A stretch of DNA of 64,000 bases from Roseovarius halotolerans (GTDB taxonomy: Bacteria > Pseudomonadota > Alphaproteobacteria > Rhodobacterales > Rhodobacteraceae), in assembly GCF_900172255.1 (NCBI RefSeq), contig NZ_FWFU01000001.1, forward strand, positions 124,001 to 188,000, written 5' to 3'. The position numbers were made by a program, and so were the translations under genes. Within the stretch, counting starts at the first letter, position 1, and each line of letters opens with the position of its first letter. Below the pieces are notes generated by a model. It ran no database searches, had not been told where the DNA came from, and saw nothing but the letters and a program-made list of their open reading frames with translations. Shown here piece after piece: positions 1 to 64,000 of this stretch.

Positions 1-1731
1 CAGCAGTTCCACGATCAGGTCTGCCGCGCGGCAAACCTGTTCCGCGATCTCAGGATCAACGAGAGCGACGTCGTCGCGCTGGTCCTGCCCAATACGCTGG
101 AAACCGCCATCGTCACCATCGGTGCGGCCATCGCCGGGATCGTCAACCCGATCAATCCCCTGCTCGAACCCGAACAGATCGGCGCCATCCTGCGCGAAAC
201 CGATGCCCGCGTCGTGGTCACGCTCAAGGCCTTCCCGAAAACCGACATCGCCCAGAAAACCGCCGAGGCCGTGCGCCACGCGCCACGCGTCCACACGATC
301 CTGGAGATCGACCTCAACCGCTACCTGACCCCGCCCAAAAGCTGGATCGTGCCGCTGATCCGTCCCAAGGTTCAGGGCAAGCATCATGCCGACGTGAAAT
401 GCTTCAACGCCGAGATGCGCAAGCATCCGGTGACGCTCGGCTTCGACGATGGCGGAGAGGACCGCGTCGCGGCCTATTTCCACACCGGCGGCACCACGGG
501 CATGCCCAAGGTGGCGCAGCACCGCTATTCGGGCATGGTCTATAACGGCTGGCTCGGGCACACCCTTCTTTTCACCGAGAAAGACAGCGTGATGTGCCCG
601 CTGCCGCTCTTTCATGTGTTTGCCTGCCACGTCATCCTGATGGCGATGATCAAGTCCGGGGCGCATGTGGTCTTTCCCACGCCGGCAGGCTATCGCGGTG
701 ACGGCGTGTTCGACAATTTCTGGAAATTGCTGGAACGCTGGCAGACGACGTTCGTGATCACCGTGCCGACCGCGGTGTCGGCGCTGATGCAGCGCAAGGT
801 CGATGCCGATATCTCGACCGTTAAGAACGCGTTTTCCGGTTCGGCGCCGATGCCGCTCGAACTGTTCAAGCGCTTCGAATCCTCCACCGGCATGACCGTG
901 ATCGAAGGCTACGGCCTGACCGAGGCGACCTGCCTTGTCTCCTGCAACCCGCCCGAGGGGCAGAAGAAAGTGGGCTCCGTCGGCGTGCCCTTCCCCTATA
1001 CCGATGTGCGCATCCTCAAGACCGATGCGTCGGGCGCGCCGGTGGAATGCGCCACCGACGAGGTCGGCGAGATCTGCATCTCCAATCCCGGCGTCTATGC
1101 CGGCAACACCTATACCGAGGCCGCCAAGAACGCGGACCTCTATCATTACGAGCGCTATCTGCGCACCGGCGATCTGGGCCGGATCGACCCCGATGGTTAT
1201 CTCTGGATCACGGGCCGCGCCAAGGATCTGATCATCCGCGGCGGCCATAATATCGACCCCGCCGACATCGAAGAGGCCCTGATGGCCCATCACGATGTCG
1301 CCATGGCCGGAGCCATCGGCCAGCCCGACGCCCATGCCGGCGAATTGCCCTGCGCCTATGTGGAGCTCGTGGACGGCGCCAGCGTCACCGCCGAGGAGCT
1401 GCTGGCGCATTGCAAGGTCCATGTCCATGAACGTGCCGCCATTCCCAAACACGTCGAAATCCTCGACGAACTGCCCAAGACGGCGGTCGGCAAGGTGTTC
1501 AAGCCGGACCTGCGCAAACGCGCCATCACCCGCATCTATGACGCCGCACTCGCCGAAGCCGGGATCGACGCACGCGTCGCACAGGTGATCGATTCCAAGA
1601 AACGCGGCCTCGTGGCGCAGATCGACCGCAGCGCGTCCACCGATGAAGAGGCGCTCGCCCATGTGCTCGGCCGCTTCACCCGCCCCTGGGAATGGGCCGA
1701 CGAAGCCGAATCCGAACCCGAATCCGCCTGA
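1..1731 (+). CDS. acyl-CoA synthetase (AMP-forming), 5' truncated
   Basis: The reading frame is open from base 1, so the start lies outside the window; 576 residues are visible. It should activate a fatty or other carboxylic acid to its acyl-CoA through an acyl-adenylate. The ANL-superfamily signatures are present: the P-loop-like HTGGTTGMPK near fragment residue 160, GYGLTEAT near 304, and the hinge region RTGDLGRIDPDGYLWITGRA near 385-404. The C-terminal catalytic lysine is probably in KTAVGKVFKP. The substrate cannot be deduced. A GC-rich inverted repeat and then the leuA terminator follow, and leuA converges on it. The family is certain; chain-length specificity is unknown. Confidence 0.9.
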   Translation, partial: QQFHDQVCRAANLFRDLRINESDVVALVLPNTLETAIVTIGAAIAGIVNPINPLLEPEQIGAILRETDARVVVTLKAFPKTDIAQKTAEAVRHAPRVHTILEIDLNRYLTPPKSWIVPLIRPKVQGKHHADVKCFNAEMRKHPVTLGFDDGGEDRVAAYFHTGGTTGMPKVAQHRYSGMVYNGWLGHTLLFTEKDSVMCPLPLFHVFACHVILMAMIKSGAHVVFPTPAGYRGDGVFDNFWKLLERWQTTFVITVPTAVSALMQRKVDADISTVKNAFSGSAPMPLELFKRFESSTGMTVIEGYGLTEATCLVSCNPPEGQKKVGSVGVPFPYTDVRILKTDASGAPVECATDEVGEICISNPGVYAGNTYTEAAKNADLYHYERYLRTGDLGRIDPDGYLWITGRAKDLIIRGGHNIDPADIEEALMAHHDVAMAGAIGQPDAHAGELPCAYVELVDGASVTAEELLAHCKVHVHERAAIPKHVEILDELPKTAVGKVFKPDLRKRAITRIYDAALAEAGIDARVAQVIDSKKRGLVAQIDRSASTDEEALAHVLGRFTRPWEWADEAESEPESA

Positions 1732-1755
1732 AGGGATTTCCCTGCGGGACCCGCC

Positions 1756-1877
1756 GGGGGGCCAGCCCCCCGGACCCCCCGGGATATTTTAGAACAGAAG
1801 AAGGGGCCGGGGCTGTCTTCTTCTGTTGCGAAATATCCCGGGGGAGTCGCGCTGCGCGCGACGGGGGCAGAGCCCCC
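1756..1877. repeat. inverted pair of GC-rich intergenic repeats
   Basis: Two copies of one element face each other. Arms at 1775-1803 and 1817-1845 both read C-run, GGGATATTT, then AACAGAAGAAG when oriented the same way, giving a near-perfect long dyad with a 13-base centre. Each copy also carries a small GGGGGC/GCCCCC hairpin (near 1756-1771 and at 1863-1877). A related single copy lies at 6019-6086. It sits between the convergent acyl-CoA synthetase and leuA genes, where it could act as a bidirectional transcript end or be a dispersed repeat of REP type. Confidence 0.75.
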
Positions 1878-1895
1878 ATGCAGGGCCAGACATGA

Positions 1896-1928
1896 AAAGA
1901 CCCGGTCACGCGCTGTGGCCGGGTCTTT
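1896..1928 (-). terminator. intrinsic terminator of leuA, probably bidirectional
   Basis: A 10-bp perfect stem AAAGACCCGG / CCGGGTCTTT (1896-1905 with 1919-1928) lies 22 bases beyond the leuA stop. The stem nearly extends inward with TCAC/GTGG. On the minus strand it ends in a T tract, as expected for a rho-independent terminator. Confidence 0.85.
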
Positions 1929-1950
1929 CGCTGTCAGCGGGCAGGGCGGG

Positions 1951-3564
1951 TCAGCTCACGTCCTTGTAGCTGATCTCGCGCTTGTCCTCGCCCAGGCGGC
2001 CACGCCGCACCAACAGGCGGTTGAGCGCGTTCACATAGGCCTTGGCCGAGGCGACGACCGTATCGGTATCGGCCGACTGGCCGGTGGCGATATTGCCCTC
2101 TTCCTCGAGCCGCACCGAAACGGTGGCCTGCGCGTCGGTGCCCTCGGTCACCGCATGCACCTGGTAGAGCGACAGATGCGCGTCGTTGGGATGCAGCTCG
2201 CGCACCGCCTTGAAGGTCGCATCGACCGGGCCGTCGCCGGTTCCGGTCACGCTTTTCTCGGTGCCGTCGATGACCATCACCAGCTCGGCCTCGGCCGGTC
2301 CGCCGGTGCCGCAGACGACGCGCAGCGACTTGATGACAAGGCGGTCGGTCGCCTCGTCCTCGCCGGCGCGCATCAGCGCGATGAGGTCCTCGTCATAGAC
2401 CTCCTTCTTGCGGTCGGCCAGTTCCTTGAAGCGCACGAACATGTCGTTGAGCTGGTTCTCGGCCAGCTCATAGCCCAGGTCCTTGAGCTTGGCGCGCAGT
2501 GCCGCGCGACCCGAATGCTTGCCCAGCACGATGCTGGTCTCGGCCAGCCCCACATCCGCCGGGCGCATGATCTCGAAGGTCTCGGCGTTCTTGAGCATCC
2601 CGTCCTGGTGGATGCCCGATTCATGGGCGAAGGCGTTCTTGCCCACGATCGCCTTGTTGTATTGCACCGGGAAACCGCTGACCGTGGCGACCCGGCGCGA
2701 GATGTTCATGATCTTGCGGCTGTCCACCTGGGTGTAGAAGGGCATGATGTCGCCGCGCACCTTCAGAGCCATCACCACCTCTTCGAGGGCGGTATTGCCG
2801 GCGCGCTCGCCCAGCCCGTTGATCGTGCATTCGATCTGGCGCGCACCACCCGCCACCGCGGCCAGCGCATTGGCCGTGGCAAGGCCCAGGTCGTTATGGC
2901 AATGGGTCGCAAAGACCACCTCGTCGGCGCCCGGCACATCGGCGATCAGGCGGCGGATCAGGTCGGCGCTTTCCACCGGCGCGGTATAGCCCACCGTGTC
3001 GGGAATGTTGATCGTGGTCGCGCCCGCCTTGATCGCGATCTCGACCACCCGGCGCAGGTAATCCCATTCGGTGCGCGTCGCATCCATCGGCGACCATTGC
3101 ACATCGTCGCACAGGTTGCGCGCATGGGTCACCGTTTCATGGATGCGCTCGGCCATTTCGTCCTGGGTGAGATTGGGGATCGCGCGGTGCAGCGGCGAGG
3201 TGCCGATGAAGGTATGGATACGCGGGCTGGCGGCGTGTTTCACTGCCTCCCAGGCGCGGTCGATATCCTTGATATGGGCACGCGCCAACCCGCAGATCGT
3301 GGCCTGTTTCGCTCGCTTGGCGATCTCGCTGACGGCGCGGAAATCGCCCTCGGAAGCGATCGGAAACCCCGCCTCGATGATATCCACGCCCATGTCATCG
3401 AGAAGTCCGGCGATCTCCAGCTTTTCCTCGTGGGTCATGGTGGCGCCGGGGGATTGTTCGCCGTCGCGCAGGGTGGTGTCGAAGATCACCACGCGATCCT
3501 TGCCCGCCTCGGGCGATACATCCTTGTCCGCTTCAGGCGATACGGTCTTGGTCTGGTCTGTCAT
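1951..3564 (-). CDS. leuA: 2-isopropylmalate synthase
   Basis: This 537-residue enzyme condenses 2-oxoisovalerate with acetyl-CoA, the first committed step of leucine synthesis, in the cytosol. The HMGL-like barrel carries [12 protein letters not shown] at residues 29-40, the metal-binding HCHNDLG and the family motif GLGERAGN; the C-terminal part has the length expected for the LeuA regulatory dimer domain, which normally confers leucine feedback. The N-terminus holds an eight-residue tandem duplication ([16 protein letters not shown]) from a 24-bp repeat at 3497-3544, a dispensable-looking extension before the barrel. Expression is probably controlled by the leader peptide and attenuator immediately upstream. 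The gene stands alone and ends at the terminator at 1896-1928. Confidence 0.97.
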
Positions 3565-3583
3565 GTCGAATCTCGTTCATTGT

Positions 3584-3657
3584 CCTAAGCCAAAGGCGCG
3601 AAAAGGCACATCCTCTGAGCGGTCGCGCCGGATCGGCACGCTCAGAGGCGGCTTAGG
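3584..3657 (-). promoter_or_regulatory. leucine attenuator: overlapping RNA stems between leader peptide and leuA
   Basis: Two nested complementary pairs are seen: CCTAAGCC (3657-3650 on the minus strand) with GGCTTAGG (3591-3584), and CCTCTGAGC (3648-3640) with GCTCAGAGG (3620-3612). The 5' arms overlap the last leucine codons and the stop of the leader peptide. An alternative hairpin GGCGCGA (3629-3623) with TCGCGCC (3601-3595), followed by TTT, would enclose the 3620-3612 arm in its loop, so the two folds cannot coexist. This is the logic of antiterminator versus terminator. The U tract is short, so control at translation is also possible. Confidence 0.8.
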
Positions 3658-3728
3658 AGCAGCAGGACGCGAACGCAACCCGCCTGGCGGGGCGTCACGG
3701 GAAAAGAGATATGGTCCTGCTTGATCAT
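3642..3728 (-). CDS. leucine-rich leader peptide of leuA
   Basis: A 28-residue ORF too short for routine gene calling begins with ATG at 3728 and ends with TGA at 3644-3642, 77 bases before leuA. It contains four consecutive leucine codons (CTG CTG CTC CTA) within VLLLLSRL near its end and a fifth just before the stop. The leucine codons lie exactly at the first arm of the stem set described at 3584-3657, as in ribosome-mediated attenuators. No Shine-Dalgarno is seen; a -10-like TATAGT ends seven bases before the ATG, so the message may be leaderless, as known for Sinorhizobium trpL. The function is inferred from architecture, not from homology. Confidence 0.82.
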   Translation of the reverse strand: MIKQDHISFPVTPRQAGCVRVLLLLSRL

Positions 3729-3735
3729 GGAACGA

Positions 3736-3763
3736 ACTATAGGGATCGCGACGCGCCTTGAAA
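3736..3763 (-). promoter_or_regulatory. candidate promoter of the leu leader-leuA unit
   Basis: On the minus strand TTTCAA (3763-3758) and TATAGT (3741-3736) are separated by 16 bases. The predicted transcription start falls at or next to the leader ATG at 3728. The -35 is a weak match, the -10 a good one. Confidence 0.5.
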
Positions 3764-3822
3764 ACCCCCGAATCCACTGCGTCCCCCATTGAAGCGTATC
3801 ACTGCCAGCCTATCTGGCGCGC

Positions 3823-4488
3823 ATGGAAAACGCATTGATCATCGGCGCCTCGGGCGGAATCGGCACCGCGCTCAGCGCCGCGCTCGAGACGCGCGGGGTC
3901 GCCGTGACCCCGCTCTCGCGCCGTCATGACGGGATCGACCTGACGGATGAGGACTCAATCAGCGCCGCGCTTGATCCGCTTGACGGTCCTTTCGATCTCA
4001 TCTTCGTCGCCACCGGCGGGCTCGAGATCGACGGCCAGCGCCCCGAGAAGTCCCTCAAGGAACTGAACGCGAAAGCGCTGGCCGACCAGTTCGCGCTCAA
4101 CTCCATCGGCCCCGCGCTGGTGCTCAAGCACGCGCCGCGCCTTCTGGCGCGCGACCGGCGGGCGGTCTTTGCGGCGCTGTCGGCGCGGGTGGGGTCGATC
4201 GGCGACAACCGGTTCGGCGGCTGGTATGGCTACCGCGCCGCCAAGGCCGCGCTGAACCAGATCGTCCATACCGGCGCGATCGAACTCGGCCGCACGCACC
4301 GCCAGTCCATCTGCGTCGCGCTCCATCCCGGCACCGTGGAAACACCCCTCACGGCGCGCTATGCCCGCAATCACCCGACCGTCCCCGCGCCCGAGGCGGC
4401 AAACAACCTCTTGGGCGTGATCGACGGTCTGACCCCGGCCCAGAGCGGGCAGTTCTTCGACTGGGCCGGGAAGCCCGTGCCGTGGTGA
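3823..4488 (+). CDS. short-chain dehydrogenase/reductase (CsgA/C-factor-like)
   Basis: A 221-residue single-domain SDR. The N-terminal NAD(P) Rossmann motif is GASGGIGTAL at residues 8-17, and the catalytic YxxxK is YGYRAAK near residue 140, with the preceding SARVGSIGDN strand carrying the serine region. The substrate is unknown. It overlaps the downstream photolyase by 4 bases (GTGA), so the two are very probably co-transcribed and translationally coupled. SDR genes next to CryB-type photolyases are seen in relatives, but no functional link is established. It is divergent from the leuA leader, with about 60 bp between the leader promoter and this start. Confidence 0.88.
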   Translation: MENALIIGASGGIGTALSAALETRGVAVTPLSRRHDGIDLTDEDSISAALDPLDGPFDLIFVATGGLEIDGQRPEKSLKELNAKALADQFALNSIGPALVLKHAPRLLARDRRAVFAALSARVGSIGDNRFGGWYGYRAAKAALNQIVHTGAIELGRTHRQSICVALHPGTVETPLTARYARNHPTVPAPEAANNLLGVIDGLTPAQSGQFFDWAGKPVPW

Positions 4489-6011
4489 AGCGCCTTGTTC
4501 TGGTGCTTGGCGACCAGCTGAGCGCGGGTCTCTCGGCGCTTGCCGCCGCCGACAAGGCGCATGACCTGATCGTCATGGCGGAGGTGGCGGATGAAACCGG
4601 CTATGTCCCCCATCACCCCAGGAAGATCGCGCTCGTTCTCTCGGCGATGCGTCATTTCGCGGCCGAACTGGAAAGCGACGGCTGGCAGGTGGCTTACACA
4701 AGGCTGGACGACCCCGATTCCTCGGGGTCGATCACCGGCGAGCTGCTGCGCCGCGCCGGGGCGCATGACGCCAGCACGGTGATTGCCACAACCCCCGGCG
4801 AATGGCGGTTGATCCGCGCACTCGAAGACGCACCGCTTTCGGTGACGCTTCTGCCCGATGACCGCTTCATCGCCTCGTCCGGCGAATTCGATGACTGGGC
4901 CGAGGGGCGCAAGGAGCTGCGCATGGAGTGGTTCTATCGCATGATGCGCCGCAAGACCGGTCTTCTGATGGAGGGTGACGCGCCAGCGGGCGGCAAGTGG
5001 AATTTCGACCACGACAATCGCAAACCCGCCGCGCCGGACCTTTTCCGCACCGCGCCGCTGCGCTTTGAACCCGACACCATGACGCAAGAGGTGCTCGACC
5101 TGGTCGGCGCGCGCTTTGGCGACAATTTCGGCACGCTGCTGCCGTTTCATTACGGGGCGACGCGCGCGGATGCGCTGGCGGCGCTCGATCATTTCCTGCG
5201 GCATCAACTGGCGGGATTTGGCGACACGCAGGATGCGATGCTCGAGGGCGATCCCGTTCTCAATCACTCGCTGCTCTCCCCCTATCTCAATCTGGGGCTG
5301 CTCGGGCCGCTGGAAATATGTCAGCGCGTCGAGGCCGAGTGGCAGGCCGGGCGCGTTCCGATCAATGCCGCCGAAGGCTATATCCGCCAGATCATCGGCT
5401 GGCGCGAATACATGCGCGGGATCTACCTGCGCGAAGGCCCCGATTATACTGCGCAGAACGCGCTGGGCCATGACCGCGCGCTGCCCGCGATGTTCTGGGG
5501 CGGCGAGACGCATATGAACTGTGTTTCCCATGCCGTCGTGCAGACCCGCGATCTGGCCTATGCCCATCATATCCAGCGCCTGATGGTGACCGGCAACTTC
5601 GCGCTACTGGCCGGGGTGGACCCGGCCCAGGTGCATGAATGGTATCTCTCCGTCTATATCGACGCGTTCGAGTGGGTCGAGGCCCCCAACACGATCGGCA
5701 TGAGCCAGTTCGCCGATGGCGGCATCATCGCCTCGAAACCCTATGTGAGTTCGGGCAATTACATCGACCGGATGTCGGATTACTGCGCCGGCTGCGCCTA
5801 TAAGGTGAAGGACAAAACCGGCCCGACGGCCTGTCCCTTCAACCTGCTTTACTGGGATTTCCTGATCCGCCACCGCGAGCGCTTCGCGCGCAATCCGCGC
5901 ATGGGGCCGATCTATCGCACATGGGAGCGCATGGACGAGACCCGCCGCGCTTCTGTGCTGGACGGGGCCGCTCGGGTTCTGGAGCGGCTCGACCGGGGCG
6001 AGACCGTCTGA
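4485..6011 (+). CDS. FeS-BCP family cryptochrome/(6-4) photolyase (CryB/PhrB type)
   Basis: A 508-residue light-dependent flavoprotein of the iron-sulfur bacterial cryptochrome/photolyase class. Members bind FAD, a lumazine antenna and a 4Fe-4S cluster; Agrobacterium PhrB repairs (6-4) photoproducts and Rhodobacter CryB affects photosynthesis gene expression. Four cysteines at 346, 434, 437 and 450 have the 88-3-13 spacing of the PhrB/CryB cluster ligands, the last three lying in YCAGC and ACPF. The N-terminus VLVLGDQLS is typical. Two GTG starts are possible (4482 and 4485); 4485 gives a GTGA overlap with the SDR stop and cysteine numbers that, from memory, equal those of CryB. Repair versus signalling cannot be settled from sequence. 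Confidence 0.92.
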   Translation: MKRLVLVLGDQLSAGLSALAAADKAHDLIVMAEVADETGYVPHHPRKIALVLSAMRHFAAELESDGWQVAYTRLDDPDSSGSITGELLRRAGAHDASTVIATTPGEWRLIRALEDAPLSVTLLPDDRFIASSGEFDDWAEGRKELRMEWFYRMMRRKTGLLMEGDAPAGGKWNFDHDNRKPAAPDLFRTAPLRFEPDTMTQEVLDLVGARFGDNFGTLLPFHYGATRADALAALDHFLRHQLAGFGDTQDAMLEGDPVLNHSLLSPYLNLGLLGPLEICQRVEAEWQAGRVPINAAEGYIRQIIGWREYMRGIYLREGPDYTAQNALGHDRALPAMFWGGETHMNCVSHAVVQTRDLAYAHHIQRLMVTGNFALLAGVDPAQVHEWYLSVYIDAFEWVEAPNTIGMSQFADGGIIASKPYVSSGNYIDRMSDYCAGCAYKVKDKTGPTACPFNLLYWDFLIRHRERFARNPRMGPIYRTWERMDETRRASVLDGAARVLERLDRGETV

Positions 6012-6018
6012 GCGGGCA

Positions 6019-6086
6019 GGGGGGGGCGCTGCCCCCGCCGCGGCCCGGGGCCGCGACTCCCCCGAGGTATTTTCCGCCAGATGAAG
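6019..6086 (+). repeat. single copy of the GC-rich intergenic repeat
   Basis: A GGGGGC-GCT-GCCCCC hairpin is followed by a GC-rich arm, GCGACTCCCCCGAGGTATTT and then CAGATGAAG. The same order occurs in the minus-strand copy at 1817-1877. It lies between the convergent photolyase and MORN genes, so it may also serve as a transcript end. Confidence 0.7.
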
Positions 6087-6096
6087 CCGGGGCGCG

Positions 6097-7584
6097 TCAG
6101 TCGCTCTGCGTGGCCGGGGCCTCGGGTTCGGCCTCTGGCGCGTCGGGCGTGTCGGCGGGCTCCGGCGTGTCACCGGCGGGGGCGGATTCGGTCTGCTTGT
6201 CCAGTGCGCCGTCCTCCCAGGTGCCGCTCGCCTCTTCGCCGGTGGCATAGCGCATCGTGCCTTCGCCCTGGCGCTTGCCCTTGAGGAACGTGCCCTCGTA
6301 GACATCGCCATTGGTGTAGGTGGCGATGCCCTGGCCCGAGATTTCGCCCTCTTTCCATTCGCCTTCGTATGTGAAGCCGTCGGGCATGGTGATCTTGCCC
6401 TGGCCGTGGCGCTGGCCGTCAAGGAACGCGCCCTCGTAGACGGTGCCGTCGGGATAGGTGGCGGTGCCCATGCCCTCGCGCTGGCCGTCCTTCCACTGGC
6501 CCTCGTAGCGGTAGCCATCGGCATAGGTCATGACACCCTGGCCGTGGTTGCGCGCGTTCTCGAACTCGCCCTCGTAGACCACGCCGTTGGGATACGTGGC
6601 CCGGCCTTGGCCGTCGATCACGCCGCCACGCCATTCGCCTTCGTATGTCGAGCCGTCGGGATAGGTGATCTTGCCCTCGCCATTGGCGAGATCGTCGCGG
6701 AACGCCCCCTCGTAGACCGAACCGTCAGGATAGGTCACGCGCCCCTGGCCCGAGATCTTGCCCGCGCTCCAGGAGCCTTCGTAGCGATAGCCGTCGGTGC
6801 CCGTGAACACGCCCTGGCCGTGGCGTCGGTCATCCTCGAACGCGCCCTCGTAGACATCGCCGTTCTCATAGGTCACGCGGCCCTGGCCCTCGCGCCGCCC
6901 GGCCACGAGGTCACCCTCATAGACATCGCCATTGGGCTGGATCAGCTTTCCGGTGCCGTCGATCTGCCCGTCCTGCCAGCGCCCCTCGTAGATCAGCCCG
7001 TCGGGCATGGTCAGCGTGCCTTGCCCGTGGCGCGCCCCGCGGCTCACCTCGCCCTCGTAGACCGCGCCGTCAGGGTATGTGATCCGCGCCGCGCCGTCCT
7101 TGACGCCATTGACCCAGTCGCCCTCGTAGACATAGCCGCCGGGGCTTTCCATGCGGCCCTTGCCGTGATGCATGGCATTGCGGAAACCGCCCTCGTAGCG
7201 CACCCCGTTGGCATAGACCGCGACCCCCTGGCCGGTGATCTTGCCATCCAGCCAGTCGCCCTCATAGGTGCCGCCATCGGCGAAGACGATCTTGCCCACG
7301 CCCTCGGGCTTGCCCTTGGCGAACTCGCCCTCGTAGACCGACCCGTTGGGAAAGCGCGCAACCCCCTGGCCGCGGATCTCGCCATCGACCCATTCACCGG
7401 AATATTCATAGCCATTGGGCAGCGTGTAGGTGCCGGTGCCATGCTGCAGTCCGTTCCTGAACGTGCCCTCGTAGATGCCGCCATCGTCATATTGCTTGGT
7501 CTGCACCTCGCCGTCCTGCGCCAGTGCGGCACCTCCGGCCAGCATCATCGCGGCGATCGTCGCATCCCTCAGTGAAAAGCTCAT
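6097..7584 (-). CDS. secreted MORN-repeat protein, about 19 repeats
   Basis: A 495-residue protein with an N-terminal signal peptide (cleavage likely after AALA, near residue 22) followed by about 19 back-to-back 23-residue MORN units of the form DGxxYEGxWxxGxxxGxGxxxYP from about residue 30 to 460. The last unit is degenerate. A Pro/Glu/Ala-rich tail of roughly 30 residues ends the protein. MORN repeats form elongated beta-hairpin rods and in eukaryotes bind lipids or scaffold membranes; the role of exported bacterial versions is not known. No enzymatic domain is present. The gene is monocistronic, divergent from nadE. The 69-bp periodicity of the DNA is coding, not a separate tandem repeat. 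Confidence 0.93.
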   Translation of the reverse strand: MSFSLRDATIAAMMLAGGAALAQDGEVQTKQYDDGGIYEGTFRNGLQHGTGTYTLPNGYEYSGEWVDGEIRGQGVARFPNGSVYEGEFAKGKPEGVGKIVFADGGTYEGDWLDGKITGQGVAVYANGVRYEGGFRNAMHHGKGRMESPGGYVYEGDWVNGVKDGAARITYPDGAVYEGEVSRGARHGQGTLTMPDGLIYEGRWQDGQIDGTGKLIQPNGDVYEGDLVAGRREGQGRVTYENGDVYEGAFEDDRRHGQGVFTGTDGYRYEGSWSAGKISGQGRVTYPDGSVYEGAFRDDLANGEGKITYPDGSTYEGEWRGGVIDGQGRATYPNGVVYEGEFENARNHGQGVMTYADGYRYEGQWKDGQREGMGTATYPDGTVYEGAFLDGQRHGQGKITMPDGFTYEGEWKEGEISGQGIATYTNGDVYEGTFLKGKRQGEGTMRYATGEEASGTWEDGALDKQTESAPAGDTPEPADTPDAPEAEPEAPATQSD

Positions 7585-7735
7585 ATCGGCCCCAGAATCC
7601 CCAGTTTCGCGCGCCAGCGCACCGCCCGGAATCTAGTGGAGCCTCGCGGGGCTGACAACGTGTTTTGCCCAAATCGGCTTTCCCTCGCGCAGCGATCTGC
7701 TAAATCATGGCCGCAATGCAAGCAGGAGGCATGGC

Positions 7736-9394
7736 ATGGCCGACCGGTTTCGCGTGACGCTCGCGCAATGGAACCCCACAATGGGCGATCTTGAGGGCAA
7801 CGCCGCGCGTGCCCGCGCCGCCTGGAGCGAAGGCCGCGAGGCCGGCGCCGACCTTGTCGCGCTGCCCGAGATGTTCATCACCGGCTACAACACCCAGGAC
7901 CTGGTGATGAAACCGGCCTTTCACACGGCCGCCATCGCCGCCGTCAAAACCCTTGCGCGCGATTGCGCCGACGGGCCTGCGCTGGCCATCGGCGGCCCCG
8001 CGCTCGAGGGTGGCGCGCTCTATAACGCCTATTATGTCCTTCAGGGCGGGCGCATTGCCGCCCGCGTCCTCAAGCACCACCTGCCCAACGAGACGGTGTT
8101 CGACGAGAAACGCATCTACACCCAGGGCCATGTCACCGGCCCCTACGCCATCAACGGCGTGCGGATCGGCTCGCCGATCTGCGAGGACAGCTGGTTCGAG
8201 GATGTCTGCGAAACCCTCGCCGAAACCGGCGCCGAATTCCTGCTGGTCCCGAATGGCTCGCCCTATTACCGCGAGAAACTTGCGCATCGTCATCAGCTCA
8301 TGGTCGCCCGCGTCGTCGAAACCGGGCTGCCGCTGATCTACCTCAATCTTGTGGGCGGTCAGGACGACCAGGTGTTCGACGGCGCCAGCTTCGCGCTCAA
8401 TCCGGGCGGCGAACTGGCGCTGCAGATGCCGGTGATGACGGAATCGCTCGCCCATATCGACCTCACGCGCGGCGCCGATGGCTGGCGCATCGAACAGGCG
8501 CCACTGGCCTCGATCCCCGGCCCGACCGAGCAGGATTACCATGCGATGGTGCTTTCCTTGCGCGACTACCTGCGCAAGACCGGGTTCTCCAAGGTGCTGC
8601 TGGGCCTGTCGGGGGGGATCGATTCGGCGCTGGTGGCAACGGTGGCGGTCGATGCGCTGGGCGCAGAGAACGTCCGCTGCGTGATGCTTCCTTCCGAATA
8701 TACCTCGCAAGCCTCGCTGGATGATGCCAAAGCGCTGGCCGGAAACCTGGGCTGCCGCTACGATTTCGTGCCCATTGCCGAGGGCCGCGCCGCCATCACC
8801 GGCACGCTCGCCCCGCTTTTCGAGGGCAAGAAACCCGACGTGACCGAGGAAAACATCCAGTCCCGCCTGCGTGGCCTGCTGCTGATGGCGATCTCCAACA
8901 AGTTCGGCGAGATGCTCCTGACCACCGGCAACAAATCCGAGGTGGCGGTCGGTTACGCGACCATCTACGGGGACATGGCGGGCGGCTATAACCCGCTCAA
9001 GGATATGTATAAAACCCGTGTCTTTGAAACCTGCCGCTGGCGCAACGCGCATCACCGCGACTGGATGCACGGCCCCGAAGGCGCGGTCATTCCGCAGCGC
9101 ATCATCGAGCGCCCGCCAAGCGCCGAGCTTGCCCCCGATCAGCGTGACGAGGACAGCCTGCCGCCTTATCCGGTGCTGGATGGCATCCTCGATATTCTGG
9201 TCGATCAGGACGGCTCGATCGCCGATTGCGTCGCCGCCGGGTATGCGCGCGAAGATGCCAAGCGGGTCGAGCACCTGCTCTATATTTCGGAATACAAACG
9301 CTTCCAGTCCGCCCCCGGCACGCGGCTCAGCAAACGCGCCTTCTGGCTGGATCGCCGCTATCCCATCGCCAACCGCTGGCGCGACGATAGCTGA
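7736..9394 (+). CDS. nadE: glutamine-dependent NAD+ synthase
   Basis: A 552-residue two-domain enzyme that makes NAD+ from deamido-NAD+, ATP and glutamine. The N-terminal nitrilase-like glutaminase domain (about 1-260) has the glutamate in LPEMFITGY, the lysine in LKHHLPN and the cysteine in ICEDSWF. The C-terminal synthetase domain begins near 275 with the PP-loop LSGGIDSAL, and TTGNKSE is also present. The start at 7736 has AGGAGG six bases upstream; the ATG at 7731 is in another frame. With nadD at 29.7 kb, two late NAD steps are encoded in the window, though not in one operon. Confidence 0.97.
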   Translation: MADRFRVTLAQWNPTMGDLEGNAARARAAWSEGREAGADLVALPEMFITGYNTQDLVMKPAFHTAAIAAVKTLARDCADGPALAIGGPALEGGALYNAYYVLQGGRIAARVLKHHLPNETVFDEKRIYTQGHVTGPYAINGVRIGSPICEDSWFEDVCETLAETGAEFLLVPNGSPYYREKLAHRHQLMVARVVETGLPLIYLNLVGGQDDQVFDGASFALNPGGELALQMPVMTESLAHIDLTRGADGWRIEQAPLASIPGPTEQDYHAMVLSLRDYLRKTGFSKVLLGLSGGIDSALVATVAVDALGAENVRCVMLPSEYTSQASLDDAKALAGNLGCRYDFVPIAEGRAAITGTLAPLFEGKKPDVTEENIQSRLRGLLLMAISNKFGEMLLTTGNKSEVAVGYATIYGDMAGGYNPLKDMYKTRVFETCRWRNAHHRDWMHGPEGAVIPQRIIERPPSAELAPDQRDEDSLPPYPVLDGILDILVDQDGSIADCVAAGYAREDAKRVEHLLYISEYKRFQSAPGTRLSKRAFWLDRRYPIANRWRDDS

Positions 9395-9799
9395 GAAAAC
9401 GTCACCCGGCCGCCCGGGTCCGGGCGGCTTGCCCGACGCGTCGTTTGGGGTAGGGGCCTGCGCCTGAGCCACCCGATACAGAGCGCGCCTTTCGCGCTTC
9501 GCCCGCCCGTCGCGTCATCCCCGGCCGCACAGATATGCACCGCGCCACCCGGACGGCGCCGCATCATCTCGCTAAACCCGGCTTCGCCATCCCTGATACG
9601 GGTCTGCTCCCCGAACAGATGGCGGGCAGCTGCGCGCGGATCGCTCATGACTGGCCGACAGGCCCGAAAGTCGACCTCGCGCGATCTGCATGGGTGACGG
9701 ATATCCGCCCGTGTCGCCCCCCGGCGCAAGCGATCTTTGTCGGCGCGCCCTTGCGATGTTATGCTCGGCCCATTGAACTGACCGCACACAGGATTTCCA
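9395..9799. other. 405-bp intergenic stretch without a recognised gene
   Basis: Open frames that cross it show no recognisable protein and run antisense into both flanking genes. The only clear structures are the hairpin at 9409-9428 and a small CGGATATCCG palindrome at 9698-9707. No promoter for the gene at 9800 stands out with certainty. Confidence 0.5.
9409..9428 (+). terminator. hairpin after nadE
   Basis: An 8-bp GC stem GCCGCCCG / CGGGCGGC with a 4-base loop starts 15 bases after the nadE stop. Only two T follow, so it is at best a weak intrinsic terminator. Confidence 0.45.
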
Positions 9800-10330
9800 A
9801 TGACCCGTTTCCTTTCCGCCATCGCGGCATTGTGCATCGCCGCGCCCGCCTTCGCCGCCGACCTTGCCGACAGGTATACCGCCATGGGCACCATGACCGT
9901 GCAGCTCGGCGATGAAACCTTGGACATGGTGATTCCCTTCGATACGGAAAAACAGCGCGGCTACGCCGAGCAGAAGATGATCATGGGCAGCTACCTGACC
10001 GTCAATGCCGTCGGGCGGGTGGTTAAGCCCGATGGCACGCCCGGCAGCCCCATGGTGCAGATCACCTTGCAAAAGAGCACCGGCGACATGCGCTTTCTTT
10101 CGGCCGAGGTCTTCGACGATCAGGGCTTTGACGCGCCGATGGCGATGGGGGCCGATGGCGGTGACGGAACGCTCACCGCGTTCTCGATGGAGGGCAACAC
10201 CGCAAGCGGCGTGATCGAGGGCGAGTTCCTGCGCCTCACCGGATACAGCTCGGACCCGAAAGTGGCCGAAGGGGCCACGCCCGTTCCCGCGCGGATCGAA
10301 TGGAACGTCGACCTGCCGCCACTGGAATGA
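9800..10330 (+). CDS. exported protein of unknown function
   Basis: A 176-residue protein with a clear Sec signal peptide (MTRFLSAIAALCIAAPAFA, cleavage near residue 19) and no further membrane segment, so probably periplasmic. The mature part is rich in beta-prone stretches and ends in IEWNVDLPPLE; I do not recognise a family. AGGA lies five bases before the ATG. It is monocistronic and faces the zincin gene at 10537. Hypothetical but convincingly coding, because of the signal peptide and the consistent third-position GC. Confidence 0.75.
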   Translation: MTRFLSAIAALCIAAPAFAADLADRYTAMGTMTVQLGDETLDMVIPFDTEKQRGYAEQKMIMGSYLTVNAVGRVVKPDGTPGSPMVQITLQKSTGDMRFLSAEVFDDQGFDAPMAMGADGGDGTLTAFSMEGNTASGVIEGEFLRLTGYSSDPKVAEGATPVPARIEWNVDLPPLE

Positions 10331-10452
10331 ACCGCGTGCCTGTCTGTCATGCTTGACCTCCTGTCTCGCCTCTGATGCAGGCAGAAGAACACAGGGTGGT
10401 TAACAAATGGTGGGCGAGGGGTGCGCAGCGGGCGATTTTTCGCGTCATCGCG

Positions 10453-10526
10453 GTTTTGTACGTAATCTTCGCGCAGCATCCCGATTTCGGTACAGAACCG
10501 GCGTACAAAACGGACGTTTTGTACGC
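10453..10526. promoter_or_regulatory. 26-bp dyad with a phased extra half-site
   Basis: At 10501-10526 the arms GCGTACAAAACG and CGTTTTGTACGC flank a central GA, a perfect 12-bp dyad. The 10-mer GTTTTGTACG of the right arm (10516-10525) recurs at 10453-10462, exactly 63 bp away, about six helical turns. It lies between the 3' ends of two convergent genes, an odd place for an operator. No known binding site is recognised and the stem lacks a T tract typical of terminators. Confidence 0.6.
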
Positions 10527-10536
10527 TCCGCGCGGC

Positions 10537-10941
10537 TCATTCCCACCAGCGGTCGATGCTGGCGATATCGGCGTCCGACCAGCCGAAGTGGTGGGCGAAT
10601 TCGTGGATTGTCACATGCGCGACCAGATCGGCGATCTCGACAGTCCCCCGATCGCGCCATTCCGCCAGGATGGGACGCCGGAACAGCCAAACGGTATCGG
10701 GGCCATATGGTTGATCCATAAAGGATTTTTCCGTCACCGGAATGCCTTCGTATAGCCCCGTCAGCTCCAGCGGATCATGCATTCCGAGCTCTTGCAGCAT
10801 GTCGTGCGCGGGCCAGTCCACCACCCGCAGCGCCACCTCCAGCGCCGCCTTTCGGAATGGTTCAGGCAGGCCCGCGACGGTATCGCGGGCCATTGTCTCG
10901 AACTCGGATATGCTTGGTTCATGCTGCATGAGATGCATCAT
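10537..10941 (-). CDS. small zincin-like metallopeptidase family protein
   Basis: A 134-residue cytosolic protein of the short zincin family common in alphaproteobacteria and actinobacteria. The metal site is HEFAHHFG near residue 113-120 (HExxH followed by H after two residues), and the preceding region LFRRPILAEW is typical of the family. Protease activity has not been demonstrated for most members. Several ATG codons crowd the start (10941, 10938, 10929); none has a strong ribosome site, so the start is uncertain by up to four residues. It follows the metallo-hydrolase gene on the same strand with a 33-bp gap and might be co-transcribed. Confidence 0.85.
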   Translation of the reverse strand: MMHLMQHEPSISEFETMARDTVAGLPEPFRKAALEVALRVVDWPAHDMLQELGMHDPLELTGLYEGIPVTEKSFMDQPYGPDTVWLFRRPILAEWRDRGTVEIADLVAHVTIHEFAHHFGWSDADIASIDRWWE

Positions 10942-10974
10942 AAACCATTGTATATCGGTGATAAATCCCGTTCG

Positions 10975-11904
10975 TCACCCCTCCAGCATCAACTGGTAAC
11001 TGGTCGGAACATAGCGGAATCCGTCGCCCTTCGCCTCCACATATCCCATCCCCGGCCAGGGCATGTGATAGCCGATGAAGGGCATCTCTTCAGCGGCCAG
11101 CATCTCCAGGATACGCCGCCGCGTGGCCGCCGCCGCCCCCTTGTCCATGTCGAACTTCACTTCCCAATCCGGGTAGCCAAGCGACCATACGTAGTGGTTG
11201 GCAAAGTCCGCCGCCACCAGAAGTTGTTTGCCTTCGCTCTCCAGCATGTAGGTCATATGCCCCGGCGTATGGCCGAACGCGGCCATCGCAGTGATGCCCG
11301 GCGCGACGCTGCCGCCGTCCTCCAGCATCTCCATCTTCTCGGCCAGCGGGCGAACCTTGCTCTCGAACCCTTCGTTCTCCATCGCCGCCCAGGCGTCGAA
11401 CTCCTTGGAACCAGTGACATATCTGGCATTTGGAAAGGTCGGCGCATCGCCATTCATCAGCCCGCCGATATGGTCGCCATGCATGTGGGTAATCACCACC
11501 ACATCGACCTGATCGGGGCTGTATCCGGCCTCGCCCAGGGCCGCCGTCGTGCCCTCGGCATTGAGCCCGGTATCGAACAATATCAATGCGTTACCGGTGT
11601 TGACGACGGTCGGCGTGAAAAAGAACTGCGCCACGTCAGTGGGGATGCGTGCCTCTTTCGAGGCGGCGGCGAACTCGTCCTGGCCGACATTCAGGCCGAA
11701 GATCGAATGCGGGTCCGGGCGTGGCGTGGTCCCGGCAAGGATCGTCGTGACCTCGAATCCGCCAAGCCCCACGCGGTTGAACCGCGACATGCCGCTGCCC
11801 ATCATCGGCGCCGCCGCCTGCACCGCACCGGCCGAAGCCGCCGCCAATGGCAGTGCCGCACCTGACGCCAGGACGGCCCGTCGAGTAATCATTGATCGTG
11901 ACAT
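10975..11904 (-). CDS. Tat-exported MBL-fold metallo-hydrolase
   Basis: A 309-residue beta-lactamase-fold hydrolase. It begins with a twin-arginine signal (TRRAVLASGAALPLA, residues 7-21) and so should fold in the cytosol and act in the periplasm. The metal motif HMHGDH lies near residue 140, with a further histidine in GHTPGH. The fold is shared by lactonases, sulfatases and others; the substrate cannot be told from sequence. AGGAGG precedes the ATG by about seven bases. It is divergent from gltX and precedes the small zincin gene. Confidence 0.92.
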   Translation of the reverse strand: MSRSMITRRAVLASGAALPLAAASAGAVQAAAPMMGSGMSRFNRVGLGGFEVTTILAGTTPRPDPHSIFGLNVGQDEFAAASKEARIPTDVAQFFFTPTVVNTGNALILFDTGLNAEGTTAALGEAGYSPDQVDVVVITHMHGDHIGGLMNGDAPTFPNARYVTGSKEFDAWAAMENEGFESKVRPLAEKMEMLEDGGSVAPGITAMAAFGHTPGHMTYMLESEGKQLLVAADFANHYVWSLGYPDWEVKFDMDKGAAAATRRRILEMLAAEEMPFIGYHMPWPGMGYVEAKGDGFRYVPTSYQLMLEG

Positions 11905-12065
11905 GCGAATCCTCCTTGTTGATATGACCCGATCATAATGCGACAGCGCCCCGTGGCGCGTGCTTTCACGTCAAAGTGATACATCGCCCGAAACATGGCC
12001 CGGACCGTGAAATCTGGACAATCGCGCGGCGCTGTGACATGGCCCACGCGAACCAGGAGAAACCC

Positions 12066-13391
12066 ATGACGACCACTCGTTTCGCACCGTCGCCCACCGG
12101 ATACATCCATGTGGGCAACCTGCGCACCGCCCTGATGAACTTTCTCATCGCCCGCAAGGCCGGCGGGCAGTTCATCCTGCGCATCGACGACACCGATCCC
12201 GAACGCTCGAAGGAAGAGTATGTCGACGCGATCAAGCAGGATCTCGAATGGCTGGGCCTGCACTGGGACCGGGTCGAGCGCCAGTCCGAACGGCTGGACC
12301 GCTACGCCGAGGCCGCCGACAAGCTGCGTGAACTGGGCCGTTTCTACGAGGCATTCGAGACCCCGACCGAACTTGACCTCAAGCGCAAGAAGCAGCTCAA
12401 CATGGGTAAGCCGCCCGTCTATGACCGCGCCGCGCTGACCCTTTCGGATGAGGAAAAGACCTCGCTGCGCGCCGAGCGTGGCAATGGCGTGTGGCGCTTC
12501 AAGCTGGATCACGAGCGGATCGAATGGGACGACGGCATCCTTGGCGATATCTCGATCGACGCCGCCAGTGTCAGTGACCCGGTGCTGATCCGCGGCGATG
12601 GCCAGGTGCTCTACACGCTGGCCTCGGTCGTGGACGATACCGAGATGGGCGTCACCCACGTCGTGCGCGGCTCGGACCATGTGACCAACACCGCCACGCA
12701 GATCCAGATCATCAAGGCGCTTGGCGGCCAGGTGCCGCATTTCGCGCATCACTCTCTGCTGACCGGCCCTCAGGGCGAGTCGCTCTCGAAGCGCCTTGGC
12801 GTGCTCAGCCTGCGCGACCTGCGCGCGCAAGGTGTCGAGCCGATGGCGCTGCTCAGCTTTATGGCGCGGCTCGGGTCGGCCGACCCGGTGGAATTGCGCA
12901 CTGATATGGCGGCGCTGATCGAAGGGTTCGACATCGCCCGCTTTGGTTCTGCGCCCACCAAGTTCGACGTGAATGACCTGTTCCCGCTGACCGCCCGCCT
13001 GCTGCACGAGCGCAGCTATGACGAAGTCAGCGACGAGATTGCCGCGATCGGCGTGCCCGATGATCTGGCCGAGCGTTTCTGGACGGTCACGCGCGAGAAC
13101 ATCACCACGCTCAGGGATCTGCCGGCATGGTGGGCGATGTTCCGCGATGGCGCCGAGCCGGTGATCGAGGACGAGGACCGCGAGTTCGTGGCGCATGCCA
13201 TGACCTTGCTGCCCGAAGGACCGTTCGATGACACCACCTGGAGCACCTGGACCGCCGATGTGAAAGAGACGACGGGCCGTAAGGGCAAGGGCCTTTTCAT
13301 GCCCCTGCGCAAGGCGCTGACCGGGCAGCCCCACGGACCGGAGATGGCTCAGGTTCTGCCATTGCTGCAGAAGATCAAGGCGCGCGGTTAA
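12066..13391 (+). CDS. gltX: glutamate--tRNA ligase
   Basis: A 441-residue class I aminoacyl-tRNA synthetase charging tRNA-Glu. The HIGH motif is IHVGN at residues 14-18 and the KMSKS-like loop is SLSKRLG at 239-245. The chosen ATG at 12066 has GGAGA five bases upstream; the open frame extends 30 codons further but those residues are not part of the family. Many alphaproteobacteria carry two GltX copies, one charging tRNA-Gln as well, so this may be one of two paralogues. Its stop overlaps the DUF2254 gene by 4 bases, tail to tail. Confidence 0.96.
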   Translation: MTTTRFAPSPTGYIHVGNLRTALMNFLIARKAGGQFILRIDDTDPERSKEEYVDAIKQDLEWLGLHWDRVERQSERLDRYAEAADKLRELGRFYEAFETPTELDLKRKKQLNMGKPPVYDRAALTLSDEEKTSLRAERGNGVWRFKLDHERIEWDDGILGDISIDAASVSDPVLIRGDGQVLYTLASVVDDTEMGVTHVVRGSDHVTNTATQIQIIKALGGQVPHFAHHSLLTGPQGESLSKRLGVLSLRDLRAQGVEPMALLSFMARLGSADPVELRTDMAALIEGFDIARFGSAPTKFDVNDLFPLTARLLHERSYDEVSDEIAAIGVPDDLAERFWTVTRENITTLRDLPAWWAMFRDGAEPVIEDEDREFVAHAMTLLPEGPFDDTTWSTWTADVKETTGRKGKGLFMPLRKALTGQPHGPEMAQVLPLLQKIKARG

Positions 13392-14653
13392 GGCGTCTTG
13401 TCGGTCGGCGAGGCGATGTGCCTTTCGCGCTGACTGGCAAGCGGGAGAGCCTCTGCGGCATGGCTGCGCGCGTGGCCGGCCATGTCGCGGGCGGCCTTGG
13501 CCAGTGCCATGTCCGGGCCTTGCGACAAGGTCTCCAGCGCTTTCAGAAGCCGCTCGACGACCTCGATCGTGCCGGCCCCGTCGCGGGCGATGCTGCCATA
13601 GGCGTTTTCGATCAGCTCTGCCGCCGCCACTGGTCGCACGAAGATCCGGTCATATGCAGGCGGCGCGTCCTCGGGGGGCGTGCGCGCCCAGTCCCAGAGC
13701 AGACGTTCTTGACGGTTGATCACATCGAGAGCGGTGCCGGGATCGTTCACGCCCGGCGACAGCGCGCGCGCGGCAATTTCGGACAGAACCAGAAGGCCGA
13801 AAGTGCGGTCCTGTTCAAACGAACGCGTGTCCGAGATCGTGAGGCAGGCCTGCACCTGCTCGCGCTGCTCGGCCGTCAGACCCGCTGCATGTGCAACCGC
13901 CCGATCGACGAGGATGGGATCCCCGGGCACGATGTGGAAATACACCGTCGCGTTTTCTTTCTCGAGGATGCCGTTCAGCTTGCGAAGGTCCAGAAACTGA
14001 AGATAGCCCGAGCACGGCGCCCGGATCGGCTCGGCTTTTTGGGGCATCACTGTCTCATCTGTCAGAACCCGCGCGCCAAGCGCGGGGGCGGCACGACTCT
14101 GCATGAGGCTGCCGCGGGCCGCGTCTTCGGTCACGCGCAGGCTGTTTTCCATGCTGCCAAGTTCGCTCAGGTGGTCGATCCAACGCAGCATCGCAAGGAT
14201 CACGAGAACCACCACAGCCACGGTGACGCCCAGGATCGTGACCGAGGCGCCCGGCCCGTGCAGCTGCGCCTTGAACAGGATGATCGACGTCAGAGCGTAG
14301 ACGAAAGCCCCGATGAAGGTCGCCAGTGCGGTGTGCGTCGTGGTATTCGCCAGCAGGATGCGATGCACGCGCGGGGTCGCCTGCGATGCGGCGGCGTTGT
14401 GGGCAGAAACCATGACATTGAGGGAAAATGTGCTGACTGCCAGCATGCTTGAGGCGAGGATCGTCAACACCGGCAAGACCGCATCAGGTTTGACGCGGTC
14501 CTTGATCGCGAGCGGGATTACATCCTCGAGCAGCGCCGCCAGAACCGAGGCCATTACGGCCAGCAGCGCCATCAACGCCACGCGCACCCATAGCCGCCGA
14601 AAAGCGCGCAACAGTATCATGAGGGGTTTCGAGGCAGCCTTCGATATGGTCAT
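13388..14653 (-). CDS. DUF2254 family membrane protein
   Basis: A 421-residue protein with four predicted membrane segments in the first 165 residues (about 22-45, 62-85, 108-130, 138-160) and a long soluble C-terminal part. The order of segments and phrases such as ARALSPGVNDPGTALD match the DUF2254 family as I remember it. No function is established for the family. It converges on gltX and is followed upstream by the GGCT-like gene on the same strand, 65 bp away. Confidence 0.85.
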   Translation of the reverse strand: MTISKAASKPLMILLRAFRRLWVRVALMALLAVMASVLAALLEDVIPLAIKDRVKPDAVLPVLTILASSMLAVSTFSLNVMVSAHNAAASQATPRVHRILLANTTTHTALATFIGAFVYALTSIILFKAQLHGPGASVTILGVTVAVVVLVILAMLRWIDHLSELGSMENSLRVTEDAARGSLMQSRAAPALGARVLTDETVMPQKAEPIRAPCSGYLQFLDLRKLNGILEKENATVYFHIVPGDPILVDRAVAHAAGLTAEQREQVQACLTISDTRSFEQDRTFGLLVLSEIAARALSPGVNDPGTALDVINRQERLLWDWARTPPEDAPPAYDRIFVRPVAAAELIENAYGSIARDGAGTIEVVERLLKALETLSQGPDMALAKAARDMAGHARSHAAEALPLASQRERHIASPTDKTP

Positions 14654-14718
14654 TGGTTTCCTGTGCGGTTGTCCGCAGCTTGCCCCAGGCGCGCGCGCCG
14701 GTCCAGTAAACAGAGCGC

Positions 14719-15285
14719 TCAGCGGCGCAGAAGGCGGATATCGCGCGCGTGCAACTGGTCGTCCACGAAGGCGCGTTCGTCTGCAGTGAGGCGGCGATGA
14801 CGCGGATAGACCGGATCGGCGCGGTCGTCCAGCACCGGCGCGTCCCAGCCATCGGTGGTGTCAAAGAAATGCTGCGCCCCTGCCTCGCCGAACTCGCGCA
14901 GATAGCCCTGCACCACGACATCGATATAGCTGAGCAGCGCCGGGTGGGTCTCGGTTGCGGGGTCGTGACGACCTTCGGGAATGGTATAGAGCGCGATCTC
15001 GGGCAGATGAGGCAAGGCATGGCTGACCTGATGGGCGGCGGCGACACGGTCATAGGCGCGTTCGCGCTCGTCCAGCGCGGCCCAATCATGGCCGGGAACG
15101 GCAGCGATCAGCCCGTCGATCTCGGTGGTCGCGTCGGGCACGACGGTCAGATAGGCGACCGGGCGCAGGCTGGTATGGCGCCACACCCGCCGCCAGCCGC
15201 GCAGTCTTGCGCAATGGGTTTGGGCGAAATCATGCGTCTCGCGATTGACCAGGCTGCCATAGCCGAAGAAATATGTATCCGTCAT
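14719..15285 (-). CDS. gamma-glutamylcyclotransferase-fold protein
   Basis: A 188-residue protein beginning FFGYGSLVN, the nucleotide-free GGCT/ChaC fold signature (residues 6-14). The fold is found in enzymes that cyclise gamma-glutamyl peptides such as glutathione to 5-oxoproline. The C-terminal half, with a DTTDGWDAPVLDDR segment, is not one I can assign, so substrate is uncertain. It is divergent from the Rrf2 regulator; the 93-bp gap carries TTGAT-CTGA-GTCAT near 15308, which resembles an FNR-type site only in part. Confidence 0.8.
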   Translation of the reverse strand: MTDTYFFGYGSLVNRETHDFAQTHCARLRGWRRVWRHTSLRPVAYLTVVPDATTEIDGLIAAVPGHDWAALDERERAYDRVAAAHQVSHALPHLPEIALYTIPEGRHDPATETHPALLSYIDVVVQGYLREFGEAGAQHFFDTTDGWDAPVLDDRADPVYPRHRRLTADERAFVDDQLHARDIRLLRR

Positions 15286-15378
15286 GGATGTTATCTTCGC
15301 ATCCCTTGATCTGAGTCATGTTGCAAGGTCCTATTTGCCGCCACGATGGTGCGAATTCAAGCAACGGGCCAGAAGTTC

Positions 15379-15831
15379 ATGCGCATCACGAAACGCACCA
15401 ACATCGCTGTACGCGTCCTCATGTTCTGCGCGGCTTGTTCCGAACGCCTGGTCACGAAGTCCGAAATCGCGGCGCGCTGCAACACCTCGGAAAGCCATCT
15501 GGCGCAGGTGATAAACCGCTTGGGTCAACTGGGATTCCTGCATACCCAAAGGGGCCGCAGTGGCGGGATCGCCCTGGCGCGGCCGATGCATCAGATCGTG
15601 ATCGGCGACGTCTTTCGCCAGCTCGAATCGAACGTGCCGATCGCCGAGTGTTTTGCCGATGTGGACAATACCTGCCCGCTGACCGAAGCCTGCCGTCTGC
15701 GTCTGGCCATCGCCGACGCCGCCGAGGCGTTCTACGCCCATCTGGACACGGTCACCCTTGATGCACTGGTCTGCAACAACGATCCGTTGCGGGCGATCTT
15801 TACCCCGTTCACCTGCGTGAAACAGGCTTGA
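15379..15831 (+). CDS. Rrf2-family transcriptional regulator, NsrR-like
   Basis: A 150-residue winged-helix regulator. The N-terminal helix-turn-helix (about 20-55, with CNTSESHLAQVINRLGQLGF) fits Rrf2 proteins. Three cysteines in CFADVDNTCPLTEAC, near residue 93-107, are placed as in iron-sulfur-binding members such as the nitric oxide sensor NsrR, though the first spacing (seven) is longer than in several characterised NsrR proteins. Start at 15379 is preferred to the ATG at 15346 because MRITKRTN is the family's usual N-terminus. It ends 36 bases before the glycine riboswitch; no nitric oxide genes are adjacent. Confidence 0.85.
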   Translation: MRITKRTNIAVRVLMFCAACSERLVTKSEIAARCNTSESHLAQVINRLGQLGFLHTQRGRSGGIALARPMHQIVIGDVFRQLESNVPIAECFADVDNTCPLTEACRLRLAIADAAEAFYAHLDTVTLDALVCNNDPLRAIFTPFTCVKQA

Positions 15832-15866
15832 AACCGGGGTTTCGGTATACTAGCGTAGCCAGCATT

Positions 15867-16018
15867 CGAAACGGGAGAACCGGCCACGCCGGTGCCGAAG
15901 GAGCAACCGCCCCGGAAACTCTCAGGCGACAGGGACCGTTTCGACACTGAAAACTCTGGAGAGTGGTGCACGCGATGCGCCCGCCGAAGGGATAGCGATC
16001 TCAGGCGCAAGGACAGAG
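15867..16018 (+). promoter_or_regulatory. tandem glycine riboswitch controlling gcvTHP
   Basis: Two glycine aptamers lie in series. Aptamer 1 is closed by CGAAACGG (15867-15874) with CCGTTTCG (15936-15943) and has the conserved GGGAGA, GCCGAAGGAGCAA and ACTCTCAGGCGACAGG blocks. Aptamer 2 is closed by CTCTG (15954-15958) with CAGAG (16014-16018) and has GCCGAAGGGA and TCTCAGGCGCAAGGACAG. The second lies 90 bases upstream of gcvT. Glycine binding normally turns such operons on. A TATACT at 15846-15851 is a plausible -10 for the transcript. Confidence 0.95.
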
Positions 16019-16108
16019 GGGGCATCGAGGCACGGGCCGAATGGGTCGTGCATGGACGATGCCGGATTGATACCGTGGTCAAACTGGCGCCATTTTGGGA
16101 GGATCCCG

Positions 16109-17236
16109 ATGAGCGACACGCTGCGCAGGACGCCGCTGCATGCCCTGCACCTGGAATTGGGTGCCAAGATGGTGCCCTTTGCGGGCTATGACATGCCGGT
16201 GCAATACCCTCTGGGGGTGATGAAGGAACATTTGCACACACGCGCGGCGGCGGGTCTGTTCGATGTCAGCCACATGGGGCAGGTCATTGTGCGCGCCGAG
16301 GGTGGTTACGACGCCGCGGCGCTTACTCTCGAGGCGCTTGTGCCGGTCGATATCCTTGGGCTCGGAGAGGGGCGTCAGCGCTACGGGGTCTTTACCAACG
16401 AGGCGGGCGGGATAGGCGATGATCTGATGATCGCGCATCGGGACGATCATCTTTTTGTTGTGGTCAACGCCGCCTGCAAGGAAGCCGATATCGCCCACAT
16501 GCGCGCCGGGATGCCGGGCTGCGAGGTCGAGGAGATCACCGACCGCGCGCTCTTGGCGCTTCAGGGCCCGCGCGCCGAGGCGGTGTTGAGCGCCCTGGTC
16601 CCGGATGTGCGTAACATGCGGTTCATGGATGTCGCGGTTCTGGATAGCGATTATGGAGAGCTCTGGATATCCCGGTCTGGCTATACCGGTGAGGACGGGT
16701 TCGAGGTTTCCGTCGCGAATGAAAACGCCGAGGCCTTGGCCCGCGCCTTGCTGGCGAATGACGAGGTGGAGCCGATCGGCCTTGGTGCGCGCGACAGCCT
16801 GCGCCTTGAGGCGGGGCTTTGCCTTTACGGGCATGATATCGACAGCACGACGACGCCGGTCGAGGCCGCGCTGGCCTGGGCGATCCAGAAGCTGCGCCGC
16901 AATGGCGGCGCGCGCGCTGGCGGCTTTCCCGGCGCGGACGTCGTTCTGGAGCAGCTTGAAAGCGGCGCATCGCGTCGCCGCGTGGGGCTGCGTCCCGAGG
17001 GGCGAGCGCCGATGCGCGAGGGCACCGAGCTATACGCTCGGGAAGAGGGCGGCGCGCCGCTGGGGCGTGTGACGTCTGGTGCCTTCGGCCCGACGATCGG
17101 TGCGCCGATGTCGATGGGTTACGTGCCATCCGAGATGGCCGAAACCGGCACCATGCTGTATGGCGAGGTGCGTGGAAAACGCATGCCGGTGAAGGTGGCG
17201 AAAATGCCATTCACCCCGGCCAATTTCAAACGCTGA
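16109..17236 (+). CDS. gcvT: glycine cleavage system aminomethyltransferase (T protein)
   Basis: A 375-residue folate enzyme that takes the aminomethyl group from lipoylated H protein, releasing ammonia and 5,10-methylene-THF. The N-terminus [20 protein letters not shown] and the folate-binding region with [10 protein letters not shown] near residue 190 are characteristic. GGGAGG at 16097-16102 is six bases before the ATG; the in-frame ATG at 16052 falls between riboswitch and gene and lacks family sequence. It is the first gene of gcvT-gcvH-gcvP and the direct target of the glycine riboswitch. Confidence 0.97.
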
Positions 17237-17255
17237 CTTCAGGGGAGAGCGACAT

Positions 17256-17615
17256 ATGAAATTCACCGAAGAACACGAATGGCTGCGCGCTGATGGCGAC
17301 GTGGTGGCAGTGGGAATCACCGAACATGCCAGCGAGCAGCTTGGCGATGTGGTGTTCGTGGAACTGCCGGAAGTGGGCACCCAGGTCACCAAGGGCGACG
17401 ACATCGTGGTGATCGAAAGCGTCAAGGCCGCAAGCGATATCCTTGCACCCGTGGATGGCGAGATCATCGAAATCAACGAGACGCTGGCCGACGACCCTGG
17501 CAAGGTGAATTCCGACCCTCTGGGCGAAGCATGGTTCTTCAAGATCAAGGCCAGCGATCCCTCGCAGATGGACGAATACATGGACGAGGACGCCTACAAG
17601 GATTTCATAGGCTGA
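17256..17615 (+). CDS. gcvH: glycine cleavage system H protein
   Basis: A 119-residue carrier that shuttles the aminomethyl intermediate between P, T and L proteins on a lipoyl arm. The lipoyl-lysine is K57 in IESVKAAS, and the protein begins [10 protein letters not shown] as usual. AGGGGAGAG lies upstream at normal distance. It is 19 bp behind gcvT. The L protein (dihydrolipoyl dehydrogenase) is not in the window. Confidence 0.98.
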
Positions 17616-17715
17616 CACGCCCTGCCGTGGCGGCATTGGCCGCTGCATCCTGATCAACATGTCGGGGCGGCCGCTCGGCCGCGCCCTTGGCCGATGATAT
17701 GAAAAGGGACAGACC

Positions 17716-20565
17716 ATGCCTTTCGAGCCGATCGACTACCTGCCGTATGATTTCGCCAACCGCCGCCATATCGGCCCCTCGCCCGAGGAAATGGCGCAGA
17801 TGCTGGACCTTCTGGGGGTGGATGACCTCGAGGCGCTGATCGACGACACCGTTCCAAAGTCGATCCGTCAGGAGGATCCGCTGGATTTCGGCAAGCCTAT
17901 GTCCGAACGCGAATTGCTGCATCACATGCGCAAGGTCGCCGGGAAGAACAAGGTTTTGATTTCGTTGATCGGTCAGGGCTATCACGGAACGGTCACGCCG
18001 CCCGCGATCCAGCGCAACATCCTCGAAAACCCCGCCTGGTACACCGCCTATACGCCTTATCAGCCCGAGATCAGCCAGGGGCGGCTTGAGGCGCTGTTGA
18101 ACTTTCAGACCATGGTCAGCGACCTGACCGGGCTTGAGATCGCCAATGCCTCGCTTCTCGATGAGTCCACCGCCGCAGCCGAGGCGATGACGATGGCGCA
18201 GCGGGTCGCGAAATCCAAGGCGAAAGCGTTCTTCGTGGATGAAAACTGCCACCCGCAGAACATCGCCGTCATGCGCACGCGCGCCGCGCCTCTGGACATC
18301 GAGATCATTGTTGGCGCGCCCGAAGATCTGGAAGCCGACAAGGTGTTCGGCGCGATCTTCCAGTATCCGGGCACACACGGGCATCTGCGTGACTTTTCGG
18401 GCGAGATGGCGGCCCTGCATGAGGCGAAGGCGATCGGCATCGTGATTGCCGATCCGATGGCTCTGACGCTTCTCAAGGAGCCGGGCGCAATGGGTGCGGA
18501 TATCGCCGTAGGCTCGACACAGCGCTTCGGTGTGCCGATGGGTTATGGCGGCCCGCATGCCGCCTACATGGCCACCAAGGAAGCCTATAAACGCGCGTTG
18601 CCGGGGCGTCTGGTCGGGGTATCGGTCGACAGCCACGGCAACCGGGCCTACCGGCTGGCGCTGCAGACCCGCGAACAGCATATCCGCCGCGAGAAAGCCA
18701 CCTCCAACGTCTGCACCGCGCAGGCGCTTCTGGCGGTCATGGCGTCGATGTATGCAGTGTTTCACGGACCCAAAGGCCTCAAGGCGATCGCGCAGCGCAT
18801 CCACCGGAAAACGGTGCGCCTTGCCAAGGGGCTCGAGGCGGCGGGCTTTCATGTGGAGCCGGACGCGTTCTTCGACACGATCACCGTCGATGTGGGTCTG
18901 CTGCAACGCGGCGTTCTTCAGGCGGCAGTGCGCGAGGGGGTGAACCTGCGCCGCGTCGGCGACACCAAGATCGGCATCGCGCTTGACGAACGCACCCGTC
19001 CGGCCACGATCGAAGCGGTCTGGCGCGCCTTCGGGATCGTCATGGAGGACCGCGACTTCACCGCCGAATACCGGATGCCCGACGGCCTGCTGCGTTCGTC
19101 GGATTACCTGACGCATCCGATCTTTCACATGAACCGGGCCGAGACCGAAATGATGCGCTACATGCGCCGCCTCGCGGATCGCGACCTGGCGCTCGATCGT
19201 GCGATGATCCCGCTTGGTTCGTGCACGATGAAGCTCAATTCCGCCGCCGAGATGATGCCGGTCAGCTGGCGCGAGTTTTCATTGCTGCACCCGTTCGTGC
19301 CGAATGATCAGGCGGCGGGCTATCGCCAGATGATCGACGATCTGAGCGCCAAGCTGTGCAGCATCACTGGTTACGCGGCGATTTCGATGCAGCCCAATTC
19401 CGGCGCGCAGGGTGAGTATGCTGGCCTGCTGACGATAGCGGCCTGGCACCGTGCCAATGGCGAAGGGCATCGCAAGATCTGCCTGATCCCGATGAGCGCG
19501 CATGGCACCAATCCGGCCAGCGCCCACATGGTCGGCTGGGACGTGGTTGCCGTGAAGTCCGCAGAGAACGGGGATATCGATCTCGATGATTTCCGCGCCA
19601 AGGCGGAACAACACGCCGACAATCTGGCGGGCTGCATGATCACCTACCCCTCGACTCATGGTGTGTTCGAGGAAACCGTGCGCGAGGTCTGTGATATCAC
19701 GCATCAGCATGGCGGGCAGGTCTATATCGACGGGGCCAACATGAACGCGATGGTGGGATTGGCGCGCCCCGGTGATGTTGGCGGCGATGTAAGCCACCTC
19801 AATCTGCACAAGACCTTCTGTATCCCGCATGGGGGTGGCGGCCCGGGCATGGGGCCAATCGGCGTGAAGGAACATCTGGTGCCGCATCTGCCGGGTCACC
19901 CGGCGACAGGCGGCACCGAGGGGCCGGTCTCGGCGGCACCATATGGCTCGCCGTCGCTCTTGCCGATCTCGTGGGCCTATTGCCTCATGATGGGCGGCGA
20001 GGGGCTGACCCAGGCGACGCGGGTCGCGATCCTGAACGCCAACTACATCGCGAAGCGGCTCGAGGGCGCCTATGACGTGCTTTACAAGGGACCTTCGGGC
20101 CGGGTGGCGCATGAATGCATCCTTGACACGCGCCCCTTCGAGAAAAGCGCGGGTGTCAGCGTCGACGATATCGCCAAGCGACTGGTAGATTGCGGTTTCC
20201 ATGCGCCGACCATGAGCTTTCCGGTTGCGGGGACGCTGATGGTCGAACCGACCGAAAGCGAAACCAAGGCTGAACTCGATCGCTTCTGCGATGCGATGCT
20301 GGCCATCCGTCAGGAGATCCGCGACATCGAGGAAGGGCGCAGTGACCGCGAGAACAACCCGCTCAGGAACGCGCCCCACACGGTCGAGGATCTGGTAGGT
20401 GATTGGGATCGCCCCTATAGCCGGGAACAGGGCTGTTTCCCGCCCGGCGCCTTCCGGGTGGACAAATATTGGCCGCCGGTCAACCGCGTCGACAATGTCT
20501 ATGGCGACAGGCACCTGATCTGCACCTGCCCGCCGATGGAAAGCTACGCTGACGCGGCAGAGTAA
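17716..20565 (+). CDS. gcvP: glycine dehydrogenase (decarboxylating), P protein
   Basis: A 949-residue single-chain P protein that decarboxylates glycine with PLP and passes the aminomethyl group to H. The PLP lysine is K699 in HLNLHKTFC, followed by the glycine-rich [10 protein letters not shown] loop. The N-terminal half begins with RRHIGPS, typical of the family. AAAGGGACAG precedes the ATG. It lies 100 bp after gcvH with no terminator seen between, so it should be the last gene of the riboswitch-controlled operon. A hairpin at 20579-20602 may end the transcript. Confidence 0.98.
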
Positions 20566-20578
20566 GCGAAAACGGGTG

Positions 20579-20602
20579 GGCGGGCCAAGCGGGCCGCCCG
20601 CC
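20579..20602. terminator. hairpin between convergent gcvP and the ABC permease
   Basis: A 7-bp stem GGCGGGC / GCCCGCC with a 10-base loop lies in the 41-bp gap between the two convergent genes. No T tract is present, so it is a weak candidate. Confidence 0.4.
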
Positions 20603-20606
20603 TGCG

Positions 20607-23126
20607 CTATTCCCTTGCGCGAAGAATGCGGGCTGGGCGCGCCTGCATCGGTCGCCACGCAAAGCCCAGACCCGCCAGAAGGCTTATCAGCGCTCCGCCG
20701 CTGACGATCATCACCGCCGAACCCCATGCGACGGCGAAATCCGTCTCCATCACGAAGTAGGTCACGGCCCACCCGCCTGCGATCCCTGCACCAAGCGCGA
20801 CAAGCCCCGCCGCCGCTCCCAGAAGCGCGGCGCGCAGCGCAAGGCTTTGTAGAATGCGGGCGCGGCTGGCGCCGATTGCCTTGAGGATCGCAGCCTCGCG
20901 GGTGCGGGCGGTCTGGTCCGCGGCCGCCGCTCCGATCAACACGAGAAAGCCTGTTAGCAAGGTCGCGGTCGCGCCCCATGCCGTCGCAGATGCCAGTCCC
21001 GCCAGAATGCCCGAAACCCGGTCGATGGCATCGCGCACACGGATGGCGGTGATGTTGGGGAACCGCGCGGAAAGATCGCGCAGGATCGCCGCCTCGGCCT
21101 CGGGCTCAGCATAGACGGTCGAGATGAAGGTGTGGGGCGCTGCCTCGAGTGCGGCGGGGTTCATGACCATCACGAACCCCATTCCAGCGGTCGAGAAGTC
21201 GACCTCGCGCAGCGATGTCAGTGTCGCGTTGATGTCGCGGCCAAGAATGTTGACGGTGATGACGTCGCCAAGCTTTAGCCCGATCTCGGCCGCTTCCTCG
21301 GCGGCGAAGCTGATCTGTGGCGGCCCGTCATATTCTGGACCCCACCACTCGCCTTGGGTGATCGTGGTGCGCTCGGGTAACGCCGCGGCATAGCTGATGC
21401 CCCGGTCGCCCTCGATCACCCAGTGGCCGCCTGCGACCTCCTTGGCCGGGCGGTCATTGATCCGAGTCAGGATCCCCCGCAACATCGGTGCCGAGTCGAT
21501 CCCGGTCACGGCCGGGTCATTTTCCAGACGTTCCATGAAGCCGGGCATCTGGTCCTTCTGGATATCGACGAAGAAATAGGCCGGAGCGCGCGTCGGTAAA
21601 TCGCGCGATATCGCGCTGCGCAAATTCTGGTCGATCTGGCCGACGGCGGCCAGCACCGAGAGGCCCAGGCCAAGCGACAGCACCACCGGACCGGCGGTGC
21701 TTCCCGGCCCGCCGATGGCGGCAAGCGCCCAACTCAATGCGGGACGCCCGTGCGCCGCGGTCTTCATCCGCCGCGCGGCCTGTCTTATCGCGACGGAGGC
21801 AAGGCCAAGCATTACAAGGGCTCCGGCGATACCACCCGCCGTCCACATCGTCAGCATGAGATTGCCGGAAAACCACGTCGCCGCGCTCAGCAATCCGCCC
21901 GTCAGCAGGGTGATTGTCACCAGATAGGGCCAACGCGGCAGCGCTCGGCCCGCACCAAACGCATCGCGAAACAGGGTTGCCGCGCGGATATCCTGTGCAC
22001 GTGCAAGCGGCCAGAGCGTGAAGATCAGCACTGTCAGAACCGAGTAAAGCACCGCCTCACCCATTGGGCCGGGATAGGGCGCAAATACCGCAGGCACCGG
22101 CAAACGCGCCTCGATGAGCGGCGCCAACAGGATCGGTGTGCCAACGCCAAGGCCCAGACCCAGCACAAGACCCAGACAGGCCAACACGCCGATCTGAAGG
22201 AAATAGGTCAGGAAGATGGTTTGCCGGTCTGCGCCCAACGTACGCAGCGTGGCGATGGTTTCGGTCTTGGTCGACAGATAGGCCCGCAACGCCGCCGAGA
22301 TTCCGACGCCTCCCACGGCCAACCCCGAGAGGCCGACAAGCACCAGGAACGCCCCCAGCCGGTTCACAAACTCGGCCACGCGCGGCGCGCCGTTGCGCGC
22401 ATCGCTCCAACGCAACCCGTTGTCGGAAAAGACGGCTTCGGCCTCCTGTTGCAAACCCGCCAGATCGGCACCGGCTGGAAGGTCCATGCGGTAATGCGTG
22501 GAAAACAACGTTCCTGGGCCGAGCAGGCCCGACCCGTCGAGGGCCTCGGTGCGCACGATGGTGCGTGGGCCAAGGCTGAAACCAGCCGTCGCATTGTCGG
22601 GCTCACGGGTGATTTCTGCACTCAGAACGTAGTCATTCGTGCCCAGTTTGAACCTGTCACCCGGTTCCAGCCCCAGCTTTGCGCTCAGAAGCGGGTCCAT
22701 CACCGCGCCGGGTACGCCATCCTGCCCCGCAAGCGCCTGATCCAGTGCCATATCGGGCGAGAGTCCGATCCGTCCCAAAAGGGGGTAGGCGTCATCGACT
22801 GCCTTGATCTGCGTGAGGCCCCGCTCGCCGTCCGACGACACTGCCATCGAGCGGAAATCGACAATCTCCGAGACGCGCTCGGCCTTGGTATTCATCCAGT
22901 CGCGCTCGTCGGCGGTCGCAAAGCGATACGTGAACTCGATCTCGGCATCACCTCCCAGCAGGATCGCACCTTCTTGCGCCAACCCCTCAGTGATACTCTC
23001 GCGCACCGTGCCGATTGCGGCGATTGCAGCAACGCCCAGGATCACACAGCCGAGGAAAATGCGAAAGCCGCGCAAGCCGCCGCGTAATTCGCGACGGGCG
23101 AAGCGCATAGCCGTGAGTAGCCTCAT
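20607..23126 (-). CDS. ABC transporter permease, YbbP/FtsX family
   Basis: An 839-residue inner-membrane protein with an N-terminal membrane helix, a large periplasmic part (about 45-260), then two sets of membrane helices separated by a second periplasmic part (about 515-690), as in YbbP-type MacB/FtsX permeases. Such systems act as mechanotransmission or lipoprotein/lipid-handling machines rather than ordinary importers; the substrate is unknown. The start at 23126 overlaps the ATPase stop by 4 bases (ATGA), so the two form one transporter. The ybbA-ybbP / tesA divergent order is also seen in E. coli. Confidence 0.92.
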   Translation of the reverse strand: MRLLTAMRFARRELRGGLRGFRIFLGCVILGVAAIAAIGTVRESITEGLAQEGAILLGGDAEIEFTYRFATADERDWMNTKAERVSEIVDFRSMAVSSDGERGLTQIKAVDDAYPLLGRIGLSPDMALDQALAGQDGVPGAVMDPLLSAKLGLEPGDRFKLGTNDYVLSAEITREPDNATAGFSLGPRTIVRTEALDGSGLLGPGTLFSTHYRMDLPAGADLAGLQQEAEAVFSDNGLRWSDARNGAPRVAEFVNRLGAFLVLVGLSGLAVGGVGISAALRAYLSTKTETIATLRTLGADRQTIFLTYFLQIGVLACLGLVLGLGLGVGTPILLAPLIEARLPVPAVFAPYPGPMGEAVLYSVLTVLIFTLWPLARAQDIRAATLFRDAFGAGRALPRWPYLVTITLLTGGLLSAATWFSGNLMLTMWTAGGIAGALVMLGLASVAIRQAARRMKTAAHGRPALSWALAAIGGPGSTAGPVVLSLGLGLSVLAAVGQIDQNLRSAISRDLPTRAPAYFFVDIQKDQMPGFMERLENDPAVTGIDSAPMLRGILTRINDRPAKEVAGGHWVIEGDRGISYAAALPERTTITQGEWWGPEYDGPPQISFAAEEAAEIGLKLGDVITVNILGRDINATLTSLREVDFSTAGMGFVMVMNPAALEAAPHTFISTVYAEPEAEAAILRDLSARFPNITAIRVRDAIDRVSGILAGLASATAWGATATLLTGFLVLIGAAAADQTARTREAAILKAIGASRARILQSLALRAALLGAAAGLVALGAGIAGGWAVTYFVMETDFAVAWGSAVMIVSGGALISLLAGLGFAWRPMQARPARILRARE

Positions 23127-23812
23127 GCAGGTAACCCGGCCATATCCGACAGGCACCCATCCACCAGTTCCACCACTCTGTCGCAACGCGCAGCGAGATC
23201 GGGCGCGTGGGTCACAAGAACCAGCGTTGCGCCATGTCGGCGGCTGAGGTCGAAGAGAAGCTCGATGATCGATGCGCCGGTGGCCCCGTCGAGGTTGCCG
23301 GTAGGTTCATCGGCGAGCACGATGTCAGGGCGGGGCGCGGCGGCGCGCGCAAGTGCAACGCGCTGCTGTTCGCCACCTGAAAGTTGCGATGGGTAATGCT
23401 CGGCCCGGTCCGACAGGCCGACCGCCTCCAGCTCCTCGGCGGCGCGCTTGAACGCGTCGCGGTGCCCGGCCAGTTCCAGCGGCGCGGCGACGTTCTCGAT
23501 CGCTGTCATCGTGGGAATCAGGTGGAAGGACTGAAAGACGACACCGAAATGGTCCCGCCGCAGCCGCGCGAGCTGATCCTCGTTCATGGCGGAAAGATCA
23601 TGTCCAAGCGCCATGACTTGCCCTGAACTGGCTCGCTCGAGGCCGCCCATCAGCATGAGAAGCGAAGACTTGCCGGAACCTGATGGCCCGACAAGGCCGA
23701 GCGTTTCGCCTTTCTGGACATCCAGTGTTATCCCGTGGAGTATTCTCACCAGCCCCGCATTGCCCTGAAGCGAAAGCGCGGCGTCTTTGAGTGAAAGGAC
23801 GGGATCGGTCAT
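23123..23812 (-). CDS. ABC transporter ATPase, YbbA-like (LolD/MacB class)
   Basis: A 229-residue ATPase. Walker A is GPSGSGKSSL near residue 42, the signature LSGGEQQRV and Walker B IVLADEP follow, with NLDGATG after it. It is the first gene of the pair with the permease at 20607. The ATG at 23812 interlocks with the tesA ATG at 23811 on the other strand (they share CATG), so each gene's ribosome site lies inside the other's coding sequence. The longer in-frame start at 23878 would extend far into tesA and is not supported. Confidence 0.94.
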   Translation of the reverse strand: MTDPVLSLKDAALSLQGNAGLVRILHGITLDVQKGETLGLVGPSGSGKSSLLMLMGGLERASSGQVMALGHDLSAMNEDQLARLRRDHFGVVFQSFHLIPTMTAIENVAAPLELAGHRDAFKRAAEELEAVGLSDRAEHYPSQLSGGEQQRVALARAAAPRPDIVLADEPTGNLDGATGASIIELLFDLSRRHGATLVLVTHAPDLAARCDRVVELVDGCLSDMAGLPA

Positions 23813-24488
23813 GCAGCTGCGCCTGATTACAAAGAACTTTCTGTCATATGGTGTATGGCGTCTGGTGGGCAAGGTCACGGGCGTCTTTCTTTTTGTCGCA
23901 GCACCTGCCGCCGCTGACCCGGTGACGGTGCTCGCACTTGGTGACAGCCTTACGCAAGGCTACGGCCTGCCTGAGGAAGAAGGATTGGTTCCGCAGCTCG
24001 ATCGTTGGTTGGACGAGAACGGGATTGAGGTGGAACTGATAAATGGTGGTGTCTCCGGGGACACGACGGCAGGCGGGGCGGCGCGTGTCGACTGGAGCCT
24101 GACGCCAGAGATCGGCGGCATGATCGTCGCACTTGGCGGCAACGACCTGTTGCGTGGCATTGCGCCTGAGGTGGCCCGCGGCAATCTTGAGCGGATCCTG
24201 AAAGCTGCGCAGTCAGAGGGTGTCGAGGTGCTGCTCGTTGGCATGACGGCACCGGGCAATTACGGCCAGGACTACAAGACCGAATTCGATGCGATCTATC
24301 CCGAACTCGCACAGGAATATGATGCGCTTCTGTTCAGGAACTTCTTTGCCGGCCTGAACGAGGATGATCCGGCCGAGGCGCGACGCTTCTTTCAGCCCGA
24401 TGGCATTCACCCGAATTCCGAGGGTGTGGCGCGGATCGTCGAGGCGCTTGGCCCTGCCGTCAGCGAACTGGTGGCGCGTGTAAAATGA
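23811..24488 (+). CDS. tesA: arylesterase / acyl-CoA thioesterase I, SGNH hydrolase
   Basis: A 225-residue secreted GDSL hydrolase cleaving acyl-thioesters or short esters in the periplasm. The nucleophile motif GDSLTQGYG starts at residue 44, the oxyanion residues are in GGNDLLRG, and the catalytic Asp-His pair is DGIHPNSEG. A signal sequence covers about residues 1-35. The ATG at 23811 has GGACGGGA upstream; a TTG at 23787 would add eight residues and cannot be excluded. It is divergent from and interlocked with the YbbA-like gene. Confidence 0.93.
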   Translation: MQLRLITKNFLSYGVWRLVGKVTGVFLFVAAPAAADPVTVLALGDSLTQGYGLPEEEGLVPQLDRWLDENGIEVELINGGVSGDTTAGGAARVDWSLTPEIGGMIVALGGNDLLRGIAPEVARGNLERILKAAQSEGVEVLLVGMTAPGNYGQDYKTEFDAIYPELAQEYDALLFRNFFAGLNEDDPAEARRFFQPDGIHPNSEGVARIVEALGPAVSELVARVK

Positions 24489-24491
24489 AAA

Positions 24492-24511
24492 CGGGCCCCG
24501 AAGGGGGCCCG
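24492..24511 (-). terminator. terminator of the first cold-shock gene, possibly shared with tesA
   Basis: A perfect 8-bp stem CGGGCCCC / GGGGCCCG with loop GAAG is followed on the minus strand by TTTTCATTTTA. It starts four bases after the tesA stop, so it may also end tesA transcripts. Confidence 0.8.
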
Positions 24512-24533
24512 CAGGTGTCAGATCGCTTAGCGT

Positions 24534-24740
24534 TCAGGCCAGAGCGATATTCGACGCGGATTCGCGGCCGTCGCGGCCAGCTTCGATGTCGAAGGTCACT
24601 TTCTGGTTGTCTGCAAGGCCGGTCAGGCCTGCGCGCTCGACAGCCGAAATGTGGACAAAGACGTCCTTGCCGCCGCCCTCAGGGGCGATAAAGCCGTAGC
24701 CCTTCGTTGTGTTGAACCATTTGACGGTGCCATTGGCCAT
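24534..24740 (-). CDS. cold-shock domain protein (paralogue 1)
   Basis: A 68-residue CspA-family single-strand nucleic acid chaperone. RNP1 is KGYGFIAP and RNP2 is VFVHISA. It shares about 85 percent of residues with the protein at 26301, with the differences concentrated in the last third. AGGAGAAAT precedes the ATG. A long leader with a hairpin and a conserved upstream block (24762-24817) is shared with the second copy, suggesting post-transcriptional control as known for cspA in enterics. Whether it is cold-induced cannot be told from sequence. Confidence 0.97.
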   Translation of the reverse strand: MANGTVKWFNTTKGYGFIAPEGGGKDVFVHISAVERAGLTGLADNQKVTFDIEAGRDGRESASNIALA

Positions 24741-24761
24741 CCGATTTCTCCTTTGGTTTTC

Positions 24762-24817
24762 GCTGCCCGCCCGAGTGCGGCAGCCCGGCTAAGTCAGAGC
24801 AAGATCGAGTGACTGAG
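24762..24817 (-). promoter_or_regulatory. conserved 5' leader of cold-shock gene 1
   Basis: Reading toward the gene, CTCAGTCACTCGATC (24817-24803) is followed by GCCGGGCTGCCGCA and a 23-nt hairpin GCTGCC/GGCAGC (24784-24762), then AAAGGAG and the ATG. The same order, hairpin size and near-identical blocks precede the second cold-shock gene (26528-26581), while the rest of the two leaders differs. Confidence 0.7.
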
Positions 24818-24940
24818 CCGTGGTCGGAGCAGATGGTCGATAGAGGTAACGTCGCACCAAGAATATGGAACGTGCCAATGCGTCCTGCAAGAGGAAAGCT
24901 GCGGAATTGATCGCACGGCTTTCAGCGGTGGATGTTGGTG

Positions 24941-25495
24941 TCAGATGACGGTGACGACGGTGCCGATCGGAACGCGCTCATAGAGGTCCTTGACGTGTTC
25001 GTTCAGCATCCGGATGCAACCATTCGAAACCGACTGGCCAATTGAGCGCGGGGCGTTGGTGCCGTGAATGCGGAAATAGGTGTCGCGACCGTTCTGGAAC
25101 AGGTAGAGCGCCCGCGCGCCCAACGGATTTTGCGGCCCGCCAGGCTGGACATAATCGTTGTCCTTGAATCGCCCATAGGCCCGCGGATCGCGTTCGATCA
25201 TTTCGTCGGTGGGGCGCCAGGTGGGCCACTTTTTCTTGACGTCGATGGTGGCGGTGCCGGTGAATTGGAGGCCGGCTTTGCCGACGCCGACGCCGTAGCG
25301 GATCGCTTGGCGGGGGGCGGTCACGAAGTAGAGGAAATGGGCGCGCGGCAGCACGAGAAGTTGCCCGGGTTGATACTCGGCGGAAACACGCACCTGGGTC
25401 GGCTTGAATTTCTCTTCCAGTTCAAAGGCTTGCACGGCGGCGGGGAGGCTGGCAGCGGCCAAGCCCGCCCCGATGAAGAAACGTCGGTCGAACAT
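24941..25495 (-). CDS. L,D-transpeptidase (YkuD domain)
   Basis: A 184-residue exported enzyme that forms 3-3 cross-links in peptidoglycan or attaches proteins to it. An N-terminal signal peptide (RRFFIGAGLAAASLPAAVQA, residues 4-23) is followed by the YkuD domain, with the catalytic IHGT histidine and C160 in VSNGCIRM. The RR at its start could indicate Tat export. The ATG at 25495 is preferred to 25516 because FDRRFF begins the signal. It is divergent from the BrnA-like gene. Confidence 0.94.
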   Translation of the reverse strand: MFDRRFFIGAGLAAASLPAAVQAFELEEKFKPTQVRVSAEYQPGQLLVLPRAHFLYFVTAPRQAIRYGVGVGKAGLQFTGTATIDVKKKWPTWRPTDEMIERDPRAYGRFKDNDYVQPGGPQNPLGARALYLFQNGRDTYFRIHGTNAPRSIGQSVSNGCIRMLNEHVKDLYERVPIGTVVTVI

Positions 25496-25594
25496 GGTTG
25501 GGTCCCTCGTTAGCACAGGGGGACGTATAGCCCCTTACTTTGAAAAGGAAAAATCAAAACCCGGCGACAGCTTAAAAATCCTGACCGGCATGGC

Positions 25595-25636
25595 ATCGGT
25601 ATCACGTCTTTATCCCGTCGGTACCGCATCGGTGCG
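25595..25636. repeat. four-unit 11-bp repeat array (copy A)
   Basis: Units begin at 25595, 25606, 25617 and 25628: ATCGGTATC, GTCTTTATC, GTCGGTACC, ATCGGTGCG, each followed by two spacer bases. The exact 11-bp period and the consensus NTCGGTATC recur in the array at 56890-56931. It lies in the divergent promoter region of the L,D-transpeptidase and the BrnA-like gene. Confidence 0.65.
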
Positions 25637-25706
25637 GGCGCACGGTGGGGTCGGGGCTTGTTAACCTTTTTGCCGGCAGGCTGTTCGCGCCCAGAGGAGA
25701 CAGGCG

Positions 25707-26207
25707 ATGACCAGCAAGACCACCCGCCAGCCACCGCGCATGACCAAGACCGAGCGTATCGCACGCGAAGGGCTGATGAAGAACCTGATCCATCTGCATC
25801 GGGACGGCTGGATCACCTCGGTGATCAAGGACGAGGTGCCCGAGGCCTGGCACACGCTGGAAGCCGATCTGGATGTCGAGGAGGCAAAGCAGAAGGTAAC
25901 GCTATACCTCGACCGCTCGGTCGTGCGCTTTTACCGGGCAATGGGGCGGGGCTATCAGGCGCGGATCAACCGGCTGCTGGCGACATGGGCGCAGATGAAG
26001 ATCGCGGGCGAGGTGCAACTGGATGAACATCTGAAGAAACGGCTGGGCTACAGGGAGTCCGGCCCCGACGACGAGCAGGCAGCGAAGGACGAGCCGGATG
26101 CGGGGGACGAGATCGGCGAGAACGAACGAGCCTGGCTTGAGAGCGGCGGCAGGATCAGCTGCGGCGAGTATGACGGAGGCGGGGAAGGCCCCGTGACGCC
26201 GGGCTGA
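25707..26207 (+). CDS. BrnA antitoxin-like ribbon-helix-helix protein, orphan
   Basis: A 166-residue protein. The central part (about 53-90), KVTLYLDRSVVRFYRAMGRG followed by YQARINRLL, matches the BrnA antitoxin fold, where a short strand and two helices bind operator DNA. The N-terminus is basic; the tail from about 112 is acidic and low-complexity. In known modules the toxin gene brnT lies immediately upstream; here the upstream neighbour is a divergent L,D-transpeptidase and no small toxin ORF is seen. AGGAG precedes the ATG at normal distance. Probably a domesticated DNA-binding protein rather than a toxin-antitoxin module. Confidence 0.72.
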   Translation: MTSKTTRQPPRMTKTERIAREGLMKNLIHLHRDGWITSVIKDEVPEAWHTLEADLDVEEAKQKVTLYLDRSVVRFYRAMGRGYQARINRLLATWAQMKIAGEVQLDEHLKKRLGYRESGPDDEQAAKDEPDAGDEIGENERAWLESGGRISCGEYDGGGEGPVTPG

Positions 26208-26237
26208 GCGTGCCGGAAAACATCCCTGACACGCGAA

Positions 26238-26262
26238 GGGGGCGGACCATTGGCCCGCCCCC
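26238..26262. terminator. hairpin between the BrnA-like gene and cold-shock gene 2
   Basis: An 8-bp stem GGGGGCGG / CCGCCCCC sits between convergent genes. Neither side has a full T tract, but position and strength suggest a shared transcript end. Confidence 0.55.
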
Positions 26263-26300
26263 AAAACATTCACCTGTCGCCGCTTGGGCGGTCAGTGGCC

Positions 26301-26507
26301 TCAGGCCAGCTGCAGGTTGGTCGCGCTTTCGCGGCCGTCACGGCCTGCTTCGACGTCGTAGGTCACTTTCTGGTCGTCGGCCAGGCCGGTCAGGCCCGAA
26401 CGCTCGACGGCGCTGATGTGAACGAAAACGTCTTTGCCGCCTGTTTCAGGCGCGATGAAGCCGAAGCCTTTGGTGGTGTTGAACCATTTCACGGTGCCGT
26501 TGGCCAT
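26301..26507 (-). CDS. cold-shock domain protein (paralogue 2)
   Basis: A 68-residue CspA-family protein with RNP1 KGFGFIAP and RNP2 VFVHISA. The open frame continues 84 codons upstream, but MANGTVKWF is the universal family start and GGAGA precedes it. It and the copy at 24534 are separated by only two genes and lie on the same strand, consistent with local duplication including the leader. Its leader is described at 26528-26581. Confidence 0.97.
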   Translation of the reverse strand: MANGTVKWFNTTKGFGFIAPETGGKDVFVHISAVERSGLTGLADDQKVTYDVEAGRDGRESATNLQLA

Positions 26508-26527
26508 CCGTAGTCTCCTAGATATAT

Positions 26528-26581
26528 GCTGCCCACGATATTGCGGCAGCCCGGCGTCGTCGTCTGGATCGATTGACTGAG
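26528..26581 (-). promoter_or_regulatory. conserved 5' leader of cold-shock gene 2
   Basis: Reading toward the gene: CTCAGTCAATCGATC (26581-26567), then GCCGGGCTGCCGCA, then a 23-nt hairpin GCTGCC/GGCAGC (26550-26528), then AGGAGA and the ATG. It matches the leader of cold-shock gene 1 block by block while loop and spacer bases differ. Confidence 0.7.
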
Positions 26582-26958
26582 CGCCGTTTGAAGGGAGACA
26601 GTGGGTCGAAAAAGAATAACTTAGCAGGGGCCATATGACAGATGCCCACAGTTCTGGCAAGTGAATTCGGTGGGGATGCCGGTAACGCGACGTTAACCGT
26701 GTCAGGGTTTGAGTGGCCCAGGTCATGCGACATCCGGCCCAGGATCGCGGGGCGCGCATCCGTCGTCATCACGGTCAATCTGTCGGCGCGGGGAGGCAGG
26801 CCACTGGTCGAGGCGGGTGCCGGACGGCGCGCCGCCCGATCAACTCCATGCGGCCTTGCCCCAGTTCCCGGTGATCCGGGCGGAGCAAGATGCCGCTGTG
26901 CACCCCGGCCTGCGGGATGCGGGGGCGCGGGCGGGAGGACATCCCGCCGACGCGGTGC
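26582..26958. other. about 375-bp intergenic stretch upstream of cold-shock gene 2
   Basis: No convincing gene is present; the open frames crossing it have compositions of translated noncoding GC-rich DNA. The part nearest the cold-shock leader (26600-26640) is relatively AT-rich and should contain that gene's promoter. The remainder ends at the ettA stop codon. Confidence 0.5.
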
Positions 26959-28614
26959 CTAGCGCGCGAACTTCTTGTGCTTGATCCGCTTGGGTTCAAG
27001 GGCGTCCGGCCCGAGACGGCGTTTCTTGTCTTCCTCGTAATCCTCGAAATTGCCCTCGAACCATTCCACATGCGCCTCGCCCTCGAAGGCGAGGATATGG
27101 GTGCAGATCCGGTCGAGGAAGAAACGGTCGTGGCTGATGACCACGGCGCAGCCGGCGAAATCCACCAGCGCGTCCTCGAGTGCGCGCAGGGTTTCGACAT
27201 CGAGATCGTTTGTCGGTTCGTCGAGCAGCAGCACGTTGCCGCCCGATTTCAGCAGCCGCGCCATGTGGACACGGTTGCGTTCACCCCCTGACAGGAGCGA
27301 GACCTTTTTCTGCTGGTCGCCGCCCTTGAAGTTGAAGGCGGAGCAGTAAGCGCGCGAATTCATCTGCGCATCGCCCAGCTGGATGATCTCGGCGCCGCCA
27401 GTGATCGCCTCCCAGACCGTCTCGCCATCCTTGAGGTCGTCGCGGGACTGGTCCACGTAGCTGAGCTTGACCGTGTCGCCATACTCGACCGTGCCTTCGT
27501 CGGGCGCTTCCTGCCCAGTCAGCACCTTGAACAGCGTCGACTTGCCCGCGCCGTTGGGGCCGATTACCCCGACGATACCGCCAGGCGGCAGCGAGAAGCT
27601 CAGATCCTCGATCAACAGCTTGTCGCCCATATGCTTCTTGAGGCCCTCGACTTCGATCACCTTCGAGCCAAGACGCGGCCCGTTGGGGATGACGATCTGG
27701 GCGCGCGCCAGTTTCTCGCGCTCGGACTGGTTGGCGAGGTCGTTATAGGCGTTGATCCGGGCCTTGGACTTGGCCTGCCGGGCCTTCTGGCCCTGACGCA
27801 TCCATTCCAGCTCGCGTTCCAGCGTCTTCTGGCGTGACTTGTCCTCGCGCGCCTCCTGCTGAAGGCGCTTGGCCTTCTGTTCCAGCCATGCGGAGTAATT
27901 GCCCTCGTAGGGGATGCCGCGGCCACGGTCGAGTTCGAGGATCCAGCCGGTGATGTCATCCAGGAAATAGCGGTCATGGGTGACGATCAGGATGGTGCCC
28001 TTGTAGTCGATCAGGTGCTGTTGCAGCCAGGCGATGGTTTCGGCGTCGAGGTGGTTGGTCGGTTCGTCCAGCAGCAGCATGTCGGGCGCTTCGAGAAGCA
28101 GCTTGCACAGCGCGACGCGACGCTTTTCGCCGCCCGAGAGGCTGGTGACGTCGGCGTCGTCGGGCGGACAGCGCAGCGCCTCTAGGCTGACATCGATCTG
28201 GGCATCCAGATCCCAGAGGTTCTGGCTGTCGATCTCGTCCTGGAGGGCTGCCATCTCGTCGGCGGTCTCGTCCGAGTAGTTCATCGCCAGCTCGTTGAAG
28301 CGGTCGAGCTTGGCCTTTTTCTCGGCGACGCCCAGCATGACGTTCTCGCGCACGCTCAGATTCGGATCCAGTTCGGGTTCCTGGGGGAGGTAGCCGACCT
28401 TGGCGCCCTCGGCGGCCCAGGCCTCGCCTGTGAAATCGGTGTCGAGTCCGGCCATGATCTTCATCAGGGTCGATTTACCCGCGCCGTTCGGGCCGACGAC
28501 GCCGATCTTCACGCCCGGCAGGAAGCTGAGATGGATGTTCTCGAAGCATTTCTTGCCGCCGGGATAGGTCTTGGAGACGCCCTGCATGTGATAGACGTAT
28601 TGATAGGCTGCCAT
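26959..28614 (-). CDS. ettA: energy-dependent translational throttle protein (ABC-F)
   Basis: A 551-residue soluble ABC-F ATPase that binds the ribosomal E site and gates early elongation according to energy state. Two nucleotide-binding domains each show Walker A (GPNGAGKST near 39 and 357), signature LSGGE and Walker B (LLLDEPTNHLD; LLLDEPTNDLD). The linker region is lysine-rich. No membrane segments exist. The ATG at 28614 has AGGAGCGG upstream; the longer frame to 28683 adds non-family residues. The neighbouring MarR-GNAT gene is upstream on the same strand with a 92-bp gap. Confidence 0.95.
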   Translation of the reverse strand: MAAYQYVYHMQGVSKTYPGGKKCFENIHLSFLPGVKIGVVGPNGAGKSTLMKIMAGLDTDFTGEAWAAEGAKVGYLPQEPELDPNLSVRENVMLGVAEKKAKLDRFNELAMNYSDETADEMAALQDEIDSQNLWDLDAQIDVSLEALRCPPDDADVTSLSGGEKRRVALCKLLLEAPDMLLLDEPTNHLDAETIAWLQQHLIDYKGTILIVTHDRYFLDDITGWILELDRGRGIPYEGNYSAWLEQKAKRLQQEAREDKSRQKTLERELEWMRQGQKARQAKSKARINAYNDLANQSEREKLARAQIVIPNGPRLGSKVIEVEGLKKHMGDKLLIEDLSFSLPPGGIVGVIGPNGAGKSTLFKVLTGQEAPDEGTVEYGDTVKLSYVDQSRDDLKDGETVWEAITGGAEIIQLGDAQMNSRAYCSAFNFKGGDQQKKVSLLSGGERNRVHMARLLKSGGNVLLLDEPTNDLDVETLRALEDALVDFAGCAVVISHDRFFLDRICTHILAFEGEAHVEWFEGNFEDYEEDKKRRLGPDALEPKRIKHKKFAR

Positions 28615-28706
28615 CTGTTGTCCGCTCCTGATGGGTGAACGTATGTTGCGGGCCGTGATAGCCGAGGCGGCGCGCAGGAGCAATCACCCAAGGGCGTCGC
28701 GCCGCG

Positions 28707-29582
28707 TCAGAGGGTTTTTTCAAAGAAGTGGTCTGGGTAGGGGTCGTCGTTGAAACGGTCGATCTCGGTCCAGCCGCTGTTGCGGTAGAGGGCGACGGCC
28801 TCGGGCAGGGCGGAGTTGGTATCGAGCCGCAGCGTGGTGATGCCAAGGTCGCGGGCGGCAGATTCGATTTCGGCCATGAGTCGGTGCGCAAGGCCCATGC
28901 CGCGGGCGGCGGGCGCGACCCAGAGGCGCTTGATCTCGCCATAGCCGAGATCGGTGCCCTTGAGGCCGACGCAGCCGATCGGCAGCCCGTCCGAGAGCGC
29001 CAGGACGAAGGCGCCGCGCGGCGCGATCATGTCGCCCGCGTCCGGGTCGCAGCTGAGGTTGACGTCAAAGCCGGTCTCGAAGCGGCGGGCGAGTTCGGCG
29101 TAGTAGGATTCGAGGCAATGGCGGGCATCGTCATGGCGCGGGTCGATGCGTGTGAAGGTCACACGGTCACGCCCGAGCGCCGAGGCGATCAGGTCCATCG
29201 CGGCGAGCAGGGTTTCGGGATTCGGGTGGCGATCCAGCAGCTTGCGGGCGCGGTCGTTCGAGAGGGCGTCATAGGCTTCGAGCTCGCGCCGGCCCCTGTC
29301 GGTCAGCCGGGCGACGCGGCGGCGGCCGTCGTCGGGGGAGGCTGCAAGCGTGATCAGCCCCTCGTCCTGCAGCGTGCCGAGATAGCGGCTGAGCAGGGCC
29401 TTTTCGAGGTCGAGCGCGTCGCGCACGCTTTCCAGGTCAGCGCCGTCAAAGCCGATGGCATGAAGGACGCGCGCCGCCCCGAGCGGCCGCCCGCGACCCA
29501 GAAAGGACGTGTCCAGAACGCCGGTTTCACGTGTCACAGCCCGGTTGAAGCGACGAATGCGGGAGATCGGATCGAGACTCAT
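28707..29582 (-). CDS. MarR-type helix-turn-helix fused to GNAT acetyltransferase
   Basis: A 291-residue two-domain protein. Residues about 1-140 form a MarR winged helix (with LLSRYLGTLQDEGLI and the wing DDGRRRVARLT). Residues about 145-290 form a GNAT fold with the acetyl-CoA loop VAPAARGMGLAHRLM. The fusion is recurrent in proteobacteria, with regulator and small-molecule acetylation in one chain; ligand and substrate are unknown. A dyad at 29585-29604 touches its start codon, suggesting autorepression. It is divergent from nadD. Confidence 0.9.
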   Translation of the reverse strand: MSLDPISRIRRFNRAVTRETGVLDTSFLGRGRPLGAARVLHAIGFDGADLESVRDALDLEKALLSRYLGTLQDEGLITLAASPDDGRRRVARLTDRGRRELEAYDALSNDRARKLLDRHPNPETLLAAMDLIASALGRDRVTFTRIDPRHDDARHCLESYYAELARRFETGFDVNLSCDPDAGDMIAPRGAFVLALSDGLPIGCVGLKGTDLGYGEIKRLWVAPAARGMGLAHRLMAEIESAARDLGITTLRLDTNSALPEAVALYRNSGWTEIDRFNDDPYPDHFFEKTL

Positions 29583-29584
29583 GG

Positions 29585-29604
29585 TGGTTTACTATGGTAA
29601 ACTA
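29585..29604. promoter_or_regulatory. probable operator for the MarR-GNAT protein
   Basis: TGGTTTAC-TATG-GTAAACTA is a dyad with 7 of 8 matching positions per arm, in the size range of MarR operators. It abuts the MarR-GNAT start codon and lies 62 bp before nadD, so binding could affect both genes. Confidence 0.6.
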
Positions 29605-29665
29605 TTTGCTGCTGTCAATCGCGGCTTGGCGCTTGACAGTGGCTTGGTGCCAAGGTGATGGAAGC

Positions 29666-30301
29666 ATGATGAAAATCGCGCTGCCACATATACGCCCCGG
29701 CCAGGTTGTCGGGCTGTTGGGGGGATCCTTTGATCCGCCCCATGCGGGGCATGTGCATATCAGCCGCGAGGCGCTGCGGCGTTTTGGACTTGATCGGGTG
29801 TGGTGGCTGGTCAGTCCGGGCAATCCGCTCAAGGCGCAGGGACCTGCTCCGCTGGAGCGGCGGATGGAGGCCTGCCGCGAGATCGTCGATCATCCCCGTA
29901 TCGCGGTCACCGATGTCGAGGCACAGCTTGGCACGCGTTACACCGCCCAGACCCTGCGATTGCTGCAGGATGCCCGGCCCGGTGTCCGGTTCGTCTGGCT
30001 GATGGGCGCGGACAACCTTGTGCAGTTCGATCAATGGCAGGATTGGCACGACATCATGAACCGCGTGCCGGTGGGGGTGCTGGCCCGGCCGGGACAGCGG
30101 ATTTCGGCGCGCATGTCGAAGGCCGCGAAGGTATATGGCTTCGCCCGCCTGCCCACGCGCGACAGTCGCTTCCTCGGGCAGAGCCGCGCGCCTGCCTGGT
30201 GCTTTGTGAACGTGCCGATGATCGCGCTGTCATCGACGCGGCTCAGGCGACAGGGCGAATGGCCGCATTCGAGAGACGGCCAGGCCGAAACTTATCCGTG
30301 A
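29666..30301 (+). CDS. nadD: nicotinate-nucleotide adenylyltransferase
   Basis: A 211-residue enzyme making deamido-NAD+ from nicotinate mononucleotide and ATP, the substrate for NadE. The nucleotide-binding GGSFDPPHAGHVHI lies at residues 19-32 and the C-terminal ISSTRIR-like motif is LSSTRLR. Tandem ATG codons at 29666 and 29669 are both possible starts. Upstream codons of the longer frame lie in the operator region. It precedes dacB by 42 bp. Confidence 0.95.
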   Translation: MMKIALPHIRPGQVVGLLGGSFDPPHAGHVHISREALRRFGLDRVWWLVSPGNPLKAQGPAPLERRMEACREIVDHPRIAVTDVEAQLGTRYTAQTLRLLQDARPGVRFVWLMGADNLVQFDQWQDWHDIMNRVPVGVLARPGQRISARMSKAAKVYGFARLPTRDSRFLGQSRAPAWCFVNVPMIALSSTRLRRQGEWPHSRDGQAETYP

Positions 30302-30343
30302 ATCCGATTGTCTCGGGGGCCCTGCTCGGCTTATTTTCGCCCT

Positions 30344-31855
30344 ATGAGCAGATCGGTATCGAGACGACTTTTCCTGGGAAGCGCGCTGGGCGCCATCGGC
30401 GCACTGACGCAGCTGGCCGGTTCGGGCGCCTGGGCCGCCGCGCCTGCGGTGTCGCTGCGCCCGCAAGCACGCCCGGGCAGCAAGGCGGCGCGGGTCGCAC
30501 CGGGCGCGGAGACGTTGATCGAGGCGGCGAACCTGGGCGGCGATGTCACCTTTGCGGTGATGGATGTGAAAACCGGGTTGATGCTGGAGACGCGCGGCGC
30601 ACATGACGGGTTGCCCCCGGCGAGCGTCACGAAATCGGTGACGGCGCTTTATGCGTTGGACATGCTTGGTGGAGACTATCGTTTCAGCACGCGGCTGGTC
30701 GCGACCGGCCCGGTCCAGAACGGGGTCATCAAGGGCGATCTGATCCTGGCGGGCGGCGGTGATCCGACGCTGGATACCGATGCGCTGGCGGAGATGGCAG
30801 CCGATCTCAAGCGCAAGGGCGTGCGCGCTGTCGAGGGGCGGTTTCACGTCTGGGGCGGGGCGCTGCCCTTTGAGCGGACGATCGACCCGACCCAGCCCGA
30901 GCATGTCGGTTACAACCCGTCGATTTCGGGAATAAACCTGAATTTCAACCGGGTGCATTTCGAGTGGAAGCGCGGCGGCAGTGGCTATCAGGTGACGATG
31001 GATGCGCGGGCGCGCGCTTATCGCCCGGCGGTCACGATCGCGCGTATGGCGGTGTCAAAGCGCGAGGGCCCGGTTTATACCTATCGCGACGGCGGCGACC
31101 ACGATTCATGGACGGTGGCGAATACGGCGCTGGGCAATGGCGGGTCGCGCTGGCTGCCGGTGCGCAAGCCCGAGGCCTATGCGGCCGAGGTGTTCGCGAC
31201 GCTGGCGCGCTCGCACGGGATCGTCCTTGAAAGGGGCGCCGCGCTGCGCGAACCCCCGCGGGGCGATGCGCTGGTCGTGCACCAAAGCGCTCCGTTGCGC
31301 GAAGTGCTGCGCGACATGCTTAAATATTCCAACAACATGACCGCCGAGCTGGTCGGGATGACCGCCAGCGCGAAACGCGTGGGGCGGGCGCAGTCGCTGT
31401 CGGCGTCGGCGCGGGAAATGAGCCGCTGGGCGCGCACCGAGCTGGGCATGGAGGGGGCGTCGCTGGTCGATCATTCGGGGCTGGGCGAGAAATCGCGGCT
31501 GAGCGCCGGGGCGCTTGCACGGGCGATGGTCAAGGCGCATCGCGACGGGCAGCTGCGCGCGATCCTGAAGGACATTCCGCTGCGGGACGCTAGTGGCTCG
31601 ATCAACAAACGACACCCGGTCAAGGTGGTGGCGAAGACCGGCACGCTTTATTTCGTGAGTTCGCTGGCGGGCTATATGACCGCGCCGGACGGCACAGAGC
31701 TGGCCTTCGCGATTCTGGCAGCGAACCACACCCGCCGCCGGCAGGCGGACCTTCGGGCGGCTGGCCGTCCGCCGGGTGCCGCGAGCTGGAACGCTCGCGC
31801 CAAGGGTTTGCAGCAGGCGCTGATCGAGCGCTGGAGCACGGTCTACGGCGCTTAG
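30344..31855 (+). CDS. dacB: D-alanyl-D-alanine carboxypeptidase/endopeptidase (PBP4 type)
   Basis: A 503-residue class C penicillin-binding protein that trims or cuts peptidoglycan cross-links in the periplasm. Active-site motifs are S94-V-T-K97 in ASVTKS, S329-N-N331 and K431-T-G433. The signal region SRRLFLGSALGAIGAL, residues 6-21, carries a twin arginine, suggesting Tat export, which is unusual for this family. The ATG at 30344 is chosen because the preceding 12 codons have no family sequence. It follows nadD closely and converges on glpR. Confidence 0.93.
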   Translation: MSRSVSRRLFLGSALGAIGALTQLAGSGAWAAAPAVSLRPQARPGSKAARVAPGAETLIEAANLGGDVTFAVMDVKTGLMLETRGAHDGLPPASVTKSVTALYALDMLGGDYRFSTRLVATGPVQNGVIKGDLILAGGGDPTLDTDALAEMAADLKRKGVRAVEGRFHVWGGALPFERTIDPTQPEHVGYNPSISGINLNFNRVHFEWKRGGSGYQVTMDARARAYRPAVTIARMAVSKREGPVYTYRDGGDHDSWTVANTALGNGGSRWLPVRKPEAYAAEVFATLARSHGIVLERGAALREPPRGDALVVHQSAPLREVLRDMLKYSNNMTAELVGMTASAKRVGRAQSLSASAREMSRWARTELGMEGASLVDHSGLGEKSRLSAGALARAMVKAHRDGQLRAILKDIPLRDASGSINKRHPVKVVAKTGTLYFVSSLAGYMTAPDGTELAFAILAANHTRRRQADLRAAGRPPGAASWNARAKGLQQALIERWSTVYGA

Positions 31856-31864
31856 GCGCGCGGC

Positions 31865-32629
31865 TCAGGGATGGGCCACGCAGACACGGGTACCCCATTC
31901 ACGGCAGCGTTCCGCCAGCGGCGCGGTCAGGGGGCTGTCAGTGAAGAACTGGTCGATATCGCGCAGGGAGCCGATCCGCATCGGAGCGCTGCGCGCGAAC
32001 TTGGAATGATCGGCTACGAGGATGCATTCACGCGAGCGGCTGAGCAGGGTCTGGCCGACGATCACCTCCTGCATGTCGAAATCGAGCATGTCGCCATCCG
32101 GATCGAGCGCCGAACAGCCAAGGATCGCATGGTCGAACTTGAAATTGCCGATGGTACGGGCGGTCAATGCGCCCACCAGCCCGCGATCCGAACGCCGCAG
32201 CGTGCCGCCCGCGACCACGATCTCGCAGGTTTCATTGGCCTGCAGGATCTGCGCGACATTCATGTTGTTGGTGACCACCATCAGGTTTTCATGCCCCAGC
32301 AGGGCGTGGGCCACGGCCTCGGCGGTGGTGCCGATATCGAGGAACAGCGAAGCATTGTCGGGGATCGTCGCGGCACAGGCGCGGGCGATGGCCTGTTTGG
32401 CGCTGCCATGAAGGCGGCGGCGTTCCTCGTAGAGGATGTTGCTGACGCCGGAGGGGAGGACCGCGCCGCCATGGACACGCTCGAGCAGGCCGGCATCCGA
32501 AAGCTCGCTGAGGTCGCGGCGAATGGTCTGGACTGTCACGCCGAAATGAGCGGCCAGCCCGTCGACGGTGACCTTGCCCGCACTGCGGGCGATTTCGAGA
32601 ATGTCGGGCTGTCGGATGCTTTGGGGCAA
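31865..32629 (-). CDS. glpR: DeoR-family repressor, probably GlpR
   Basis: A 254-residue regulator with an N-terminal DeoR helix-turn-helix (about 6-60, with GVTVQTIRRDLSELSDAGLLERVHGG) and a C-terminal sugar-phosphate isomerase-like sensor domain (FLDIGTTAEAVAHAL). In this context, divergent from glpD-glpK, the effector should be glycerol-3-phosphate, as in E. coli GlpR. Two pairs of 10-bp-spaced TTCG repeats in the divergent region (32654-32761) are likely operators. Identification as GlpR is from neighbourhood. Confidence 0.88.
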   Translation of the reverse strand: MPQSIRQPDILEIARSAGKVTVDGLAAHFGVTVQTIRRDLSELSDAGLLERVHGGAVLPSGVSNILYEERRRLHGSAKQAIARACAATIPDNASLFLDIGTTAEAVAHALLGHENLMVVTNNMNVAQILQANETCEIVVAGGTLRRSDRGLVGALTARTIGNFKFDHAILGCSALDPDGDMLDFDMQEVIVGQTLLSRSRECILVADHSKFARSAPMRIGSLRDIDQFFTDSPLTAPLAERCREWGTRVCVAHP

Positions 32630-32653
32630 GGGGTGCTCGGGTATCTTGATGAT

Positions 32654-32761
32654 TTGTTCGAGTATGTTCGTTTTATGATGATTAGCAAGCCTGAATCGGG
32701 CAAATTAGCCATTATGTGGCGAAAATAGAATGCAGAATCGGCAAAAACGAAAGAAAACGAA
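32654..32761. promoter_or_regulatory. probable GlpR operators between glpR and glpD
   Basis: TGTTCG repeats 10 bp apart at 32655-32660 and 32665-32670, the second extended as TTCGTTTT. On the other strand TTCGTTTT repeats 10 bp apart at 32761-32754 and 32751-32744. The two pairs point toward each other about 90 bp apart. DeoR-family repressors commonly bind such one-turn-spaced repeats, and ATGTTCG is the E. coli GlpR half-site. Confidence 0.6.
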
Positions 32762-32812
32762 TGCCACGGATTGACTCTGTCTGCGGGGCCATGCTTGCGT
32801 GTGCTGGTCGGC

Positions 32813-34459
32813 ATGGGAACGAAAGGGCAGCAGGTGGAAGACGCGCGAGGCAAGGATCCGGTCGATCTTTTCGTGATCGGCGGCGGGATCAATGGCTGCG
32901 GCATCGCGCGGGATGCCGCGGGGCGGGGTCTGAGCGTGGAACTCGCCGAGATGAACGACCTGGCCTCGGCGACATCATCGGCCTCGACCAAGCTGTTTCA
33001 CGGCGGGCTGCGTTATCTTGAATATTTTGAATTCCGGCTGGTGCGAGAGGCGCTGATCGAACGCGAAACGCTGCTGCGGGCGATGCCCCATATCAGCTGG
33101 CCGATGCGCTTCGTTCTGCCGTTGCATGAGGGGATGCGGTTCGAGGGCGAGACGCCGGCGTCGAAGCTGCTCAATCGGGTGATGCCCTGGATGAAGGGAC
33201 GGCGGCCGGCCTGGATGATCCGGCTGGGGCTGTTCATCTATGATCATCTGGGCGGGCGGAAGATCCTGCCGGGAACGCGAGCGGTGGACCTGACGGCGGA
33301 TCGCGCGGGCGTTGCGCTGAAGGGCAAGTTCAAGCGCGCCTTCGAGTATTCGGATTGCTGGATCGAAGACAGCCGCCTCGTGGTGCTGAATGCGCGCGAT
33401 GCAGAGGCGCGGGGGGCGGTCATCCGCACACGCGTCAAGGTGGTGTCGGCGCGTCGCGAGGGCGGGGTCTGGGCGATCACGCTTGAAGATGGCGAGACCA
33501 GCGCGCGCACCACGACACGGGCGCGCGCGCTGATCAATGCGGCTGGCCCATGGGTGGGCGAGGTGATCGAGGCGGCGCTTGGGCGAGATGCCAGTGCGGG
33601 GCAGGGTGTGCGGCTGGTGCGGGGCAGCCATATCGTGACACGGCGGCTATTCGATCACGACCGCAGCTATTTCTTTCAGGGAAGCGACGGGCGGATCATC
33701 TTTGCGATCCCCTATGAGCGAGATTTCACGTTGATCGGCACCACCGATGCCGAACACGAGGACCCCGAGACCCCGCCGGTCTGCACGCCGCAAGAGGCGG
33801 ACTACCTGTGCCGTTTCGCGTCGGAGTATTTCGCGCATCCGGTGACGCGGGAGGACATCGTCTGGAGCTACTCGGGTGTGCGGCCGCTTTATGACGACGG
33901 CGCGGCATCGGCGACGGCGGCGACGCGCGATTACGTGCTGAAGCTGGAGCAGAGGGACGACGGCGCGCCGTTGCTCAATGTCTTCGGCGGCAAGATCACG
34001 ACCTACCGCAAGCTCGCCGAGTCGGCGATGGGCAAGCTGGCGCCGTTCTTCGAGGGGCTGCAAGGCGACTGGACCGCGGGGGTGGCGCTGCCGGGGGGCG
34101 ATTTCGCGGTTGATGCCGTCGCGCGCCTGACCGCGGATCTCTGCGCGGCCTATCCGTTTCTTGACGAAGCCTGGGCCGGACGGTTGATCAGGGCCTATGG
34201 CACCGAGGCGCAGGCGATGCTGGGCGATGCGGGTGCTGCGGGCGATCTGGGGAGGGATTTCGGCGCGACCCTCAGTGAACGCGAGGTGGACTGGCTGATG
34301 CGCCGGGAATATGCGCGCAGCGCCGAGGACGTGCTCTGGCGGCGCAGCAAGCTGGGGCTGCGGATGAAAGCGGGCGAAATCGCCGCGCTGGACGCATGGA
34401 TGGCCGAGCGACGCGCGTCGCGCCATAATGAGCCCGCCGCCACCGGAGGAGAGACATGA
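32813..34459 (+). CDS. glpD: glycerol-3-phosphate dehydrogenase (flavoprotein, aerobic type)
   Basis: A 548-residue FAD enzyme oxidising glycerol-3-phosphate to dihydroxyacetone phosphate and passing electrons to quinone at the inner membrane. The FAD motif [19 protein letters not shown] lies near residues 21-39 and the second FAD-binding region is [17 protein letters not shown]. The start is uncertain: ATG 32813 has a poor ribosome site, and GTG 32834, preceded by AAAGGGCAG, would give 541 residues. It overlaps glpK by 4 bases (ATGA). Confidence 0.95.
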
Positions 34460-35940
34460 GCCACATCCTTGCCATCGACCAGGGCACCACGTCGAGCCGC
34501 GCCATTCTCTTTGACGATCAGATGCGGCTGAAGGCCACCGCGCAGGAAGAGTTTCGCCAGATCTATCCCGAATCGGGCTGGGTCGAGCATGACCCCAACG
34601 ACCTTTGGTCGACCACCGCGGGCACCTGTCGCGCTGTGATCGAGCGCGCGGGGCTGACGGTGGCGGATATCGCTGCCATCGGCATCACCAATCAACGCGA
34701 GACCACGCTGGTCTGGGACCGGAACACCGGCGCGCCGGTTTACAACGCCATCGTCTGGCAGGACCGGCGCACCGCCGCGCTGTGCCGCAGCTTGCGCGAT
34801 GCTGGGCATGAAGCGGCGGTGAGCGAACGCACCGGGCTGTTGCTGGACCCGTATTTTTCGGGAACCAAGCTGAAATGGATCCTCGACAATGTGGAGGGCG
34901 CCCGTGCCCGCGCCGAAAAGGGCGAGCTGCTGTTCGGGACGGTCGACAGTTTCCTGATCTGGAAGCTGACCGGCGGCAAGGTGCATGCGACAGACGCGAC
35001 CAATGCCGCGCGCACTCTGCTTTACGACATTCGCAATGGTCGCTGGAGCGGCACAATCTGCGAGATGCTGGATATCCCTATGGCCATGCTGCCGGAGGTG
35101 CGTGACAGCGCGGGGCATTTCGGCATGGTGCGCGACGATCTGTTCGGGCGCGAGATTCCCATTCGCGGGGTTGCAGGGGATCAGCAGGCGGCGACGCTGG
35201 GGCAGGCCTGTTTCCAACCCGGAATGATGAAATCAACTTACGGCACAGGCTGTTTCGCGCTGCTCAATACCGGGGATACACCGGTGACATCAAAGAACCG
35301 CCTGCTGACGACCATCGCCTATCAGCTGGACGGCAAGCCGACCTATGCACTTGAAGGCTCGATCTTCATCGCGGGGGCGGTGGTGCAATGGCTGCGCGAC
35401 GGGCTGAAGATCATCCGCGACGCCAGGGAAACGCAGCCGCTGGCACAACAGGCCGATCCCGGCCAGAACGTCGTGCTGGTGCCGGCCTTTACCGGGCTTG
35501 GCGCACCCTACTGGAACGCCGAGTGCAGAGGCGCGATATTCGGTCTGACGCGTAACTCGCGCCCCGAGGAATTCGCCCGCGCCGCGCTGGAAAGCGTCGG
35601 GTTCCAGACTCGCGACCTGTTGGACGCGATGCGAAGCGATTGGGCCGGGCAGGGCGACGCCGTCCTGCGCGTCGATGGCGGCATGAGCGCATCGGATTGG
35701 ACGATGCAGTTTCTTTCGGACATCATCGACGCACCGGTGGATCGCCCCGAGGTTCTGGAAACCACGGCGCTGGGCGCGGCGTGGCTCGCGGGGATGCAAT
35801 CAGGGCTTTACCCGGATGCGGCGGCATTCGCTGGAACATGGGCGCTGGAGCGCCAGTTCACCCCGGCGATGGACGAAGGCGAGCGCACGCGAAAATATGA
35901 CGCCTGGAAGCGCGCGGTCGCAGCGACGCAGTCACTCTGA
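34456..35940 (+). CDS. glpK: glycerol kinase
   Basis: A 494-residue FGGY kinase phosphorylating glycerol to glycerol-3-phosphate. The N-terminal ATP-binding loop is [15 protein letters not shown] (residues 6-20), and the FGGY signatures are present around [11 protein letters not shown] and [18 protein letters not shown] precedes the ATG, which overlaps the glpD stop. The two form a translationally coupled operon. The glycerol-3-phosphate ABC importer often found in alphaproteobacterial glp clusters is absent here. Confidence 0.97.
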
Positions 35941-36171
35941 ACGCGCCGTGACCATGCCGCCGGAGCCGATACCCGAGCGCGTTCGAGAGACCATCAAGAG
36001 TCCCTTGAATCCCCTTCGTATTTCACGTTTAAGCGCAAGAAAGCTGCGTTTTGCATGGGGTTTCAGCATGGAAGAAGCGCTGATCCGGGCTTGGCCGAAA
36101 TCTCTGATCCCGGGCCGCAGCACCCCAGGCGCATGTCGCGCCGTTCGCAATTGGTTTCAGGAGGAAACACG

Positions 36172-37167
36172 ATGAACAATGTGAAAACGATTGTCCGTTC
36201 CGCTGTTGTGGCGGGCTTTGGTCTGGCGGTCAGCGCCTTGCCGCTGGCGGCCGAGATCGAGCCCGTGAACCTGCGGCTTGCGCATGTGGTCAACGAGCAG
36301 GACGGCTTTCACGCTGCCGCAACCAAGTTCAAGGAACTGGTCGGCGAACGCTCGGACGGTGCGATCAGCGTCGAGATTTTCCCCAACGCGACATTGGGCG
36401 ATGAGCGCACGTTGCTGGAAGGCATGCAGATCGGCACGGTCGATATGGGCGTGATCACCAATGGTCCGGTCTCGAACTTCCTTGAGGATATGGCGGTGTT
36501 TGAACTGCCTTTCCTGTTCCCCTCGGCCGAGAAGGCCTATGAGGTGCTGGACGGGCCGATCGGTCAGGAATTGCTGGACCGTCTGTCGGAAGTGAACCTC
36601 AAGGGTCTGGCCTATGCCGAGCGTGGTTTCCGCAACCTGACCAATTCCGAACGCCCGGTGCGCAGCCCCGAGGATATCGATGGCCTGAAGATCCGCGTGA
36701 TGGAGAACCCCGTTTATATCGACACGTTCCGCGAGCTGGGCGCCGACGCCATCCCGATGGCTTGGACCGAGGCGCTGACCGCGATGCAGCAGGGCACCAT
36801 CGACGGGCAGGAGAACCCGGTCGGCGTGGTCTATTCCTTCAAGCTGAACGAGACCCAGACCAACATGACGATGACGCGCCACAGCTATGCGCCGGCAATC
36901 TTCGTGATGGGCATGCCGGTCTGGCAGAAGCTGTCGCCCGAGGCGCAGGAGATCGTCGTTCAGGCCGCGCAGGACGCAGCCGAGTACGAACGCGCTCTCA
37001 ATGCTGAGCAACAGAGCGAGCAGCTTCAGGCGCTGCGCGATTCGGGGATGGAGATCGTGGACGATGCCGACCTTTCGGCGTTCTCCGAGGCGGTTGCGCC
37101 GGTCTATGAAAAATATGGCGCGAAGTTCGGCGATTACCTGACGCGCATCCAGTCGGCGCTGAAGTAA
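36172..37167 (+). CDS. TRAP transporter solute-binding protein, DctP type (system 1)
   Basis: A 331-residue periplasmic receptor for an organic-acid-like substrate. A signal peptide covers about residues 1-25 (cut after PLAA). The DctP fold is shown by LRLAHVVNEQDG, the binding arginine in LKIRVMENP and the hinge region MQQGTIDGQENP. AGGAGG lies just upstream of the ATG. It is followed directly by the small and large membrane subunits. A 231-bp gap separates it from glpK, without a clear terminator, so it may have its own promoter. Substrate unknown; a link to glycerol metabolites is possible only from position. Confidence 0.93.
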   Translation: MNNVKTIVRSAVVAGFGLAVSALPLAAEIEPVNLRLAHVVNEQDGFHAAATKFKELVGERSDGAISVEIFPNATLGDERTLLEGMQIGTVDMGVITNGPVSNFLEDMAVFELPFLFPSAEKAYEVLDGPIGQELLDRLSEVNLKGLAYAERGFRNLTNSERPVRSPEDIDGLKIRVMENPVYIDTFRELGADAIPMAWTEALTAMQQGTIDGQENPVGVVYSFKLNETQTNMTMTRHSYAPAIFVMGMPVWQKLSPEAQEIVVQAAQDAAEYERALNAEQQSEQLQALRDSGMEIVDDADLSAFSEAVAPVYEKYGAKFGDYLTRIQSALK

Positions 37168-37168
37168 G

Positions 37169-37681
37169 ATGCTGAAGGCGCTGGAGTGGATCGACCGGAT
37201 GGTCGGCGCGATACTGGGCCCCGTGGTTTTCGTGGGCATGGTCGCGCTGACCGGGGTGATCACGTTGCAGATCGTGTCGCGGGTGGCGTTCACCTCGGTC
37301 AGCTGGACCGAGGAAGTCGCCCGCTTCCTGCTGATCTGGATCACCTTTCTGGGCGCCACTCTGGCCTATCAACAGGGCCGGCATATCGCTGTCACGCTGT
37401 TGCGTGACAGCCTGCCGGAGCGCCTGCGCCGGATCGTGTCGGGCGTGGGGATGCTGGTGGCGATCGCGTTCCTCGTGACGCTTGCGGTGATCGGCTGGCG
37501 CTACATGGGGATGCAGAGTTTCCAGAAATCGCCATCGCTGCGCATGTCGATGGGGATTGTCTATGCGGTGATGCCGGTCTGTGCAGCGATCATGGCGGGC
37601 TTGTCGGTGATCGATCTTCTGCGCCTGCTGGCAGGTCAGGAACCGCGCGGCCTCGCCGCGGTGCCGGAGGGGCTGGAATGA
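37169..37681 (+). CDS. TRAP transporter small membrane subunit, DctQ type (system 1)
   Basis: A 170-residue inner-membrane protein with four membrane segments (about 12-35, 48-68, 92-112, 130-152). The family phrase TSVSWTEEVARFLLIWITF lies at residues 40-58, and the loop AYQQGRHI follows. It begins one base after the DctP stop and overlaps DctM by 4 bases (ATGA), so the three are one unit. Confidence 0.93.
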   Translation: MLKALEWIDRMVGAILGPVVFVGMVALTGVITLQIVSRVAFTSVSWTEEVARFLLIWITFLGATLAYQQGRHIAVTLLRDSLPERLRRIVSGVGMLVAIAFLVTLAVIGWRYMGMQSFQKSPSLRMSMGIVYAVMPVCAAIMAGLSVIDLLRLLAGQEPRGLAAVPEGLE

Positions 37682-38931
37682 GCCTGGTTCTGGCAGGTCT
37701 TTTCGTCCTGTTTCTGCTCATGGGTCTGCCCATTGCCGTCGTCATCGGGGCAGCGGCGATGAGCGCGCTCAACCTCGGGGGCGTGCCGCTGATGGTGGTG
37801 CCGCAGCAGATGTTCTCTGGGATCAACAGCTTTGCGCTGGTGGCGGTGCCGATGTTCGTTCTGGCCGGTGATATCATGGCGCAGGGCGAGATATCAAAGC
37901 GGCTGGTGGCCTTTGCCGACAGCATGTTCGGTTTCATAAAGGGCGGTCTTTCGGTGGTGTCGGTGCTGGCGGGCATGTTCTTTGCCGCGATTTCGGGCTC
38001 GGGGGCGGCGACCACGGCGGCAGTGGGGGCAAGCCTTGTCCCCGAGTTGAAGCGCAAGGGGTATGATGCGGCCTCGGCGGCCTCTCTGATCGCCGCATCC
38101 GGCACGATCGGTGTGGTCATTCCGCCCTCGGTGCCCATCATCATCTACGCGGTGATCGCGCAGGAATCGGTGAAAGAGCTGTTCCTGAGCGGGTTCATTC
38201 CGGGGATTGCGATGGGTGTGGGGCTGATCGCGGTCGCGCTTGTCCAGGGCCACAGGCGGGCCTACCCGCGCGGCACGGCATTGTCCCCGGCCACCATCAT
38301 GCGGACGCTGGTTTCGGCCAGCTGGGGCCTGATGGCGCCGCTGATCATCCTTGGCGGAATCTTTTCGGGCATTTTCACCCCCAGCGAAGCGGCGGTGGTG
38401 GCGGTCAACTATGCCGTCTTCGTATCGTTCTTCATCTATCGCGACCTGACGCTGAGCGGGCTTTACCGGATCGTGCTGCGCGCCGGGGTGACCACGGCGG
38501 TCATCATGTTCGTGATCGCGGCCTCGTCGGTTCTGAGCTGGGCGCTGGCAAGCTGGCAGGTGCCGGGCGCGATCGCATCCTTCGCGCTGTCGCTGTCGGG
38601 CAATATCTATGTGCTGCTGATCCTGATAATGGCGCTCATCCTGATCACCGGCGTGTTCCTCGAAACCGCGAGCGCGCTGATCATCCTGACCCCGATGCTG
38701 TTGCCGCTGGCGGCGCAGTTGGGGATCGATACGGTGCATTTCGGGATCATCATCGTGGTTGGGCTGGCCATTGGCATGGTGACGCCGCCGGTGGCGATCA
38801 ACCTCTTTGTGGCCTCGACCACGGCCAATGTTCCCATTGAAAAGATCGCCCGCGCTGTGCTGCCTTATCTGCTGGTGCTGATCGTGGTCTACCTGCTGAT
38901 CGCCTTCGTTCCGCTGCTGCTGGCGCTCTAG
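37678..38931 (+). CDS. TRAP transporter large membrane subunit, DctM type (system 1)
   Basis: A 417-residue sodium-driven permease with about 12 hydrophobic segments. Characteristic loops are FAAISGSGAATTAAVGA near residue 101, SGTIGVVIPPSVPIIIYAV near 141, and the second-half FTPSEAAVVAVNYA, showing the internal duplication. It ends eight bases before the convergent LysR stop codon. With DctP and DctQ it forms a complete transporter in PQM order. Confidence 0.95.
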   Translation: MSLVLAGLFVLFLLMGLPIAVVIGAAAMSALNLGGVPLMVVPQQMFSGINSFALVAVPMFVLAGDIMAQGEISKRLVAFADSMFGFIKGGLSVVSVLAGMFFAAISGSGAATTAAVGASLVPELKRKGYDAASAASLIAASGTIGVVIPPSVPIIIYAVIAQESVKELFLSGFIPGIAMGVGLIAVALVQGHRRAYPRGTALSPATIMRTLVSASWGLMAPLIILGGIFSGIFTPSEAAVVAVNYAVFVSFFIYRDLTLSGLYRIVLRAGVTTAVIMFVIAASSVLSWALASWQVPGAIASFALSLSGNIYVLLILIMALILITGVFLETASALIILTPMLLPLAAQLGIDTVHFGIIIVVGLAIGMVTPPVAINLFVASTTANVPIEKIARAVLPYLLVLIVVYLLIAFVPLLLAL

Positions 38932-38938
38932 CGCGGCG

Positions 38939-39874
38939 TCAGTTGTCCGTGAGCACCTTTTCGACCTCGACCTGCATCCGTTCCACCGCGGTTTCCAGCT
39001 CGCGGATGAAGGCGCGCCCGGCCATCGATTGCGTGGCGTAGCCGGGCGTCAGGATCGAGACACTGTTCGAGATGCGCGGCCTGAAGCGCCGGATCGCCAG
39101 GCGGGCGCCTTCGGGAGCCTCTAGCAGGTGACTGTAGGCGGTGATCATGTCGCAGACCATCACGCAGACACCCGCCGCGACGAATTGCAGACCGGGCAGG
39201 AAGGTGCGCAGCTCAAGACGCTTCTTGAACCGGCAGCCGGCTGCGCTGAAGGCGGCTTCGGTCTGGACGGCGGTCCGGTGCTCGTCGAACAGGACGGCCA
39301 TGGGGCGCCCGTCGAGATCGGCGGGGGTGATCGTGGCGGATCGGGCCAACGGGTCATCGGCGGGCAGGATGCAGACGCATTCGAGATCGTAATCGGTCTG
39401 CCGGATCGAGGCACGCGGGCGGGGTGTCTCGGAAAATCCGATATCGAATTGCTGGGACGCGACCAGGTCTTCGATGATGTCCGAGGAGCGCATGATCAGC
39501 GACACGTCGAGATCGTCCCGCCCTTCGAGAAACTGCGTCATCAGCTTGGGCAGAAGCACGCTGGAGGCCGCCGGGTGGCAGGCCACCTGCAACTTGCCCG
39601 ATTGCAGCGTGCCGATCCGTTCGAGTGTGCGCTCGGCCCGTTCCACCCGGCCGAGAATCTCTTCGCATTCCTCAAGAAAGAAATGCGCCTCGGGCGTCGG
39701 TGTCAGCTTACCCTGTTCGCGCACGAAAAGCGCAAAGCCGAGCTGGCCCTCAAGCGATTGAATCATCGTCGACACCGCTGGCTGTGTCCGGCCGACAGAG
39801 CGCGCAGCCTGACTGATGGAGCCTGAGCGCATGACTTCGCGAAAGGTGGAGAGTTGCCGGAGAGACAAGTGCAT
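38939..39874 (-). CDS. LysR-family transcriptional regulator
   Basis: A 311-residue regulator. The helix-turn-helix is near residues 4-60 (LRQLSTFREVMRSGSISQAA). The effector domain follows from about 90. The ATG at 39874 is preferred to a TTG at 39883. It is divergent from the second TRAP system and its oxidase genes (112 bp apart, an AT-rich gap), and so most likely activates that operon in response to its substrate; it converges on system 1. Confidence 0.9.
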   Translation of the reverse strand: MHLSLRQLSTFREVMRSGSISQAARSVGRTQPAVSTMIQSLEGQLGFALFVREQGKLTPTPEAHFFLEECEEILGRVERAERTLERIGTLQSGKLQVACHPAASSVLLPKLMTQFLEGRDDLDVSLIMRSSDIIEDLVASQQFDIGFSETPRPRASIRQTDYDLECVCILPADDPLARSATITPADLDGRPMAVLFDEHRTAVQTEAAFSAAGCRFKKRLELRTFLPGLQFVAAGVCVMVCDMITAYSHLLEAPEGARLAIRRFRPRISNSVSILTPGYATQSMAGRAFIRELETAVERMQVEVEKVLTDN

Positions 39875-39908
39875 GGGTATCAATCAAACTAATGACTTTA
39901 AAGATATT

Positions 39909-39924
39909 ATGAAATTGATTTTAT
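39909..39924. promoter_or_regulatory. candidate LysR-type operator
   Basis: ATGAAAT-TG-ATTTTAT is a near-perfect dyad in an AT-rich island (about 39880-39960) that contrasts with the GC-rich surroundings. It lies between the LysR gene and the second dctQ, in the position expected for a LysR recognition site. Confidence 0.5.
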
Positions 39925-39986
39925 GGCTTCTGTCCAGTGATATATTTCTCAGCTCATCTCGGAAAACGACTGGGCGAGGGGGATAG

Positions 39987-40457
39987 ATGGACACATTCGC
40001 CAAATACCTGCTGACAGCCCTGATCTGCATCGTGGCCCTGGGTCAGTTCGTGCAGGTTGTTACGCGCTACGTTTTGCAAGTGCCCGTGATGGGGCTTGAG
40101 GAAACGATGCTGTATCCGACCCTTTGGCTGTATATTCTCGGATCGGTCAACGCATCCCGCGAGAACACGCATATCCGCGCGAATGTGCTGGAGATATTCA
40201 TCAAGACCGAGCGTGGGCACAGGATACTCGCGATCATTGGCGAGATCATCAGCCTTACCGTCGGGCTGTGGCTGCTGTCCTGGGCATGGGACTACACTCG
40301 CTATGCCTGGCGCGTCTGGCGTGAAAGCCCGACGCTCTACATCCCGACATTCTATTCAGATATCGCGCTTCTGGCGGGCCTTGGACTGATGATGATCTAC
40401 ACCGCTTGGCATCTTTGGAGCCATATACGCGACCTGCGCGGGGGGGATGCGACATGA
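39987..40457 (+). CDS. TRAP transporter small membrane subunit, DctQ type (system 2)
   Basis: A 156-residue inner-membrane protein with four hydrophobic segments (about 5-25, 42-58, 80-102, 122-142). The family loop SRENTHIRANV is visible near residue 52-62. It is the first gene of the LysR-divergent operon and overlaps the DctM gene by 4 bases (ATGA). Confidence 0.9.
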   Translation: MDTFAKYLLTALICIVALGQFVQVVTRYVLQVPVMGLEETMLYPTLWLYILGSVNASRENTHIRANVLEIFIKTERGHRILAIIGEIISLTVGLWLLSWAWDYTRYAWRVWRESPTLYIPTFYSDIALLAGLGLMMIYTAWHLWSHIRDLRGGDAT

Positions 40458-41764
40458 TCGAGATCGCGCTTCTCGCCATCGCCCTTCTGGTCATCACACT
40501 GACGCTGGGTGTTCCGCTGCCCTACTGTTTCGGCGCTGCGCTGATGGTGATGTATTTCGTCGGCGACGTGACCATGAAAGGCATGATGCTTTGGGGTTTC
40601 CAACAGCTTGGCAATCCGGTGCTGTTGGCGATTCCGCTGTTTGTGCTGGCCGGGACGATCATGTCCGAAAGCGGGATCGCCGCGTCGCTGCTGCGTTTCG
40701 TGAACGCCTTTATCGGTCATATCCGCGGTGGTCTTGGTGTGGTTGCGGCCGTGTCATGCGCCGTGATCGGAGCGATTTCGGGCTCAGGCCTGACCGGGAT
40801 TGCCGCCATCGGCCCGCTCCTGATTCCCGAAATGGAAAAGCGCGGCTATCCGCGCGAATACGCCACTGCGCTGATCGCCAACTCGTCGATCCTGGGTCTG
40901 CTGATCCCACCATCTGTGACGATGATCGTCTACGGCTGGGTCACCGATACTTCGATCCTCGCGTGTTTCCTGGCCACGCTTGGTCCGGGCCTGATGATCA
41001 TGTTCGCGTTCTCGGTCATCAACATGGTGATGTCGCGCAAGTTCGATCTTGTGCTGGACGAGAAGCCAACGTTCTCGAAACTTTCAGGCGAGGTCGCCCG
41101 GCGCGGATTCCATGCCTTTCCGGCGCTGCTGATGCCGGTGATCATCCTTGGCGGTATCTATGGCGGAGTGATGACGCCGACAGAGGCCGCGGCGGTGGCC
41201 GTGATCTATGCGGTGCCGGTCGGATTTCTGATATACAAGGGTCTGAAGCTGTCCAACTTCCTTTCCGCTGGCAGGGAGGCCGCGACCGCCGTCGGCGCGA
41301 TCATGATGATGATCCTGTTCTCGATGATCCTCAGCCAGATGTTCGTCTACGAGAGTATCCCGCAGCAACTGGTCCAAGGCATCTTCGCGATCACCGAGAA
41401 CAAGCTTCTGCTGCTGATCATGATCAATATCCTGCTGTTCCTGGTGGGCATGGTGGTCAATGACGTGACTGCGATCATCCTTATCGCGCCGCTGCTGTTA
41501 CCCCTGATGAACGCCATCGGTGTGAGCCCTGTGCAATTCGCCGCGATCATGGGGGTCAATACCGCGATGGGTGGGGTGACGCCGCCCTACGCATCGATCC
41601 TCTATCTCGGAGCACGGATCGGCAAGGTGAAGGTCACCAAGGTCATACCGCCCGCGATGAAGCTGATCCTGTTCGGGTATGTGCCGGTGGTCTTCCTGAC
41701 CTCGTTCTGGCCGGATCTATCGCTCTTTCTGCCGCGCTTCTTCGGCTATGACGTGGCGCCCTGA
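40454..41764 (+). CDS. TRAP transporter large membrane subunit, DctM type (system 2)
   Basis: A 436-residue permease. It shows the loops GAISGSGLTGIAAIG and ANSSILGLLIPPSVTMIVYG in the first half, and TPTEAAAVAVIYAVP in the second. About 12 membrane segments. The ATG at 40454 overlaps the DctQ stop; the frame continues upstream but that part is antisense to the family start MIEIALLAIALL. The gap to the receptor gene is 40 bp. Confidence 0.94.
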   Translation: MIEIALLAIALLVITLTLGVPLPYCFGAALMVMYFVGDVTMKGMMLWGFQQLGNPVLLAIPLFVLAGTIMSESGIAASLLRFVNAFIGHIRGGLGVVAAVSCAVIGAISGSGLTGIAAIGPLLIPEMEKRGYPREYATALIANSSILGLLIPPSVTMIVYGWVTDTSILACFLATLGPGLMIMFAFSVINMVMSRKFDLVLDEKPTFSKLSGEVARRGFHAFPALLMPVIILGGIYGGVMTPTEAAAVAVIYAVPVGFLIYKGLKLSNFLSAGREAATAVGAIMMMILFSMILSQMFVYESIPQQLVQGIFAITENKLLLLIMINILLFLVGMVVNDVTAIILIAPLLLPLMNAIGVSPVQFAAIMGVNTAMGGVTPPYASILYLGARIGKVKVTKVIPPAMKLILFGYVPVVFLTSFWPDLSLFLPRFFGYDVAP

Positions 41765-41804
41765 CCCATCCGAAGCAATGAAGTCCAACAAGGAGAAAAC
41801 CAAA

Positions 41805-42803
41805 ATGAAACATGCATTCCTGACAACCGCCACCGCGGCCCTCATGGCGCTTGGTAGCATCGCGCAGGCACAGGACCTGAAGATGAGCCATGTGCGCCCG
41901 CAAGATGCGACCATCGACGTGGAACTGCGCGCGTTCTCCGCAGCCGTCGATGAGGCCACGGGCGGTGACGTGAAGATCAATATCTTCCCGGCCTCGGCGC
42001 TTGGCGATTACACCACCGTGCAGGAGCGCGTCAGCGTTGGCGCCATCGACATGGCGACCCAGCCTGCGGCGACCGCCGCCGACCGGCGCATGCAGATCAG
42101 TTCCTTCCCCTATCTGGCCGGAAACTGGGACCAGGCCCGCGCGGTCTATGGCCCCGGCGGTGTCGTGCGCGATGTCATGGCAGAGCTCTACGCCGAACAG
42201 GACATCACAATGCTGGCCGCCTACCCCGTCTATTTCGGAGGGATTTCGCTCAATGTCGAACATCCCGGCGCAGGTTCGGTCGAGCCGAATGGCATCAAGG
42301 TGCGCGTGCCGGGCATCAAGTCCTTTCAGTTGACCGGCGAGGCGCTTGGCTACATTCCTTCGCCGATCCCGTTTTCCGAAGCCTTCACGGCCGTCCAGAC
42401 CGGCGTGGTCGATGGTGTCATCGGGTCAGGTGCCGAGGGGTATTACGCCTCGTTCCGGGACGTGACCAAGACCTACATTCCGGCCAATACCCATTTTGAG
42501 GTCTGGTACATGATCATCTCGAACGAGAGCCTCGCCGGTCTGTCGGCCGAGGATCAGGACGCGCTGAAGGAACAGGCGGCCGCCTTCGAGGCGACCCGTT
42601 GGGACGTGGCCGAAACCGATCAGGGCCGCAATGAGCAGCGTCTGGTTGACGAACTGGGTGCCACGGTCGTTGAATTGAGCGACGAGCAGCTCGCTGCCAT
42701 GGCCGCGAAGACCCGTGCTGATGTATGGCCTGCTGTCCTTGAGGATGTCGGCGCCGACTGGGGGCAGGCGATTCTTGACAAGGTTGCCGCCGCATCCAAC
42801 TGA
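41805..42803 (+). CDS. TRAP transporter solute-binding protein, DctP type (system 2)
   Basis: A 332-residue periplasmic receptor with signal peptide MKHAFLTTATAALMALGSIA, cleaved after AQA near residue 22. The family arginine is in IKVRVPGIKSFQ, followed by FSEAFTAVQTGVVDGVIG. AAGGAGAAAA precedes the ATG. It differs clearly from the receptor of system 1, so the two transporters should have different substrates. Because it is followed by an amino acid-oxidase-like set, its ligand is probably an amino acid derivative or opine-like acid (inference). Confidence 0.92.
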   Translation: MKHAFLTTATAALMALGSIAQAQDLKMSHVRPQDATIDVELRAFSAAVDEATGGDVKINIFPASALGDYTTVQERVSVGAIDMATQPAATAADRRMQISSFPYLAGNWDQARAVYGPGGVVRDVMAELYAEQDITMLAAYPVYFGGISLNVEHPGAGSVEPNGIKVRVPGIKSFQLTGEALGYIPSPIPFSEAFTAVQTGVVDGVIGSGAEGYYASFRDVTKTYIPANTHFEVWYMIISNESLAGLSAEDQDALKEQAAAFEATRWDVAETDQGRNEQRLVDELGATVVELSDEQLAAMAAKTRADVWPAVLEDVGADWGQAILDKVAAASN

Positions 42804-42866
42804 ACCAGCATGGGGCAGGGCGGTTCTTGCCGCCCCGCCCGTTTCTTTTCTTGTCAGGGCACGGAT

Positions 42867-43967
42867 ATGGAAACCGATTATGCCATCATCGGAGGCGGGG
42901 TTGTCGGCCTGTCGCTGGCTTGGGGCCTCTTGAGGCGCGGGCGGACGGTGACGGTTCTCGACGGCGATGACGGGTCATTCCGCGCCAGCCGCGGGAACTT
43001 CGGGCTGGTCTGGGTCCAGTCCAAGGGCATGAACCAGCCTCGCTATGCCCGCTGGTCGCAGCAATCCGCCGCGATCTGGGCAGAGTTCGCCGCGGAACTG
43101 GGCTTCAATACCGGCCAGAACGTGCCGTTGGAGCAAAGGGGCGGCTATGATCTGCATTTCTCGGAGGAAACCCTGGAAGCCAAGGCGGCCCAGTACGAGA
43201 CGCTCAAGGCCAAGCTGGGTGGCGATTACCCCTACGAGGTGCTGGGCCATAACGCCCTGCGAAAGGAGGAACCTCATATTGGGCCAAAAGTCGTGGGCGC
43301 GATCCTGCACTATCAGGATGGCCATGCGAACCCTCTCAGGCTGCTGATGGCCCTCGCGGCCGATGTCCGTCGGATGGGCGGGCGCGTATTGACCGGCAAG
43401 ACCGTGACAGGGGTGACGAAAACCGACGGGTTTCGCGTTGCCTGTGCGGACGGGACGATGGTCGGTGCGGGCAAGGTCGTCCTGTCGGCGGGGCTTGGCG
43501 CGGCAGAGCTTGGTCCGCGAATGGGATTCAGGGCGCCGGTGCGCGCGCAGCGCGGACAGGTGCTGATTACCGAGAAGCTGCCGAAGCTGATCAACCGGCC
43601 CTCGCTCATCGCCCGCCAGGTCGACGAGGGTGGCATCCAGATCGGTGCCACCAACGAAGAGGTCGGGCTTGACGATCGCGTCACGCAGCCGGGTCTTTCG
43701 GGACTGGCCGCAAGGGCGGTCGCCGCCTATCCCGCGCTGGCCAAGGCGCAGCTCTTGCGAAGCTGGGGGGCGCTGAGGGTGCTGTCGCCGGACGGGCTGC
43801 CGATCTATCAGGAAAGCGCCACGATGCCGGGGGCATTTCTCGTGACCTGTCATAGCGGCATCACGCTGGCCGCCGCGCATGCCCGTCTGATGCCTGATTG
43901 GCTGGAAGGCAGCGATGTGGCCCCGGATCTGGAGGTGTTCAGTGAAGACCGCTTCGCCGTTTCTTGA
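42867..43967 (+). CDS. FAD-dependent oxidoreductase, D-amino acid oxidase fold (HcnC-like subunit)
   Basis: A 366-residue DAO-superfamily flavoprotein with the FAD Rossmann motif IIGGGVVGLSLAWGL at residues 6-20 and a C-terminal GITLAAAHA segment at the second flavin contact. Together with the next two genes it forms the three-subunit arrangement of HcnABC, opine oxidases and D-hydroxyproline dehydrogenase; this subunit should oxidise the C-N bond of the substrate. It overlaps the ferredoxin-like gene by 26 bases. The substrate is unknown. Confidence 0.88.
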   Translation: METDYAIIGGGVVGLSLAWGLLRRGRTVTVLDGDDGSFRASRGNFGLVWVQSKGMNQPRYARWSQQSAAIWAEFAAELGFNTGQNVPLEQRGGYDLHFSEETLEAKAAQYETLKAKLGGDYPYEVLGHNALRKEEPHIGPKVVGAILHYQDGHANPLRLLMALAADVRRMGGRVLTGKTVTGVTKTDGFRVACADGTMVGAGKVVLSAGLGAAELGPRMGFRAPVRAQRGQVLITEKLPKLINRPSLIARQVDEGGIQIGATNEEVGLDDRVTQPGLSGLAARAVAAYPALAKAQLLRSWGALRVLSPDGLPIYQESATMPGAFLVTCHSGITLAAAHARLMPDWLEGSDVAPDLEVFSEDRFAVS

Positions 43968-44250
43968 GACCGACGCGGGCCCGCGTGTCGATGTCATGTT
44001 TGAAGATGTGCCGCTGCGCTTGCCCGAAGGCGCGAACCTTGCCGCCGCCCTTCTGGCGGCGGGTGTCCAGGTGTTTCGGCATACCAAGACCACAGGCGCG
44101 CCGCGTGCGGCATTCTGCATGATGGGCGCCTGTTTCGACTGCCTTGTGGAGATCGACGGCGTGGTGAGGCAGGCTTGTATGATCGAGGTGTCCGATGGGT
44201 TGGAGATCAGCAGGCCAGAATCGGCAGAGGTGCATGATGATCCGGCGTGA
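43942..44250 (+). CDS. 2Fe-2S binding subunit (HcnA-like)
   Basis: A 102-residue plant-type ferredoxin-like protein. The ligands form C-x4-C-x2-C-x11-C: FCMMGACFDC and then VVRQAC. The start is GTG 43942, six bases after GGAGG at 43931-43935; the longer ATG frame would overlap the oxidase by more without reason. It should relay electrons between the two flavin subunits on either side. Translational coupling with both neighbours is indicated by overlaps. Confidence 0.87.
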   Translation: MKTASPFLETDAGPRVDVMFEDVPLRLPEGANLAAALLAAGVQVFRHTKTTGAPRAAFCMMGACFDCLVEIDGVVRQACMIEVSDGLEISRPESAEVHDDPA

Positions 44251-45631
44251 TCTTGTCATCATCGGTGCCGGGCCCGCGGGCATGGCCGCAGCGGCGACGG
44301 CGGCTGATCTGGGCCTGAGCGTCAGCATTCTTGACGAGCAGCCCCGTGCCGGCGGGCAGATCTATCGCGACGTGGACCGCGCCGCTGAACTGCGCGGCGA
44401 TATCCTGGGCAAGGATTACGCGCACGGGGCGACCCTGACGGCAGGTTTGCGCAGCAGAGCGATCGATCACTTGCCCGGTGCCGTGGTCTGGGCGATCGAA
44501 GAAGGTTTCCGCGTTTCCTACAGCATCGACGGGGAGGCAGCGCAGCTGTCTGCCTCGCATGTTCTTCTGGCGACGGGTGCATTGGAGCGGCCGATGCCGC
44601 TGCCAGGTTGGACCCTGCCCGGGGTGATGACGGCGGGTGCCGGGCAGATCCTGCTCAAGCAGTCTGGCGTTCTGGCGCGCAACGCCGTGCTGGTGGGTTC
44701 GGGGCCGCTGCTTTACCTCATTGCAATACAGATGATCCGCGCGGGAACGCCGCCCGCCGCCATGATCGAAACCCAAGGCCGGGGCGACATCATGCGCGCG
44801 ATGCGTCACCTTGGCGGCGCGCTTCGAGGGTGGCCCTATCTGCTGAAGGGCATGAGGATGCTGGGCGAGATTGCCCGCGCCCGTGTGCCGCGCTTTATCG
44901 GGGCGCAGGATATCAGGATCGAAGGCGACTCCTGTCCCGAGGCCGTCGCGTTCACCAGTGCGGGGCGCACCCGACGGATCGCTTGCGATACGGTCTTCCT
45001 ACATCACGGCGTTGTGCCGAACACGCAGGCCGCGCGGTCTCTCGGGATCACTCATGCATGGGATGACGCGCAGAACTGCTTTGCCCCGGTGCTGGATGAA
45101 TGGGGACAGAGCGATGTCGAGGGCGTTTTTATCGCCGGAGATGGCGCCGGCATCCGAGGGGCAAGGGCGGCAGAACATGCCGGCGGTCTTGCCGCGCTGA
45201 AGATCGCCGAGACGCTTGGCCACATCAGCGGTCCGGACTGTATGGAACGTGCGGCTCCCCTGCGTGCCGCGCTGACGCACGAATGCGCGCCGCGCGCTTT
45301 CCTCGATGCGGCCTATCCGCCCTTTCGCGAGGCGCTTGCGCCCGCAGACAGCACGATTGTCTGCCGCTGCGAGGAGGTCACGGCCGGGGCAATCCGCCGC
45401 TATGCCGGTATGGGCTGCCTTGGACCGAACCAGGCCAAGGCGTTCGGACGGGCTGGGATGGGGGCTTGTCAGGGGCGTTTCTGCGGCCTGACGGTCACAG
45501 CGCTTCTCGCCGAGGCCAACGGGCGGACCGCTGACGAGACAGGTCATTTCCGTATCCGCCCACCCCTGAAGCCCGTGACGTTGGGCGAGTTGGCCGCCAT
45601 GGATGAACAGGCACAGGATGCGGCAGAGTAA
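44237..45631 (+). CDS. NAD(P)/FAD-dependent oxidoreductase subunit with BFD-like cluster (HcnB-like)
   Basis: A 464-residue pyridine nucleotide-disulphide oxidoreductase-like flavoprotein with the FAD motif VIIGAGPAGMAAA near residue 7, a second dinucleotide site around AVLVGSGPLLYL, and a C-terminal BFD-like 2Fe-2S region (IVCRCEEV and MGACQGRFCG). This matches the large subunits of opine oxidases and HcnB. Starts at 44234 and 44237 are both possible. It is the last gene of the presumed LysR-controlled operon. Confidence 0.88.
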   Translation: MIRRDLVIIGAGPAGMAAAATAADLGLSVSILDEQPRAGGQIYRDVDRAAELRGDILGKDYAHGATLTAGLRSRAIDHLPGAVVWAIEEGFRVSYSIDGEAAQLSASHVLLATGALERPMPLPGWTLPGVMTAGAGQILLKQSGVLARNAVLVGSGPLLYLIAIQMIRAGTPPAAMIETQGRGDIMRAMRHLGGALRGWPYLLKGMRMLGEIARARVPRFIGAQDIRIEGDSCPEAVAFTSAGRTRRIACDTVFLHHGVVPNTQAARSLGITHAWDDAQNCFAPVLDEWGQSDVEGVFIAGDGAGIRGARAAEHAGGLAALKIAETLGHISGPDCMERAAPLRAALTHECAPRAFLDAAYPPFREALAPADSTIVCRCEEVTAGAIRRYAGMGCLGPNQAKAFGRAGMGACQGRFCGLTVTALLAEANGRTADETGHFRIRPPLKPVTLGELAAMDEQAQDAAE

Positions 45632-45825
45632 GTGGAACGCGGTGTTGCAAGCCAATGGTTGCCGCCCCGTGAACGCACCCGGCCGGTCATGGCGTGAGCC
45701 GAAAGCGATCCGATGGTGTCGAGTATGTCTGAACGCTGACAGCCGATCATCTCGCGTGCCGCGGATCGATCCCTTCAGGGCACCCGATACGCAGTTGAAG
45801 ATCTGCCTGATGTTCTTGGGGAGAG

Positions 45826-45899
45826 TGGAGGCGAGTACCGGAATCGAACCGGTGTACACGGATTTGCAATCCGCTGCGTCACCACTCCGCCAACTCGCC
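45826..45899 (-). tRNA. tRNA-Cys (anticodon GCA)
   Basis: A complete cloverleaf on the minus strand: acceptor GGCGAGT pairing with ACTCGCC, encoded TCCA at the 3' end, the anticodon loop TTGCAAA in stem CGGAT/ATCCG, and T-loop GGTTCGATTCC. The open frame running through it (with GIEPVYTDLQ) is the usual false translation of an antisense tRNA. Confidence 0.97.
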
Positions 45900-46043
45900 G
45901 CTCAAGTGGTTGAGATCGGTTATCCGATCATTGCTCTCTGCGCAAGGCCCGGCGCGCAGCTATTGTGCGCGCATTTGCGTTGTTCCCCGCTGATCTATAT
46001 GTGAAGATATGAAGCAGGTTCATGGAAGACAAGAGTTCGGCCG

Positions 46044-46697
46044 ATGACAGATTATGCCGCGCGGCGCGCCGTGATGGTGGATACGCAAATCCGCCCCTCC
46101 GATGTAACGAAATTCCCGATTATCGACGCGATGATGTCGGTTCCGCGCGAGGCGTTCGTGCCTGTGGAACTGCGCGAGGCCGCCTACATGGGCGAGAATA
46201 TCGACCTGGGCGGTGGCCGGGTGATTCTCGATCCGCGCATTCTGGGCAAGATGCTTGACGCGCTGGACATCCAGGCCGATGAGCTGGTGCTGGATGTGGG
46301 CTGCGCGCTTGGCTATTCGTCGGCGGTGATGGCGCGTGTCGCCGAGGCCGTCGTCGCGGTGGAAGAAAACGCCGAAATGGCAGGTGAGGCACCGGGTCTC
46401 CTGTCGGAGAATGGAGCGGATAACGTCATCCTTCAGGAAGGGCCGCTGACGCAGGGCGCCCCCGAACACGGGCCTTATGACGTGATCGTCGTCGAGGGCG
46501 CAGTCGAACACCTGCCCCAGACGCTGTGCGATCAGGTCAAGGAAGGCGGTCGCATCGCCTGTCTCTTCATGGAAGGGGCCTTGGGCGCGGTGCGCATCGG
46601 CTACCGGATCGACGGGGAGATTTCATGGCGCTTTGCCTTCAACGCGGGCGCTCCTGTGCTGCCCGGTTTCGAGCGTCACGCAGCATTTGCCCTGTGA
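46044..46697 (+). CDS. pcm: protein-L-isoaspartate methyltransferase family protein
   Basis: A 217-residue SAM-dependent methyltransferase. The N-terminus (VDTQIRPSDVTKFPIIDAM, residues 12-30) is typical of the alphaproteobacterial PCMT-like group. The SAM loop is VLDVGCALGYSS near residue 80; canonical repair enzymes read GSGYQ there, so repair of isoaspartate should not be taken for granted. It lies just upstream of tolC, a pairing recurrent in Rhodobacteraceae. AAGAG lies upstream of the ATG. Confidence 0.83.
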   Translation: MTDYAARRAVMVDTQIRPSDVTKFPIIDAMMSVPREAFVPVELREAAYMGENIDLGGGRVILDPRILGKMLDALDIQADELVLDVGCALGYSSAVMARVAEAVVAVEENAEMAGEAPGLLSENGADNVILQEGPLTQGAPEHGPYDVIVVEGAVEHLPQTLCDQVKEGGRIACLFMEGALGAVRIGYRIDGEISWRFAFNAGAPVLPGFERHAAFAL

Positions 46698-46731
46698 GCG
46701 GCGCTGCCGCCGGGCCAAGAGGGAGCGTCCA

Positions 46732-48144
46732 TTGACACGCCTGACGACAAAGAAAGTTCTCGCCCCGGTTCTGGCACTGGCCTTGGCGGTCTCGACCCCC
46801 ATCACGGCCTGGTCCGAGACATTGGCGGATACGCTGGTCAGCGCATATCGCAACAGCGGCCTGCTCGAACAGAATCGCGCCTTGCTGCGCGCGGCTGACG
46901 AGGATGTCGCTGTGACGGTATCGCAATTGCGCCCGATCATCGGGTGGTCGGCGGATGTGACCCGCGGGTTCGGGCGAAACCGCACACAGGGCAACGGCTC
47001 CGTGTCGATCGATTCGACCGACGCGAGCTTTGGACTGACAGCGCAGTTGCTGCTGTATGATTTCGGCCGCACGCGGCTTCAGGTGGAGGCGGCCAAGGAA
47101 ACCGTTCTCTCCACCCGCGAGAGCCTGCGCAGCATAGAGCAGCAGGTGCTTCTGCGGGCGGTCGCGGCGTTCATGAACGTTCGACGCAACAGCCAGTTCG
47201 TGTCGCTGCGCCAGAACAACCTGCGCCTGCTGCGGCAGGAATTGCAGGCGGCGCGTGACCGGTTCGAAGTGGGTGAGGTGACCCGCACGGATGTATCACA
47301 AGCCGAGGCGGCGCTTGCGCTTGCGCAAAGCGGATTGGCATCGGCGCAGGGCAACCTGACACGGGCGATCGAGGAATTCGTGAGCGCCGTGGGCCGCGAA
47401 CCGGGGAACCTGCAGGCTCCGGGCTCCTTGCCGAATCTTTCGGGCGATGTGAACGCGGCGAAAGCCGTGGCCGTGCGCGCCCATCCCGACATTCACAGCG
47501 CTCAACACGATGTGGCCGCGGCGGATCTGACGGCGGATGCTGCTGCGGCGGCGACGCGCCCGCGGATCGGACTGAATGCGCGCGCTGGCGTCGAGGAAGA
47601 ATGGGGCGGCAGCGACTACGTGCGCTCGGGCAGCGTGGGCGTAGAGATCAGCGGCCCGATCTATCAGGGCGGCCAGTTGACCGCGCTCAGACGTCAGGCC
47701 ATCGCGCGGCGCGATGCGACGCGCGGCGCGCTGCATCTTGCGCGCCTTCAGGTGCAGCAGGATGTCGGGAATGCCTATGCCGATCTGCGTGCCGCCCGCG
47801 CCAGCCGTGAGGCCAGCCAGGAAGCCGTGCGTGCCGCGACAGTGGCATTCCGGGGTGTGCGCGAAGAGGCGCAGCTGGGTGCACGCACGACACTGGATGT
47901 GCTGGATGCCGAACAGGACCTGCTGGATGCACGCACCAACCTCATCTCGGCGGAAATCGACGTATATGTTGCGGCTTATGCGATCCTGGCGGCGATGGGG
48001 CAATTGACCGCGAAGGATCTGAACCTCGCGGTTCAGACCTACGATCCGGCAGCCTATTACAACCTGGTGAAGACGGCTCCGGTCGATATCAGCCCCCAGG
48101 GGCAACAGCTTGATCGGGTGCTGCGCGCGCTCGGGAAAGAGTAA
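46732..48144 (+). CDS. tolC: TolC-family outer membrane efflux protein
   Basis: A 470-residue outer-membrane channel subunit. The signal peptide (VLAPVLALALAVSTPITAWS, near residues 8-27) is followed by two homologous coiled-coil/beta halves, with LLLYDFGRTRLQVEAAKETV in the first and GARTTLDVLDAEQDLLDAR in the second. The start is TTG 46732, six bases after GGGAG; the ATG 33 codons upstream lies within pcm and has no signal. It should export type I substrates or drugs with partner pumps elsewhere. Confidence 0.93.
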   Translation: MTRLTTKKVLAPVLALALAVSTPITAWSETLADTLVSAYRNSGLLEQNRALLRAADEDVAVTVSQLRPIIGWSADVTRGFGRNRTQGNGSVSIDSTDASFGLTAQLLLYDFGRTRLQVEAAKETVLSTRESLRSIEQQVLLRAVAAFMNVRRNSQFVSLRQNNLRLLRQELQAARDRFEVGEVTRTDVSQAEAALALAQSGLASAQGNLTRAIEEFVSAVGREPGNLQAPGSLPNLSGDVNAAKAVAVRAHPDIHSAQHDVAAADLTADAAAAATRPRIGLNARAGVEEEWGGSDYVRSGSVGVEISGPIYQGGQLTALRRQAIARRDATRGALHLARLQVQQDVGNAYADLRAARASREASQEAVRAATVAFRGVREEAQLGARTTLDVLDAEQDLLDARTNLISAEIDVYVAAYAILAAMGQLTAKDLNLAVQTYDPAAYYNLVKTAPVDISPQGQQLDRVLRALGKE

Positions 48145-48216
48145 AACACGACCTAACCAGTTGTGTGAACACGCCCTCGCGGATAAACTTGGGTGAGGCA
48201 AGAGTGGTGCAGGAAT

Positions 48217-49224
48217 ATGTCTGATCCCGTCAGCAATGCGGAAATCGAGGATGTCTTGTCCTCCATCCGGCGTCTGGTTTCGAGCGGTGACCGCGAGAAG
48301 CCGAGCGACGTCGTCGGGTCCGGCTTTGAAAGCGCCAGCAAACTTGTTCTGACACCCGCATTGCGCGTGGACGAGGTCGATGAGTCCCCGGCTGAGGCGC
48401 CGCCGCTTCCTGCGGCGGATGACGCTGCTGTCGCGCATGACCGGTTCGAGTTCCGCCATGCCGTGCGGGAACATGAGGCCGATGAGGCGGGCGAATCGGA
48501 AGATGAGACAGCCGACACGACCCAAGCCGTTGATGCCGGATCGCAGGACGCTCCGGAAGACGATGTGGCCACCGAAGGCACTGCTGGGGATGACCCGCTA
48601 GCCGACGCCGTCGACAGGCCGACAGAAGATGCCGCCGATGATATCGATTTCGTTGCCGCCGGCGACGATGACTTATCCGTCCGCAATGAGAGCGCGGATG
48701 ACGATGCGGACGACGAAACGCATGAGGATGCAGACATCGCGGCGCTGGAAGACCGTATCGCCGGCGTCGAAGCCGCCGTGGCGGCGCGCGACGACGAGTG
48801 GGAGCCCGATGGCGAGACTGACGAGCCCTATTCCGGCTCGGACGTCACTCCGATGGCCTGGGAAGATTATGCCCCCGAACCCGAGCTGCGGGAACCGCAC
48901 TTCGATGACGAACCTGACGATGAGTGCGCGGACGCTCCGGCACCTGCCGCGCCCGAGAATGGCGATGAGGCCGTTCAGGACGCGGAAGAGACCGTCGCCG
49001 CGTCCGCGTCTGACATGGCCGAGGAAGCCGAGGATGACGATGCGGATTTCTGGTCGGACGATGCGGATGAGGGGATTTTGGACGAGGCTGCGCTGCGCGA
49101 CATGGTCAGCGAGATCGTGCGCCAAGAGCTTCAGGGCGCCTTGGGCGAGCGCATCACGCGGAATGTGCGCAAACTGGTGCGCCGCGAAATTCATCGCGCG
49201 CTGACCAGCCAGGAATTCGACTAG
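48217..49224 (+). CDS. acidic protein with PopZ-like N- and C-termini
   Basis: A 335-residue, strongly acidic protein. The N-terminal helix [17 protein letters not shown] (residues 6-22) and the C-terminal helical segment [20 protein letters not shown] plus [17 protein letters not shown] (residues about 288-330) resemble the two conserved ends of the polar organizer PopZ, joined in both cases by a long disordered acidic linker. PopZ forms polar condensates that anchor ParB-parS and cell-cycle factors. The middle is low-complexity Asp/Glu/Ala. Similarity is by eye only and the family is often named DUF2497. It overlaps cobQ tail to tail by 4 bases. Confidence 0.68.
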
Positions 49225-50675
49225 GCGCGCGGGGTCGCGGCCAGTTCCAGTATCCTGTCAAGATCGAGATGCGTTTCGACGTGGTCAGCGAGCGATTGCA
49301 GTGCATCCTCGACGCTTGAATCGTATTTCAGCCCCGATTTCACGCCGAGTTCCTGCAGAAACGCCGCGCGAAACCCGTCCGACGCGAAAAGCCCGTGCAG
49401 ATAGGTGCCGCGCACCCGCCCCGATGCCGATGCGGCGCCTTCGGGGCGGTCATCGAGATGCAGCCACGCGCGCGCGCAATCGGGTCCGGTCGTCTCGCCC
49501 AGGTGGATCTCGTAGCCCGCAACCGGGTCGCCGGTGGCGGTATAGGTGGCGCTGGTCATGGACAGGCGTTTTTCCGGTTTCATCACGGTGGTGACGTCCA
49601 GATGCCCAAGCCCCGCCACCACGCCGGGTGCGCCTTCGATCCCGTCGGGGTCGGCAAGTTCACGACCCAGCATCTGGTAGCCGCCACAGAGGCCCAGCAC
49701 ATGCCCGCCGCGCCGGATATGCGCCCGGAGGTCGATATCCCATCCCTGAGCGCGGAAATGTGCCAGATCGGCAATGGTCGATTTACTGCCCGGCAGAAGG
49801 ACCAGATCGGCATCGCCAGGCAATGGCTGACCGGGCTCGATGAAGACAAGGCTGATTCCCGGCTCTGACGAAAGCGGGTCGAGATCGTCGAAATTGGCGA
49901 TCCGCCCGAGACGCGGCACGGCGATCTTGAACCCGCCGCCTTGGGATGAGCGAAGGTCGAGCACGTCCTCGGCCGGGAGGCGCCAAGCATCGTTGAACCA
50001 TGGTAAAACCCCGAGCGATGGCCAGCCGGTGCGCTGTTCGATGGCGGTCATGCCCGCGTCAAACAGGCTGGGATCGCCGCGAAACTTGTTGATGGCGAAG
50101 GCCTTGATCCGCGCGGCATCGGCCGCGGACAACACCGCCTGCGTGCCGACGATCTGCGCGATGACTCCGCCGCGGTCGATGTCACCGATCAGGATGACGG
50201 GCAGGTTGGCAGCCTCGGCGAAACCCATATTGGCAATGTCGCCTTCGCGAAGGTTGATTTCCGCGGGACTTCCTGCGCCTTCGATCAGCACCAGATCGGC
50301 ATTTGCGCAAAGACGGTGGAAACTTTCGAGCGCGGGGGTCAGGAGCTGCGGTTTCTTGTCGGCGTAGCCCTGCGCGCGCAATGTGGCGAAGCGGCGCCCC
50401 TGAAGGATGATCTGCGCGCCGGTATCGCTTTCTGGCTTGAGCAGAACCGGGTTCATGTCGGTATGGGGCTGGCGGCGTGCGGCCATCGCCTGAAGCGCCT
50501 GTGCGCGGCCTATCTCGCCGCCCTCGGGCGTCACGGCGGCGTTGTTCGACATGTTCTGTGGCTTGAACGGAGCCACCGACAGGCCCCGATTCGCGAATGC
50601 GCGCGCGAGACCTGCGACCAGCATGGACTTGCCCACGTTCGACCCTGCGCCCTGGATCATGATCGCCTTCGCCAT
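49221..50675 (-). CDS. cobQ: adenosylcobyric acid synthase (glutamine-hydrolysing)
   Basis: A 484-residue enzyme amidating adenosylcobyrinic a,c-diamide at four positions during cobalamin synthesis. The N-terminal dethiobiotin-synthase-like domain has the P-loop [16 protein letters not shown] (residues 7-22) and KPQNMSNN. The C-terminal class I glutaminase-like domain has the cysteine in [12 protein letters not shown] near residue 330 and the histidine in [15 protein letters not shown] precedes the ATG. No cobalamin riboswitch is seen in the roughly 90-bp gap upstream, and no other cob genes are in the window. Confidence 0.96.
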
Positions 50676-50768
50676 GTTCTGCCCTCCTGCCGTTCAAGCG
50701 CGGTGATACAGGCTGGACCGAGGCGGGGGAAGGTGGCAGGCGTAGGCGTGGCGCGGCGCTGCGCAAAG

Positions 50769-50794
50769 AAAAAACCCCGCCGTATCCGGCAGGG
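50769..50794 (-). terminator. intrinsic terminator of the 106-residue protein gene
   Basis: On the minus strand CCCTGCCG-GATA-CGGCGGGG is followed by TTTTTT (one G-U pair). It lies 27 bases after the stop codon at 50821. Confidence 0.88.
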
Positions 50795-50820
50795 TCTTTT
50801 GCAGCGACGTCAGGTTGTGT

Positions 50821-51141
50821 TCAGGCGGCTTCGGCCTGTGCGGCGGCATTGCGCCGTTCGCTTTCTTCGCGCGACAATGCGACCGAGGTGCGCACGCCCT
50901 TGGATACGAAATCCATGAGACCGTCGACGACGCGCTCATTGGGGTCGATACCGGCGCAAGACAGCACCTCGCGACCGTCGCGCGACCGCGCCCAACGGGC
51001 GATCTGCTCGGGGCCGTTGCCGTATTTCTTGTCGTCCGCGATGGCGTCATCCAGCGCGGCCAGAACTACGGCTGCAAATAGTTTACGGGCACGGTTGCCC
51101 TGTTCGGCATTGAAGGCCGTGCCGTCAACGAAATCCGTCAT
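50821..51141 (-). CDS. conserved Rhodobacterales protein (likely DUF6280)
   Basis: A 106-residue soluble protein without signal or membrane segment. The sequence ([20 protein letters not shown], then [20 protein letters not shown]) is very familiar from Rhodobacteraceae, where it is strongly conserved and uncharacterised; I recall DUF6280 but cannot check. Helical, with an acidic tail. It is divergent from efp and has its own terminator. Confidence 0.75.
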
Positions 51142-51226
51142 GGTTCGTCCTTGATGTTATTGCTCTTGTCTTTTCGGCGTGCAGCCGGTTATGGCGAAGT
51201 TTGATCGATTCGGATAGAGCGTACAT

Positions 51227-51241
51227 GCATAGCATCTATGC
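51227..51241. promoter_or_regulatory. small palindrome upstream of efp
   Basis: GCATAG-CAT-CTATGC is a perfect 6-bp dyad, 46 bp upstream of the efp -35. It may be a binding site; nothing known matches. Confidence 0.3.
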
Positions 51242-51287
51242 GTCAGGCGCATATCAAGGCCTTTCTTTTGCACGGGCTATCGTCATC

Positions 51288-51316
51288 TTGCCAGTCATGG
51301 TCTCCCCAGATATAGG
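51288..51316 (+). promoter_or_regulatory. promoter of efp
   Basis: TTGCCA (51288-51293) and TATAGG (51311-51316) are 17 bases apart, close to the housekeeping consensus. The predicted start near 51323 gives a leader of about 37 bases before the ATG at 51360. Confidence 0.6.
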
Positions 51317-51359
51317 GGGGCTCAATCCTTCATCAACCTTTTGTCACGGTTTTGCCAGA

Positions 51360-51923
51360 ATGCCCAAGATCAATGGAAACGAGATCAGACCCGGAAATAT
51401 CCTGGAACATAACGGAGGTCTGTGGACTGCCGTGAAGGTCGATCATGTGAAGCCCGGCAAGGGTGGCGCCTTTGCTCAGGTTGAAATGCGCAACCTGCGC
51501 AACGGCTCCAAATTGAATGAGCGGTTCCGCAGCGCCGACAAGGTCGAGCGCGTCCGCCTGGAGCAGAAGGATCAGCAGTTTCTTTATGAAACCGACGGTC
51601 AGCTGGTATTCATGGACAGCGAGACCTTCGAGCAAATCGAGCTGCCCGCCGAAATTCTGGGCGAGCGCCGCCCTTTCCTGCAGGACGGGATGACGGTGCA
51701 GGTCGAATATTACGAAAACGAGGCGCTGAGCGCCGCTCTGCCACAAAAGGTGGTTTGCCGCGTGGTCGAGACCGAGCCTGTGGTCAAGGGTCAGACCGCG
51801 GCCAACAGCTTCAAGCCGGCAGTTCTGGACAACGGCATCAAGGTCATGGTGCCACCCTTCGTGGGGTCCGACGAAGAGATCGTCGTTAATACCGAGACCA
51901 TGGAATACGCCGAGCGGGCCTGA
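51360..51923 (+). CDS. efp: elongation factor P
   Basis: A 187-residue translation factor that rescues ribosomes stalled at polyproline. It has the three OB-like domains in order, and the loop [11 protein letters not shown] near residue 30-40 holds the lysine that is modified in some bacteria. C-terminal [17 protein letters not shown] is typical. The upstream 53 codons of the open frame are non-family. No strong Shine-Dalgarno is visible. A perfect 10-bp terminator follows. Confidence 0.96.
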
Positions 51924-51952
51924 ACGCCAGGCACAGCCGGTCAGTCAAGTTG

Positions 51953-51979
51953 TCGGGCGCGGTGTTCAGCCGCGCCCGA
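51953..51979 (+). terminator. efp terminator, overlapping the ygfZ stop
   Basis: A perfect 10-bp stem TCGGGCGCGG / CCGCGCCCGA with a 7-base loop is followed by TTTCTT. The ygfZ stop codon (51966-51968, minus strand) lies in its loop. Confidence 0.8.
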
Positions 51980-52715
51980 TTTCTTGTGGTGTGTAACGCA
52001 GCGTCGCGTCGCCCGCCTCCAGATCGCCCGTGGCGCGATCAAAGCGAAGATAGGCGATACCCCTGCCGCCTGATTGCGTGAAGAGCGTGCCGACGGCTTT
52101 GCCATCCTTCGTGATCGGCGTGCCGATGGGCGCTTCGCCCGCGACCTCGACCCCGGCAAGACCCTTGCGCAGTTCGGTCTTGTGTTTCATTCGCGCGGTG
52201 ACCTCTTGGCCGACATAGCAACCCTTGCGGAAATCGACTCCGTTCAGCCGCTCGAACCCGGCCTCCAGGATGAAGCTGTCGGGCGTCAGCTCGATGCCGG
52301 TTTCCGGAATGCAATGCGCCACGCGGATCGCGTCCCAGTCGGTGCCGTCATCGCCCGCCTTCTCGCCATAAAGGCGCCAGCCCATATCGGGATGACGTGG
52401 GTCATTCAGCGCATTCTCGGGGGCGGGGCCGGTGCCACGCATGAGATTCAGGCTGCTCTGCGAAATCGCCACATCGGCGCGTAGCTTATACATGTTGAGC
52501 CGTTTGAGCAGGCTTTCGGCAAGGCTGTCGTCGACATCCAGGAGAATTGTATCGCCCTGGCGCGAAAGGAAGAAATCGGCCAGATACTTGCCTTGGGGCG
52601 TCAACATCGCCGCATAAACCAGCCCCTGATCAAGCTTGCCAAGATCATTGGTGACCAGCCCTTGCAGAAAATCCTGCGCCTCCGTGCCGGTGATTTCGAG
52701 GATCGTGCGTGTCAT
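51966..52715 (-). CDS. ygfZ: YgfZ/GcvT-domain folate-binding protein
   Basis: A 249-residue protein of the YgfZ family, which binds tetrahydrofolate and supports iron-sulfur cluster assembly or repair. The defining motif K-G-C-Y-x-G-Q-E is present as KGCYVGQE near residue 177-184. The N-terminal half has the fold of aminomethyltransferase. The ATG at 52715 begins the family sequence MTRTILEITG; the longer frame is not conserved. It is divergent from the glycosyltransferase. Confidence 0.92.
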   Translation of the reverse strand: MTRTILEITGTEAQDFLQGLVTNDLGKLDQGLVYAAMLTPQGKYLADFFLSRQGDTILLDVDDSLAESLLKRLNMYKLRADVAISQSSLNLMRGTGPAPENALNDPRHPDMGWRLYGEKAGDDGTDWDAIRVAHCIPETGIELTPDSFILEAGFERLNGVDFRKGCYVGQEVTARMKHKTELRKGLAGVEVAGEAPIGTPITKDGKAVGTLFTQSGGRGIAYLRFDRATGDLEAGDATLRYTPQEIGRG

Positions 52716-52780
52716 TGCCACTCCCGTCGCGTTTCGTCCTGTAATATAGGTCATGACGCGTGAGACAACAGGGGGTGTGG

Positions 52781-53452
52781 ATGCGTGCAGAACTCTCGAT
52801 CGTGATCCCGACCCTCGATGCGGCGGAGGGGTTGGGGCGCGCCTTGCCCGCTTTGGCCGAGGGCTTGCAGGAGGGTTTGATCCGCGAGTTGATCATTTCG
52901 GATGGTGGCTCGAAGGATGCGACATTGGAGATCGCCGATGAGGCAGGGGCGGTGGTGGTTACGGGCGAGGCTTCGCGCGGCGGGCAGCTTGGCCGGGGGG
53001 CAGCGGCAGCGGGCGGGAGTTGGCTGTTGTTCCTGCATGCAGATACTGTCTTGCCAAGCGGTTGGGCGACGATGGTGCGCGCGCAGATGGAAGATGGACG
53101 CCCGGCCTTTTTCGGCCTCCGATACGATGCGGCGGGCTTTGCCCCGGCGTGGGTTGCGAGCTGGGCCAATCTGCGCTCATGGGTGTTTCACCTACCCTAT
53201 GGCGACCAAGGCTTGCTGATTTCGCGTAGAGAGTATGACGCGGTCGGCGGGTATCCCGATATTGCGCTGATGGAGGATGTCGCCATTGTCCGGGTGCTTG
53301 GCAAACGCATGCGCCGATTGCCCGGCAAGGTGACCACAAGCGCGGCGCGCTATCGTCAGGCCGGGTGGTTCAGCCGGGGCGCGCGAAACCTCGTGCTACT
53401 CATGCGCTATCTGATGGGCGCGAGGCCCGAGGACCTGGCACGGCGTTACTGA
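52781..53452 (+). CDS. family 2 glycosyltransferase (TIGR04283-like)
   Basis: A 223-residue GT-A glycosyltransferase. It begins ELSIVIPTLDAAEGLGRALP and has SDGGSKD and the metal-binding LLFLHADTVLP, as in the small family whose members include arsenosugar-biosynthesis proteins. No arsenic genes are adjacent, so substrate remains open. AGGGGGTGT precedes the ATG. It ends just before the convergent phosphatase gene. Confidence 0.85.
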   Translation: MRAELSIVIPTLDAAEGLGRALPALAEGLQEGLIRELIISDGGSKDATLEIADEAGAVVVTGEASRGGQLGRGAAAAGGSWLLFLHADTVLPSGWATMVRAQMEDGRPAFFGLRYDAAGFAPAWVASWANLRSWVFHLPYGDQGLLISRREYDAVGGYPDIALMEDVAIVRVLGKRMRRLPGKVTTSAARYRQAGWFSRGARNLVLLMRYLMGARPEDLARRY

Positions 53453-53455
53453 GGC

Positions 53456-54139
53456 TCAGAAGATCGGCTTGTGCGTCGCTTCATAGGCTTCCTGCATCGG
53501 GACGGACCGGTAATCCGTATGCAGCCAGCTTTCAAAATCGACGCCGGTTTCTTTGTGGGCGGCTTCGTAGCGATCCAGGATGTAGTCGAGGATGCCGGTG
53601 CGCGACCATCTGAAGTGAATATATTTCACGCTCAGCATCTTGCGGGCTTCGCGAATCGATCGCCCCTCAATCACCAGAAGATAGATGGCCGCGGCGAAAC
53701 CGGCGCGGTCGGCACCGGATTTACAGTGCATGACAAAGGGTTTCTCGATTTCCCGGAAGGCCCGGATCAGCGCCTTGATCTCGCGCCGGGGCGCGGCATG
53801 GCGGGCCCTGAGATTGACGTTCACCAGCGTCAGGCCAAGGTCACGGCAGCTTTCCTCTTCGACAAGGTAGTGCGCCGCGCCGCCAGCGCCGCGCAGATTG
53901 AGGATCGTCTTGATCCCCTGGTCCCGAAGCCTGACGAAGCGTTCATGCGTGGGTTGGTTCGAGCGATAGACACCCGGCGCGACCGGATAGAAATTGGTCC
54001 AGACCTTGCGCAGAATCGCGTGATCGAACCACAGATTGTAGATATGCGCGCGGCGACGGTTTTCGGGGGTGGACAGATCCGTGTCATACGATGCCCGCAC
54101 CGAACGCTCCCAATCGACGATCCGTTTGATGAGTTTCAT
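53456..54139 (-). CDS. cysteine-dependent tyrosine/dual-specificity phosphatase family protein
   Basis: A 227-residue phosphatase. The P-loop is HCKSGADRAG with nucleophile C139 and R145. The N-terminal half (ending near YRSNQPTHERFVRLRDQGI) is the usual approach to the fold in bacterial members. Substrates in bacteria include proteins, lipids or polysaccharide precursors. The ATG at 54139 (MKLIKRIVDWERS) is preferred to the one at 54277, which lies next to the divergent aminotransferase start. Confidence 0.88.
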   Translation of the reverse strand: MKLIKRIVDWERSVRASYDTDLSTPENRRRAHIYNLWFDHAILRKVWTNFYPVAPGVYRSNQPTHERFVRLRDQGIKTILNLRGAGGAAHYLVEEESCRDLGLTLVNVNLRARHAAPRREIKALIRAFREIEKPFVMHCKSGADRAGFAAAIYLLVIEGRSIREARKMLSVKYIHFRWSRTGILDYILDRYEAAHKETGVDFESWLHTDYRSVPMQEAYEATHKPIF

Positions 54140-54282
54140 GTGGGGAATGCGCTCCGTGCGGCCTGACCTTTTACCCGAAAGCCCCATGTAGGCGGAGAGC
54201 GTCGCCAAGGCAAGCTGTCGCGGCGATTGACGGCAGCGGCGAGCGGCGTAATGTCGGCCGGCGAATTCAGGAGACAAGAAGC

Positions 54283-55479
54283 ATGACGCTCAGAAACGGC
54301 CGCCCATACCTGGCCATTCCGGGGCCCTCCGTGGTCCCCGACGCGGTCTTGCGCGAAATGCATCGCGCGGCGCCCAATATCTACGAGGGCGAGCTGATCG
54401 ACATGATGCCCGCACTGATCGATGATTTGAAACGGGTGGCGCGGACCGAGAAGCATGTCGCGATCTATATCAGCAATGGGCATGGTGCATGGGAAGCGGC
54501 TCTGACCAATGTGCTCGCGCCGGGTGACAAGGTTCTCGTGCCTGCCACGGGGCGCTTTGGGCATGGCTGGGCCGAGGTCGCGTCGGGCCTGGGTATCAAG
54601 GTCGAACTTGAAGATTTCGGTAAGCAATCCCCGGTCGACCCCGGCCGGATCGAAACCTTGCTGAGGGCCGATTCCGCCCATCAAATCAAGGCGGTGATGA
54701 TCACGCATGTGGATACATCGACGTCGATCCGCAACGATATTCCGGCCATTCGCGCCGCGATGGACGCGGCCGGGCATCCGGCGCTCTTGATGGCGGATTG
54801 TATTGCATCGCTGGCATGTGACCGTTTCGAGATGGACGCCTGGGGGGTCGATGTGATGGTCGCCGGCAGCCAGAAGGGGTTGATGGTGCCGCCGGGCCTG
54901 GCATTCGTTTATTTCGGCGACAGGGCTGCTGAAGCGCGGGCGCGTCGCGAACTGGTCAGCCGCTATTGGGACTGGGTGCCGCGCGCCGATCCGGCGTTGT
55001 TTTACCAGTATTTCGGCGGCACAGCGCCGACCCATCACATTTTCGGGCTGCGCGCGGCGTTGGACATGATCCACGCCGAGGGGATCGAGGCCGTCTGGGC
55101 GCGTCATGCGCGGCTCGCGCAGGCGATCTGGGCGGCCTGTGACACATGGGCCGAGGATGGCCCGCTGGCGTTGAACGTGGCCGACAAGGGGTTGCGCAGC
55201 CACGCGGTGACGGCGCTGCGGATCGGGGCGCCGCATGGTACTGCGCTGCGCTCATGGGTGCAGGAGAAGGCGGGTGTCACGCTGGGGATCGGGCTGGGAA
55301 TGGCCGAGCCGGGCGATCCGGCCTGGCACGGGTTTTTCCGCATCGGGCATATGGGTCACGTGAACGCCCATATGGTGCAGGGGATGCTGGGTGCGGTGCA
55401 GGCGGGGCTCGTGGCGCTGGATATTCCGCATGGCCATGGCGCGCTGGAGGCGGCGTCAGGGGTGATTGCGGCGGCCTGA
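54283..55479 (+). CDS. class V aminotransferase (alanine/serine-glyoxylate type)
   Basis: A 398-residue PLP enzyme. The N-terminus PYLAIPGPSVVPDAVL and the PLP lysine in GSQKGLMVPPG near residue 200 fit the alanine-glyoxylate / serine-glyoxylate aminotransferase group. Amino donor and acceptor cannot be told apart by eye. Serine-glyoxylate transamination would fit with gcvTHP in a one-carbon network, but this is inference. Its end overlaps the small membrane protein by 24 bases. Confidence 0.88.
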   Translation: MTLRNGRPYLAIPGPSVVPDAVLREMHRAAPNIYEGELIDMMPALIDDLKRVARTEKHVAIYISNGHGAWEAALTNVLAPGDKVLVPATGRFGHGWAEVASGLGIKVELEDFGKQSPVDPGRIETLLRADSAHQIKAVMITHVDTSTSIRNDIPAIRAAMDAAGHPALLMADCIASLACDRFEMDAWGVDVMVAGSQKGLMVPPGLAFVYFGDRAAEARARRELVSRYWDWVPRADPALFYQYFGGTAPTHHIFGLRAALDMIHAEGIEAVWARHARLAQAIWAACDTWAEDGPLALNVADKGLRSHAVTALRIGAPHGTALRSWVQEKAGVTLGIGLGMAEPGDPAWHGFFRIGHMGHVNAHMVQGMLGAVQAGLVALDIPHGHGALEAASGVIAAA

Positions 55480-55659
55480 ATAACGGGCGCGCCGCGCCAG
55501 TCGCGAGATCAGCAGATTCAGCCCATAACCTGCCGCGCAGACGGCGGCAAAGCCGAGTGTTCCCCATAAGACAATGAAAATCCAAAGCAAATTCACCAGC
55601 CCCATGATCAGGGCAGCGTTGGTGTAATTGGGTGCCTTGGGCAGGATTCCACGTCTCAT
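55456..55659 (-). CDS. small two-segment membrane protein
   Basis: A 67-residue protein with a hydrophobic stretch (about residues 15-53, from AALIMGLVNLLWIFIVLWGT on), probably two helices joined by a short turn, and an arginine-rich tail. The ATG at 55659 begins MRRGILPKAPNYTN; a longer frame runs upstream but is non-conserved in appearance. Function unknown. It lies between the class V aminotransferase and the HisC-like gene. Confidence 0.62.
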   Translation of the reverse strand: MRRGILPKAPNYTNAALIMGLVNLLWIFIVLWGTLGFAAVCAAGYGLNLLISRLARRARYSGRRNHP

Positions 55660-55717
55660 GCCTAAGTTTAGCGCAGCGTGGACGATTGGCGGCGTAAATT
55701 CTTCGTGCCGTGGTGGA

Positions 55718-56824
55718 TCAGCCTCGCGCGGCTGACAGTGCCTCGGGCAGGACCTCGGCCAGCACGTCAAGGTCTTGGGGGCGCCCGCAGCTGATGCGGA
55801 TGCAGCGATCCTGGGGGGCGACGAAGGGTTTGCGCACGAAAACGCCGCGCGCCACCAAAGCCTCCAGAACAGCGCTGGCGAAAGCGCCATCGGCGCCGCA
55901 ATCCACGGCGACGAAATTGGTTGCCGAGGGCAGGGCGCGCAGGCCATTTTCCTGCGCGATCAAGGCGATACGGTCGCGGGCGCGGGCCACTTCGCCTTGC
56001 ACATGCAAGAGCCACGCCGCATCGTCAAAGGCCGCCAAAGCCCCTGCCTGCGCCATCCGGTTCATGCCGAAATGGTTGCGGATCTTGTCGAAACTGCGGA
56101 TCAGGCCGCGCGCCCCTATCGCATAGCCGATACGCGCCCCGGCCATGCCGTAAGCCTTTGAAAACGTGCGCATTTTTATAACGCGCGGGTCATCCGCGTC
56201 TATCGCCGCAGCCGTGCCTTCGGGGGCGAACTCGATATAGGCCTCGTCGAGCAGCAACAGACAGCCCTCGGGCAGGTCATCCAGCGCGGTGCGAATGTCG
56301 CTGCCGGAATGCCAGCTGCCCATCGGGTTGTCGGGATTGGCAAGGTAGACGAGCTTGGCATCAACCTCTTTCGCCTTTGTTAACAGGGCGGCGGGGTCTT
56401 CGTGATCGTCGCGGTAGGGGACCTTGTGCAGCGCACCGCCGAATCCGGCGACGTGATAGTTGAAAGTCGGATAGGCGCCGTCGGATGTGACTACCGCGTC
56501 GCCCGGCGCCACCAGCAGCCGCACGAGATTGCCGAGAAGCCCATCAATCCCTTCTCCTACAAGGATATTTTCAACGTCACAGCCGATCCCGGCGGCCAGC
56601 GCGGCGCGCAGGTCATGGCTGGAAGGGTCGCCGTATTTCCAGGTTTCGAGCGCCTCGGCCTGCATCGCTTTGACGGCGGCGGGGGAGGGGCCGAACAGGC
56701 TTTCATTTGCGCCGAGTCGTGCGCGAAAAGGCGCGCCGCGGGCGCGTTCCTGTTCCTCGGGGCCGACGAAAGGCACGTTGGCGGGGAGGGTCTGAACAAG
56801 GTCGGTATAGCGTGGTTCGGTCAT
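55718..56824 (-). CDS. class I/II aminotransferase, HisC-like
   Basis: A 368-residue PLP enzyme. The PLP lysine is in TFSKAYGMAGARIGY near residue 225, and LGANESLFGPSP near 37-48 replaces the usual LSSNENPLGPSP of true histidinol-phosphate aminotransferases. It could be HisC or a paralogue for aromatic amino acids. The second 11-bp array (56890-56931) lies just upstream of its start, in the gap to valS. Confidence 0.82.
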   Translation of the reverse strand: MTEPRYTDLVQTLPANVPFVGPEEQERARGAPFRARLGANESLFGPSPAAVKAMQAEALETWKYGDPSSHDLRAALAAGIGCDVENILVGEGIDGLLGNLVRLLVAPGDAVVTSDGAYPTFNYHVAGFGGALHKVPYRDDHEDPAALLTKAKEVDAKLVYLANPDNPMGSWHSGSDIRTALDDLPEGCLLLLDEAYIEFAPEGTAAAIDADDPRVIKMRTFSKAYGMAGARIGYAIGARGLIRSFDKIRNHFGMNRMAQAGALAAFDDAAWLLHVQGEVARARDRIALIAQENGLRALPSATNFVAVDCGADGAFASAVLEALVARGVFVRKPFVAPQDRCIRISCGRPQDLDVLAEVLPEALSAARG

Positions 56825-56889
56825 GGGCGCAGCTAACGGTATCGGCGCGCGATGTGCAAGCGGGGCGGGCCGAAGCCCGGAAATCGGGC

Positions 56890-56931
56890 TTCGGCATCAC
56901 GTCGGTATCGCGTCGGTATCAGGTCGGTGGC
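56890..56931. repeat. four-unit 11-bp repeat array (copy B)
   Basis: Units begin at 56890, 56901, 56912 and 56923: TTCGGCATC, GTCGGTATC, GTCGGTATC, GTCGGTGGC, each followed by two spacer bases. Period and consensus equal those of the array at 25595-25636. It lies between the valS stop and the HisC-like start, on the upstream side of the latter. Confidence 0.65.
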
Positions 56932-56940
56932 GTAGCGGCT

Positions 56941-59868
56941 TCAGCCCAGTTCGGCGAGACGGTCGAGCGCGGCGCGCAGCTTGCCTTCTTCTTCCTCGCG
57001 CAGGGCGAGGTTTTCGCGGGCTTCCTCGACCACATCCTCGGGGGCGCTTTCGACGAATTTGGGGTTGTTGAGCCGCCCGCGCAGACCGCCAAGTTCCTTT
57101 TCGAGCTTGCCGAGGGTCTTTTCGAGCCGTTCCTTTTCCTCGGCGACATCGATGATCTCGGCGACGGGCAGGCCGAAATTGCCGCCTTCGACGGTGACCG
57201 TGATGCAGCCCTTGGGCAGGCTGTCGACGCGGCTGAGGCTGTCGATGCGCGCGATGCGCTTGATCATCACCTCGTTGCGCGCCCAGGCCTCTTTGCCGGC
57301 ATCATCGAGTTCGTTGCACAGCACCGGGATGTAGAGACCGGCAGGCACATGCACCTGCGCGCGCGCCGAGCGGATCTGTTCGATCACCGAAATCACCCAG
57401 TTCATTTCGCGGTCGGCCTGTGCATCGACAAGGTCGGCGGCGCGGTAGTCGGGCCAGTCGGCGTGGATCAGCATCTTCTGGCGCTCACCCAGAATGCCCC
57501 ACAGCTCTTCGGTGACATAGGGCATGATCGGATGCAGAAGGATCAGGCATTGATCCATGACCCAAGCCATCGTGGCCTGTGTTTCAGCCTTGGTCGCCTC
57601 GTCCCCGTCCAAGAGAAGCGGCTTGGAGAGTTCGACATACCAGCTGCAGACCCGGCCCCAGACAAAGGCGTAAAGCGCATTGGCGGCATCGTTGAAGCGG
57701 AAGTTCTGAAGCGCCTCGTCCACCGTTTCGCGCACCTTGGCGGTTTCGCCGACGATCCACTTGTTCACAGTGGCTTCGGGTTTGGGAACCTGCCCGTCGC
57801 TGCCCGTTGCGCCGTTCATTTCGGCGAAACGCGCGGCGTTCCAGATCTTGGTAGCGAAATTGCGGTAGCCGGCGATGCGCTGCGGCGAGAGTTTGAGATC
57901 GCGGCCCATGGCGGCCATCGCCGTCAGGGTGAAGCGCACCGCGTCCGCGCCGTAATCGTCGATGAGTTCGAGCGGATCCAGAACGTTGCCCAAGGACTTG
58001 GACATCTTCTTGCCCTTCTCGTCACGCACGAGGGCATGAACATAGACATGGCTGAAGGGTTTCTGCCCGACCACGGCATATTGCATCATCATCATCCGGG
58101 CGACCCAGAAGAAGATGATATCAAAGCCGGTGACCAGCACGCTGGTCGGAAAGTACTTCTCCAGCTCGGGTGTCTGTTCGGGCCAGCCAAGCGTGCCGAT
58201 GGGCCAGAGGCCCGACGAGAACCATGTATCGAGCACGTCGGGGTCGCGGGTCAGCACTTTGTCGCCCGCCAGCGCACGCGCGTCCTCTTCGGTGGCGGCG
58301 CAGTATTGCTTGCCGTCCTCGTCATACCATACCGGAATCTGATGCCCCCACCAGAGCTGGCGTGAGATGCACCAGGGCTCGATGTTTTCCAGCCAGTGGA
58401 AATACACCTTGCGGTCGCTTTCGGGCATGATCGTCACCTCACCCGAGCGCACGGCATCAAGCGCGGGGCCGACGATCTTGGCGGTGTCGACGAACCACTG
58501 GTCGGTCAGCATCGGTTCGATCACGACCTTCGAGCGATCACCGAAGGGCTGCATGATCGGCTTGGATTCGACCAGTGGCACCTCGGAGTCTTCGCGCGGG
58601 TCACCGCCCTCTTCGGGCGCGACGGGGGTATGCGCGGCCTTGCCGAGGCGCGGGTCGTTTTCCGGCACCATGACGGCGAGGCCCTCATGGGTGATTTCGT
58701 CGACCACCTTCTGGCGGGCCTCGAAACGGTCGAGTCCGCGCAGGTGGTCGGGCACGAGGTTGAGGCTGTCGACCTCTTCGATGGTAAACTCGGCGCCGTT
58801 GGCGATCTGCTGCGCGCGGGCGGCGGCTTCGGCATAGGGCGCGCCATCGTCACGCAGATGCGCCTTGGTATCCATCAGGCGATACATCGGGATGTTGCCG
58901 CGTTTGGCGACCTCGTAGTCGTTGAAGTCATGCGCGCCGGTGATCTTGACCGCGCCCGAGCCGAAATCGGGGTCGGGATACTCGTCGGTGATGATCGGGA
59001 TCAGGCGGCGATGTTCCTTGGGACCGACGGGAATTTCGCAGAGTTTGCCGATGATCGGCGCATAGCGTTCATCCGAGGGGTGAACCGCGACGGCACCGTC
59101 GCCCAGCATGGTTTCGGGCCGGGTGGTGGCGATGGAGATGTAGTCGCGCTCTTCCTCGAACAGCACGTTGCCGTCCTCGTCGCGCTCGACATAGGTATAG
59201 GTCTCGCCCCCAGCCAGCGGGTATTTGAAATGCCACATATGGCCGGGGTTCTCGATGTTCTCGACCTCGAGATCGGAAATCGCGGTTTCAAAATGCGGGT
59301 CCCAGTTGACCAGCCGCTTGCCGCGATAGATCAGGCCCTTGTTGTACATGTCCACGAAGACCTTGATCACGGCGTCGTGGAAATTGCCCTCTTCGCCCGC
59401 CGGGGCGCCGGGCGCGCCGGACATGGTGAAGGCGTTGCGCGACCAGTCGCAGGAGGCGCCGAGGCGCTTCAACTGATTGATGATCGTGCCGCCGGATTCC
59501 TGTTTCCACTCCCAGACCTTTTCAAGGAACTTGTCGCGCCCGAGTTCACGGCGGCCGGCATTGCCTTCGGCGGCCAGCTTGCGTTCGACCACCATCTGCG
59601 TGGCGATACCGGCATGATCCTGGCCCGGCTGCCAGAGCGTGTCGAAGCCGCGCATCCGGTGCCAGCGGATCAGGATGTCCTGCAGGGTGTTGTTGAAGGC
59701 ATGACCCATATGCAGCGAGCCCGTCACGTTGGGCGGCGGGATCATGATGCAGAAGCTTTCGGCGCCGGGGGCGGCATTGGCGCCCGCCTTGAAGGCGCCC
59801 GCCTGTTCCCATGCGTCATAGATGCGGCCCTCGGCCTGGGCTGCGTTGAAGGTCTTTTCCATCGCCAT
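56941..59868 (-). CDS. valS: valine--tRNA ligase
   Basis: A 975-residue class I synthetase. The HIGH motif is HMGH at 53-56, the editing domain follows (about 200-420), and KMSKS is at 621-625. The C-terminal coiled-coil arm ([20 protein letters not shown] onward) is complete. Start choice: ATG 59868 (MAMEKTFN) or 59862; neither has a perfect ribosome site. It is divergent from the ZntB-like gene. Confidence 0.96.
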
Positions 59869-60007
59869 TGGGGTCTGTCCTGCGGAATGTCCTTGGTCGG
59901 GATCGTCTCTAGCGAATGCGTTGGCCAAGGGAAAGGCTGGCGCTGGAATTTATTGCGCTGTGGCGTCATGCTGCGCCAAGGTCGGGGGCCGCAAGAAGGA
60001 GAGCGCC

Positions 60008-60967
60008 GTGCAGGCTGTGCAAGCGATCGACATGGACGAGGCGGGGCAGGGCCATGCGGTGGAACCGGGTGGCGGCGCGCCTGACGCGGGTGTTCTGCGC
60101 TGGACAAGGGTGGATCTGTCGCAGGCGGAAGGGGCTGAATGGCTGGCGCGGTCGGGGCTTGATCCGCTGGTGGTGGCGGCGCTTGGGGCGCAGGATACAA
60201 GGCCGCGCTGCACCGTGCATGGCGAGGGCGCGCTGATGAACCTGCGCGGCGTCAACCTCAATCCCGGCGACGAGGTCGAGGACATGGTCTCGGTGCGTCT
60301 GTGGATCACCGGGCGCGAGATCGTCTCGGCGCAGTTGCGCCGCCTGATGGCGGCGGGCGACGTGTGGGAGGCCGCCTTGCGCGGGCAGGGTCCGGTGCGC
60401 AGCGGCGATCTGGTGGCGCGGCTGGCGTTGCGGCTGGCGGACAGGGCGGAACCGGTGATCGCCGGGCTGAACGAGCGGATCGACGATATCGAGGAGAAAG
60501 TCGATCAGGGACCCTGGGCGGTTTCACGCGCGGATCTGGGGGATGTGCGGCGCATGGCGATCAAGCTGCGCCGCCACATCGCGCCGCAGCGCGATGCGCT
60601 GAGCACCTTCGAGATCGAGGACCTGCCCTGGCTGACCCATGAGGATCGCAGCCGCCTGCGCGAGGCGGTCGAGCGCGTCACCCGCCTGTCCGAGGAACTG
60701 GACGCGATTCGCGACCGCGCGCAGGTGGTGCAGGATCAGATCATGGAGCACCGCTCAGAGGTGATGAACCAGCAGATGCTGATCCTGTCGGTGGTCGCGG
60801 CGATCTTCCTGCCGCTCGGTCTGTTGACCGGGCTGTTGGGGATCAATGTGGGCGGCATCCCGGGGGCCGACGACCCGCGCGCCTTCTGGGTCGTCACGGC
60901 GGGGATTGTCATCGTCGGGGTGGCGCTGTTCGGAGTCTTCCGGATGCTGGGCTGGCTCAGGCGTTAA
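60008..60967 (+). CDS. zntB: ZntB/CorA-family divalent cation transporter
   Basis: A 319-residue inner-membrane protein with a long cytosolic N-terminal part containing a helical funnel, and two C-terminal membrane segments (about 257-280 and 292-313). The pore loop reads GLLGINVGGIPG; the GxN is GIN instead of CorA's GMN, which is typical of ZntB-type zinc or nickel transporters. GTG 60008 follows AAGGAG at seven bases; no ATG gives a family start. It overlaps the Lrp gene by 4 bases, tail to tail. Confidence 0.88.
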   Translation: MQAVQAIDMDEAGQGHAVEPGGGAPDAGVLRWTRVDLSQAEGAEWLARSGLDPLVVAALGAQDTRPRCTVHGEGALMNLRGVNLNPGDEVEDMVSVRLWITGREIVSAQLRRLMAAGDVWEAALRGQGPVRSGDLVARLALRLADRAEPVIAGLNERIDDIEEKVDQGPWAVSRADLGDVRRMAIKLRRHIAPQRDALSTFEIEDLPWLTHEDRSRLREAVERVTRLSEELDAIRDRAQVVQDQIMEHRSEVMNQQMLILSVVAAIFLPLGLLTGLLGINVGGIPGADDPRAFWVVTAGIVIVGVALFGVFRMLGWLRR

Positions 60968-61398
60968 GCCCGGCGGTCGAGCTTGGTGGACAGTTGGATC
61001 AGGCTTTCGGAGCCCTTGACGCCGCGGGTTTCGCCGATGCGGTCAAGCGTGTCGTCGAGGGCCTCGGTGGTGGCGGCTTCAATCCCGACGATCAGGTCGA
61101 AACGCCCCGACGTGGTATGCACCGTGCGCACATCGGGCAGCGAGCGCAGCCGCGCCAGGACCGCCGGTGCGCTGCGCGGTTCGATGCTGACAAGGGCGGT
61201 TGCGCGCAAGGGCGCGCGCAGCCGGTCGGCAAGGCGCAGGGTGTAGCCTTCGATCACGCCCGAGGATTCGAGCCGATCGAGCCGCGCCTGAACGGTGGTG
61301 CGCGCCAGCCCCAGCCGCCGCGCCAGCGTAGCGACGGGCGTGCGGGCGTTGTCGGCCAGAAGGTCCAGAAGGGCCTGATCGGTTTCGTCTGTTTGCAT
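60964..61398 (-). CDS. Lrp/AsnC-family transcriptional regulator
   Basis: A 144-residue regulator with a helix-turn-helix (about 5-50, TPVATLARRLGLARTTVQAR) and a RAM effector-binding domain. Divergent from the decarboxylase with a 112-bp gap, so it probably controls that gene in response to an amino acid. No operator could be defined with certainty in the gap. Confidence 0.92.
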   Translation of the reverse strand: MQTDETDQALLDLLADNARTPVATLARRLGLARTTVQARLDRLESSGVIEGYTLRLADRLRAPLRATALVSIEPRSAPAVLARLRSLPDVRTVHTTSGRFDLIVGIEAATTEALDDTLDRIGETRGVKGSESLIQLSTKLDRRA

Positions 61399-61510
61399 CG
61401 CTCTTTCGTCATTATGACGGTGATAAGAGTCAGATTACACAAATCGACGCGCGGAATCGACAGCTTTTGCCGCCACACTCAAGAAAACGAGCAAAGCGAC
61501 AGGACCCTTC

Positions 61511-62641
61511 ATGCGCGAAACACCGAACTGGCCCGATCCAGCCGCCCATATCGTTCGCCATCTGCCCGACACGGCGCTGTTGTATTTCAGCCCGGCGGCG
61601 CTTCAGTCGATGGCGCGGCGGTTTCAGGCCGGGTTCGACGGGCTGGTGACCTATGCCGTCAAGGCGAATGCGGAGGAAGAGGTGCTGGCCAACCTGGTTG
61701 CCGCTGGCATCCGCGCCTTCGATGTGGCCAGCCCGCGCGAGATGTATGCGGTGCGGGCGGTCTGCCCGGATGCGGTTCTGCATTACAACAACCCCGTGCG
61801 CTCGCCCGAGGAAGTGACGGTGGCGCGCGCGCTTGGCGTGGCGTCGGCCTCGGTGGATTGCGCGCGGGAATTGGACAAGCTGTCGGTTCTGCCGAAATCC
61901 ACGGAAATCACCGTGCGGCTGGCGCTGCCGGTGGCCGGGGCGGCCTATGATTTCGGCGAGAAGTTCGGCGTCGGACCGGAGCGCGCCGAAACCCTCCTGC
62001 GCGAGGTCGCGGCGCGCGGTTTCGTGCCCTCGATCACCTTTCACCCCGGCACGCAATGCGCTGACCCCGCGGCCTGGGGAAGCTATATCGCGGTCGCGGC
62101 GGATGTCGCGCGGGCGGCTGGCGTGCGCCTGGCACGCCTGAATGTGGGTGGCGGTTTTGCCTCGCACAGGGGCGGGGCGGCGCCCGATCTCGAGGCGATA
62201 TTTGACCATATCCGCGCCGAGACAACGCGCTGTTTTGGCGCCGATGCACCCGATCTGGTATGCGAGCCGGGCCGCGCAATGGTGGCGGATGCCTTTTCGC
62301 TGGCGGCGCGCGTCAAGGCGCTGCGCGAGAACGGATCGGTTTTCCTGAACGATGGAATCTATGGCGGGTTGACCGAGATTCGCGATATCGGCGCGCCAGG
62401 GCGGGTCCGGGTTTTGTCGCCCGAAGGCGCGGTGCGCCGTGCGCCGCCCGTGGCGCGCGTGGTTTTTGGCCCGACCTGTGACAGTATCGACCGCCTGCCC
62501 GATGCGTTGCCGCTGCCCGGTGATATGGAAGAGGGCGATTATGTGCTGTTTGACGGCATGGGTGCCTATTCACGCAGCCTGACCACCCGGTTCAACGGTT
62601 ACGGTTTGGGCGGATCGGTCACGGTGGCGTCTCTGACCTGA
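61511..62641 (+). CDS. type III PLP-dependent decarboxylase (ornithine/lysine/diaminopimelate decarboxylase fold)
   Basis: A 376-residue alanine-racemase-fold decarboxylase. The PLP lysine is K51 in TYAVKAN, the PLP-phosphate loop is around NVGGGF, and C323 in GPTCDSID is the active-site cysteine from the partner subunit. The length and GPTCDSID fit ornithine decarboxylase-type enzymes feeding polyamine synthesis rather than LysA. It is divergent from an Lrp regulator, a common pairing in relatives. Substrate not proven. Confidence 0.88.
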   Translation: MRETPNWPDPAAHIVRHLPDTALLYFSPAALQSMARRFQAGFDGLVTYAVKANAEEEVLANLVAAGIRAFDVASPREMYAVRAVCPDAVLHYNNPVRSPEEVTVARALGVASASVDCARELDKLSVLPKSTEITVRLALPVAGAAYDFGEKFGVGPERAETLLREVAARGFVPSITFHPGTQCADPAAWGSYIAVAADVARAAGVRLARLNVGGGFASHRGGAAPDLEAIFDHIRAETTRCFGADAPDLVCEPGRAMVADAFSLAARVKALRENGSVFLNDGIYGGLTEIRDIGAPGRVRVLSPEGAVRRAPPVARVVFGPTCDSIDRLPDALPLPGDMEEGDYVLFDGMGAYSRSLTTRFNGYGLGGSVTVASLT

Positions 62642-62706
62642 CGGGCTCTGGACATGCGCGTCTCGCCCGTTAGGGTCCGGGGCGAGACCGCGCGAAAGGG
62701 CAGAGC

Positions 62707-64000
62707 ATGGAAAAATTCGGGAAAAGTCAGCCGGTCAGGCGCCTGGAAGACGGGCGGTTTCTGACCGGGCAGGGACGCTACGTCGACGATATCGCACCCA
62801 AGGGCGCGCTGGTCGCGCATGTGCTGCGTGCGCCGGTGGCGCATGCACGCATCAGCGGGCTGGATGTCGAGGAGGCCCGCGCCGCGCCCGGCGTGCGCCT
62901 TGTGCTGACGGCGGCGGATCTGGCCGCGGGCGGGATCACCGAAGCGATGGCCTTCAACACCGTGAAGAACCAGGACGGCACCCCGGCGGCAGCCCCGCGC
63001 CGCCCGATCCTGGCCGAAGACCGCGTGCGTTTCGTGGGCGAGCCGGTGGCGATGATCGTCGCCGACACGTTGGCAGCGGCCCGCGATGCGGCCGAGATGA
63101 TCGCGTTCGATTACGACGACCTGACCGCCCATATGGAGATCGGGCCGGGAGGCGAGCCCCTGCATGAAGAGGCGCCCGAGAACCGCGCCTTTGACTGGGG
63201 CATGGGCGATGAGGCGGCCGTGGAGGCGGCGATCGGCAAGGCCAAGCATGTGGTGCGGATGACGGTGCATGACAACCGGATCATCGCCAACCCGATGGAG
63301 CCGCGCGGCTGCTATGCCGAAATCCAGGGCAACCGCCTGCACCTTGCGGTGAACGGTCAGGGCGTCTGGGGCACCAAGCGCAATCTTGCACGGGTGCTGA
63401 ACATGGATGCCGAGGATATCCGCGTGACCAACCCCGATGTCGGCGGCGGTTTCGGCACCAAGGCGATGGATTACCCCGAAACCTACCTGGTGGCCCACGC
63501 CGCCCGCCAATTGGGCCAGCCGGTGCGCTGGATGGCGGATCGGGGCGAAACCATGCTGAGCGACAATGCGGGCCGGGGTCTCGATCACGATCTGACGCTG
63601 GCGTTTGACGGGGATCTGAGGATCACCGCCTACCGTGTCGACAGCCGGGTGGATCTGGGCGCCTATTGCAGCACGATGGGGCAGGGCATCCAGACGGATC
63701 TCTTTTCCAAGGTCTTGATGGGGGTCTATGACGTGCAGGATGCGTTCCTGCATGTGGAAGGATTCTTTACCAACACCACGCAGGTCGATGCCTATCGCGG
63801 GGCCGGACGACCCGAGGCGATCTATGCGCTGGAACGCATCATGGACCGCGCCGCGCGCGAACTGGGCGTCGACACATGGGATCTGCACCGGCGTAATTTC
63901 ATCGCCAGCGAAGCCTTTCCCTATGTCTCGGCCACGGGGGAGACCTATGATGTGGGGGATTTCCATCGCGTGCTGGACCGCGCCGAAGCGGAATGCGATC
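62707..64000 (+). CDS. xanthine dehydrogenase/CoxL-family molybdoenzyme large subunit, 3' truncated
   Basis: The frame opens at ATG 62707 and is still open at the window end (431 codons seen), so it does not appear as a closed ORF; the long antisense frame over the same bases is a shadow. It begins with RRLEDGRFLTGQGRYVDD, typical of the family, and has GGGFGTKAMDYPE near residue 250. The signature AYRGAGR starts at residue 362, diagnostic of form II CoxL-like proteins, whose CO dehydrogenase activity is doubtful. AAAGGG precedes the start. Confidence 0.92.
   Translation, partial: MEKFGKSQPVRRLEDGRFLTGQGRYVDDIAPKGALVAHVLRAPVAHARISGLDVEEARAAPGVRLVLTAADLAAGGITEAMAFNTVKNQDGTPAAAPRRPILAEDRVRFVGEPVAMIVADTLAAARDAAEMIAFDYDDLTAHMEIGPGGEPLHEEAPENRAFDWGMGDEAAVEAAIGKAKHVVRMTVHDNRIIANPMEPRGCYAEIQGNRLHLAVNGQGVWGTKRNLARVLNMDAEDIRVTNPDVGGGFGTKAMDYPETYLVAHAARQLGQPVRWMADRGETMLSDNAGRGLDHDLTLAFDGDLRITAYRVDSRVDLGAYCSTMGQGIQTDLFSKVLMGVYDVQDAFLHVEGFFTNTTQVDAYRGAGRPEAIYALERIMDRAARELGVDTWDLHRRNFIASEAFPYVSATGETYDVGDFHRVLDRAEAECD

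Follow-up and report, generated by a model that had tools for sequence, protein, structure and literature searches.

What kind of switch does the leader upstream of leuA in Roseovarius halotolerans encode, and at which step of gene expression would it act? The attenuator of the enteric leu operon involves alternative RNA pairings. A sequence-only reading of the R. halotolerans DNA had proposed that a leucine-rich leader peptide, overlapping complementary arms, and a terminator-like hairpin decide between termination and read-through ahead of leuA, on a message that starts at the leader codon itself. Here, we followed up this proposal in a 64,000-nt stretch of contig NZ_FWFU01000001.1 (assembly GCF_900172255.1, positions 124,001 to 188,000; the window) and in related loci and genomes, designated by L and G numbers, respectively.

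The leuA locus

The gene downstream of the leader encodes 2-isopropylmalate synthase, with matches above cut-off to NCBIfam NF002087 (828.5 bits) and TIGR00973 (659.1 bits). All sequence features named by the sequence-only reading were present on the minus strand (Table 1). The leader peptide ends in LLLLSRL, and its stop codon lies 77 nt from leuA. The claim of a Leu-rich leader peptide in front of leuA was borne out, both by the NCBIfam naming of the gene and by retention of the Leu codons in relatives. The run CTG CTG CTC CTA had been placed at the end of the ORF; it is present, but only near the end, since AGC CGC CTC TGA still follow.

Table 1. Positions of leuA and of the leader features within the window
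Feature	Position	Strand	Basis or remark
leuA (regulated gene)	1951..3564	-	NCBIfam NF002087, TIGR00973
Leader ORF, 28 codons, MIKQDHISFPVTPRQAGCVRVLLLLSRL then stop, predicted leaderless	3642..3728	-	Translation and relatives
Control codons CTG CTG CTC CTA	3654..3665	-	Codon -4 is Leu in 106/106 loci
-35-like hexamer TTTTCA	3759..3764	-	Pattern scan; similar in many relatives at the same place, by eye
-10 hexamer TATAGT	3736..3741	-	Ends 7 nt before leader ATG (ATG at 3728)
P1 base stem, 5' arm TCCTAAGCC, Leu and following codons	3650..3658	-	Fold and run-length test
P1 base stem, 3' arm GGCTTAGGA, ends 18 nt before leuA ATG	3583..3591	-	Fold and run-length test
Pairing invoked in the translational reading of leuA, UCCUAAGCC/GGCUUAGGA			
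P2, 5' arm CCTCTGAGCG, contains UGA stop	3639..3648	-	Alignment A1
P2, 3' arm CGCTCAGAGG	3612..3621	-	Alignments, family and class-wide
P3, 5' arm TGCC, pairs with GGCG 3626-3629, alternative to P4	3635..3638	-	Alignment A1
P4, 5' arm GGCGCGA, first bases are the P3 3' arm	3623..3629	-	Alignment
P4, 3' arm TCGCGCC	3595..3601	-	Alignment

Three other features of the window were recorded. The N terminus of LeuA (3496-3564, minus strand) carries a SPEA.KD-like repeated unit, noted also in L077 and L009, in species-dependent number, with more copies in L009. A 495-residue protein with many YEG.. near-repeats (6097-7584, minus strand) had no NCBIfam match at an E value of 1e-10 and resembles a MORN-repeat protein. 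A glycine riboswitch aptamer (RF00504, 58.5 bits) was detected at 15862-15948 (plus strand). It lies a short way ahead of an ORF (16052-17236) with a product that resembles glycine-cleavage T protein, an expected partner of such a riboswitch.

A leader ORF kept across Rhodobacteraceae

A total of 115 Rhodobacteraceae loci were collected (the best 80 leuA loci, 31 more, and 4 from the same family), or 106 without duplicates. A permissive pattern found the core in 115/115. An early impression that some loci have no leader was wrong, as the leader there sits upstream of an inserted cupin gene. In these 11 loci (L004, L005, L008, L054, L058, L061, L071, L073, L078, L114, and L115; cupin-type), the cupin gene separates the leader from leuA, and the leader precedes the cupin gene. 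The product is a small cupin-like protein, with 118 residues in the three loci translated. An apparent remnant of the cupin gene was seen at the same position in L035.

Among the 106 loci, leader peptides most often ended in SRL (38), IRL (18), TRL (17), or SSL (9), and at least four of the final eight residues were Leu in 101. The Leu codons, which the sequence-only reading expected relatives to keep, were kept without exception at codon -4 from the leader stop, which was CTA in 77 loci, CTT in 28, and CTG in 1. Rare CUA codons are enriched in the leader Leu run. CTA made up 73% of Leu codons at position -4, 25% at -6, 23% at -7, 10% at -5, and 6% at -8, compared with 1.8% of 3551 Leu codons within leuA of the same loci (98 loci read) and 1 of 212 in five genes of the window. 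Since position -4 lies inside the P1 helix, pairing can account for part of the CTA excess there; position -7 and much of -6 fall outside the commonest P1 helix.

Upstream of the leader, TTTTCA-17-TATAGT is one of two promoter-like sites in a 401-base stretch (0.1 expected). The gap between the -10 box and the leader ATG was 6 to 8 nt, typically 7 nt, in 100/106 Rhodobacteraceae loci, and a strong -10 score was found in 95/106, against 12.6% of shuffled controls. With ties broken to larger gaps, the 6- to 8-nt gap was found in 82/106 loci versus 37% in shuffled upstream sequence. The leader ATG was picked by the best -10 box, which biases toward this result; the shuffled control was picked identically. 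An SD-like tetramer upstream of the leader ATG was found in only 1/106 loci. Based on the -10 spacing and the near-absence of Shine-Dalgarno sequences, translation of the leader is predicted to start leaderless. As the sequence-only reading stated, the -10 box ends seven bases before the ATG in the window, with the spacing kept across relatives; the leaderless message stays a prediction.

Alternative helices in the leader RNA

The leader region folds at -70.5 kcal/mol (z = -4.26), with none of 200 shuffles equally stable, and the minimum-energy fold in the window consists of P2 and P3 within P1. In alignment A1 (87 rows), P2 was paired in 870/870 cells with two-sided changes at three pairs; the count is slightly flattering, as rows were picked by a loose P2 pattern. 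A1 omits identical rows, nine cupin-type loci (L004, L005, L008, L054, L058, L061, L071, L073, and L078), and L045, in which P2 looks broken. The class-wide alignment A2 (27 rows, omitting L123, L129, L131, L138, L045, and L176) had two-sided changes at 5 of the 10 P2 pairs, in 13 cells versus 3.3 in shuffles.

P4 cells were paired at 98.0 to 99.6%, with several A1 rows having a P4 arm that is misaligned or gapped by eye. One P4 pair was C-G in 71 rows, U-A in 11, and unpaired in 1 (83 rows). P3 cells were paired at 98.3%, and no two-sided change was found in A1. Because they share GGCGC, P3 and P4 are mutually exclusive. P2 and P4 cross and, judged from the pairing pattern, could form a pseudoknot of the H type, the loops of which would measure 9, 1, and 10 nt.

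The base stem P1 joins the Leu codons to the region in front of the first gene, and its sequences vary in compensated ways (TCCTAAGCC/GGCTTAGGA, TCCTTAGCC/GGCTAAGGA, CTACTAAGC/GCTTAGTAG, and TCTGCTAAG/CTTAGCAGA). A Watson-Crick run of at least 8 between the Leu-codon 18-mer and downstream sequence was found in 46/106 loci, compared with 6.8% for swapped and 0.8% for shuffled partners; a run of at least 6 was missing in 30/106. Duplex energies averaged -14.7 kcal/mol for own, -12.7 for shuffled, and -12.1 for swapped partners, the own duplex being better than the shuffled mean in 76/106 loci and than the swapped mean in 90/106. The energy test is confounded by long stretches, and we therefore treated the run-length test as the main one.

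The stable fold, together with the ORF, arms, and promoter spacing kept by relatives, confirms that the leader is real and more than chance. Two further elements of the sequence-only reading fared well here. The overlapping arm pairs and the alternative GGCGCGA/TCGCGCC pairing are present, with pairings among them that exclude each other, and the covariation of the arms that it suggested looking for was found as compensatory changes in P2 and P4 and as many versions of P1.

P1 and the ribosome-binding site of the first gene

In all 11 cupin-type loci, the P1 arm (for example, GCTTAGGAG, GCTAAGGA, or GATTAGGA) is or overlaps the ribosome-binding site (RBS) of the cupin gene. A script placed the best anti-SD site within the P1 arm in 10 of them, and visual inspection did so for L005, where a G-U pair is involved; in L004, the partners of the arm are the Leu codons CTC CTA plus the AGC that comes next. 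Cupin-type loci included, the best anti-SD site was within the P1 arm in 34/98 loci. The picture is different where leuA follows the leader directly. A P1 run of at least 6 was scored in 66 direct loci, and in 61 of them the arm ends 13 to 26 nt before the ATG; it ends 7 to 9 nt before it in 3 and more than 100 nt before it in 2. The arm thus lies within 12 nt of the ATG in only 3/66 direct loci, which weakens a translational reading.

Pairing of the Leu region with positions -18 to -4 (run of at least 6) was found in 36/92 loci of the class outside Rhodobacteraceae versus 13.8% swapped (for example, TCCTTCGACT/AGTCGAAGGA with a gap of 8 in L205), and in 16/106 Rhodobacteraceae loci, cupin-type included, versus 6.7% swapped. 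An outer helix from upstream Leu codons to the leuA RBS was also considered for direct loci and found no support (13/61, versus 14% swapped and 27% shuffled).

In the 11 cupin-type loci, opening the RBS cost 7.3 kcal/mol on average, and 3.8 once the Leu codons were masked, with a fall in 10 and a rise from 8.3 to 9.1 in L078. In 90 direct loci, masking changed the cost from 3.74 to 3.06, and in the window it rose, from 1.7 free to 3.2 stalled. Over the 101 loci read, the mean drop was 0.99 versus 0.47 in the control, above control in 53/101. The folding covered pairings of the P1 to P3 type without P4, and the first-gene start was picked automatically (wrongly in at least L008, L017, and L095, which are still counted); the anti-SD and codon tests read 98 loci. 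Because of these masking energies, translational control is a strong reading for cupin-type loci, whereas for the window it is only inferred.

Termination, translation, or a bound factor

Taken together, the sequence evidence suggests that leuA is under a leucine-sensing leader-peptide attenuator, which most likely acts on translation and not via an intrinsic terminator, a tentative reading to which we would give nearly even chances. Acting on translation is favored over intrinsic termination because the partner of the Leu codons in P1 is the RBS of the first gene or sequence close to it. With enough leucine, the ribosome would complete the leader and depart, and P1 would then close on the P2/P4 (or P2/P3) core, making it harder for ribosomes to load at the first gene. 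Under a shortage of charged tRNA-Leu, a ribosome stalled on the Leu codons would keep P1 open, and leuA would be translated. The block would be direct wherever P1 includes the Shine-Dalgarno sequence, which applies to cupin-type operons, a few direct loci, and some members of the other families. In the window, where P1 stops upstream of the start codon (Table 1), it would instead hide the upstream standby region of a weak site, which is the least certain step.

Rho-dependent attenuation, in which RNA becomes accessible to Rho once the leader ribosome is released or Rho terminates within leuA as a secondary effect of its translational repression, would suit a leader with clear control codons but no U-rich tail, and Seliverstov et al. 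(PMC1262725) propose it for some actinobacterial leaders without terminators. The short distance from leader stop to leuA speaks against it, as does the placement of P1 at the RBS of cupin-type loci, which is explained without Rho, and we consider it unlikely. We rate lower the possibility that a trans-acting factor (a protein or a small RNA partner) binds the folded RNA and that the leader peptide is secondary. The sequence GCCUCUGAGCGUGCC is unusually constant, alignment A1 has 17 invariant columns over its 87 rows, and a bound protein has been proposed for the actinobacterial LEU element (PMC1262725). However, the invariable Leu at codon -4 and the CUA enrichment suggest selection on codons, and P2 changes in compensated ways at half of its pairs class-wide, making this reading quite improbable.

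Classical transcription attenuation was the mechanism put forward in the sequence-only reading: a ribosome at the stop codon would let the GGCGCGA/TCGCGCC hairpin form and terminate, while one stalled at Leu codons would allow P2 and read-through. The mutual exclusion of P3 and P4, an order of elements that suits stalling logic, and the covariation in P4 agree with this scheme, as do the T residues at five of eight bases after P4 in the window, though not as one run. In contrast, none of 104 other loci had at least five T among the first eight bases downstream of P4 (105 of the 106 loci were covered), and only 10/105 had four or five consecutive T at some point between P2 and the start codon. 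With five T after P4 only in the window, 1 of 105 loci, a terminator step is not a family trait. The scheme also leaves the base stem P1 without a role. A terminator pattern scan of the 401-base stretch found none; it allows loops of 3 to 8 only and is blind to the long-loop P4 hairpin, so the intrinsic terminator was rejected on the T counts and the scan was not used as evidence. The proposed choice between terminator and read-through is thus unsupported, and we place its probability below that of a trans-acting factor. That the stem merely protects or stabilizes leuA mRNA without a leucine response fits the very stable fold but leaves the conserved leader ORF, Leu run, rare codons, and promoter spacing unexplained, and is very improbable.

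Genomic range

RNA model R1 matched 380/394 family genomes (E ≤ 0.001), once each, including 338/347 of good quality. A leuA match was present in 388/394, and 6 of the 14 genomes missed by R1 (G033, G172, G245, G306, G359, and G393) were also without one, so that the element was found in 380 of the 388 genomes with leuA. Model R2 matched 111/385 Alphaproteobacteria genomes (94/315 of good quality) across 59 family codes, and a LeuA match was found in 110/110 R2 loci by tblastn within the locus, a search that leaves gene order unconfirmed locus by locus. These searches were not blind, as similarity of leuA guided the choice of loci for R1, and R1 matches in turn supplied part of those for R2. 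In one R1 search, leuA was in the locus for 25/29 matches, and the four without it (L127, L133, L136, and L140) were taken as chance matches. Among 398 genomes drawn from Pseudomonadota, of which the number outside the class is not given, 73 matched, and all were from the species itself, the same family, or the same class.

With a strict motif script, the core was recovered from 59/110 class loci. The leaders it found end in Pro before the stop, an ending that the script favors, most commonly as LRLRCP, LRLSRP, LRLTRP, or LLLIRP. A looser rule read 104 of 105 non-Rhodobacteraceae loci (L275 missing), of which 8 had a poor P2 score (6.0 to 6.5). Many leaders outside Rhodobacteraceae (L180 to L287) have the form L-R-L-x-x-P before the stop, and CGA CUU, with the Arg codon CGA kept, recurs ahead of the hairpin.

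Nine class loci were typed for leuA, selected since six of them looked different by eye. These six (L253, L266, L268, L269, L274, and L281) come from some other alphaproteobacterial families and had TIGR00970-type leuA behind the same leader, all over cut-off, and the other three had TIGR00973-type leuA. The leader thus precedes two distantly related types of leuA. In Phaeobacter inhibens (L177), leuA and the same leader are on an 18-kb plasmid-labelled record (NZ_CP081282.1), beside rlmJ, a location that may be an assembly matter.

The findings also suggest that many Alphaproteobacteria regulate the synthesis of leucine through a leaderless leader ORF without a terminator, a type that terminator-based searches would miss. 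An Rfam search returned no family for the leader, over the whole window at gathering scores or over positions 3500-3850 at E values up to 5. No earlier description of an alphaproteobacterial leuA leader of this kind was found in the open-access literature, as judged by titles and the start of abstracts. The work of Vitreschak et al. (2004) on proteobacterial attenuators, cited in PMC10117765, may already include an alphaproteobacterial leuA leader. Passages of PMC3388012 contained nothing on leuA.

Relation to known leaders

The enteric leuL peptide has 28 residues with four Leu (PMC6123439). The leader described here is of equal peptide length and likewise has Leu codons and alternative pairings, but it is without a U-rich tail and without an Rfam match. 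In Sinorhizobium meliloti, trpL is a leader ORF on a leaderless message, and rnTrpL is an attenuator small RNA (PMC10117765). The two systems share an alphaproteobacterial leader ORF and a leaderless message, predicted in our case; whereas rnTrpL acts as a small RNA, nothing at the leuA leader predicts a released RNA.

In layout, the closest known system is the LEU element that precedes leuA in Actinobacteria (Seliverstov et al. 2005, PMC1262725). According to that paper, mutating the Leu codons in S. coelicolor (Streptomyces) leuA had effects inconsistent with classical attenuation, which count against a simple stalling model; an ML1624-type helicase was proposed as regulator; and the mechanism was left open in 2005. 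Both leaders have a Leu-rich ORF, helices that cross in their pairing pattern, and an alternative hairpin. A base stem at the RBS occurs on our side in cupin-type loci and in 3/66 direct ones, whereas in most direct loci it halts short of the start codon, by 18 nt in the window. Differences are also seen in the phylum and in the stop codon, which lies within P2 here, while the peptide extends further in Microbacterium locus L173 (LLLLSCRDESSD then stop).

L173 is one of four actinobacterial leuA-like loci (L172 to L175) fetched from plasmid-collection records. It has the leader MQFGLLLLSCRDESSD then stop, with CTTCTTCTT facing GAAGAGAAGAAG immediately before leuA, and L174 (Tsukamurella) has the leader VQWRALLLGCRGGV then stop; a -10-like box was seen by eye 6 nt before the leader start in both. 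No such leader was seen in the fetched locus L175, and the printed stretch of L172 is too short upstream of the start to judge. R2 scored L173 at 15.1 bits (E = 0.0046), and L172, L174, and L175 at 9.6, 11.1, and 5.1 bits, respectively. The score for L173 is itself too weak for us to claim descent from a common ancestor. It is possible, though we are doubtful, that both of the distantly related types of leuA, in Alphaproteobacteria and in Actinobacteria alike, are under one translational leucine switch, which combines a leaderless sensor ORF with a pseudoknot and with a base stem between Leu codons and RBS. It might be an ancient shared element, or convergence might have arisen since Leu codons such as CUC CUU naturally complement Shine-Dalgarno sequences. 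The presence of both TIGR00970-type and TIGR00973-type leuA behind the leader slightly raises our estimate of such a switch.

In summary, the leuA leader looks like a leucine attenuator, fails the classical terminator test, and resembles the LEU element in layout. Considering that it is present in a separate set of hundreds of genomes, some of them of easily handled marine bacteria such as P. inhibens, the open LEU-type mechanism becomes directly testable.
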